The notes below the pieces were generated by a model. That model was not told where the DNA came from and ran no database searches. It was given only the letters and a program-made list of their open reading frames with translations. A DNA stretch of 33,709 nucleotides from Lachnospiraceae bacterium. GTDB taxonomy: Bacteria; Bacillota; Clostridia; Lachnospirales; Lachnospiraceae. Below, piece by piece: positions 1 to 33,709 of the stretch; position 1 is the stretch's first letter, and every line of letters starts with the position of its first letter. Location of the stretch: assembly GCA_017622505.1 (NCBI GenBank), contig JAGAQZ010000039.1, positions 1-33,709 on the forward strand. The letters run 5' to 3'. A program made the position numbers and the translations under genes.

Positions 1-387
1 CAAGAGTGCTTGCACTCTGCGAAAATGTGGTAGCGTACGTAGTACGCGTTTCATTTGTTTAAGTTCATCCGTTCAAAATCAACATCTAGCTAATTTTTCC
101 GTTTTACTTTGTTTAGGTTTCTTTCTCTGAATTGTTCTCTTGCAGTGTGATTACTTTATTAATCGTTCGCAATGCAACTCATAAGCGCTTCGCGCTTATT
201 TCGTCACGTGCGTTCGCACTATCAATCCAAAATCTGTGTCACAAATTTATGCAAGCATAATTTGTGCCCCATCTTTTGTCTTGGCATTACTCACTGCTTC
301 TTGAATTTTCAGGGTTGGATTGCTGTTTATTTGTCAAGGTTCTTTGCCATGTTCAACTTCCATGACCGCAACATCTTTCGATGTAAC
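1..387 (-). other. Hairpin-rich non-coding stretch, possible rRNA operon leader
   Basis: I see no convincing gene here. Short perfect hairpins follow one another: GAGTGC/GCACTC-like arms near 5-18, GCGTAC/GTACGC at 33-47, ATAAGCGC/GCGCTTAT at 180-198, GTGCG/CGCAC near 209-220 and CACAAATT/AATTTGTG-type arms near 240-266. On the minus strand it directly follows two tRNA-Ser genes and contains GAACCTTGACAAATAAACAG, which reminds me of the anti-termination-like segments in Clostridia rRNA leaders and spacers. The 16S gene itself would lie outside the window, so an rRNA leader is an inference. Confidence 0.35.
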
Positions 388-475
388 GGAGAAGGAGGGA
401 TTTGAACCCTCGCGCCGCTATTAACGACCTACTCCCTTTCCAGGGGAGCCCCTTCAGCCTCTTGGGTACTTCTCC
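388..475 (-). tRNA. tRNA-Ser (anticodon GGA)
   Basis: The reverse strand folds as a class II tRNA of 88 nt. The acceptor arms GGAGAAG and CTTCTCC pair, the T arm carries GGTTCAAATCC, and a long variable arm is present, as expected for serine. The anticodon loop CTGGAAA gives anticodon GGA, reading UCC and UCU. CCA is not encoded. It lies 49 nt downstream of a second tRNA-Ser and is probably co-transcribed with it. Confidence 0.95.
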
Positions 476-524
476 AAACAAGCTAAATCATAATCATTAA
501 CTTTATTGACTGCGAGGTGCAAAC

Positions 525-609
525 GGAGAGGGTGGGATTCGAACCCACGTGCCCTTGCGGACAAACGGTTTTCAAGACCGCCTCGTTATGACCACTTCGA
601 TACCTCTCC
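525..609 (-). tRNA. tRNA-Ser (anticodon TGA)
   Basis: The reverse strand gives an 85-nt class II tRNA. The acceptor arms GGAGAGG and CCTCTCC pair, the T arm has GGTTCGAATCC, and the long variable arm is typical of serine. The anticodon loop CTTGAAA gives TGA, reading UCA and other UCN codons. CCA is not encoded. It is the first gene of a two-tRNA transcript that starts at the strong promoter just upstream. A translated frame across it (483-668) is spurious. Confidence 0.95.
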
Positions 610-639
610 ATGCGCGCTAATTTTGTCAGCGCAAGATGT

Positions 640-668
640 ATTCTAACAAATATAATTTGGGATGTCAA
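640..668 (-). promoter_or_regulatory. Sigma-A promoter of the tRNA-Ser pair
   Basis: On the minus strand TTGACA (663-668) and TAGAAT (640-645) are separated by exactly 17 nt, close to consensus. The expected start is about 25 nt before the first tRNA, and the short leader can form a GCGCT/AGCGC hairpin. Confidence 0.8.
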
Positions 669-745
669 CCGATTTTTTTTAATTTTTTACATTTTTTTTA
701 ACACTTTTTAGAATATGCCCATATACATATAATAATATACACTAT

Positions 746-1444
746 TTATCCCAAAATCGCCTCTGCCAGCACCATATCTTCCGGTGTAGTAATCTTTACA
801 TTATTGTAACTGCCTTCCACAAGCTTCACTTTTAAACCGCCAAAAAGTTCTGCCACCATTGCATCATCTGTTACGTTATATGACTTACAATTCACTTCTT
901 CATTATTTATGAAAGTGTCATACGCATTCCTGATCAAATCGTAACGGAAGGTCTGCGGTGTCTGTATGGCCCAAATCAAATCGCGTCTCGGTGTTTCTTG
1001 CACAAAGCCTTCCGCATCAGCGATTTTAATCGTATCCTTAACCGGCATACCTGTAACACAGGCACCGTATTCTTTTACCATATTAATGTTGCGTGCAATG
1101 ATTGCATCATCCACAAAAGGTCTTGCACCGTCATGAATCAATACGATGTCGACATCTTTGCAAGCCTTAAGGCCGTTGTGTACGGAATGATAGCGTTCTT
1201 TTCCGCCGGCAACGATTTGGGATACCTTCGAGAATTCGTACTTCTCAACAATCTCATCCTTACAATATGCAATTTCGCTTTCCGCAGTCACAAGTATAAT
1301 CTCATCTACCGAACTGTCTTGAAATGCTTTCAGCGAATAATATAAAATCGGTTTATTACGGACCAGCAAATACTGCTTTGCTACATCGGACTGCATTCTT
1401 TTCCCGCGGCCTGCCGCCAGCACAATTGCAACTGTTTTACCCAT
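746..1444 (-). CDS. ispD: 2-C-methyl-D-erythritol 4-phosphate cytidylyltransferase
   Basis: IspD joins CTP to methylerythritol 4-phosphate in the non-mevalonate isoprenoid pathway, in the cytosol. The 232-residue protein opens with the CTP-binding loop VAIVLAAGRGKRM. It also carries the family motifs LIHDGARPFV and TPQTF, and a C-terminal ITTPEDM region. The length is normal for a stand-alone IspD. I chose the ATG at 1444, behind a GGAAAGGAAAG ribosome site; the frame stays open 22 codons upstream, but that part translates a terminator hairpin. It is the last protein gene of the minus-strand block, separated from tsaD by a hairpin terminator, so it may be expressed by readthrough or from its own promoter. 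Confidence 0.95.
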   Translation of the reverse strand: MGKTVAIVLAAGRGKRMQSDVAKQYLLVRNKPILYYSLKAFQDSSVDEIILVTAESEIAYCKDEIVEKYEFSKVSQIVAGGKERYHSVHNGLKACKDVDIVLIHDGARPFVDDAIIARNINMVKEYGACVTGMPVKDTIKIADAEGFVQETPRRDLIWAIQTPQTFRYDLIRNAYDTFINNEEVNCKSYNVTDDAMVAELFGGLKVKLVEGSYNNVKITTPEDMVLAEAILG

Positions 1445-1484
1445 ACAAGCTTTCCTTTCCGAATTAAGATATAAAAGGGATATA

Positions 1485-1515
1485 AAAGCATGTCGGCCTG
1501 CACCTGACATGCTTT
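1485..1515 (-). terminator. Hairpin terminator between tsaD and ispD
   Basis: A perfect 10-bp stem (1485-1494 with 1506-1515, AAAGCATGTC/GACATGCTTT) encloses an 11-nt loop. T-rich sequence follows on both strands. It lies 28 nt past the tsaD stop, so it probably ends or attenuates the tsaE-tsaD transcript. Confidence 0.6.
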
Positions 1516-1542
1516 CTTTTTATCAATATAAAATATGAAACG

Positions 1543-2568
1543 TTATAATCTTTCACCTAACTTCAAGTTCGGCACCGCATTCAAATCATATCCGTGGCGC
1601 ACACCCTTGATATATTCGTAATATGCTGCCGCACCAATCATCGCCGCATTGTCCGTACATAAAACAGGGGGCGGTAAAAAGAACTCAACACCCTTCTTCG
1701 CACAAGCCTCTTCAAAAGCCTGACGTAAAGAAGCATTGGACGCCACACCGCCTGCAATGGCAAACTTGTCCAATTCATACTTCTCAATTGCATCCATGGA
1801 ATGTCCAACCAACACATCGATTACTGACTGCTGGAACGAAGCTGCCACATCCGCGGTATTGATTTCTTCACCTTTCATCTGGCAACCGTTTAAGTAATTT
1901 AATACCGCTGATTTCAAACCACTGAAACTGAAATCATATTCTCCGTCACCCACTTTGGCTCTGGGGAAACGAATCGCCTCCGGATTGCCTTCTTTGGAAA
2001 TTTTATCAATTTTAGGACCGCCGGGATAACCCAAACCAATGGCACGCGCAACCTTATCAAAAGCTTCGCCTGCAGCATCATCCCTGGTTCGCCCGAGAAT
2101 TTCGTACTCGCCATAATCTTTTACGGATACCAAATGAGTATGTCCGCCTGAAACCACCAGGCATACAAAAGGCGGTTCCAGCGAAGGATTCGCAATGTAG
2201 TTTGCCGAGATATGTCCCTCAATGTGATGAACACCAATCAAGGGTAAGCCTGTCGCAAAGGCAATTGCCTTCGCTGCGGATACACCTACCAAAAGCGCCC
2301 CCACCAATCCCGGACCGTAAGTAACCGCAATGGCAGACAAATCCTCCAAGGTTACGCCTGCTTTTTGCAAAGCTTCCTCGATAACCTGATTTATCTTATC
2401 AATATGCTTACGGGATGCAATTTCGGGCACAACGCCGCCATATACCGTATGTAAATCAATCTGTGAAAAAATGACATTCGAAAGAACCTCTCTGCCGTTT
2501 TTGACTACTGCTGCCGCAGTTTCATCGCAGGAGCTTTCGATTGCCAGAATTATAACGTCTTTGTCCAT
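1543..2568 (-). CDS. tsaD: tRNA N6-adenosine threonylcarbamoyltransferase TsaD
   Basis: TsaD transfers threonylcarbamoyl from TC-AMP to A37 of ANN-decoding tRNAs (t6A), working with TsaB and TsaE, both encoded in the same block. The 341-residue protein has the ASKHA-fold signature [16 protein letters not shown] at the N terminus. The metal-binding HHIEGH motif lies near residue 110, followed by VSGGHTHLV and by [20 protein letters not shown]. Near the C terminus, AGGVASN and [11 protein letters not shown] are typical. Length and motifs are complete. The ATG at 2568 follows a short AAGGTAG-type ribosome site. It is the essential universal member of the pathway. Confidence 0.97.
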
Positions 2569-2603
2569 TTTATCTTTCTACCTTTATATATGAAACAAAT
2601 CTT

Positions 2604-3224
2604 TTACTCTTCTTCAGAAGTACCCATCGTTTCCTGAAGGGACTCCACTTCCTCTTCTTCTAACAATTCCCAACCGAGAATTTTCCAATGACCGTTCTCA
2701 TCCTTACGCATAATAAAAACTTCGTTGGAATAAATATATTCCGTTCCCTGGCGCAAGCGATAGGTTGCGTACAAACGTGCACACTCGCGTCCGTCCACTA
2801 CAAATTCTTCAACATCCGTACTGGAAGACACCGTATATCCCGACACAACAATGCCCAAAGAATTAAACTCAAGGATATCTTCACGGAGACTTGCAAGGTA
2901 CTCTTCTTCCGTTATGTCTGCGCACAATTCCGCGTCGTATAACTTTCTTGCAGTCTGCGCAAGTCTCACCAAATCCTCTTCGCTTAAATTCTCTTCATAA
3001 AAGCACATCGTGATTTCACTGTAGTATTTCAGAACTTCCTTCGGCGTAGGGGGATAATTAATATCAAGGTTACGAAGAACCACGTTGTCTACATTGGAAA
3101 TTACAACATCGTCTTCCACGCTTCCGCTTTGCGGCTTATTGTTTACATAGATAAACAGGCCCAAAATCGCGGACACAAATAAAACAACAATTAAAATCAC
3201 AAGAATTTTATGGCTGTTCTTCAT
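2604..3224 (-). CDS. Membrane-anchored protein of unknown function
   Basis: This 206-residue protein has a short basic N terminus, one hydrophobic segment (about residues 7-27, ILVILIVVLFVSAILGLFIY), and then a soluble extracytoplasmic domain ending in an acidic tail (ELLEEEEVESLQETMGTSEEE). The order N-terminal lysines, membrane helix, soluble domain suggests an uncleaved signal anchor. The soluble part has a mixed alpha/beta look, with regular YxxxYxLRQGTEYIYSNE-like strands. I do not recognise the family. It starts after a GGAGGGATAAG ribosome site, sits 20 nt downstream of rnz and 35 nt upstream of tsaD, and is probably part of the same transcript. Confidence 0.8.
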   Translation of the reverse strand: MKNSHKILVILIVVLFVSAILGLFIYVNNKPQSGSVEDDVVISNVDNVVLRNLDINYPPTPKEVLKYYSEITMCFYEENLSEEDLVRLAQTARKLYDAELCADITEEEYLASLREDILEFNSLGIVVSGYTVSSSTDVEEFVVDGRECARLYATYRLRQGTEYIYSNEVFIMRKDENGHWKILGWELLEEEEVESLQETMGTSEEE

Positions 3225-3244
3225 CTTATCCCTCCTTTCCGAAT

Positions 3245-4153
3245 TTAGTCTTCAAACATCAAATCAACACTTTTACCGTCTTTTCCCGCATGTGAGTTCG
3301 GGAAAATTTTACGTACCTTTTTCATATAATCTTCCGGACGAACCAACGACGGACTGTAATGTGTCAACCACATCTCACCTACATTACTGCGTTTCGCAAG
3401 TTCCGCTGCCTCATAAAAAGTCATATGCTTATATTCTCTGGCTTTCACCAGCTTCTCTTCTTCGCCATACATGCCTTCGCAGATAAACAAATCCGAATCT
3501 TTGGCATTCTCCACAATACTCTCGCAAGGTCTGGTATCCGTGGTATATGTCACCTTCAGTCCCTTACGGGGTGCACCAAGCACCATGTCCGGCGTATAAG
3601 TTACGCCATCCGTTTCTATGGTTTCCCCCTTCTGCAAACGGCTCCAAAGCTTCTGCGGAATCTCCTGCGCCTTGGCACGTTCCACATCAAACATACCCGC
3701 ACGCTCCACTTCCAAGCTATAGCCGTAACAAGTGATATTATGGTTCACCTTAAAAGCATTTAACTTTAGACCGCCCAAGTCAATGGTCTGTTGCGGCGCT
3801 GTAAGTTCCATATATTTTATCTCAAAAGGCAGTTCCGGCGCAATAGTCCGAAGCGCCGTTACCACTCTTTCCAGTCCTTTCGGTCCAATCAAAAGCAAAG
3901 GCTCCGTTCTCTCTGCATTTCCCATGGTCAGAAACATTCCCGGCAAACCGCTGATATGGTCCGCATGAAAATGGGTAAAACAAATCACATCGATAGGTTT
4001 CGGACTCCACCCTTTCTCCTTCATTGCAATCTGCGTTCCTTCGCCACAATCAATCAATATGCTTTTTCCGTTATAACGAACCATCAAAGATGTGAGCCAC
4101 CTGTAAGGCAGGGGCATCATTCCGCCGGTTCCCAAAAGACATACATCTAACAT
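3245..4153 (-). CDS. rnz: Ribonuclease Z (tRNA 3' processing endonuclease)
   Basis: RNase Z is a metallo-beta-lactamase-fold endonuclease that trims tRNA 3' trailers, which fits the two local tRNAs lacking an encoded CCA. The 302-residue protein begins LLGTGGMMPLPYR. It carries the zinc-binding FTHFHADHISGLPG motif near residue 60, the later TYTTDTRPC motif, and HMTFYEAAELAKRSNV followed by LTHYSP. The length matches bacterial RNase Z. The N terminus (PLPYRWLTSL) matches the variant common in Clostridia. It lies between a small zinc-ribbon gene and the membrane-anchored unknown, with gaps of about 20 nt, indicating an operon. Confidence 0.93.
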   Translation of the reverse strand: MLDVCLLGTGGMMPLPYRWLTSLMVRYNGKSILIDCGEGTQIAMKEKGWSPKPIDVICFTHFHADHISGLPGMFLTMGNAERTEPLLLIGPKGLERVVTALRTIAPELPFEIKYMELTAPQQTIDLGGLKLNAFKVNHNITCYGYSLEVERAGMFDVERAKAQEIPQKLWSRLQKGETIETDGVTYTPDMVLGAPRKGLKVTYTTDTRPCESIVENAKDSDLFICEGMYGEEEKLVKAREYKHMTFYEAAELAKRSNVGEMWLTHYSPSLVRPEDYMKKVRKIFPNSHAGKDGKSVDLMFED

Positions 4154-4173
4154 ATAACACCTTCGCTTCTATT

Positions 4174-4419
4174 TTATAAAAGCTCCGTCACCACCGTCAC
4201 TGTCGGCGGCACCGCAAACTCCTTCGTTATTCTTTCATAACAGTCTTCGCACAAATCAAAATCATGCTTCTCACGGTCTCTCTTGGAAAAATATCCGAAC
4301 ATCCAGTCCGAATGAAAACACCCTTCCATTAAGATTCCGTTCTCTACTTCCATATCTTTACCACAGCCGTTGCATACGACTCTGAATAACTTCTGCTGTT
4401 CTTCATTATATTCCCGCAT
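4174..4419 (-). CDS. Small zinc-ribbon protein
   Basis: This 81-residue protein carries two CxxC pairs (CNGCGK near residue 17 and CEDCYE near residue 57) spaced as in a treble-clef or zinc-ribbon fold, with an intervening FHSDWMFGYFSKRDREKHDFD. The function is unknown. A role as a small nucleic-acid or protein binder would be a guess. It starts at ATG 4419 after GGAGGAGTACCA, a strong ribosome site. It sits 20 nt upstream of rnz and is probably co-transcribed with it. A TATAAT at 4484-4489 on the minus strand could provide a promoter for this gene and those downstream. Confidence 0.8.
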   Translation of the reverse strand: MREYNEEQQKLFRVVCNGCGKDMEVENGILMEGCFHSDWMFGYFSKRDREKHDFDLCEDCYERITKEFAVPPTVTVVTELL

Positions 4420-4483
4420 TGGTACTCCTCCACTCTATCTGTTTCTGACGTCTTGTCACCGAAACAATCCATCAGTATGTAAA

Positions 4484-4489
4484 ATTATA
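4484..4489 (-). promoter_or_regulatory. Possible -10 element upstream of the zinc-ribbon gene and rnz
   Basis: TATAAT on the minus strand lies about 65 nt before the 4419 start, in the only sizeable gap of the block. No good -35 is seen. A short TTCCTA/TAGGAA hairpin (about 4507-4528) just upstream follows the rimI stop. Confidence 0.35.
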
Positions 4490-4531
4490 CAGAACCCCAA
4501 GGTACTTTCCTAGTGGGAAATATAGGAACAT

Positions 4532-4969
4532 TTATTCCTGATGCAACCAGTAAATCGCCGCATTCTCGGTAGGATTTCGATAAAAATTCGGACGTATGCC
4601 TTCGCAGACAAATCCCAGCTTCTCATAGAGTGTTCTTGCCGGCACATTGCCCTCTCTGACTTCCAGCGTAAAATGCTTAATCCCTTTTATCTTAGCCTCT
4701 TCCAACAAATACTGTAACATCTGTAACGCGATTCCCTGCTTGCGGTATTCTTTTTTAACAGACACGTTCAGCACTTCTCCTTCGTCAAAAGACGCAACCA
4801 ATCCACAGGTTCCGACCAGCATCTCCCCCTCACAGGCAACTATGTATATAGAAGAATCTTTCTTGATTTCTTCCATAAAAGAGTTTGCCGACCAGGGTTC
4901 GCTGAAATTCTCTGCCTCCAAAGCCGCTGCTGCCACTGCATCTTCCATTTGCATCCTGCGAATGATCAT
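4532..4969 (-). CDS. rimI: Ribosomal protein bS18-alanine N-acetyltransferase-like GNAT enzyme
   Basis: RimI transfers acetyl from acetyl-CoA to an N-terminal amine. The 145-residue protein shows the GNAT pattern: EAENFSEPWS near residues 18-27, the acetyl-CoA loop VKKEYRKQGIALQML (Q/RxxGxA type), and LEVREGNVPARTLYEKLGF. The length is normal for the family. Its start codon overlaps the tsaB stop by 4 nt (ATGA), and tsaE-tsaB-rimI is a widely conserved order in Firmicutes. The exact acceptor in Clostridia is not established; bS18 is the assignment from Escherichia coli. Confidence 0.92.
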   Translation of the reverse strand: MIIRRMQMEDAVAAAALEAENFSEPWSANSFMEEIKKDSSIYIVACEGEMLVGTCGLVASFDEGEVLNVSVKKEYRKQGIALQMLQYLLEEAKIKGIKHFTLEVREGNVPARTLYEKLGFVCEGIRPNFYRNPTENAAIYWLHQE

Positions 4970-5724
4970 AAAAGTCCGGCTTCCTTTCTTTCACGCTCTG
5001 CCTGCGAAAGACGAAGGTACTCCGGCGAATGCATTGCCGCGTCCTCGTAAATTCCGTTGCAAAACTTTTCCATACCAAGGCTTGCCACACAACCGGCCTT
5101 CTGTAACGCCAGATGCGCAGGCGCGAAGGAATAATCCACTTTCATCAATGTTTTTAACTGCTCTGCAAATACAGGCACACCATCGCCCAGAAAAATTACT
5201 TTTCTCCCGGTTTCGTTTAATGCTTGCGCAATCTCTTCGATAGGTACCGCACAGGCTTCTTTTATCACATTTAACTGATACTTGCAAAACGCTGCCGAAG
5301 CATTCTTATCAGCTTCGTCACCTTGCACATCCTCTTTCACAAATTCATAAATACCCGTATACACCTGATTGCGTCTCGCGTCCATAATGGGGCAAACCAG
5401 ACAATCCGTGCCGTACATATTATATGCCAGGGCATCTACCGTAGACACCGGAACAATGGGCTTCTTTAACGCAAGTCCAAGCCCCTTTGCCGTCGCCGAG
5501 CCGATACGCAATCCGGTAAAAGACCCGGGGCCTGCCGCAATTGCAATGGCATCGACTTCTTTCAAATCCAGCCCTGTGGATTGTACAATCTCTTCCAACA
5601 TAGGAAGCAAGGTCTGGGAATGTGTCTTCTTATTATTTACTGTATATTCTGCTACCAGTTTGTCATCTTCCATAATTGCCACGGAAGCCACAAGTCCTGA
5701 GCTGTCAATTCCAATCAGTTTCAT
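4966..5724 (-). CDS. tsaB: t6A modification partner protein TsaB
   Basis: TsaB is the catalytically inactive paralogue of TsaD that bridges TsaD and TsaE in t6A synthesis. The 252-residue protein starts KLIGIDSSGLVASVAIM and has the hallmark AIAAGPGSFTGLRIGSATAKG near residue 65, where TsaD would carry its active-site features. STVDALAYNM follows, then DARRNQVYTGIYEF. It lacks the TsaD metal-binding HxxxH, as expected. The start is 29 nt downstream of the tsaE stop and its end overlaps rimI, so translation is probably coupled. Confidence 0.95.
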   Translation of the reverse strand: MKLIGIDSSGLVASVAIMEDDKLVAEYTVNNKKTHSQTLLPMLEEIVQSTGLDLKEVDAIAIAAGPGSFTGLRIGSATAKGLGLALKKPIVPVSTVDALAYNMYGTDCLVCPIMDARRNQVYTGIYEFVKEDVQGDEADKNASAAFCKYQLNVIKEACAVPIEEIAQALNETGRKVIFLGDGVPVFAEQLKTLMKVDYSFAPAHLALQKAGCVASLGMEKFCNGIYEDAAMHSPEYLRLSQAERERKEAGLL

Positions 5725-5753
5725 TTTTAACCTCTATCTGTGAAATCTTTACC

Positions 5754-6173
5754 TTATTCTATCGTAATCTTACGATAATCAAATCCCTTCTCGGGATTCT
5801 TCTCGATCGTAACGGTTACGGTATGCTCAGGCATTAATTCCTCAATCAAATTCGCCCATTCCACAAAGCAAACGCCTTCTCCGTAGAAATAATCCTCATA
5901 TCCGATTTCTTCCATTTCTTCCGGGTCACCGATGCGATATACATCGAAGTGATAAAAAGGAAGTTTTCCCTCCTCATACACCTGTACAATGGTAAAAGTC
6001 GGACTGTTAATATGTTCTTTGATTTCAAGTCCTGCTGCCACACCCTGGGTAAAAACCGTTTTGCCAACGCCCAGGTCTCCAATCAGCGCATACACACTGC
6101 CGGGCTTTGCGTTCTGTCCGAGTTCCTTACCCAATTCATAGGTTTCTTCAGCACTAAAAGTTTCATATATCAT
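5754..6173 (-). CDS. tsaE: t6A modification ATPase TsaE
   Basis: TsaE is the small ATPase that resets the TsaB-TsaD complex after each t6A cycle. The 139-residue protein has a Walker A loop GDLGVGKTVFTQGVA near residue 33. The switch-like NSPTFTIVQVYE follows, then the FHFDVYRI-type motif, here YHFDVYRIGDPEE, and EWANLIEELMP. Length and motifs are complete. It is the first conserved gene of the tsaE-tsaB-rimI group, 12 nt downstream of the YcxB-like gene. Confidence 0.95.
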   Translation of the reverse strand: MIYETFSAEETYELGKELGQNAKPGSVYALIGDLGVGKTVFTQGVAAGLEIKEHINSPTFTIVQVYEEGKLPFYHFDVYRIGDPEEMEEIGYEDYFYGEGVCFVEWANLIEELMPEHTVTVTIEKNPEKGFDYRKITIE

Positions 6174-6185
6174 AATTACATATCC

Positions 6186-6683
6186 TTAAAAACGAATCTT
6201 CATAATCTCCGGAGATACATGCTTTGCAATGTACTCAATCACATCCTCCGTCTGATTCCCTAAATCGGTACGCGGAAAAATAAAAGCGTTTACCTTAGAC
6301 GTATACACAAAAATGCTCTTTCTTGTATTGCAAGCCTTCACGCATTGCTCCCACTTCGCCATTTGCGTCTCACCGTTTTGGCTGACTTCGATGCCCTCTT
6401 CACAGAATCTGTAATGCAAGGGTTGCTGAAACGCCGGTGTAAGTTTGGCCTGAAGAAAAGAGTGATACATTGCCGTGAGAGGCTCGTACACGATAAAAAG
6501 GATTCCCAAAAACAAAAGAAGGAACCGAGTATTGTCTTCTCTCACAAAAAACAAATAAATGGAAACAAATCCTAACGCCGTTGCCAAAATGGTAATCGGC
6601 TTCTTGTAGGTATGCTGAATTTTAAAATCATATAAAACCCCGGGGGTTACTTTTACATCAAATTCCAAATCCAAAATCAGCAC
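6186..6683 (-). CDS. YcxB-like membrane protein
   Basis: This is a protein of about 165 residues with two adjacent hydrophobic helices (about residues 30-48 and 53-70). A soluble C-terminal domain follows, containing YRFCEEGIEVS, MAKWEQCVKA, SIFVYTSKVNAFIFPR. This arrangement matches the YcxB-like C-terminal domain family (PF14317 type), whose function is unknown. The start is uncertain: the longest frame begins at GTG 6683, directly behind GAGG. A TTG at 6674 has better spacing (8 nt) from that GAGG. It opens the t6A block. Confidence 0.75.
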   Translation of the reverse strand: MLILDLEFDVKVTPGVLYDFKIQHTYKKPITILATALGFVSIYLFFVREDNTRFLLLFLGILFIVYEPLTAMYHSFLQAKLTPAFQQPLHYRFCEEGIEVSQNGETQMAKWEQCVKACNTRKSIFVYTSKVNAFIFPRTDLGNQTEDVIEYIAKHVSPEIMKIRF

Positions 6684-6709
6684 CTCGACTTTCTGTGCAT
6701 TCTTAATCT

Positions 6710-6718
6710 AGAATAGCA
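6710..6718 (-). promoter_or_regulatory. Possible extended -10 for the tsaE block
   Basis: On the minus strand TGCTATTCT fits an extended -10 (TGnTATTCT) about 35 nt before the YcxB-like start. No clear -35 is seen, so this is tentative. Confidence 0.35.
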
Positions 6719-6751
6719 TAACACAAAACCTAAACTTTTGAAAGAGAAAAG

Positions 6752-6800
6752 AAAAAAACCTGTATCTTTTCACTCTTTTATCATAAAAAAATACAGGTTT
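6752..6800 (-). terminator. Terminator of the MacAB-type operon
   Basis: A perfect 10-bp stem AAACCTGTAT (6756-6765) / ATACAGGTTT (6791-6800) is followed on the minus strand by a seven-T run. It lies 30 nt past the last permease stop. The loop is long (25 nt). Confidence 0.8.
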
Positions 6801-6829
6801 ATTATTTCGTTTGCGATTTAGTTTGTTAT

Positions 6830-8065
6830 TTACTTTCTACGCAAGGCCTCAATCGGAGTAAGCTTCGCAGCTTTTCGCGCCGGATATAATCCAAAAAATA
6901 CGCCAATTCCGCTTGAAAACAGCGCAACCGCAAGAATAAAGAAGGGATTGTAATCTGCTACAATAGACATCTTTGCAAGACTTCCTGCCAGCGAACAGAT
7001 TAACGTAGAGCCGCCGATACCAACCAGAATACCTATAATACCACCAAGCAACGATATCGTGCCCGCTTCTACCAGGAACTGGAACAGGATGCTTCCCGTT
7101 CTTGCGCCAAGCGCTTTACGGATACCGATTTCCTTGGTACGCTCCGTTACGGACACCAACATAATGTTCATAATACCGATACCGCCCACCAACAATGAAA
7201 TCATAGCAATCATTACGATAAAAATAGTAATCAAATTTAATATTGCATTAAACCCTTCCAATACCGAATCAAAACGCAACACTTCAAATTTACCTTCGCC
7301 ACGCACGTCATGTCTTGCTGTAACAAGGTTCACCGAATCATTCGCCACCTGTGCAACATTCTCCTGGGAATCCGCCAGAATATAAACCATAAAATGGTCC
7401 AAACTGATGCCGTAAGCACCAATACTTTCGCTAATAAGCGAATGCGGTACTTCTATTGTGTATTTTCCCGTTCCGTATAATAACTGTGTTGCGGAAGATT
7501 CACTGTCTTCCCTGACTCCGATAATTTTTAAATTGTAATAACTGCCGTATAATTCAATTTCCAGAGTCTCACCCAAAACATCCGTAGACCCAAAGAATGC
7601 TTTGGCAGTAGCTTCCGGCACTACACAAACCGGTTCACAATTATCATATTCTTCCTGGGTAAAATAACGTCCGCGAACCAGCGGTTCTTTATACAGATAC
7701 TGAAGTGCCGGGGTTCCGAATCTGGCACTCACTTCGCTTGGTGCGAAGCGACTTTCGCTTTCCACATCCACCCAGGTTGTTACATCCATTGTGACACCCT
7801 TGACATTTTTGACTTTCTCTTCAATCGCCTTAATATCCGCATCGGTAATATAGTAATTCTCATCAGCAGCCAATAAATAAATACTGTTTCCCACCATATC
7901 ATTTAAAGTATTGTAAATACTGTCACGAAAACCGTTACCTGTGGATATGGTCAATACCACAGAAGAAATACCGATGACAAGGCCAAGCATAGTCAATGCC
8001 GAACGGACTTTATTCATTTTGATATTTGCAAATGCAATTTTGATATAATCTAAAAACTTACTCAT
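6830..8065 (-). CDS. MacB-type ABC transporter permease (second permease)
   Basis: This 411-residue FtsX/MacB-type permease has an N-terminal transmembrane helix preceded by KIAFANIKMNKVRSALTMLG. A large extracytoplasmic domain (about residues 45-270) follows, then three C-terminal helices. The conserved VGGIGIMNIMLVSVTERTKEIGIRKALGAR lies between helices two and three, quoted here only as landmarks VGGIGIMN and ERTKEIGIRKALGAR. It ends ARKAAKLTPIEALRRK, as is usual in the family. It has no ATPase domain. Its start overlaps the preceding permease gene by 8 nt. With the neighbouring permease it probably forms a heterodimer driven by the separate ATPase. The substrate is unknown (peptides, antibiotics and lipids are all possible). 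Confidence 0.9.
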   Translation of the reverse strand: MSKFLDYIKIAFANIKMNKVRSALTMLGLVIGISSVVLTISTGNGFRDSIYNTLNDMVGNSIYLLAADENYYITDADIKAIEEKVKNVKGVTMDVTTWVDVESESRFAPSEVSARFGTPALQYLYKEPLVRGRYFTQEEYDNCEPVCVVPEATAKAFFGSTDVLGETLEIELYGSYYNLKIIGVREDSESSATQLLYGTGKYTIEVPHSLISESIGAYGISLDHFMVYILADSQENVAQVANDSVNLVTARHDVRGEGKFEVLRFDSVLEGFNAILNLITIFIVMIAMISLLVGGIGIMNIMLVSVTERTKEIGIRKALGARTGSILFQFLVEAGTISLLGGIIGILVGIGGSTLICSLAGSLAKMSIVADYNPFFILAVALFSSGIGVFFGLYPARKAAKLTPIEALRRK

Positions 8066-9299
8066 GTCTTAACGCCTCAATCGGACTTAAATTTGCTGCT
8101 TTTTTTGCCGGATAGATTCCGAAGAAAATACCGATAACGCTTGAAAATGCCGCAACACCGAATACGGTAGCCGCGTTAATATATGCGATAATATCCATAT
8201 CCAGCATCAGGGAAGCGATTTTACAAACCACTGCCGCACCGCCCCAGCCAAACAACATACCCAGCACACCGCCAAGCAATGTAATCATGGCAGCTTCCGC
8301 AAGAAACTGAATCATAATGGAACCGGTTCTGGCACCAAGTGCCTTACGGATACCGATTTCCGAAGTACGTTCCGTTACGGATACCAGCATAATATTCATA
8401 ACACCGATACCGCCTACCACCAGGGAAATGGCTGCTACCAGAGATATAAAAATCGTAATATAATTGATAATACTATTAATCTGTTTGGTAACAGACGCAA
8501 ATTCATCCGTTGTAATTACCTGTTGCCCGCGCACATCTTTTCTGGCTTCCATCAACTGGATACAATCCTGCGCAACCTGAGATGAATGTTCCGGTGTTTC
8601 TGCAATAACAAGGAAGTTATCGAATTCCTCACCCAGTCCCCAGCCTGTTAAATTATCCATTGTGGTAACAGGCATCTCAATTTCCACTTCATCATAATAA
8701 TACATCATTGTTTTCACTGCATTGTCTGACTTGGCTCTTACGCCTACAATTCGTAAATCCACAATCGCATCGCCGATGGTTACTTCAATACTTTCACCCA
8801 CCACGTCGGCACTACCGAATAGATTAATGGCGCTTTCTTCTAAAATAACACAGACAGGACTGGCGTCCTCATATTCTTCCCAACTGAAATACCGTCCGTG
8901 TAAAATCGGTTCCGGCATAGCATACATATAATCCGGAGATGATGCCGTAATCCATGTAGTATAATCTCTTTTCCAATTTGCGGTGACACCGTACTGGCTT
9001 GCTACCGGCATAACTGCTTTGACATTTTCTACCTTATCACGAACCGCTTCCACATCTTCCGGTGTAAACCAGATATACTCTCCAGATTCACTTTCTTCCC
9101 AAGCCATAATGTATAACTGGCCTGCAAACATTCCGTTGATACCATCCAATACGGACGTTTTAACGCCGTTTCCGATAGCAACAATCAGAATAACCGAAGA
9201 AATGCCGATGATAATACCAATCATAGTAAGAAAAGAACGGCCTTTGTTATTGCGAATAGATAGCCAGGCAATTTTAATATATTCCATTAACTGAGACAT
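8058..9299 (-). CDS. MacB-type ABC transporter permease (first permease)
   Basis: This 413-residue paralogue of the following permease has the same architecture: KIAWLSIRNNKGRSFLTMIG with the first helix, an extracytoplasmic domain, then VGGIGVMN and ERTSEIGIRKALGAR. It ends AKKAANLSPIEALRHE. The extracytoplasmic domains of the two proteins differ clearly, which suggests a heterodimer rather than a recent duplication. It starts at ATG 9299 after AGAGGAATTAAT. The adaptor gene lies 24 nt upstream. Confidence 0.9.
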   Translation of the reverse strand: MSQLMEYIKIAWLSIRNNKGRSFLTMIGIIIGISSVILIVAIGNGVKTSVLDGINGMFAGQLYIMAWEESESGEYIWFTPEDVEAVRDKVENVKAVMPVASQYGVTANWKRDYTTWITASSPDYMYAMPEPILHGRYFSWEEYEDASPVCVILEESAINLFGSADVVGESIEVTIGDAIVDLRIVGVRAKSDNAVKTMMYYYDEVEIEMPVTTMDNLTGWGLGEEFDNFLVIAETPEHSSQVAQDCIQLMEARKDVRGQQVITTDEFASVTKQINSIINYITIFISLVAAISLVVGGIGVMNIMLVSVTERTSEIGIRKALGARTGSIMIQFLAEAAMITLLGGVLGMLFGWGGAAVVCKIASLMLDMDIIAYINAATVFGVAAFSSVIGIFFGIYPAKKAANLSPIEALRHE

Positions 9300-9323
9300 A
9301 TTAATTCCTCTTTTCCTAACAAT

Positions 9324-10919
9324 TTACATTCCTTCCATCATCATTTCCATATCTTCCATATTCATTTCAGGCATTGCCATTACAGGCATACCTTCTTCCA
9401 ATTCAGAAGATACCATAGAAATTACCTGGTCAGTTTCTTCCAAACCTTCCACAACTTCTACATACTCATCGGAAGAAATGCCGAGAGTTATATATCTCTT
9501 TTCTACAATTCCGTCTACTACAAGATAAACAAATTCACCTTCTTTATCCGCACTTACGGATTCTACCGGAAGCATCACTACGTCTGTTTTGGCAGCCGTA
9601 GTTAACTTAACCTTTGCATCCAAACCAAGATAAATATCATTATCGGGATTATCGATGCTGACTTCTACCAAAATACTTGCGCTTCCGTTGGTACCTGCAG
9701 TTGCGATGCTGTTAATTCTTGTAACGGTTGCATTGTATTCCTTATCCAGAATTTCTACGATTGCTTTCTGGCCCAATTCTACTTCTTTTAACCCACTCTT
9801 TGTAATGCTGAAAGATACTTTTACATCTTCAAGACTTGCCAATGTAACCATAACAGTGCCGGCTGTGGTCTTGGTTCCCGCTTCAATGTTACAAGCCGTG
9901 ATAACACCGTCAAATTCAGCCTTAACACCATCCTTGCACTCTAACATATTTTCGTACGCTTCTCCGGTGCGCATGGTAGACAATTCACCGTTTAATACAA
10001 TATTTTCTGCGTCGTACTTGTTACCAAGGGCAGCCTGATAACTTTCCACTTTCGCCTGTGCTTTTTCAAGTTCTGCTTTATACTCTGCCAAAACCTTCTG
10101 GTTGTCTGCCAATTCTTTCTGCTGATAATACGCATTCACACTGCCGGAAATTTGATTCAAATCATAAGACCAGGCGTTAACCTGTTGTTCTTTTTGCTGA
10201 ATTTTAGTTAAATAGCCTTGTAATTCTTCCTGTGTCAATCCTAATTCCTGGGCATTTTCTATGTAATAACTGTAGTTGGCAATATCCTTCTGTGCCCCAT
10301 GAATGCTGGACTGAAGATTTGCTGTATTAATAGCGTTTGTATCCGTAATCTTCTTTTCCAGTTCATCAACAGCATACTGCTGCACAATTACCAATTCCGC
10401 ATATTTTTCTACATCTGCAATTGCCTGTGCAAGCTTTGCCTTTGTTTCATTGTAATCTGCAAGATTACCCTGATATGTATTACCTGTAATTTGATTTTCA
10501 AGTTCCACTTCTCTCAATGCGAAAGCATAATCTTCTTCATTGAAAACAACAATGCTGTCGCCGGCGTTAATCTTATCACCCAACTGTGCATTCTCTTCTA
10601 CCAGAATATTACCGGGTGCATAGTAATTCACCACCTGCTCGCTTTCGATTGTACCGCTTGCGTTGATTACCGATTCCAAATCACCTCTTGTAGGGTTGGT
10701 GGTAAAAACCGTCATCGGCATATTTTTACTGATAATCGAAATAATCGCTGATACAATAATAATCAATAAAACGATTGCTCCGGCACCGCCGATTAAAAAC
10801 CATTTTCTTCTCTTCTGTTTCTTTAACTTCTTCTGTCTTTCTTCCTTCGCACGCTGTAACTGCGCCTCTACGCTTCTATCCTGATTTAAAACAATTCCGT
10901 CCTTATTTCCCGCACTCAT
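9324..10919 (-). CDS. MacA/HlyD-type membrane fusion (adaptor) protein
   Basis: This 531-residue adaptor has a strongly basic cytoplasmic N terminus (KKLKKQKRRKWF), one membrane helix (about residues 42-62), and a biotinyl-lipoyl-like half near GDLESVINASGTIES. A long glutamine- and alanine-rich coiled coil (about 130-310) follows. Next come a second lipoyl half with FDGVITACNIEAGTKT, a beta-barrel, and a membrane-proximal domain (VYLVVDGIVEKRYITLG-like). In Gram-positive bacteria such adaptors assist MacB-type permeases without an outer-membrane channel. The C terminus is unusual: the last 21 residues contain nine methionines. I chose ATG 10919 (ten nt from AAGGAG) over ATG 10928, which touches the ribosome site. 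Start and ATPase stop are adjacent. Confidence 0.9.
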   Translation of the reverse strand: MSAGNKDGIVLNQDRSVEAQLQRAKEERQKKLKKQKRRKWFLIGGAGAIVLLIIIVSAIISIISKNMPMTVFTTNPTRGDLESVINASGTIESEQVVNYYAPGNILVEENAQLGDKINAGDSIVVFNEEDYAFALREVELENQITGNTYQGNLADYNETKAKLAQAIADVEKYAELVIVQQYAVDELEKKITDTNAINTANLQSSIHGAQKDIANYSYYIENAQELGLTQEELQGYLTKIQQKEQQVNAWSYDLNQISGSVNAYYQQKELADNQKVLAEYKAELEKAQAKVESYQAALGNKYDAENIVLNGELSTMRTGEAYENMLECKDGVKAEFDGVITACNIEAGTKTTAGTVMVTLASLEDVKVSFSITKSGLKEVELGQKAIVEILDKEYNATVTRINSIATAGTNGSASILVEVSIDNPDNDIYLGLDAKVKLTTAAKTDVVMLPVESVSADKEGEFVYLVVDGIVEKRYITLGISSDEYVEVVEGLEETDQVISMVSSELEEGMPVMAMPEMNMEDMEMMMEGM

Positions 10920-10920
10920 T

Positions 10921-11613
10921 TTATGCATTCTCCTTTACTTCATCGTAATCGATTTTACCGTCTTTTATATGAATGATACGCTTTGCTTCCATTGCAATAT
11001 CACTGTCATGGGTAATTAAAATAACCGTTCGACCTTCGCTGTGTAACGATTTCAAAATCGTCATAATTTCTTTACTTGAGTTAGAGTCCAAATTACCCGT
11101 AGGCTCATCCGCCAGGATGATGGGCGGTGCCTGGGCAATGGCTCTCGCAATCGCTACACGCTGTTGCTGTCCGCCGGACATTTCCGCCGGCTTATGCGTC
11201 ATACGATTGGCCAGACCAACTTTCTCCAAAGCAGCCTCTGCCAACTCCCTGCGCTGTTTCTTTCCGACGCCCCTGTAAATCAACGGCAACTCTACATTTT
11301 CAAGTGCCGTCAGATTGGCAATCAGGTTAAAGCCCTGGAAAATAAAACCGATTTCTTTATTTCGGATATCTGATAACTCATCATCCGTCAACTCCGAAAC
11401 ATCCGCACCATGCAATAAATAGATGCCTGCCGTCGGCACATCCAGACACCCCAACATATTCATCAGGGTGGATTTGCCGGAACCGGATTGACCGATAATG
11501 GCCACAAATTCATTCTCTCCTATACTAAGATTCACGTGGTTTAATGCCCACACTTCATTTTCGCCGGGATTGTATACCTTACACATATCCCGAATTTCAA
11601 TTAATTGCGACAA
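10921..11613 (-). CDS. MacB/LolD-type ABC transporter ATPase
   Basis: This 230-residue ATP-binding subunit has Walker [10 protein letters not shown] near residue 40, the Q-loop region [22 protein letters not shown], and the signature [14 protein letters not shown]. Walker B is [13 protein letters not shown] and the H-loop is VILITHD. The [16 protein letters not shown] stretch and TGNLDS are typical of the MacB/LolD/FtsE group. It is the first gene of the exporter operon. The start codon is TTG (11613), six to seven nt after GGAGGGG; no in-frame ATG fits better. It probably energises both downstream permeases. Confidence 0.94.
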
Positions 11614-11646
11614 GAACTTCCCCTCCTCATCTTTTATTCAAGGTGT

Positions 11647-11655
11647 AGTATAACA
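11647..11655 (-). promoter_or_regulatory. Possible second promoter of the exporter operon
   Basis: On the minus strand TGTTATACT is an extended -10 (TGnTATACT), 35 nt before the ATPase start. It lies inside the inverted repeat GGTGT-TATACT-ACACC (11642-11657). The -35 region (TTCCCA) is poor. Confidence 0.4.
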
Positions 11656-11729
11656 CCATTCTTTTCCTTTGGGAATATTGCATATAAAATCTATGCTATT
11701 ACAACTATACAAATATGATATATCCTTTA

Positions 11730-11747
11730 TGTATCCTTTTGAATACA
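11730..11747. promoter_or_regulatory. Imperfect palindrome in the exporter leader
   Basis: TGTATCCTTTTGAATACA has 5-bp arms TGTAT/ATACA with further symmetry. It lies between the two candidate promoters, and a related TATATCCTTTATG half-site is beside it. It may be a regulator site; no regulator gene is adjacent. Confidence 0.35.
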
Positions 11748-11790
11748 TTTTGCTTAAGACTCATATAAAAACCTTTTCATTTCGATAAAC

Positions 11791-11819
11791 AGTATAAAAC
11801 AGCATATAACAGTTGTCAA
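11791..11819 (-). promoter_or_regulatory. Sigma-A promoter of the ABC exporter operon
   Basis: On the minus strand a perfect TTGACA (11814-11819) and TATACT (11791-11796) are spaced 17 nt. The start would be near 11785, giving a leader of about 170 nt before the ATPase gene. The -35 is the centre of a near-perfect palindrome (see 11799-11833). Confidence 0.75.
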
Positions 11820-11833
11820 CCATTATATGCTGT
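11799..11833. promoter_or_regulatory. 35-bp palindrome over the exporter promoter, possible operator or terminator
   Basis: The 11-bp arms ACAGCATATAA (11799-11809) and TTATATGCTGT (11823-11833) pair perfectly. Inside them GTTG/CAAC continues the symmetry around the -35 hexamer. As DNA it suits a repressor such as a TetR or MarR type. As RNA on the minus strand it could form a 17-bp hairpin followed by TTTATAC, just after the ribU stop, and act as a weak terminator. Confidence 0.6.
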
Positions 11834-11846
11834 CAAATTATAAAAA

Positions 11847-12659
11847 TTATTTTTCTTTCTTTTCCTTATCAGCGTCACCGCTTTGTTCTTTCTTTGCTTT
11901 TTTCCTGTTTTTAAAAGGATTACTGTCTTTTAAGAACGGTCGCAAAGGCTTATACAGTAACATCGCTAAAATTCCAACGGCAATACTTTTCAGTAGATTC
12001 ATAGGGAGTGCCGCAAACACTACGAAGGTAGGAATATTCGTAATCAAGGGGTTGGTTGCACCACCGATGGAAATCAGTGTTTCCAAATCGCCACCGAAAA
12101 ACATTCGGACAAAAGTCGGCAATAAATAAAATCCGTTTAAAAGCGAACCAACGATGCACATACACAAACCGCCGATTACCAAAGCAAGAACTGCACCTTT
12201 CTTGGTCTTTTTATTCCAATAAACAATGGTTGCCGGCAACACCAACGAACAACCGATGACAAAGTTTGCAAGTTCGCCTACAAAAGCTGTGCTGGTCGGT
12301 CTGAAAATCAGCACTTTGATCAGCACCTTAAACATTTCCACCAAAACACCCGCAATCGGTCCGTAAGCAAAGCCGCAAATAATGCCGGGCAAATCGCCGA
12401 TTTCAAACTTGTAGAAGTCCGGAATCAATCCCGGAAGCGGAACTTCCACCGCCATTAATACGCCTGCAATGGCTGAAAACATACCCACTACCGCAATTTT
12501 ACGGGTATTGAGTATTTTTTCCCTGCTACCGATTCTTTTCATAATCATTTTCTCAGCGATAAAAGCAACCAAAAAGATCGCAAGCATCACTCCGAGAAAC
12601 TCCAATGCAAACAAGGCATTGTCCTTCACCGAATCGATAAACTTAGTTAAATTGTTCAT
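11847..12659 (-). CDS. ribU: ECF-type riboflavin transporter S component
   Basis: RibU binds riboflavin (or FMN/roseoflavin-like flavins) in the membrane and works with the shared ECF energising module, which is not in this window. The 270-residue protein has about six to seven hydrophobic helices. Family features include TRKIAVVGMFSAIAGVLMAV, PDFYKFEIGDLPGIICGFAYGP (landmark EIGDLP), and NFVIGCSLVLPAT. It is longer than the usual 190-210 residues because of an extra N-terminal membrane helix (about 15-35) and a highly charged, lysine-rich C-terminal tail. It starts at ATG 12659 after AAGGAGGATTTT. The FMN riboswitch and terminator directly upstream strongly support the substrate. Confidence 0.94.
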   Translation of the reverse strand: MNNLTKFIDSVKDNALFALEFLGVMLAIFLVAFIAEKMIMKRIGSREKILNTRKIAVVGMFSAIAGVLMAVEVPLPGLIPDFYKFEIGDLPGIICGFAYGPIAGVLVEMFKVLIKVLIFRPTSTAFVGELANFVIGCSLVLPATIVYWNKKTKKGAVLALVIGGLCMCIVGSLLNGFYLLPTFVRMFFGGDLETLISIGGATNPLITNIPTFVVFAALPMNLLKSIAVGILAMLLYKPLRPFLKDSNPFKNRKKAKKEQSGDADKEKKEK

Positions 12660-12754
12660 AAAATCCTCCTTTTTCCCTCAGAAACATGGTATTCAAGGAT
12701 TGCTTCGGAATATTTTACGCGGCAGACTTTTATATTTACCACTCGTTTCGCCAA

Positions 12755-12787
12755 TAAAAAAGCCCTAAGCATAGAAACACTCAGGGC
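12755..12787 (-). terminator. Riboswitch-controlled terminator of ribU
   Basis: On the minus strand GCCCTGAG/CTTAGGGC (12780-12787 with 12762-12769, one G-T pair) encloses a 10-nt loop and is followed by TTTTTTATT. It lies about 20 nt after the FMN aptamer and ends transcription when FMN is bound, according to the established mechanism of this class. Confidence 0.88.
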
Positions 12788-12808
12788 ATAAATATTCCAA
12801 AACATCGC

Positions 12809-12929
12809 TCTTCTTCCATCCAGACTTTACTGTCGGTTTCGGATTCTCACCGAATCGGCCGTTTGCACGGGTCGCGGACTTAAGTTGCCTATCACCGCCG
12901 GTAGGGAATTTCACCCAACCCTGAAGATC
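12809..12929 (-). ncRNA. FMN riboswitch (RFN element)
   Basis: The minus strand shows the conserved RFN blocks in order: ATCTTCAGGGTTGGGTGAAA, TTCCCTACCGGCGGTGAT, GTCCGCGACCC, GGCCGATTCGGTGAGAATCC, GACAGTAAAGTCTGGATGG and AAGAAGA, with the P1 helix formed by the two ends. It senses FMN and controls ribU by premature termination. Confidence 0.97.
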
Positions 12930-12947
12930 TATTTTATTTTCTACCTT

Positions 12948-12976
12948 ATAATACTACTGTACATTTTAGAATGCAA
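12948..12976 (-). promoter_or_regulatory. Promoter of the FMN riboswitch-ribU transcript
   Basis: On the minus strand TTGCAT (12971-12976) and TATTAT (12948-12953) are 17 nt apart. Transcription would start about 10 nt before the RFN aptamer. The promoter lies immediately after the acyltransferase stop. Confidence 0.65.
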
Positions 12977-12981
12977 CCATA

Positions 12982-14157
12982 TTATGCATTATTTTCCTTT
13001 TGTTTGCGCGACGGATATTTACGTCCTAATACAAAAGGAAAGAATATTCTCACAATCAATATCACCGGAATTTCCAGCAACATAGTGCAGATAATAGCGC
13101 TTACCATAAGCTGCAGGCCATCCGGTCCGGGCAACGGTTCAAACACATCCCTGCCGATAATCATACCGGCATTTAATATGTAGAAATTCAAATGCGTACA
13201 CATGATAATCAATGAGTTCTGGCCATAAAATGTCACAAGCGGAATGTTGGGAATGCTTTTACATATTAAAAGCAAGCCTAAGCTACCACAAAGTCCAAGT
13301 CCCCAATATACAAACAAATTATGCAAATTCACATTATTAAAATCCATAATTTGAATGTAAGGTACTACAATATAATTTACCGCGAAAAGAACTGCGCCAA
13401 GTACCATGTCTATAATATCAAATTGACATAACCACGCCTTAAAACCAGCTGCCTCTTTCTTTGGTTTCTTCTTTATATAAGTAAATAAAATTCCTGTCAA
13501 ATAGCCAAAAACAATAAAAACAGTCGATATAACCGATTTGGTCAAAAGTCGAAACTCGCCTAAAACAAAGGTATTTACTGGTTTTACTGCCACAAAATGA
13601 TATGCATAAAACGATATCGTTGCAATTCCTGTAAAAATACCTGCCGCTATTAACACTACCGCTATTTTTTTCTTTATAATCTTATTAAATGCTTTGAAAA
13701 GAAGCAACACTAACAGTTCTCCCAATAAAAGCACCGGCAAAAACCATAATACCGAATAGCCTTGCAAACCAATGGTTTTGATAATTAATTCCTTCGGAAC
13801 CTCCCACGTAAGCTTTCCGCGTAATACCTGTATTAAAATCACAAGCAAGGACCCAAGAGAAAACCATATATAGGGGAGCATAATTCCTTTTATTTTATGA
13901 ATTATAACTTTTCCTAAAGGTTGTTCATCTTCTTTTTTCATCTGCATTAAAAGTCCCGAAACCACAAAAAATGCAGGTAAATGAAAGGTCGACAGCCAAA
14001 CATTGTGCTCATGCCCGATTAATCCGCTGTGCCCTGCCACCACAAGAAATATTGCTATTCCGCGCACCATATCCAAATAGGTAATGCGTTTCCCGTTTTG
14101 TGACTGTGCCTTTGTACTATATAATAATGCCAATTCTTCTTTTATTCTTTTAATCAT
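12982..14157 (-). CDS. Acyltransferase 3 family membrane protein
   Basis: This 391-residue integral membrane protein has about ten hydrophobic helices. The N-terminal signature is typical of acyltransferase family 3 (PF01757): TYLDMVRGIAIFLVVAGHSG (with the conserved R and H), then FHLPAFFVVSGLLM. Members O-acetylate cell-wall polysaccharides, lipids or exported small molecules; this acceptor is unknown. The C terminus is basic (RKYPSRKQKENNA). It starts at ATG 14157 after GAAGGAGTACCATC. It is divergent from the GH25 muramidase gene, so a role in cell-wall or surface-glycan O-acetylation is possible but only inferred from position. Confidence 0.88.
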   Translation of the reverse strand: MIKRIKEELALLYSTKAQSQNGKRITYLDMVRGIAIFLVVAGHSGLIGHEHNVWLSTFHLPAFFVVSGLLMQMKKEDEQPLGKVIIHKIKGIMLPYIWFSLGSLLVILIQVLRGKLTWEVPKELIIKTIGLQGYSVLWFLPVLLLGELLVLLLFKAFNKIIKKKIAVVLIAAGIFTGIATISFYAYHFVAVKPVNTFVLGEFRLLTKSVISTVFIVFGYLTGILFTYIKKKPKKEAAGFKAWLCQFDIIDMVLGAVLFAVNYIVVPYIQIMDFNNVNLHNLFVYWGLGLCGSLGLLLICKSIPNIPLVTFYGQNSLIIMCTHLNFYILNAGMIIGRDVFEPLPGPDGLQLMVSAIICTMLLEIPVILIVRIFFPFVLGRKYPSRKQKENNA

Positions 14158-14186
14158 GATGGTACTCCTTCACAAATTCCGTTTCC

Positions 14187-14195
14187 ATTATATCA
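14187..14195 (-). promoter_or_regulatory. Extended -10 promoter of the acyltransferase gene
   Basis: On the minus strand TGATATAAT is a perfect extended -10 (TGnTATAAT) about 30 nt before the start codon. The -35 is poor. It overlaps one arm (14192-14201) of a 10-bp inverted repeat whose other arm lies over the divergent promoter. Confidence 0.55.
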
Positions 14196-14244
14196 AAGAT
14201 ATCCACACATTACTAACTTTTTTTATTCTTTACTTTTTCTTCCA

Positions 14245-14273
14245 TTGTATCTTTGATTTGTATACGTTATAAT
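14245..14273 (+). promoter_or_regulatory. Sigma-A promoter of the GH25 gene
   Basis: TTGTAT (14245-14250) and TATAAT (14268-14273) are 17 nt apart. The start would be near 14280, about 50 nt before the GH25 ATG. Confidence 0.7.
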
Positions 14274-14301
14274 AATACTCGTGTAAAAACGAAAGGGGAA
14301 A

Positions 14302-14320
14302 TATCCGTATTTAACGGATA
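14302..14320 (+). promoter_or_regulatory. Hairpin between the ribosome site and start of the GH25 gene
   Basis: A perfect 7-bp hairpin TATCCGT-ATTTA-ACGGATA lies between AAAGGGG (14292-14298) and ATG 14330. Without it the ribosome site would be too far (31 nt) from the start; folded, it brings the two to about 12 nt. Otherwise only a weak GGATAAG precedes the ATG. Confidence 0.45.
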
Positions 14321-14329
14321 AGAATAAAC

Positions 14330-15394
14330 ATGGAAAAAGAAAGAAGAAGATCTCGCGTCAATCCGCTTTTGGTGACAGCTAATATTACCGGCATCTTGTG
14401 CCTGATTTGTTGCATTGCTACTTTATTTATTATGATAACCGGCAATAAAACAGAAGAACCTGAAGAAGAAGTTATGATGAGTCTTGAGCCCGGCCGCACT
14501 TATACTGCCGAAGAAGTAGAATCAATGGTTGCGGAAGCTAAAATCGAAGGCGGTGAAGAAGGCAAGGAAGAAATCAAAGAAAATATCAAAGACGCTTATA
14601 TGAACGGAACCGGCATCGTGCATGAATTGAGATTGCTGTTCCCCAATGACATTGTCTTTTATAATAATGGGAAATATCAGTTTGTTCCTATTTCAAATAC
14701 CATTCCGGCCCGCACTTATGATCCGACAGGCTTGGTCGCTAACGAACGTGGTGAAATGGAATACTTAGTAAACGGCAATGTTCAGTCACTGAAAGGCATT
14801 GACCTTTCCCGTTATCAGGGCGAAGTTGACTGGGCACTGGTCGCAGCCGACGGTGTGGATTACGCTATGATTCGTGTTGGTATCCGTGGCTACGGCACCG
14901 GTGAAATTGTCATTGATGACACACTGGATACTAATATGATGGGTGCAACTTATAATGGCATTGATGTAGGCGCATATTTCTTTACACAGGCAACCAGCGA
15001 AGAAGAGGCGATTGCCGAAGCCGATGCGGTAATTGAAGCACTTGCCCCCTATAATGTGACTTATCCTATCGCTATTGATGTGGAAGATGTAAATGACAGC
15101 AGTGCCAGAACTGCAAATTTAACAGCAGAACAAAGAACCGACTATGTTATCGCTTTTTGTGAACGAATTGAATCTGCAGGCTATACGCCAATGATATATG
15201 GCAATCTAAAATCCTACTGTGATATGCTCGATATGGAACGTTTGAATGAATATGATAAATGGTTTGCTTTTTATGACACATATGTATACTTCCCTTACGA
15301 AATTACAATGTGGCAATATACCGACAGCGGTGTCGTTAACGGTATCGAAGGAAATGTTGATTTAAACATTACATTTACCAACAAATACGAATAG
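14330..15394 (+). CDS. Membrane-anchored GH25 muramidase (lysozyme)
   Basis: Glycoside hydrolase family 25 enzymes cleave the MurNAc-GlcNAc bond of peptidoglycan. The 354-residue protein has a basic cytoplasmic start (KERRRSR), one hydrophobic helix (about residues 13-37), and an acidic linker rich in Glu. The GH25 barrel runs from about residue 153. It begins KGIDLSRYQGEVDW, which carries the first catalytic-site aspartate. The barrel then has YAMIRVGIRGYG, VGAYFFTQATS and the catalytic PIAIDVED, and ends EITMWQYTDSGVVNGIEG-like, followed by VDLN. Without a cleavage site it is probably tethered to the outer membrane face and acts in wall remodelling. It is transcribed alone, with promoter and terminator present. 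Confidence 0.93.
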   Translation: MEKERRRSRVNPLLVTANITGILCLICCIATLFIMITGNKTEEPEEEVMMSLEPGRTYTAEEVESMVAEAKIEGGEEGKEEIKENIKDAYMNGTGIVHELRLLFPNDIVFYNNGKYQFVPISNTIPARTYDPTGLVANERGEMEYLVNGNVQSLKGIDLSRYQGEVDWALVAADGVDYAMIRVGIRGYGTGEIVIDDTLDTNMMGATYNGIDVGAYFFTQATSEEEAIAEADAVIEALAPYNVTYPIAIDVEDVNDSSARTANLTAEQRTDYVIAFCERIESAGYTPMIYGNLKSYCDMLDMERLNEYDKWFAFYDTYVYFPYEITMWQYTDSGVVNGIEGNVDLNITFTNKYE

Positions 15395-15408
15395 TATATT
15401 TGCAAATT

Positions 15409-15455
15409 AAAACCCTTATGTAACAGCAATGCTGAAACATAAGGGTTTTCTTTAT
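15409..15455 (+). terminator. Terminator of the GH25 gene, probably shared with tex
   Basis: The 12-bp perfect stem AAAACCCTTATG (15409-15420) / CATAAGGGTTTT (15438-15449) contains an inner CAGC/GCTG hairpin and is followed by CTTTATTT. The opposite strand also has TTTTAATTT, so it may serve the convergent tex gene. Confidence 0.85.
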
Positions 15456-15500
15456 TTGCTTTCTTTTAATATACTAATCCGCACATCAAACGGGCCGAAA

Positions 15501-17834
15501 TCACTTATTCTCTTTCTCATCTAAACGCATCGTCAGGCTGATTCGTTTCTTCGCCAAATCCACTTCCAATACCTTAACATCTACCACATCACCTACACTT
15601 ACAGCCTCCAAGGGATGCTTAATGAAACGATTGGTAATACGAGAAATATGAACCAAACCATCCTGGTGCACACCGATATCTACAAACGCACCGAAATCGA
15701 TTACATTACGCACGGTTCCTTTTAAAACCATACCAGGCTTCAAATCTTCCATATCCAAGACATCACTTCTTAAAATAGGTGCCGGCATACTCTCTCTGGG
15801 GTCACGGGCAGGTTTTTCCAATTCATTTAAAATATCTGTCAATGTAATTTCACCGATGCCTAACTCTTCAGCCAGTTTCTTCTTGTCTCGTACTTTAGAT
15901 GCAAGTCCGCTTACTTCTTTTACCTCTTTTACGGGTTCTACAACCTCAGTTACATTAGCCTTTTCCATAGCCTTAGCCATAGCAAGCCCCATTGCGGTAT
16001 TCGTATTACGGATTACGACTTTGCGTTCTTTCGGTTTTGCTGTCTTCTTCGCAGGCTCTTTCTTACCCTTGTTTGCAGCAGCCTTTTTCTGTGCTTCCTT
16101 CACATCTTCCATCGTAAGACCAAGCTTATCAAGAAGTTTCATGGTCGCTTCATAAGACTCCGGATGAACACTGGTAGCATCCAAAGGATTATCTCCATCT
16201 GTAATTCTCATAAAACCGGCACACTGCTCATACGCCTTCGGTCCCAGTTTCGCTACCTTTAGTAATTGTGCACGGTTTGTAAAACGGCCATTTGCCTCAC
16301 GGTAATCCACGATATTCTTTGCAATCACCTTGGTGATACCTGAAATATATTCTAAAAGAGGTGCTGAGGCAGTATTTAAATCCACACCTACCTTATTTAC
16401 GCTGTCTTCTACCACACCGCTTAAAGCTTCACCAAGTTTCTTCTGATTCATATCATGCTGATACTGACCGACACCAATGGATTTCGGATCAATTTTAACA
16501 AGTTCCGCCAAAGGATCCTGCAATCTTCTTGCAATTGAAGCTGCACTTCTTTGTCCGACATCGAAATTAGGAAACTCTTCTGTTGCAAGTTTACTTGCAG
16601 AATATACCGATGCACCAGCCTCATTTACGATTACATATTGAACAGGCCGGTCAATTTCTTTCAATAATTCTACGATTACTTGTTCGGATTCCCTAGAAGC
16701 TGTGCCATTTCCAACAGAAATTAAATCTACATTATATTTTTTGATTATCTGTTTTAAAATTTTCTTAGATTCTTCCACCTTATTCTGCGGCGCAGTCGGG
16801 AAAATAACCGTAGTGGTAAGAACCTTTCCTGTAGGATCTACAACCGCAAGTTTACAACCGGTACGAAACGCAGGGTCCCAACCAAGTACCACTTTGCCAA
16901 GAATAGGCGGCTGTAAAAGTAACTGTTCTAGGTTTTTACCAAATACACTGATGGCGCCATCTTCTGCTTTCTCAGTTAAATCATTACGGATTTCACGTTC
17001 AATGGCCGGGGCAATCAAACGGTCATATGCATCTTCCACCGCTTCTTTAATAACCGGTGTTGTATTAGGATTTTCGTTCTTTAATGTCTTTTTGTTGAGA
17101 TACTGTAAAATTCGCTCCTTCGGTGCTTCGATTTTTACTTTTAAGACATCTTTATCCTCGCCACGGTTCAATGCAAGCACGCGATGTCCGGCTACCTTTT
17201 TCACGGGTTCAGAGTATTCGTAGTACATTTCGAAGATTTTTTCTTTTTCTTCTTTCTTAAGACTACTCATAATAATACCTTCATCCATGGTAGCTTCTCT
17301 GATGTATGTTCTGTGGGCAGCATCATCAGAAATCATTTCCGCGATGATATCTCTTGCACCGGCAATCGCTTCTTCTATCGATGCCACACCCTTTTCTTCC
17401 GAAATGTAAATTTCTGCGCATTTCTCCAAAGAGTCAGTGGTTTCCTGGGCAAGAATCAACTCTGCCAAGCCTTCCAATCCTTTTTCCTTTGCAATCCCCG
17501 CTCTGGTTTTACGTTTCGGTCTGTAAGGACGATATAAGTCCTCTACTGCAACCAAGGTTGTTGCTTCCAAAATCTGCTTACGCAATTCTTCTGTCATTTT
17601 ACCCTGTTCTTCTATGCTGGAAATTACCTGTTCCTGCTTCTCTGTAAGATTGCGTAAATAAGTAAGTCTTTCGTTTAAATTACGAAGTACTTCATCGTTT
17701 AAGTTCCCCGTAACATCCTTACGGTATCTCGCAATAAAAGGAATGGTATTCCCTTCATCAATTAATTTGATGGTTACGTCCACCTGCTCTTTTTTGATTT
17801 GCAATTCTTTTGCAAGTTGTAATGCAATATCCAT
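15501..17834 (-). CDS. tex: Tex-type transcription accessory RNA-binding protein
   Basis: This 777-residue Tex-family protein is a conserved nucleic-acid-binding protein linked to transcription and RNA metabolism. The order of domains is complete. An N-terminal helical Tex region has NTIPFIARYRKDVTGNLND and VEDLYRPYRPKRKTRA. A YqgF-like RNase H fold follows (ILGKVVLGWDPAFRTGCKLA). Helix-hairpin-helix units come next (GITKVIAKNIVDYREANGRF). The C-terminal S1 domain has LKGTVRNVIDFGAFVDIGVH and DGLVHISRI. A lysine/alanine-rich spacer of about 60 residues (around 570-630, KKAAANKGKKEPAKKTAKPK) is inserted before the S1-proximal LGIGEITLTDIL region and is longer than in many relatives. It has its own promoter and is transcribed alone. 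Confidence 0.95.
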   Translation of the reverse strand: MDIALQLAKELQIKKEQVDVTIKLIDEGNTIPFIARYRKDVTGNLNDEVLRNLNERLTYLRNLTEKQEQVISSIEEQGKMTEELRKQILEATTLVAVEDLYRPYRPKRKTRAGIAKEKGLEGLAELILAQETTDSLEKCAEIYISEEKGVASIEEAIAGARDIIAEMISDDAAHRTYIREATMDEGIIMSSLKKEEKEKIFEMYYEYSEPVKKVAGHRVLALNRGEDKDVLKVKIEAPKERILQYLNKKTLKNENPNTTPVIKEAVEDAYDRLIAPAIEREIRNDLTEKAEDGAISVFGKNLEQLLLQPPILGKVVLGWDPAFRTGCKLAVVDPTGKVLTTTVIFPTAPQNKVEESKKILKQIIKKYNVDLISVGNGTASRESEQVIVELLKEIDRPVQYVIVNEAGASVYSASKLATEEFPNFDVGQRSAASIARRLQDPLAELVKIDPKSIGVGQYQHDMNQKKLGEALSGVVEDSVNKVGVDLNTASAPLLEYISGITKVIAKNIVDYREANGRFTNRAQLLKVAKLGPKAYEQCAGFMRITDGDNPLDATSVHPESYEATMKLLDKLGLTMEDVKEAQKKAAANKGKKEPAKKTAKPKERKVVIRNTNTAMGLAMAKAMEKANVTEVVEPVKEVKEVSGLASKVRDKKKLAEELGIGEITLTDILNELEKPARDPRESMPAPILRSDVLDMEDLKPGMVLKGTVRNVIDFGAFVDIGVHQDGLVHISRITNRFIKHPLEAVSVGDVVDVKVLEVDLAKKRISLTMRLDEKENK

Positions 17835-17880
17835 TTTTTCCTCCTGAAACTTCGGGACACTTTGTCCGTATTCCTATCCA

Positions 17881-17910
17881 AGTATACTCGATTTTGCCCC
17901 CTTTTCGCAA
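17881..17910 (-). promoter_or_regulatory. Promoter of tex
   Basis: On the minus strand TTGCGA (17905-17910) and TATACT (17881-17886) are 18 nt apart, about 45 nt before the tex ATG. A small GGACA/TGTCC hairpin lies in the leader, and AGGAGG precedes the start. Confidence 0.6.
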
Positions 17911-17961
17911 CTAAATTAGAGTAAAACTCTTACTTTTCTTCTTTTCATTCTGCACTCTGCG

Positions 17962-17970
17962 TGTTATACT
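17962..17970 (+). promoter_or_regulatory. Extended -10 promoter of the 18009 gene group
   Basis: TGTTATACT fits an extended -10 (TGnTATACT). It is followed by a short AAAAAGT/ACTTTTT hairpin and then AGAGGAAAAAT before ATG 18009. The -35 is unclear. Confidence 0.5.
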
Positions 17971-18008
17971 GTAAAAAAGTAGACTTTTTTATAAAATAGA
18001 GGAAAAAT

Positions 18009-18389
18009 ATGAACTCTACAGAACCAAATTATCGTCATTTTACAATGGCAAAAACCGCCGGAACCTTTGCTTTTATCGCTGCAATAACTGCTTTGTTCGG
18101 CACAATGATTTTACCGTTTATTTTCGGCGGATTATCAATTATTTTTGCTGTTTTATCCAAAGGCAATACCATAGCATACCGTTTGAATGCCAAGCTTGCA
18201 ATTATCATTTCCTGCCTTACCTTAGTAGGAAATACGGCATTTACGACCTTTGCCTTTTATAATGTATTTTTTAATGAGGAATATCGTCAGCAGTTAGACG
18301 AAACCTTTGAACAGATATACGGAATGAGTATGGAAGAATATACTTCATATATGCTCTCATTACCCGAGAATCCCACAACTGAACAGTAG
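18009..18389 (+). CDS. Small DUF4190-like membrane protein
   Basis: This 126-residue protein has two or three hydrophobic helices: TAGTFAFIAAITALFGTMIL, then PFIFGGLSIIFAVLSKG, and a third with LAIIISCLTLVGNTAFTTFA. A short polar C-terminal tail contains QQLDETFEQIYGMSMEEY. The GGLSIIFAVLSKG-type turn between helices resembles DUF4190 and related small Firmicute membrane proteins, whose function is unknown. It starts after AGAGGAAAAAT and is the first gene of a three-gene plus-strand group; the next gene starts 34 nt later with its own AGAAAGGAG site. Confidence 0.8.
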   Translation: MNSTEPNYRHFTMAKTAGTFAFIAAITALFGTMILPFIFGGLSIIFAVLSKGNTIAYRLNAKLAIIISCLTLVGNTAFTTFAFYNVFFNEEYRQQLDETFEQIYGMSMEEYTSYMLSLPENPTTEQ

Positions 18390-18423
18390 GATTTATAAGA
18401 CAATTTGCAGAAAGGAGAAGCCT

Positions 18424-18918
18424 ATGAACGGAATTGCATATACAGGTGCTATGAATTATCAATATATGAACCCCGGCGTGACCAACGTTTCGCCTACAGG
18501 TGCCAACACCGGTGTTGATACCGCAGGCAAGGTTGAAACTTCAGGCGGTGCCAAAGGTGCTACCGAATGTCAGACTTGTGAAAACCGTAAATACCAGGAC
18601 GGTTCCAATGAAATGGTTTCTTTTAAGTCTGCACAACATATATCACCGATGGCTTCTGCCAGCCGTGTGCGCGCACATGAGCAGGAACACGTATCCAACG
18701 CCTTCACTAAAGCAGCTCAGGATAACGGCAAGGTATTACAGGCGAGTGTTACCTTGAAAACAGCCGTTTGTCCCGAATGCGGACGTACTTATGTGGCCGG
18801 TGGCGAAACCACAACCAAAATAAAATATGAAAACGAAGAAAACCCTTACGTTGAACAATTGAAAAAAATCCAAGGCGATGCTTTAAGGGGCCAAAACTTC
18901 GATGTTTCAATCAAATAA
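18424..18918 (+). CDS. Putative HExxH zinc protein with two CxxC pairs
   Basis: This 164-residue protein has a low-complexity Gly/Thr/Asn N terminus (about 1-50), then CQTCENRKYQDGS, VSFKSAQHISPMAS, and VRAHEQEHVSNAF near residue 82. That HEQEH fits the HExxH zinc-peptidase motif. CPECGRTYVAGGETTTKI follows near residue 118. The combination of an RxHExxH helix and a GGETTTKI-like strand recalls SprA-related putative metallopeptidases, though I cannot confirm membership. It has no signal peptide or membrane helix, so it is probably cytosolic, or exported by an unknown route. RBS AGAAAGGAG. It lies 17 nt upstream of the DUF975 gene. Confidence 0.8.
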   Translation: MNGIAYTGAMNYQYMNPGVTNVSPTGANTGVDTAGKVETSGGAKGATECQTCENRKYQDGSNEMVSFKSAQHISPMASASRVRAHEQEHVSNAFTKAAQDNGKVLQASVTLKTAVCPECGRTYVAGGETTTKIKYENEENPYVEQLKKIQGDALRGQNFDVSIK

Positions 18919-18935
18919 AGGAATTTAGAATTCAA

Positions 18936-19688
18936 ATGTATTTAAGAATCAAAGAAATCAAATCATACGCAAGAGAACAACTGCTGTCCCATATGTGGAC
19001 AGCAGTCTTCTTTACTTTTTTGCACATAATGCTGACGAATTTATGCACCTTCTGCCTGATGGTTTTCCCCGGTAGCGGAAGCATCGTGGAAATGTTTATT
19101 TATGAATTTACCACTCTTATGATCGATATTTTTGCCGGTCTTTTACAGGTGGGTGTTGCTTGCTTTTATTTAAATGTTGCCACAGATCAGAGTCAGGTTT
19201 CTGTTTACAATCTCTTCCATGCTTTTGGACATACACCGGATAAAGCAATTAAAATAACTGCCATATTTTCACTGATTCATATGGCTTGCACGCTTCCGTA
19301 TGTGGTTTATACGCTTTTTATTATGCCTGTTTTCTCAATGGAAGATTTGATGAATATGAATCCGGAAGTTTTGAAATGTATGGGACTTGCTTATTTGATT
19401 TTAGGTGCAGGGGAACTGTTATATTTCTTGATTCGTTTATTCTTTGAACCTGTTTATTATATGCTTGTAGATATGCCTACACTTTCTGTAGCGAAGGCAT
19501 TAAAAATGAGTATATGGTTAATGAAAGGAAGCAAAGTTCGTCTTCTAGGACTACACTTAAGCTTCCTTCCCTTACAATTTGTTTCTTTATTAACTTTTGG
19601 CATCGGTAATCTTTGGGTAATCCCTTATATGAATACCGCATCAGCCGTCTTTTATAATGATTTGACCACCAAACGCTTAAATCAATAA
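18936..19688 (+). CDS. DUF975 family integral membrane protein
   Basis: This 250-residue protein has about five to six hydrophobic helices. The C-terminal half shows the DUF975 hallmark: SIWLMKGSKVRLLGLHLSF, then LTFGIGNLWVIPY and TASAVFYNDL. The N terminus (IKSYAREQLLSHMWTAVFFT) also fits the family. The function is unknown. The RBS AAAGGAATTTAG precedes ATG 18936, just after the HExxH protein, suggesting co-transcription. It is convergent with prfB. Confidence 0.9.
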   Translation: MYLRIKEIKSYAREQLLSHMWTAVFFTFLHIMLTNLCTFCLMVFPGSGSIVEMFIYEFTTLMIDIFAGLLQVGVACFYLNVATDQSQVSVYNLFHAFGHTPDKAIKITAIFSLIHMACTLPYVVYTLFIMPVFSMEDLMNMNPEVLKCMGLAYLILGAGELLYFLIRLFFEPVYYMLVDMPTLSVAKALKMSIWLMKGSKVRLLGLHLSFLPLQFVSLLTFGIGNLWVIPYMNTASAVFYNDLTTKRLNQ

Positions 19689-19714
19689 TAGTTTCGTATA
19701 TTTCACACACTATG

Positions 19715-19732
19715 CCGGATACATCAATCCGG
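19715..19732. terminator. Weak hairpin between DUF975 gene and prfB
   Basis: CCGGAT-ACATCA-ATCCGG is a perfect 6-bp hairpin between the convergent genes. No T-run follows on either strand, so its role as a terminator is uncertain. Confidence 0.35.
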
Positions 19733-19747
19733 TATAAAACTTACAAC

Positions 19748-20885
19748 TTAATCTACTGTATCATCACCGACGGCTTTACCTCCGAGACTTTTCCACTTCA
19801 GGTAGGCCGTCATCATTTTATCCAAATCACCGTCCAAAACAGCGTCTACATTACCGGTTTCTTCACCGGTTCTGGTATCTTTGACCAAAGTATAGGGTTG
19901 CATTACGTAAGAACGAATCTGACTGCCCCAACCGATTTCTTTGATTTCGCCTCGGATATCGGACAACTTCTCCGCGTTGGCCTCCTGCTTAAGCATCAAC
20001 AACTTAGCACGAAGCATCTGCATTGCCTTATCCTTATTACTGTGCTGGGAACGCTCATTCTGACACTGCACCACAACTCCTGTAGGAATATGGGTAATTC
20101 GCACTGCCGATGAAGTCTTGTTGATATGCTGACCACCGGCACCACTGCTTCGGTAGGTATCAATGCGCAAATCATCCGGATTGATATCCAGTTCAACATC
20201 CTCCGGCAACTCCGGCATAACATCCAAGGATACAAAAGAAGTCTGACGTTTTCCCTGCGCATTAAATGGTGAAATACGAACCAAGCGGTGCACACCCTTT
20301 TCTGACTTCAAATATCCATAAGCATTCAAACCATTTACCTGCCACGATACCGACTTGATTCCGGCTTCGTCACCATCCTGATAATCCAATACTTCAATGG
20401 TATATCCCTTACGTTCTGCCCAACGCACATACATACGATAAAGCATTGCCGCCCAGTCACAGCTCTCTGTTCCGCCGGCACCTGCATTCAAACGTAAAAT
20501 TGCATTGTTGGTATCGTATTCCTCCGATAAAAGTGTGGAAATACGAATCTTCTCAAATTCCTCCACAAATTCATCCAATTCGGCACGAATATCTGCTACC
20601 AGTTCTTCGTCATTTTCTTCATAAGCCATCTGAATCAACATACCAAGGTCTTCTACCTGGCTCTCCAAATGATTATACATATCAATGGTATCCTGAAGAT
20701 TCTTCATTTCCTTCATTTTACGATTAGAAATCTCAGGATTGTCCCAGAACCCCGGCTCCTGGCTTTCTCTCTCTAATTCTTTCACTCGCTCAGTCTTATT
20801 AACTAAGTCAAAGTGAATCCCTCACTTCCGCTAATGGACTTACATAGGTCTGCAATTCGCTTTTCATTGCATCTAATTCAACCAC
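19748..20885 (-). CDS. prfB: Peptide chain release factor 2 (with programmed +1 frameshift)
   Basis: RF2 reads UGA and UAA stops and triggers peptide release. The frame from the codon at 20785 lacks the usual N terminus. The missing 25 codons lie upstream in another frame: GTG 20885 gives VVELDAMKSELQTYVSPLAE and then VRDSL, followed by in-frame TGA (20808-20810). A +1 shift at CTT-TGA-C continues with DLVNKTERVKELE. The joined protein is about 378 residues. It contains the catalytic GGQ loop (RSSGAGGQHINKTSSAVRI region, residues near 255) and the RF2-type stop-reading segment. The start GTG follows AAAGGTGG. Low RF2 favours frameshifting, giving autoregulation. It lies downstream of secA, the usual Firmicute order. 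Confidence 0.96.
20808..20819 (-). promoter_or_regulatory. RF2 programmed +1 frameshift site
   Basis: On the minus strand an AGGGAT internal Shine-Dalgarno-like block precedes TCA-CTT-TGA-C. The CTT slippery codon is at 20811-20813 and the TGA stop at 20808-20810. This matches the classical RF2 CTTTGAC site. Here the block is AGGGAT rather than the usual AGGGGG. Confidence 0.93.
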
Positions 20886-20917
20886 CTGCGTCACCACCTT
20901 TACTTTTAATATTTTTA

Positions 20918-20966
20918 TAGAAAACACCCGGCAAAATGATGTTTTCCAAACAAACTTACCGGGTGT
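20918..20966 (-). terminator. Terminator downstream of secA
   Basis: On the minus strand ACACCCGG (20959-20966) pairs with CCGGGTGT (20924-20931), followed by TTTTC. It lies 15 nt past the secA stop and 33 nt before prfB, so prfB depends on readthrough or its own promoter. Confidence 0.7.
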
Positions 20967-20980
20967 AAATTCTTTCTGTT

Positions 20981-23560
20981 TTATGCGTTACGTCCACAAC
21001 ACTGTTTGTATTTCTTGCCGCTTCCGCAAGGACAGGGTGAATTGGGATATATCTTCTCATTCTCTCGCTTTACAGGTCCCTTAGCTACCGAATCATCCTT
21101 ATTCGTACCGGTTACCTTAGCAACCTGCTCACGCTCTAACTTCTGCTCAACTCTGACATGCATAATCAAACGAACCGTTTCTTCACGAATTCCGTCAGTC
21201 ATGGCGTCAAACATATCAAAACCACTCATCTTGTATTCTACAAGTGGATCCTTCTGTCCGTAAGCCACCATATGAATGCCCTGCTGTAACTGTGACATAT
21301 CATCAATGTGAGCCATCCACTTATGGTCAATTGCTTTTAACAATACCACTCGTTCCACTTCACGGATTGCGTCTGCCTGAGGGAATTCTGCTTCTTTTTC
21401 TTCGTATAACTTAACTGCTTCTTCTTTTAACTGCTGCTTTAATGCATTCTTTTTGGGTTTCTCAACACGCTCTGCAGTAATGGGTTCTAACGGAACAATA
21501 GGAAGTAATGCATTATTTAATTCTGCAAAATCCCACTCGTCCACGGATGCATCATCACTAATACAATTATCAACGATATTTTCCACAATATCTGTAATCA
21601 TCTTATAAACCACATCACGCATACTCTCGCCGCTTAATACGCGAAGACGTTCTGCATAAATGATTTCTCTCTGCTCGTTCATTACCTGGTCGTAATCCAA
21701 CAAATTCTTACGGATACCATAGTTATTGCTTTCGATACGTTTCTGCGCGTTCTCGATCGTCTTACTCAACATAGGGTGCTGGATTTCCTGGTCTTCAGCA
21801 ACACCAAGGGAATTAAACACAGTCATCAAACGGTCTGAACCGAACAAACGCATCAAATCATCTTCCAAAGAAATGAAAAATCTTGATTCACCGGGATCAC
21901 CCTGACGTCCGGCACGACCACGCAACTGATTATCGATACGTCTGGATTCATGACGCTCGGTACCAATAATTTTAAGACCGCCTGCTGCTCTTGACTTCTC
22001 GTCAAGCTTAATATCCGTACCACGACCTGCCATATTGGTAGCGATGGTTACCGCACCAAACTGACCGGCTTTCGCAACGATTTCCGCTTCCATTTCATGG
22101 AACTTCGCATTCAATACCTGATGGGGAATACCACGCTTACGAAGCATACGGCTGATTTCTTCCGAAGATTCAATTGTAATGGTACCGACCAAAACAGGCT
22201 GTCCTGTTTTATGTGCCGCTTCTACTTCATTGCAAATAGCCAATAATTTACCGCGCTTTGTTTTATAAACCGCATCGTCACGGTCAATACGTGCCACAGG
22301 ACGGTTGGTCGGAATTTCAATAACGTCCATACCATAAATGTTACGGAATTCCTTTTCTTCTGTTAACGCAGTACCAGTCATACCGGCTTTCTTATCAAAT
22401 TTATTGAAGAAGTTCTGGAAAGTAATGGTCGCAAGAGTTTTACTTTCTCTTTTAACCTTAACATGTTCCTTCGCTTCAATTGCCTGATGTAAACCATCTG
22501 AGAAACGACGTCCCGGCATAATACGTCCGGTGAATTCGTCTACAATCATAACCTTGTCATCTTTTACCACGTAGTTCTGGTCGCGGAACATTAAATTATG
22601 CGCACGCAATGCCAAAATAATGTTGTGCTGGATTTCGAGATTTTCAGGGTCCGCAAGATTCTCAATACGGAAGAAATTCTCTACCTTCTCAACACCGGCA
22701 GCGGTTAAGTTAATTGCCTTGTCTTTTTCATTAACAATGAAATCACCGTCTTCCACCTGTTCTACACGAAGTAAAATATCCATCTTGGACTGCTCTTCCA
22801 TATCAGCGCCACGTTTCATCTGGCGTGCAAGAATATCGCAGGCTTCGTATAATCTGGTTGACTTACCGCTCTGTCCGGAAATAATCAGCGGTGTTCTTGC
22901 CTCATCAATTAAAACAGAGTCAACTTCGTCGATAATTGCGTAGTGCAAAGGACGAAGTACAAGCTGTTCTTTGTAAATAACCATATTATCACGCAAATAA
23001 TCGAAACCAAGTTCATTATTTGTAACGTAAGTAATATCACAGTTATATGCTTCGCGGCGTTCTTCCGCTTTCATGCTGTTTAAAACCACGCCGACTTTCA
23101 AGCCTAAAAATTCATGAATCTGTCCCATCCACTCTGCATCACGTTTTGCAAGATAGTCATTGACAGTAACGATGTAAACACCCTTACCTTCCAACGCATT
23201 TAAGTATGCAGGCAGAGTAGATACCAAAGTCTTACCTTCACCGGTTCTCATTTCCGCGATACGTCCCTGATGAAGGATAATACCACCGATTAACTGCACA
23301 CGATAATGCTCCATATCAAGCACACGTTTACCAGCTTCACGCACAACCGCATAAGCCTCCGGCAAAAGGTCGTCCAAAGTTTCGCCTTCTTCAAAACGTT
23401 TCTTGAACTCCACGGTCTTACCGCGTAACTCTTCATCCGAAAGCGCCTGCATGGAAGGTCTTAACTCTTCGATTTTATCTACTATTTTATTAATTCTTTT
23501 CAGTTCTCTCTCACTATGCGTTCCGAAAACCTTTTCAAATACGCCCATTTTATTCTCCAA
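20981..23560 (-). CDS. secA: Preprotein translocase ATPase SecA
   Basis: SecA drives unfolded proteins through SecYEG using ATP. The 859-residue protein is complete. It has the N-terminal [20 protein letters not shown], Walker [21 protein letters not shown], and the DEAD-like motif [19 protein letters not shown]. The preprotein cross-linking domain follows, with [23 protein letters not shown]2 has [13 protein letters not shown] and [20 protein letters not shown]. The C-terminal SEC-C zinc motif is [15 protein letters not shown]. The spacing and length are normal. The start ATG 23560 follows GGAGAATAAA. It is followed by prfB, a conserved neighbourhood (hpf-secA-prfB in Bacillus; here hpf lies elsewhere in the window). 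Confidence 0.98.
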
Positions 23561-23583
23561 TCATTCCCAGATAATATGCTTCC

Positions 23584-23597
23584 GGGCTCAAAAGCCC
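23584..23597 (-). other. Short leader hairpin of secA
   Basis: A perfect GGGCT/AGCCC 5-bp hairpin with a 4-nt loop lies between the promoter and the secA start. No T-run follows. It may only shield the leader; no regulatory role is shown. Confidence 0.4.
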
Positions 23598-23636
23598 ACA
23601 CTTTCCACATTACCATTTGTAATTTACATCTTGACT

Positions 23637-23665
23637 ATTCTAACAGATTTAAAAAAAGGATTCAA
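23637..23665 (-). promoter_or_regulatory. Promoter of secA
   Basis: On the minus strand TTGAAT (23660-23665) and TAGAAT (23637-23642) are 17 nt apart, with an extended TG before the -10. The -35 lies inside the 3' arm of the preceding terminator hairpin. Confidence 0.65.
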
Positions 23666-23698
23666 CCACTTATATGTAAACAAAGTGTGAATCCTTTT
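23651..23698 (-). terminator. Terminator of the small basic membrane protein gene
   Basis: On the minus strand AAAAGGATTCA (23688-23698) pairs perfectly with TGAATCCTTTT (23654-23664), and the T-run extends to seven. It separates the small gene at 23707 from secA. Confidence 0.85.
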
Positions 23699-23706
23699 CA
23701 TTTCTT

Positions 23707-23970
23707 TTATGAAATCTTTGTCTCGCCAAAGTTCTCAAGGAATGTGGGGTCTTTCGCTTTACGCCAGAACAGGTAACATACAACCACTGCAAAAATCGCA
23801 TGCACGAACAACTCAAACCACGCCGGTCCCTTGGTTAAAATCTTGATTACTCTCTTCTGCGAACGGCGACTGGATTTCAAGAATTTCTTGACCAGCTTGT
23901 TTATTTTCTTCTCACGCTTCTTCGTCGCTGCCTGCAACTTCTGGCTAAACGTTTTCTTTTTACCGAACAT
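23707..23970 (-). CDS. Small basic membrane protein of unknown function
   Basis: This 87-residue protein has a strongly basic first half (FGKKKTFSQKLQAATKKREK, then KSSRRSQKRVIK) and one hydrophobic helix near the C-terminal half (WFELFVHAIFAVVVCYLFW). A short tail follows. I do not recognise the family; the charge pattern suggests a membrane protein with a nucleic-acid or phospholipid-facing cytoplasmic tail, which is a guess. I chose ATG 23970 behind GGGAGGAACGCCT rather than ATG 23991, which lies before that ribosome site. It has its own promoter and terminator, so it is monocistronic, and it is divergent from the DHH gene. Confidence 0.78.
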   Translation of the reverse strand: MFGKKKTFSQKLQAATKKREKKINKLVKKFLKSSRRSQKRVIKILTKGPAWFELFVHAIFAVVVCYLFWRKAKDPTFLENFGETKIS

Positions 23971-24001
23971 AGGCGTTCCTCCCACATACATCTTAAAATA
24001 T

Positions 24002-24030
24002 ATTATACCCCCGATTGTCTTATCTTACAA
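24002..24030 (-). promoter_or_regulatory. Promoter of the small basic membrane protein
   Basis: On the minus strand TTGTAA (24025-24030) and TATAAT (24002-24007) are spaced 17 nt, about 30 nt before the start codon. Confidence 0.7.
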
Positions 24031-24072
24031 CCGATTTTTTGACAACTTGCCCGGAACATTTTGTGGTTTTTG

Positions 24073-24101
24073 TTGTGTTTAATCCAACTTTCTGTTATTA
24101 T
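24073..24101 (+). promoter_or_regulatory. Candidate promoter of the DHH phosphoesterase gene
   Basis: TTGTGT (24073-24078) and TATTAT (24096-24101) are 17 nt apart, with the start expected about 70 nt before ATG 24177. A perfect palindrome lies in the leader. Confidence 0.5.
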
Positions 24102-24127
24102 TTTTTTGGACAAAGACTAATCTGAAA

Positions 24128-24142
24128 AGTGCATTATGCACT
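24128..24142. repeat. 15-nt palindrome AGTGCATTATGCACT in the DHH gene leader
   Basis: Perfect 7-bp arms around one central base, about 20 nt downstream of the expected start site. It could be an operator or a short RNA hairpin. No regulator is adjacent. Confidence 0.5.
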
Positions 24143-24176
24143 GAACTAAATTCGACATAATGAATAGGGGGCTTTT

Positions 24177-25175
24177 ATGGATTGGTTAAAATTAGTGAAC
24201 CTTTTAAAAGGTCATAAAGTATATTTACAGACACACAACTTCCCGGATCCGGACGCATTGGCATCCGCTTTCGGTATACAGGTATTTTTACGTGCCCATG
24301 GTGTAGAGACTACCATCTGCTATTCCGGCGAAGTGGAAACCAACAGTACCAAGAAAATGATGGATGTGTTTCATATTGAAGCTTATGAAATCGATGAAAT
24401 CACAGATATGTCACCGGAAGATTACATTGTTACCATTGACGGCCAGAAATATAATTCAAATCTGACTGATTTCCCCGGAAATGAAGTAGCTTGCATTGAC
24501 CACCATCCTACTATGATTCCCTGTGCTTACGAATACAGCGATTTGCGCATCTGCGGTGCCTGTGCTTCCATCGTAGCTAACTATTTTAAGGAAAGCGAAA
24601 CCACCTTGGATACCAACACTGCGACGGCACTTTTATACGGAATTAAGATGGATACCGACTCCTTCAACCGCGGGGTTACGGATTTCGATATTGAAATGTT
24701 CTCCTATCTTCATAAGCTGGCGGATAATCAAACTATTGTTTCCTTATCTCACAACAATTATGAAATTCAGGATTTGTATGCATACGGTGAAGCAATCCGC
24801 AATATTAAAATATATGACAACGTAGGTTTTGCTTCCATTTCTTTCGATTGTCCCGATGCCTTGGTTGCAATGATTTCCGATTTTATTTTAGGTCTGGACA
24901 TTGTACAGTTTGCGGTTGTTTATGCCACAAGAAACGGTGGATTCAAATTCTCCGTGCGTAACGAAACCAAGCATTACCATGCAGGTACCGTAACCGCCAA
25001 AGCATTAAAAGATATCGGCGACGGTGGCGGACATTTCGCAATGGCAGGCGGGATTGTAACCGCAGACCAAATCCATACCCTTGGCGAAAATCCCCACTTC
25101 GAAATCCAACAGCGTTTTATGAATATTTTATATGCCATCGATGAAGAAGTGGCCCAAAAAGAATCTGAAGAATAA
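24177..25175 (+). CDS. DHH/DHHA1 family phosphoesterase (NrnA-like)
   Basis: This 332-residue protein has the DHH-superfamily motifs. THNFPDPDALASAFG near residue 20 holds two metal-binding aspartates, VACIDHHPTM near 103 is the DHH motif, and the C-terminal DHHA1 substrate loop is GDGGGHFAMAGG near 281. The family includes NrnA oligoribonucleases/pAp phosphatases and cyclic-dinucleotide phosphodiesterases; without a PAS or GGDEF-like domain, the NrnA type fits best. The substrate is inferred, not shown. The start at ATG 24177 follows AGGGGGCTTTT. It has its own promoter and terminator. Confidence 0.88.
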   Translation: MDWLKLVNLLKGHKVYLQTHNFPDPDALASAFGIQVFLRAHGVETTICYSGEVETNSTKKMMDVFHIEAYEIDEITDMSPEDYIVTIDGQKYNSNLTDFPGNEVACIDHHPTMIPCAYEYSDLRICGACASIVANYFKESETTLDTNTATALLYGIKMDTDSFNRGVTDFDIEMFSYLHKLADNQTIVSLSHNNYEIQDLYAYGEAIRNIKIYDNVGFASISFDCPDALVAMISDFILGLDIVQFAVVYATRNGGFKFSVRNETKHYHAGTVTAKALKDIGDGGGHFAMAGGIVTADQIHTLGENPHFEIQQRFMNILYAIDEEVAQKESEE

Positions 25176-25179
25176 TATG

Positions 25180-25211
25180 TACCCGGTTTGCAATGCAAGC
25201 CGGGTATTTTT
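25180..25211 (+). terminator. Terminator of the DHH phosphoesterase gene
   Basis: ACCCGGTTTGC/GCAAGCCGGGT (one G-T pair) with a 3-nt loop is followed by ATTTTTATT, five nt after the stop codon. Confidence 0.92.
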
Positions 25212-25285
25212 ATTGATACTTATTAGTTATAAAAAGATGCTTTCCTTTATTTACACCTTTTACAAAACTTTTATATTCAAACTAA

Positions 25286-25314
25286 TTGCACGAACCGACA
25301 AACTATGTTATAGT
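25286..25314 (+). promoter_or_regulatory. Promoter of the degV-type gene
   Basis: TTGCAC (25286-25291) and TATAGT (25309-25314) are spaced 17 nt. The start is near 25321, about 55 nt before the ATG; AAGGAAGG is the ribosome site. Confidence 0.7.
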
Positions 25315-25376
25315 GTAAATAGTTTTAATTTAAAGATTTTTAAAATACAAAGTTTTTTACAAAAGGAAGGACGATT

Positions 25377-26267
25377 ATGAGAGCATATTGTATCACAACC
25401 GATTCTAACTCTGATTTACCCCAGGAATATATTGAGAAATTCGGCACTACCATTATCCCCCAGTACTACTCTTTCGGCGATGTGGTTTACGGCGACGAAC
25501 TTCATATGTCACCGAAGGAATTTTATGAGAAAATGAAGGAAGGCGCACTTCCCCAGTCTCAGGCAAACAATCCTGCAGTAATCGAAGATAAATTCCGCGA
25601 CATTCTCGACAGGGGAATGGACATCATTCACATTGCGTTCTCTTCTGCATTGAGCGGAAGTTACAACAATGTCTGTATGGTAGCGAATGAATTAATGGAA
25701 GAATATCCCGATGCCAAAATTACCGTCATCGATACCTTAAATGTATCTTTGGGTGAAACCATTATGGTAATTCACGCAGAGAATTTGAAAGCGAACGACG
25801 TAGCTTACGAAGACGTTGTTGCGGAATTAAACGAGTTCCGCAATCATATCAACGTACAGTTTACCGTTGATGACTTATTCCACTTGCAGCGTGGCGGACG
25901 TGTAAGCAAGGCAACCGCTGTTTTGGGAAGCACCTTAAACTTAAAGCCTTTCCTTTATGTAAACAGAGATGGCGGTCTTACTTCCGACGGAACCGTACGC
26001 GGACGTAAAAAATCCATCAGCAAATTAGTAGACCGTATGATTGAGACCATGGCGGAGAATACAGATTTCTCACTTCCCGTAGGTATCGTTCACGGCAGCT
26101 GTATTGAAGAAGCCGAAACTTTAGCTTCCATCGTAAAAGAAAAGACGAAGTTTACCAACGTAATCATCAACGATATCAGCCCCAGTATCGGTGCACATGC
26201 CGGCCCGGGCGCTTTAGGACTTTTATATTATGGCGGTGTTAAGGCACCTGCGAAGGAAACCAAATAA
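25377..26267 (+). CDS. DegV family fatty-acid-binding protein
   Basis: DegV (FakB-type) proteins bind one fatty acid and, where a FakA kinase is present, present it for phosphorylation. The 296-residue protein has the family start ITTDSNSDLP, PQSQANNPAVIEDKFRDIL, and the conserved HIAFSSALSGSYNN. LFHLQRGGRVSKATAVLGST follows, then LKPFLYVNRDGGL, and it ends near SIGAHAGPGALGLLYYG. The length is normal. No fakA is in the window, so fatty-acid kinase partnership is inferred from the family only. It is transcribed alone. Confidence 0.93.
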   Translation: MRAYCITTDSNSDLPQEYIEKFGTTIIPQYYSFGDVVYGDELHMSPKEFYEKMKEGALPQSQANNPAVIEDKFRDILDRGMDIIHIAFSSALSGSYNNVCMVANELMEEYPDAKITVIDTLNVSLGETIMVIHAENLKANDVAYEDVVAELNEFRNHINVQFTVDDLFHLQRGGRVSKATAVLGSTLNLKPFLYVNRDGGLTSDGTVRGRKKSISKLVDRMIETMAENTDFSLPVGIVHGSCIEEAETLASIVKEKTKFTNVIINDISPSIGAHAGPGALGLLYYGGVKAPAKETK

Positions 26268-26286
26268 TGTAAGGTATGCATAAATA

Positions 26287-26326
26287 AAAAAGAGAGGCTT
26301 AGCATTTTATCTAAGCTTCTCTTTTT
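26287..26326. terminator. Bidirectional terminator between the degV-type gene and the 54-aa gene
   Basis: AAAAAGAGAGGCTTAG pairs with CTAAGCTTCTCTTTTT (one mismatch) around an 8-nt loop. T-runs on both strands serve the convergent genes. Confidence 0.9.
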
Positions 26327-26329
26327 GTA

Positions 26330-26494
26330 CTAGAATTTCAATTTGTTATTAATTTTTTCAATTTGTTTTTCTGCTTTCTTGATTATACTTTGATTATTTT
26401 CTTTCTTTGCAAGTTCAAGTACTTCTTCCCAGTTCTCTAAATCTTCAAGAAGCATTCCTTTGTACTGATTGTCTGTCATTCCCATTTCTTCCAT
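26330..26494 (-). CDS. Highly expressed-looking 54-residue protein of unknown function
   Basis: The minus strand from ATG 26494 to TAG 26330 encodes a 54-residue protein (MEEMGMTDNQYKGMLLEDLE at the start), acidic in the first half and lysine-rich toward the end, and predicted to be almost all helix with a heptad-like pattern. A consensus promoter (TTGACA-17-TATAAT) lies 24 nt upstream and AGGAGG six to seven nt before the ATG. The leader is only about 17 nt, and a strong terminator follows the stop. These signals make it convincing despite its size. I recognise no known family; similar MTDxQYK-type starts occur in small Clostridia and phage proteins, but I cannot confirm a link. Confidence 0.78.
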   Translation of the reverse strand: MEEMGMTDNQYKGMLLEDLENWEEVLELAKKENNQSIIKKAEKQIEKINNKLKF

Positions 26495-26517
26495 AACCCA
26501 CACCTCCTCTTAAGAGA

Positions 26518-26546
26518 ATTATAGGCTTCCCCTCCTTTCCTGTCAA
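26518..26546 (-). promoter_or_regulatory. Consensus promoter of the 54-residue protein gene
   Basis: On the minus strand perfect TTGACA (26541-26546) and perfect TATAAT (26518-26523) are 17 nt apart. AT-rich A/T tracts upstream (about 26550-26580) could act as an UP element. This is the best promoter match in the window. Confidence 0.88.
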
Positions 26547-26686
26547 TTTGTACATTTTGCTAAAATTTTGAAATTTTGGTCGATTTGACCGGATAAAAGA
26601 TAGCTTAGAATGTAGGTTTATTATAGCAATTTTAAATTAATGAAATCAAGAAAAAGGCGTCGACAAATTGTGACATTTATGAGGAC

Positions 26687-26839
26687 GCAAGGGGGGTGGG
26701 GGATTTCTATGTTCTCTGACACGCTTTCGCTCGGTTCATCTACGTAGCGGTGCTAAATTCGATGATTTGTAAACAAATCCTCTCATTAAGCACCGACGAG
26801 CTGAAACGGTCATCGAACAAAAGAAATCCCCGCCCTTGC
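26687..26839 (-). other. Long hairpin element A with a conserved core (candidate structured RNA or mobile palindrome)
   Basis: On the minus strand the element folds as one long hairpin. The outer arms at 26822-26839 and 26687-26708 (GCAAGGG..GGGGATTTCT type) pair with a 4-nt bulge. The inner helix CGGTGC (26790-26795)/GCACCG (26748-26753) and the apical helix GATTTG/CAAATC with loop TTTA follow. Its core matches element B on the plus strand: 24/30 without a gap (26721-26750 against 27881-27910) and 22/31 with one gap (26787-26817 against 27823-27854). It lies 24 nt past the lipoprotein stop. It has no T-run after the outer stem and no open frame. Confidence 0.7.
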
Positions 26840-26863
26840 TGTGCTATGAATGAATTTCAATAT

Positions 26864-27610
26864 TTATCTTGACATTTGATTAGCATGCTCATTAACAAGG
26901 TCTTTCATATCATTTATAATTTCTGTGCGAACACCACTAGTATGCATCTCAGTATCATACACAATAAGATCGTTCACAACAACGCCTGATGCAATATATT
27001 GTAAAGATAACAAACCAGATCCTTCTAATCTTTCATCGTCGCAATTAAAAGTTAAATATTCATCAAAAAACAATTCTTCAGGCACAACCAATGAACCATT
27101 ACCATAAATGTAATTACTATCTTTCAAATAATTGCTAAAATTATACATTAACTCATCTACGCTACCAAAATGTTCATTTACTAATGCATTAAATTCAGAT
27201 GGTTCCATATATGAACAATTTAATACTAAAAGTCCAGCTAAATTTTCTCTATTAATATCTTCAGCATATTCAACATCAGTAACTCTAATTTCTTCCATTC
27301 TAGCCATAATTTGAACTGCTGTTACTGTTTCTGGAACTATTACTTCATCTTCTCCTACTTCTAATTTTGCAGGCATTTCAGAGGCAATTCTTTCCTCTAA
27401 TGTCATTTCTTCCACTACTTCTTCAGAAACTTCATTTTCTGATACTTCGTTTTCAGATACTTCGCCATCCGAAAGACTTTCTTCCGAAGAACTAACAGTC
27501 CCCGCCTCCGGATTCTGACTTGCTTCATCTTCATTTGTATGTGCATTACAGCCTGTCAACATTGCTAGACTCATAGCAACCACCAGCATCATCACCAATA
27601 ACTTTTTCAT
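26864..27610 (-). CDS. Predicted lipoprotein of unknown function
   Basis: This 248-residue lipoprotein has a lipid-attachment signal (hydrophobic residues 4-18, lipobox LTGC with Cys21). An acidic Ser/Glu-rich linker follows, containing tandem SENEV repeats around residue 50. A soluble domain of about 160 residues begins near EVGEDEVIVPETVTAVQI. It has no motif I recognise. RBS CAGGAGG precedes ATG 27610, and TATAAT lies at 27642-27647 on the minus strand. The coding sequence looks more AT-rich (many ATT, AAT, TTA) than its neighbours. Hairpin elements A and B flank it in opposite orientation. These features suggest it may have been acquired together with the elements, but that is an inference. 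Confidence 0.82.
   Translation of the reverse strand: MKKLLVMMLVVAMSLAMLTGCNAHTNEDEASQNPEAGTVSSSEESLSDGEVSENEVSENEVSEEVVEEMTLEERIASEMPAKLEVGEDEVIVPETVTAVQIMARMEEIRVTDVEYAEDINRENLAGLLVLNCSYMEPSEFNALVNEHFGSVDELMYNFSNYLKDSNYIYGNGSLVVPEELFFDEYLTFNCDDERLEGSGLLSLQYIASGVVVNDLIVYDTEMHTSGVRTEIINDMKDLVNEHANQMSR
27428..27473 (-). repeat. Short tandem repeat coding SENEV units in the lipoprotein
   Basis: Repeats of roughly 15 nt (TCTGAAAACGAAGTA-like) encode the acidic Ser-Glu-Asn-Glu-Val run in the linker. Such repeats can change length by slippage. Confidence 0.55.
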
Positions 27611-27641
27611 CTTTTTTCCTCCTGTATTTTAAGATGAAAGA

Positions 27642-27647
27642 ATTATA
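27642..27647 (-). promoter_or_regulatory. -10 element of the lipoprotein gene
   Basis: On the minus strand TATAAT lies about 32 nt before the start codon. The -35 region (TCTTGT at 17 nt) is poor. Confidence 0.45.
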
Positions 27648-27755
27648 CTACATTCGTACCCCCCACAAGAGTTTTCTGTATCCTTTTCATATATTTGATA
27701 TTTAGAACTTTTTGTTTCACACAACAACATTATGTCTTCATTTCTCACCTTATGA

Positions 27756-27990
27756 ATGTGGGACGAGAACGAAATAAATGTTGCCATATACGTAAATTAC
27801 CCACGCAAATGGATAACTGCAATTCGAAGGGTGTTTTGTACTCGCCGGTACTTAGGTTGTGTTCTTTACAACCTTATGTACCGCTGCGTAGGACAACCAA
27901 GCGGAAGCGTCCCTAAGAATGCAGATATCCATTCGCGTGGCCATCTATATTCCTTTGCAACATTTATTTCGTCCCCTCCCACATTTTTTC
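27756..27990 (+). ncRNA. Long hairpin element B with conserved core and T-run (candidate structured RNA)
   Basis: Outer arms at 27756-27784 and 27957-27984 pair over 8 plus 15 perfect bp with a small internal loop, and the 3' arm is followed by TTTTTTC. A second helix (27801-27821 with 27920-27940) pairs 19 of 21. Inner CGGTAC (27846-27851)/GTACCG (27877-27882) and apical GGTTGT/ACAACC follow. The core blocks match element A (27881-27910 and 27823-27854). Helix sequences differ from A but stay paired. With a hairpin and T-run at the end, a plus-strand RNA of about 230 nt would stop here, 130 nt before the SPFH gene. I found no promoter. No known RNA family is recognised. Confidence 0.65.
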
Positions 27991-28011
27991 ATATATTGCC
28001 AAAAATAATCA

Positions 28012-28040
28012 TAGACTTTTATCAGAAAAAATTATATAAT
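28012..28040 (+). promoter_or_regulatory. Promoter of the SPFH module
   Basis: TAGACT (28012-28017) and TATAAT (28035-28040) are spaced 17 nt. The start would be near 28047, at a palindrome. Confidence 0.6.
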
Positions 28041-28046
28041 AGAAGC

Positions 28047-28064
28047 GAAGTGTATACACACTTC
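28047..28064 (+). promoter_or_regulatory. Palindrome at the SPFH start site
   Basis: GAAGTGT-ATAC-ACACTTC forms a 7-bp hairpin, and GTGTATACAC (28050-28059) is a perfect 10-bp palindrome. It lies at the predicted +1 and may be an operator or a 5' RNA stabiliser. Confidence 0.45.
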
Positions 28065-28119
28065 CTTTTACATACGCAAATAATCAAAAAGTAATAGACT
28101 TTTAGGAGGAAAATGTAAA

Positions 28120-29517
28120 ATGGGATTAATTAAATCAACTTTAAGTTCAATGGGCCAATCAGTAAAAGGCACTTTTGGCAACGTATTAGGCGGTGTCAGC
28201 AGCGGTGTTAACACAGTATTAGGCGATGTTGCTGCAAGAGAGTTCTTCTACTGCGACGCATTCCCCAACGATATCTTAATTCAGAAAGGTCGCAAGCGTG
28301 ACCAGAAGGGTAACAACAAGGGTAGCGACAATATTATCTCTAACGGTTCTGTTGTAATCGTTAACGAAGGCCAGTGTATGATTCTTGTAGATCAGGGTAA
28401 AATTACCGAAGTCTGCGCAGAACCCGGTGAATTCGTATATGATGCTTCTACCGAACCTTCTATCTTCTACGGAAACTTAGGCGAGAACATTAAGAACTCT
28501 TTCATTCAGCTTGGAAAGCGTATTTCTTTTGGTGGTGAAATCCCCAAGGATCAGCGCGTTTACTACGTAAACTTACTTGAAATCCGTAACAACCTTTGGG
28601 GTACAGCAGGAACCTTCCCCTTCTTCATTCATGATAAGGTAACAGGTTTCCAGGGTGATATCAACATTATGTGTAACGGTGAATTTACATATACAATCGT
28701 TGACCCCGTTCGTTTTTACACCTTCCACGCAGGTAACGTAAGAGACGAATTCAATAAGAAAGAAATTCACAGCATTCTTCGCTCTGAATTTATGACAGCA
28801 TTCCAGCCTGCTTTGGGAACCTTCTCAGAAGTTGGTTTACGTTACAGCCAGATTACTACTCTTACAGATAAATTAACAGACCAGTTAAACGTTCAGTTGT
28901 CTGAAAAATGGGGTGAGCTTCGTGGTATCAAGGTAGCTTCCGTTACCATCAACACCATCAAGGCTACTCCCGAAGACGAAGAAAGAATCAAGAAGTTCCA
29001 GGATGTTGCAGTTTACACCAACGTAAACATGGCAGCTGCTCGTATGGCTACTGCTCAGGCTAACGCTATGGAAGCTGCAGCAAGCAACGAAGCAACCGGA
29101 CCTATGATGGCTTTCGCAGGCATGAACATGGCACAGATGACAGGCGGTATGAATGCTAACAGCTTATTCGCTATGGGTCAGCAGCAGGCTCCTCAGGCTC
29201 CTGTACAGCCCGCAGGCGCAGTTGTTGGTGCAGCAGCTCCCGCAGGTTGGGCTTGCTCTTGCGGTACAGCAGGCAACACAGGTAAGTTCTGTATGAACTG
29301 TGGTCAGGCAAGACCTGTTCCTTCAGAAGGATGGACTTGTGCATGTGGTGCAGTAAATCAGGGTAAGTTCTGTCAGGAATGCGGTGCTAAGAAACCCGCA
29401 GGTGCTCCTCTTTACAAGTGTGACAAGTGTGGTTGGACACCCGAGGATCCTACAAATCCTCCTAAGTTCTGTCCTGAATGTGGCGACGTATTTGATGACA
29501 ATGATGTTCAGAAATAA
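28120..29517 (+). CDS. SPFH-domain protein with C-terminal zinc ribbons (YdjI-like)
   Basis: This 465-residue SPFH/stomatin-like protein resembles B. subtilis YdjI, part of the sigma-W pspA-ydjGHI membrane-stress operon. Residues 1-35 form a Gly/Ser-rich amphipathic start. The SPFH-like domain covers about 40-310, with VVIVNEGQCMILVDQGKI, GEFVYD and FGGEIPKDQRVYYVN. A Met/Ala-rich linker with AAARMATAQANAME leads to three C-terminal zinc ribbons: CSCGTAGNTGKFCMNCG, CACGAVNQGKFCQECG and CDKCGWTPEDPTNPPKFCPE. It lacks a membrane helix and would need partners for recruitment. Codon use is biased (GGT, AAC, AAG), which suggests high expression. An ATG-TAA minimal start-stop precedes the real start, 10 nt from AGGAGG. 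Confidence 0.9.
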   Translation: MGLIKSTLSSMGQSVKGTFGNVLGGVSSGVNTVLGDVAAREFFYCDAFPNDILIQKGRKRDQKGNNKGSDNIISNGSVVIVNEGQCMILVDQGKITEVCAEPGEFVYDASTEPSIFYGNLGENIKNSFIQLGKRISFGGEIPKDQRVYYVNLLEIRNNLWGTAGTFPFFIHDKVTGFQGDINIMCNGEFTYTIVDPVRFYTFHAGNVRDEFNKKEIHSILRSEFMTAFQPALGTFSEVGLRYSQITTLTDKLTDQLNVQLSEKWGELRGIKVASVTINTIKATPEDEERIKKFQDVAVYTNVNMAAARMATAQANAMEAAASNEATGPMMAFAGMNMAQMTGGMNANSLFAMGQQQAPQAPVQPAGAVVGAAAPAGWACSCGTAGNTGKFCMNCGQARPVPSEGWTCACGAVNQGKFCQECGAKKPAGAPLYKCDKCGWTPEDPTNPPKFCPECGDVFDDNDVQK

Positions 29518-29550
29518 TATTAGCCGAATCGTGGAATTCGATTAAAACAG

Positions 29551-29587
29551 ATAGCGGTTTGTGCTCAGGTGCAAGCCGCTATTTTTA
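29551..29587 (+). terminator. Terminator after the SPFH gene
   Basis: ATAGCGGTTTG/CAAGCCGCTAT (one G-T pair) around a 10-nt loop is followed by TTTTTAAT. It lies 34 nt past the stop, so the two downstream genes are probably attenuated or have a promoter inside 29590-29670. Confidence 0.88.
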
Positions 29588-29673
29588 ATAAACAGCTGAA
29601 AAGCTATAAAACGTACTGTAATACTTCCTTTACAACGAAATCAACGCAAATGTTTTATAAAACGGAGGAAACT

Positions 29674-30792
29674 ATGGATACAAATGATATGATGCAAAAC
29701 GATCCCAACATTGTGGAAACCAAGGAAGAAACCGACCGCAAATGTCCCCAGTGTGCCGGCGTTATGAGTTATGATCCCGCAACCGGGGCAACAGCATGCC
29801 CTTACTGCGGTTATGTAGAAGAAATCGAAGCAGACGAGGATTTCCCCGAAACTGCAGAAGAATTGGATTTTGAAAGTGCTGAATCTACAGGCAATTGCAA
29901 CTGGGGCGTTGAAAAGAAAACCGTCCTTTGTAAAAGCTGTGGTGCTGAATCCATTTATGATGCTTTGGAAGTTTCCAGCGAATGTCCTTACTGTGGCTCC
30001 AACCAGGTAATGGACGCACAAGGCAAAGACACCTTAGCACCTAACGGCGTTGTTCCTTTTAAAATTTCTGACGACGAAGCATCGAAATTATTCAAAGCTT
30101 GGATTGGAAAGAAATTCTTCTGTCCCAAGCTTGCTAAGGAATCTGCCCGCGCAGACTCTTTTAAGGGTATTTATCTGCCCTATTGGACCTACGATGCCCA
30201 AACCAAAACAAGTTACCGCGCACAGTACGGTAAAGACCGTCGCGTCCGCAACAGTCAGGGTGAAACCAAGGTGGTAACCGACTGGTACCGCACCAGCGGC
30301 ATTTACAACGAATTCATTGACGATCAGTTAGTTCTTGGTACCAACCGTCACAACAGCTGGATGTTAAAAGGCATTGAACCTTTTAACACTGCCGAGAATA
30401 AGACCTATAAGCCTGAATACGTTGCCGGTTTCGGTGCCGAACGATATTCCGTAGGTTTAAAAGAAGGCTGGGAAAAGGCAAAGGCCGCAATCCAGATTCG
30501 CTTGCGTGGCAACATTACCAATAAGATTCGTCACGAAAAAAATGCAGACCATGTAAAAGATTTGCATCTTCGTACTGCATACACTAATATTACATACAAA
30601 TATTTGATGTTGCCCATTTGGATTTCATCTTTTAAATATAACGATAAGGTATACCAGTTTATGGTGAACGGCCAGACCGGTAAAGTTTCCGGCAAGACTC
30701 CTATTTCTGCGGTTAAGGTTATTATTACCATTCTTGCAGTATTAGCAGTTCTTGGCTTATTCCTTTTAATTGGTTCTGTAATGGGTGAATAA
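29674..30792 (+). CDS. Zinc-ribbon membrane protein (YdjG-like)
   Basis: This 372-residue protein has two N-terminal zinc ribbons: RKCPQCAGVMSYDPATG with CPYCGY, then LCKSCGAESIYDALEVS with CPYCGS. A soluble central domain contains PFKISDDEASKLFKAWIGKK and LPYWTYDAQT. One membrane helix near the C terminus (KVIITILAVLAVLGLFLLIG) follows. The layout matches the TFIIB-type zinc-ribbon protein YdjG of B. subtilis, reported to help recruit the SPFH partner YdjI. I chose ATG 29674 behind CGGAGGAAACT; an upstream frame from 29569 lies within the terminator. The next gene starts 3 nt after the stop. Confidence 0.88.
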   Translation: MDTNDMMQNDPNIVETKEETDRKCPQCAGVMSYDPATGATACPYCGYVEEIEADEDFPETAEELDFESAESTGNCNWGVEKKTVLCKSCGAESIYDALEVSSECPYCGSNQVMDAQGKDTLAPNGVVPFKISDDEASKLFKAWIGKKFFCPKLAKESARADSFKGIYLPYWTYDAQTKTSYRAQYGKDRRVRNSQGETKVVTDWYRTSGIYNEFIDDQLVLGTNRHNSWMLKGIEPFNTAENKTYKPEYVAGFGAERYSVGLKEGWEKAKAAIQIRLRGNITNKIRHEKNADHVKDLHLRTAYTNITYKYLMLPIWISSFKYNDKVYQFMVNGQTGKVSGKTPISAVKVIITILAVLAVLGLFLLIGSVMGE

Positions 30793-30794
30793 AA

Positions 30795-31664
30795 ATGCTG
30801 AATACATTCATAAATAATTTTAACTTAACGCTGTCTGTTGAAACAATGGCCGGCGGTATGTTTGCATTTGGCTCTATTGCTTTTATCATCGGTGTTCTTG
30901 TATCGTTGGTATTCTTTGTTATTTTTATCATCATTGCAGTTAAGATTTTGAAGAAAGTTACACAGATTACCCGCCAGGCAAGGTCGGTGACCAACTCAGT
31001 CAAGCAGGTTTCTAAAGCAGTTTACGGCACTACCAATGTGGTGGAAGGTGTCAAAAGACAGCAATTTGAGCATTCTACAACGCCACGCACTATTTCTAAT
31101 ATGTCCAGTGTATATCTTCCGCAAATTCAAAAGGATTTCCCGGAATTTCACTACGACGAAATGCGCGAACGTGCAAAGAATGTACTTACTTCATACTTAT
31201 ACTGTATCGATAATCAGGATCCTTCCAAATTATCGGAAGGCAATGACGAATTAAAGAATGCTTTGACGATGCATTTGCAATTATTAAATGACCGCAATTA
31301 TGATGAACATTTTGAACGAATGAAAATTCACAAGTGCGAGCTTTCCAATTACGTAAAAAAAGATGGTCTCTGTACCATAACCTTCCAGGCCGCAATCCAG
31401 TACTACCACTATATTTTGGAAGGTGACCGCATCAAAACTGGCCGCAAGGACCAAATGAAACAGGCTAAGTACGAAATCAAGTTGGTCTACATCCAGGACC
31501 GCGATTTAATCAAAGAATCCGCAGCTTCCGCATTGGGACTCACTTGTCCGAACTGTGCCGCACCTATCTCTAATTTAGGCGCAAAACACTGTATTTACTG
31601 CGGTTCACCGGTCATTGAATTCAACATTCATGCCTGGAGCTTCGCAGCTATCAAAGAACTTTAA
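30795..31664 (+). CDS. Tim44-like membrane protein with C-terminal zinc ribbon (YdjH-like)
   Basis: This 289-residue protein has an N-terminal helix (about 24-50, GSIAFIIGVLVSLVFFVIFI). A basic juxtamembrane stretch follows, then a soluble Tim44/calcium-channel-like fold (about 110-240) with FPEFHYDEMRERAKNVLTSY and CTITFQAAIQYYHYILEG. The C-terminal zinc ribbon is CPNCAAPISNLGAKHCIYCGSPV. This resembles B. subtilis YdjH. With the two upstream genes it forms a compact set for membrane-bound SPFH assembly; no PspA gene lies beside it, unlike in Bacillus. It starts 3 nt after its neighbour, so translation is coupled. Confidence 0.85.
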   Translation: MLNTFINNFNLTLSVETMAGGMFAFGSIAFIIGVLVSLVFFVIFIIIAVKILKKVTQITRQARSVTNSVKQVSKAVYGTTNVVEGVKRQQFEHSTTPRTISNMSSVYLPQIQKDFPEFHYDEMRERAKNVLTSYLYCIDNQDPSKLSEGNDELKNALTMHLQLLNDRNYDEHFERMKIHKCELSNYVKKDGLCTITFQAAIQYYHYILEGDRIKTGRKDQMKQAKYEIKLVYIQDRDLIKESAASALGLTCPNCAAPISNLGAKHCIYCGSPVIEFNIHAWSFAAIKEL

Positions 31665-31686
31665 TTACAAAATTTTATTTATAACA

Positions 31687-31711
31687 AAAACGTCCAACCG
31701 GACGTTTTTTG
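31687..31711 (+). terminator. Terminator of the SPFH module
   Basis: AAAACGTCC-AACC-GGACGTTTT is a perfect 9-bp stem followed by TTG and further T-rich sequence. It lies 23 nt past the stop of the YdjH-like gene. Confidence 0.92.
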
Positions 31712-31816
31712 TTTTGGAAATCAATGGCATCTAAAGATTTACGATTTTATGCATATAAAGTTATAAATTTGGCAAATTAAGTATAGGCATCTTTTTAACG
31801 AAAGGAGAAAAATACT

Positions 31817-32032
31817 ATGCCCTTTAGAATTATGAATGCAATTGCTTTAACCATTGTAATTATCGGTGCCGTAAACTGGGGTCTGATCGGTTTCTTCGGA
31901 TTCGACCTTGTAGCAGCCTTATTTGGCGATATGAGCGGTTTTTCCAGAGTTGTTTATGCTTTGGTAGGTCTCGCAGGCCTTTACTCCATTCTCTTTTATA
32001 AAAGACTTACAATGGACTGTGAAGAAAAGTAA
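31817..32032 (+). CDS. DUF378 membrane protein (YuzA-like)
   Basis: This 71-residue protein has two hydrophobic helices. The conserved AVNWGLIGFFGFDLVAALFG and VYALVGLAGLYSIL are diagnostic of DUF378. The function is unknown. RBS AAAGGAGAAAAAT precedes the ATG. Its length is usual for the family. It is convergent with hpf and shares a terminator with it. Confidence 0.94.
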   Translation: MPFRIMNAIALTIVIIGAVNWGLIGFFGFDLVAALFGDMSGFSRVVYALVGLAGLYSILFYKRLTMDCEEK

Positions 32033-32061
32033 AATTGCACAATATAACTTTTTTACCAATG

Positions 32062-32089
32062 AAAAAGGCAACCCGTGAGAGTTGCCTTT
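32062..32089. terminator. Terminator shared by DUF378 and hpf
   Basis: AAAGGCAAC-CCGTGAGA-GTTGCCTTT is a perfect 9-bp stem. On the minus strand it is followed by TTTTTC, which fits hpf termination best; the plus-strand tail (AATTATG) is weaker. Confidence 0.82.
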
Positions 32090-32119
32090 AATTATGCCCC
32101 TAGGGCCTCATATTCTGTT

Positions 32120-32647
32120 TTATTGTTCCGGTTCAATTAATCCGTAGGTATTACCTTTTCTCTTGTAAACTACGCTGATTAAATCAGTTTCCGCATTATT
32201 AAATACAAAGAAATTATGTCCCAAAAGTTCCATCTGGATGCAGGCATCTTCCGGATACATAGGCTTAATATCAAACTTCTTGGAACGAATGATTTTAACC
32301 TCTTCATCATCCACAAATTCTTTCTCAATGTAATCCGCTTTAAAGAAATCTGAATTGTGCTTCTGATCAACAATCTTATTCTTATATTTCTTTAACTGTC
32401 TTTCGATAATCTCTTCTACCAAATCGATAGAAACGTACATATCGTTGCTTACCTGCTCAGAACGAATGATTTTGCCTTTCACCGGAATGGTCACTTCAAT
32501 CTTTTGACGATCTTTCTCGACACTAAGCGTTACATGCACTTCTGTCTCCTGTGTAAAATACTTCTCCAGTTTACCGATCTTGTCTTCTACCGCACTACGC
32601 AGCCCCGGTGTAACCTCAATGTTTTTCCCAATAATAATAAATTTCAT
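32120..32647 (-). CDS. hpf: Long-form ribosome hibernation promoting factor
   Basis: Long HPF pairs 70S ribosomes into inactive 100S dimers in stationary phase. The 175-residue protein has the N-terminal S30AE domain (MKFIIIGKNIEVTPGLRSAV, then KYFTQETEVHVTLSVEKDRQ). A basic linker follows (YKNKIVDQKHNSDF), then the C-terminal dimerisation domain with KKFDIKPMYPEDACIQMELL and VVYKRKGNTYGLIEP. I chose ATG 32647 (8 nt from AAAGGG); a GTG at 32656 overlaps that ribosome site. In B. subtilis its homologue sits directly ahead of secA; here about 8.5 kb separate them. It has a good promoter with an overlapping palindrome. Confidence 0.95.
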   Translation of the reverse strand: MKFIIIGKNIEVTPGLRSAVEDKIGKLEKYFTQETEVHVTLSVEKDRQKIEVTIPVKGKIIRSEQVSNDMYVSIDLVEEIIERQLKKYKNKIVDQKHNSDFFKADYIEKEFVDDEEVKIIRSKKFDIKPMYPEDACIQMELLGHNFFVFNNAETDLISVVYKRKGNTYGLIEPEQ

Positions 32648-32711
32648 ACTGATCACCCTTTCATTGGTTTATCGTAGATCGTACCATGATTGGCTTAAAA
32701 TGCTTACTCAT

Positions 32712-32721
32712 TGTGTACACA
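32712..32721. promoter_or_regulatory. Palindrome TGTGTACACA at the hpf start site
   Basis: This perfect 10-bp palindrome lies just after the hpf -10 and covers the expected +1. The SPFH promoter has a related GTGTATACAC in the same position, which may indicate a shared regulator. Confidence 0.45.
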
Positions 32722-32724
32722 TTG

Positions 32725-32754
32725 ATTATACCATATTTGTCCATATATTTGCAA
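32725..32754 (-). promoter_or_regulatory. Promoter of hpf
   Basis: On the minus strand TTGCAA (32749-32754) and TATAAT (32725-32730) are 18 nt apart, and the -10 carries the extended TGG. It lies about 75 nt before the start codon. Confidence 0.68.
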
Positions 32755-32759
32755 TATTT

Positions 32760-33200
32760 TCTGTAATTGTAGTGAAAATTTATGCAATTGTTTCATTCTT
32801 TTTTGACATTAAAAAAGTCAAGAATCCACGGTGATTTTTTTACAAAAATCGACAATTTCTACGTAATCAACAAAACGGATGTTTTGTTGGTTTCCATAAA
32901 ATTACCGCTTTTTTAGTCATTTTTTCGGTGGATAATGTGTATAACTTGGTGTATAAATGATTTTTCGGCGTTTTTCGACAATTATTGCTGTGGATATCTT
33001 TTTTGTCGTTTTTTGCATTTTTTGCTTGCATTAAACGAATTTGTGCAACTTGTACAAAACCCATATCTATATTTAATTCGTAGTTCTTCTATGCGCTGTT
33101 TTACAACATCCTAAATATATTCACAATTTCCAACTATTCAGTGCAAAGCAAATTTAAGAATTGCAGAACAGGTATGCAGAATGGCACTTGCCTTGTTGCA
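32760..33200. other. AT-rich intergenic region with clustered DnaA-box-like 9-mers
   Basis: No gene is seen between hpf and the NlpC/P60 gene. On the minus strand TTATCCACC (32927-32935), TTATACACA (32936-32944), TTATACACC (32948-32956) and ATATCCACA (32989-32997) each match the DnaA-box consensus TTATNCACA with at most one mismatch, all in one orientation. T-rich tracts with TTTTTCGGTG, TTTTTCGGCG and TTTTTCGACA repeats lie around them. It could be a replication origin-like or DnaA-titration site. No dnaA or rpmH is seen in the window. Confidence 0.5.
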
Positions 33201-33203
33201 TAA

Positions 33204-33233
33204 CAAAAAGACGGTTCCCTTAGGAACCGCCCT
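33204..33233 (-). terminator. Terminator of the NlpC/P60 gene
   Basis: On the minus strand GGCGGTTCC-TAAG-GGAACCGTC is a stem with one mismatch and is followed by TTTTTGTT, about 10 nt past the stop. Confidence 0.9.
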
Positions 33234-33243
33234 TATAACATTC

Positions 33244-33709
33244 TTAGAAAATTCTACGAACTGCCAAAATCTTCTTATAATCAGCGTTTGAAATAATAAT
33301 ACCTGTTTTACTTGAACTTGCATGTACAATCTGTCCGTTACCGATGTAGATTGCAACGTGGCCGGAATAACAAACCAAGTCACCGGGCTGTGCATTTGCC
33401 AAACCGTCAACCGCATATCCCTGTGTACGGTCAGCCGTTGATGAATGTGGTAATGATACACCGAAGTTCGAATATACACTCATTACAAAACCTGAACAAT
33501 CAGCACCATTTGTAAGGCTTGTTCCACCCCATACATAAGGGTTACCAACAAACTGGCATGCATATTCAGCAACCGCAACACCCATTTCACTATCACCTGT
33601 AATCACAGGAGCCGCAACTGTAGTGTTTGAATTATTAGACATTGCCTGCTGAGCAGCACGCTGTGCCTCTGCCCTTGCGGCAGCTTCTTCCGCTAAACGC
33701 TGTGCTTCC
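33244..33709 (-). CDS. NlpC/P60 peptidoglycan endopeptidase, 5' part missing
   Basis: The gene runs off the right edge, so only the last 155 residues are seen. It begins inside a Glu/Ala/Gln-rich coiled coil (RLAEEAAARAEAQRAAQQAM) and ends with a full NlpC/P60 domain. The domain has PYVWGGTSLTNGADCSGFV with the catalytic cysteine, the histidine in YSGHVAIYIG, and a third polar site near IVHASSSKTG. Such coiled-coil plus NlpC/P60 proteins are secreted wall hydrolases (CwlO/RipA type) that cut D-Glu-meso-DAP links. The in-frame ATG at 33642 is internal. Signal peptide and regulation are not visible. Confidence 0.9.
   Translation of the reverse strand, partial: EAQRLAEEAAARAEAQRAAQQAMSNNSNTTVAAPVITGDSEMGVAVAEYACQFVGNPYVWGGTSLTNGADCSGFVMSVYSNFGVSLPHSSTADRTQGYAVDGLANAQPGDLVCYSGHVAIYIGNGQIVHASSSKTGIIISNADYKKILAVRRIF

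Follow-up and report, generated by a model that had tools for sequence, protein, structure and literature searches.

Two long hairpins, A and B, flank a 248-aa gene in the stretch of DNA analyzed here (the window, 33,709 nucleotides of a Lachnospiraceae bacterium). A sequence-only reading of the locus had described them as relatives that keep their pairing with different sequences, and had proposed an undescribed RNA or palindromic mobile element. The question raised by this locus is what the two hairpins are and what keeps such unlike arms complementary.

The resemblance between A and B was examined again. In block 1 (26721-26750, minus, against 27881-27910, plus), a recount gave the same 24 identities in 30 positions as before, and block 2 (26787-26817 against 27823-27854) aligns, by eye, with the single gap previously claimed. 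The helices CGGTGC/GCACCG, CGGTAC/GTACCG, GATTTG/CAAATC and GGTTGT/ACAACC are all present in the sequence. Relative to 200 dinucleotide shuffles, the minimum free energy of folding had z scores of −8.2 (minus strand) and −6.6 (plus) for A, and of −10.2 (plus) and −12.0 (minus) for B. Both hairpins are found by covariance model R1, whose alignment contains them. Hence, A and B are related hairpins with a common core.

Judged by eye, the extents of both hairpins (Table 1) exceed those quoted earlier. A is located downstream of the stop codon of the 248-aa gene, in sense orientation, and B upstream of its start. B is crossed by a mechanical frame of 112 aa (27756-28094, plus), which does not in itself indicate a gene. 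Terminal repeats are not defined at A or B, and no target duplication is evident there by eye. Elsewhere in the window, an FMN riboswitch is found at 12804-12932 (minus; Rfam RF00050, 116.6 bits), and two adjacent tRNA genes lie at 387-475 and 524-609 (minus).

Table 1. Features of elements A and B and of neighboring genes, in window coordinates.
Feature	Position	Strand	Remarks
Element A, whole hairpin	26683..26843	minus	Clearly paired extent, ends by eye; A-like subfamily
Element A, covariance-model match (core and inner arms)	26701..26825	minus	R1, 82 bits
Element A, GNRA hairpin GC-GAAA-GC	26723..26730	minus	
Element B, whole hairpin and outer inverted repeat	27754..27986	plus	Ends by eye; B-like subfamily
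Element B, covariance-model match (core and inner arms)	27815..27930	plus	R1, 119.6 bits
Element B, P3 and apical helix, CGGTAC..GTACCG with inner GGTTGT/ACAACC	27846..27883	plus	
Element B, GNRA hairpin GC-GGAA-GC	27901..27908	plus	
248-aa protein gene between A and B	26864..27610	minus	Without Pfam match
SPFH/Band 7 protein gene, downstream of B	28120..29517	plus	

The sequence-only reading recognized no known family, and database searches agree with it. In Rfam 15, neither A nor B reached a gathering threshold, and relaxing the E value to 10 added nothing beyond chance-level hits; seven other loci had no match at E values up to 0.1. The region 26680-28000 had no match in a phage collection. 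A literature search returned no title or abstract describing the A/B family, a result that does not exclude a description. As detailed below, both hairpins are old copies within a large MITE-like family of Lachnospiraceae, whose core is RNA-like and conserved.

Copies, taxonomic range and mobility

A DNA search of the genome of origin with B yielded 17 matches, two of which were the arms of B folding back on each other; with the core of B alone, 15 places were found, including B and not A. Alignment A1, made of 33 cores (A and B among them), was used to build R1; L025 and L040 were omitted because of their poor cores, and L036 and L038 because they are near repeats. A second alignment of 55 cores, A3, gave rise to covariance model R2. 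R1 detected 58 places in the same genome at E ≤ 0.01 (57 in the genus search), A and B included. At the genus level, 27 of 31 genomes contained from 1 to 57 matches each and four contained none. With R2, scoring at most 8 candidates per genome, matches were found in 161 of 397 genomes of the family, belonging to 142 of 334 genera. A class-wide draw, in which matches per genome were likewise capped (at 8 or 9), produced matches in 11 of 391 genomes, all 11 from the same bacterial family; the 360 genomes of this draw without a match are unitemised. In a pattern scan of named genomes, the matches listed (80 of 116 stretches) carried Lachnospiraceae-type names (Lachnospiraceae, Agathobacter, Lachnoclostridium, Coprococcus comes) or the label Eubacteriaceae. 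The element family is thus restricted to one bacterial family within the sample. The many further copies that the sequence-only reading had named as support for it do exist, and a family of this reach and copy number has no Rfam match.

Young copies are units of ~175-225 bp (217-225 bp in the L071 group and ~178 bp in an Agathobacter MAG, from the spacing of terminal repeats). Self-complementary spans range from 140 to 246 bp, and there is no transposase gene inside. Observations relevant to mobility can be summarized as follows:

(i). L071 and L100 arose by recent duplication of one unit, 218 and 217 bp long, respectively, that carries the terminal repeat GTCCCAATTCGC. In this repeat (GTCCCAATTCGCTTATTT), L100 carries two changes at one end; the terminal inverted repeats match at 18/18 positions in L071 and at 16/18 in L100. 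Two relatives have changed terminal repeats that are nonetheless 18/18 identical at both ends. The 8 bases that flank the unit on each side match at 8/8 positions in L071 and at 7/8 in L100, so that 2 of the 4 members of the group show an 8-bp target duplication; in the two relatives just mentioned, which are older, the flanks match at 3/8 and 1/8 positions, without target duplication.

(ii). The Agathobacter MAG (G822, 3.1 Mb) contains 321 terminal-repeat matches with at most 3 mismatches, compared with 0 in the control, which amounts to ~160 copies' worth. A target duplication of the same fixed length, 8 bp, matching in at least 7/8 positions was found in 8 of 36 copies (0.40 expected from mixed pairs) and was perfect in 6 (0.03 expected), while 28 copies had none at the fixed offset tested. 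The significance of these figures is somewhat overstated because seven fixed offsets were tried, the other six giving 0 or 1, and because a free-offset test had preceded them, with a weak outcome (11/36 at ≥8/9, 2.95 expected). Terminal repeats are not conserved over the whole family.

(iii). The flanks of 22 loci of the genome of origin were sought in two relatives. The element was absent from at least one relative in 9 of the 22, and nine copies had a model match at the orthologous locus of at least one relative; L101 and L116 belong to both groups. Overall, R1 gave 12 matches in 10 of 30 orthologue loci. Where the element is absent from L103, L116 and L122, the two flanks are joined almost directly and both arms are missing; many other empty-site joints are not clean. 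Locus L192 of G132 also has a clean empty site in G445, without either arm. In G444 the element is absent from L192 as well, and the right flank is different.

(iv). Recent copies take their arms with them to new sites, as seen in L071/L100, in the Agathobacter set and in a recent subfamily of G014 (L033, L035-L038), whose arms are nearly constant (GGAGCCGAGAGATTTG..CAAATCTAGGCGGCTCC). Two members of this subfamily, L035 and L036, seem to have a tandem repeat of the right end.

Terminal repeats, 8-bp duplications and empty orthologous sites define the A/B family as MITE-like. Of the two natures considered by the sequence-only reading, the palindromic mobile element is therefore borne out. Duplications and terminal repeats with this pattern are the behavior of a transposon moved in trans. 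Some very short palindromes (L306:2141-2172, L314:842-872) consist of nothing but a pair of terminal-repeat tips, and may be relics of deletion.

The mobilizer was sought in several ways. In the four genomes searched, ISL3 transposase was represented by a single 36-position fragment in one genome, and IS256 transposase was absent. Two unpaired terminal-repeat matches in the genome of origin had, by eye, no evident transposase among the open frames listed. Among 28 Agathobacter MAG loci surveyed for an autonomous partner, one pair of tips 300-4000 bp apart was found, inside an unrelated gene. A larger partner element was accordingly rejected as a candidate in these searches. Autonomous partners of MITEs are often lost or located elsewhere.

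Origin of the complementary arms

In 104 distinct copies, the arms form between 10 and 66 pairs, a range given without a control. Outside the ends of the model, 75 of the 104 have arms that pair with each other above the 95th percentile of a control in which arms of different copies were combined. Arm sequences mostly look unrelated between loci, and a further locus-specific inverted repeat is often seen by eye beyond an internal loop. Even in orthologues with well-conserved flanks, arms or inner helices can differ strongly with their pairing kept; in others (L190; L070/L128) the arms are retained. The sequence-only reading had taken complementary, unlike outer arms as a sign of selection on structure. 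This argument fails as it was made, because young copies show re-matched arms and, in one case, an inverted spacer.

In most copies of the Agathobacter set, the match between left and right arms is slightly imperfect. Two copies, L327+1701 and L304-6951, have a left arm that is exactly complementary to the right arm in its common form, and L304-6951 carries one further change matched in both arms. The opposite is found in L327+3285, where it is the right arm that complements the usual left arm, asymmetric part included. L296+2266 and L279-3585 have novel arm sequences that match on both sides. The direction of these changes is deduced from the majority form. In addition, the L196 orthologue of G445 has a 106-nt center inverted between conserved arms, with 98% identity, and the inverted core persists at this one locus. 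Re-matched arms and an inverted center are what DNA template switching would produce: homogenization of arms and inversion of the spacer are the two template-switching products named in PMC8604942, and PMC8794818 presents RNA hairpins as structures that can be created and maintained through template switching. Because this process can keep arms complementary without selection, complementary arms of unrelated sequence are not proof of selection for an RNA. Double changes also arise in this manner, which calls for caution when covariation is used as evidence of RNA.

An alternative possibility is that locus-specific arms are formed when the core inserts into hairpins already present, or when each insertion copies the flank of the target as an inverted arm. 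One could invoke in its favor the near-identical cores that lie within different complementary arms in G132, and also L216 in G445, where core and left arm are missing and the right-arm sequence is kept. L216 also fits a deletion between short direct repeats, however, and the empty sites mentioned above (L103, L116, L122, and L192 in G445) lack both arms; besides, the same arms travel to new sites. We consider this explanation very improbable, and the absence of both arms from several empty sites led to the rejection of target-templated arms as the main source. Positive selection on a hypervariable stem, considered for the G093 and G132 sets, was set aside as unneeded, not as disproved: some orthologues keep their arms (L190), and template switching together with core homogenization could explain the rest.

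Other changes were seen at individual loci of relatives. The L222 orthologue of G445 has lost the apical core and retains the arms, an apparent deletion between short direct repeats. In G444, L211 and L223 have an altered left half of P2 (GTGGG) with no matching right half, which looks like conversion of part of the core from another copy.

The core as a candidate RNA

The sequence-only reading had derived selection on structure from the arms, which by themselves do not show it. The case for an RNA function lies in the core. Its sense strand (plus in B, minus in A) keeps a branched, RNA-like fold over the central ~115-125 nt, made of P1a (4 pairs), P1b (2 pairs), a 2-pair side hairpin with a tetraloop, a P2/P3 rod and a variable apical hairpin. 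The apex separates an A-like subfamily (CUUAAYGAG..CGARUUUAG) from a B-like one (CUUAGG..CCUUAUG).

Covariation, measured against shuffles and slid controls that replaced R-scape, was above background and very strong in both alignments. In A1, 34 of 39 pairs change on both sides, and none of 500 shuffles reached the observed values in any of the five measures. In A3, both partners vary in one sequence or more for 33 of 36 pairs; covariation scored 0.549, compared with 0.191 in shuffles (reached by 0/500) and 0.105-0.129 in slid versions. These A3 figures are favored by the fact that pairs were picked on the same alignment used for scoring, and one of the five measures, the count of further pair types, was not beyond shuffles (34/500 reached it). 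None of the findings that the sequence-only reading had named as contrary to it (no copies, no covariation, an Rfam match) was thus obtained.

Loops and mismatches, counted in related copies that are not independent trials, were also informative. Among 125 distinct 3′ parts, 122 tetraloops fit the pattern G-N-N-A and three do not; the third base is a purine in all 122, which makes them GNRA loops, in eight versions. The pattern also holds for 35 of the 36 copies from Agathobacter. Where a mismatch in the arms is isolated, it is G-U on the sense strand in 55 cases and A-C in 26 (P 0.0017), while those beside other mismatches show no excess (15 and 14). In the core, G-U is found in 27 cases and A-C in 12, or 26 and 5 if three poorly aligned pairs are omitted; G-U is rare there (27 of 1523 cells). 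The purine at the third loop position and the excess of G-U over A-C point to RNA on the sense strand. Together with the conserved unpaired stretches, they make up the case for an RNA function of the core. Selection seems to be needed for the core, as template switching does not account for a constant GNRA loop or for conserved unpaired stretches.

These observations admit more than one explanation. One is that the element acts as folded single-stranded DNA, with a transposase or recombinase recognizing a DNA hairpin (REP/attC-like) and no RNA function. Stems that are mostly Watson-Crick with few G-U pairs would suit such an element, and so would arms re-matched at the DNA level; DNA, too, forms stable C(GNNA)G loops. 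This explanation seems, however, improbable: the purine in 122 of 122 loops and the preponderance of G-U relative to A-C on a single strand point to RNA, and terminal repeats with 8-bp duplications point to duplex transposition.

The position of the element relative to genes was examined in 58 rows with genes on both sides, defined by crude longest-frame calls (four are repeats of a copy already included, and orthologues are among the rest). In 43 rows the gene downstream has the orientation opposite to that of the element, so that its 3′ end faces the element; the upstream gene is co-directional in 29, and the element lies between divergent genes in 4. Such a distribution agrees with tolerance of the element close to gene 3′ ends, and is no proof that the sense strand is transcribed. 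Close pairs in opposite orientation that point apart, like A and B, were observed in several instances (G000:C43 10987-/12475+, G019:C12 219063-/220441+, G000:C35 18135-/18515+, and others in G103:C15, G266:C29 and G349:C2).

Scarcity between divergent genes and proximity to gene 3′ ends might also be read, within the limits of crude gene calls, as the mark of a small RNA or RNA tail that benefits the host (for instance, a bidirectional terminator or a 3′-end protector) and is spread by recombination rather than being mainly selfish. A conserved core with a GNRA loop and covariation would be expected of it, and L190 and its relatives have identical cores within flanks that differ by several percent. 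What makes this reading unlikely is a copy number that varies from 0 to 57 within a genus, presence or absence between close relatives, ~160 copies' worth of terminal repeats in a single MAG, and target duplications.

Altogether, A and B are probably non-autonomous palindromic DNA transposons (MITE-like, ~140-250 bp), with arms shaped by template switching and a core selected as RNA. A transposase supplied in trans would cut at the terminal repeats. After insertion, a mutation in one arm would be copied into the other during replication, and arms would thereby drift toward unrelated yet complementary sequences. The core would be under selection as an RNA made by read-through of neighboring transcription; this RNA might shield or end transcripts at gene 3′ ends, or help the element itself. 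The question that this family poses is why an RNA fold with a side hairpin of GNRA type would be retained by a transposon too small to encode a transposase. A rather doubtful speculation is that the core is a functional RNA, either bound by a host protein or active by itself, which the element requires to spread or persist, as a bacterial SINE-like RNA parasite would. Equally speculative is the corollary that template switching would provide each copy of such a parasite with a private complementary stem.

Comparison with known mobile elements and hairpins

HEARO, the IscB-associated RNA, is mobile, structured and multi-copy, and these traits are shared by the A/B family and by other mobile RNAs in Rfam. 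The difference is that no Rfam model credibly matches A or B.

Correia elements belong among prokaryotic MITEs, and to our knowledge the known MITEs lack copy-private complementary arms and a family-wide branched GNRA core. In the A/B family, in contrast, terminal repeats and arms vary by copy and stay complementary, and a branched core with a GNRA hairpin is conserved over a bacterial family. Likeness to prokaryotic MITEs, as presented in PMC10969869, resides in the short, non-coding sequence, terminal inverted repeats, target duplication, intergenic location, high copy number and prediction of a stable folded transcript. BOX, RUP, SPRITE, ERIC and QMITE2 are the repeats of this type found in that source, in whose text no word starts with lachnospir or clostridi.

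Hairpins homogenized by template switching (PMC8794818, PMC8604942) have arm homogenization and spacer inversion in common with the elements described here. Unlike the cases found in those sources, switching occurs here in a dispersed mobile family of bacteria, with several cases in one genome. Its many loci can be viewed as parallel natural experiments, both on the reason for keeping the RNA fold and on how much covariation, the standard proof of RNA function, DNA template switching alone can produce.
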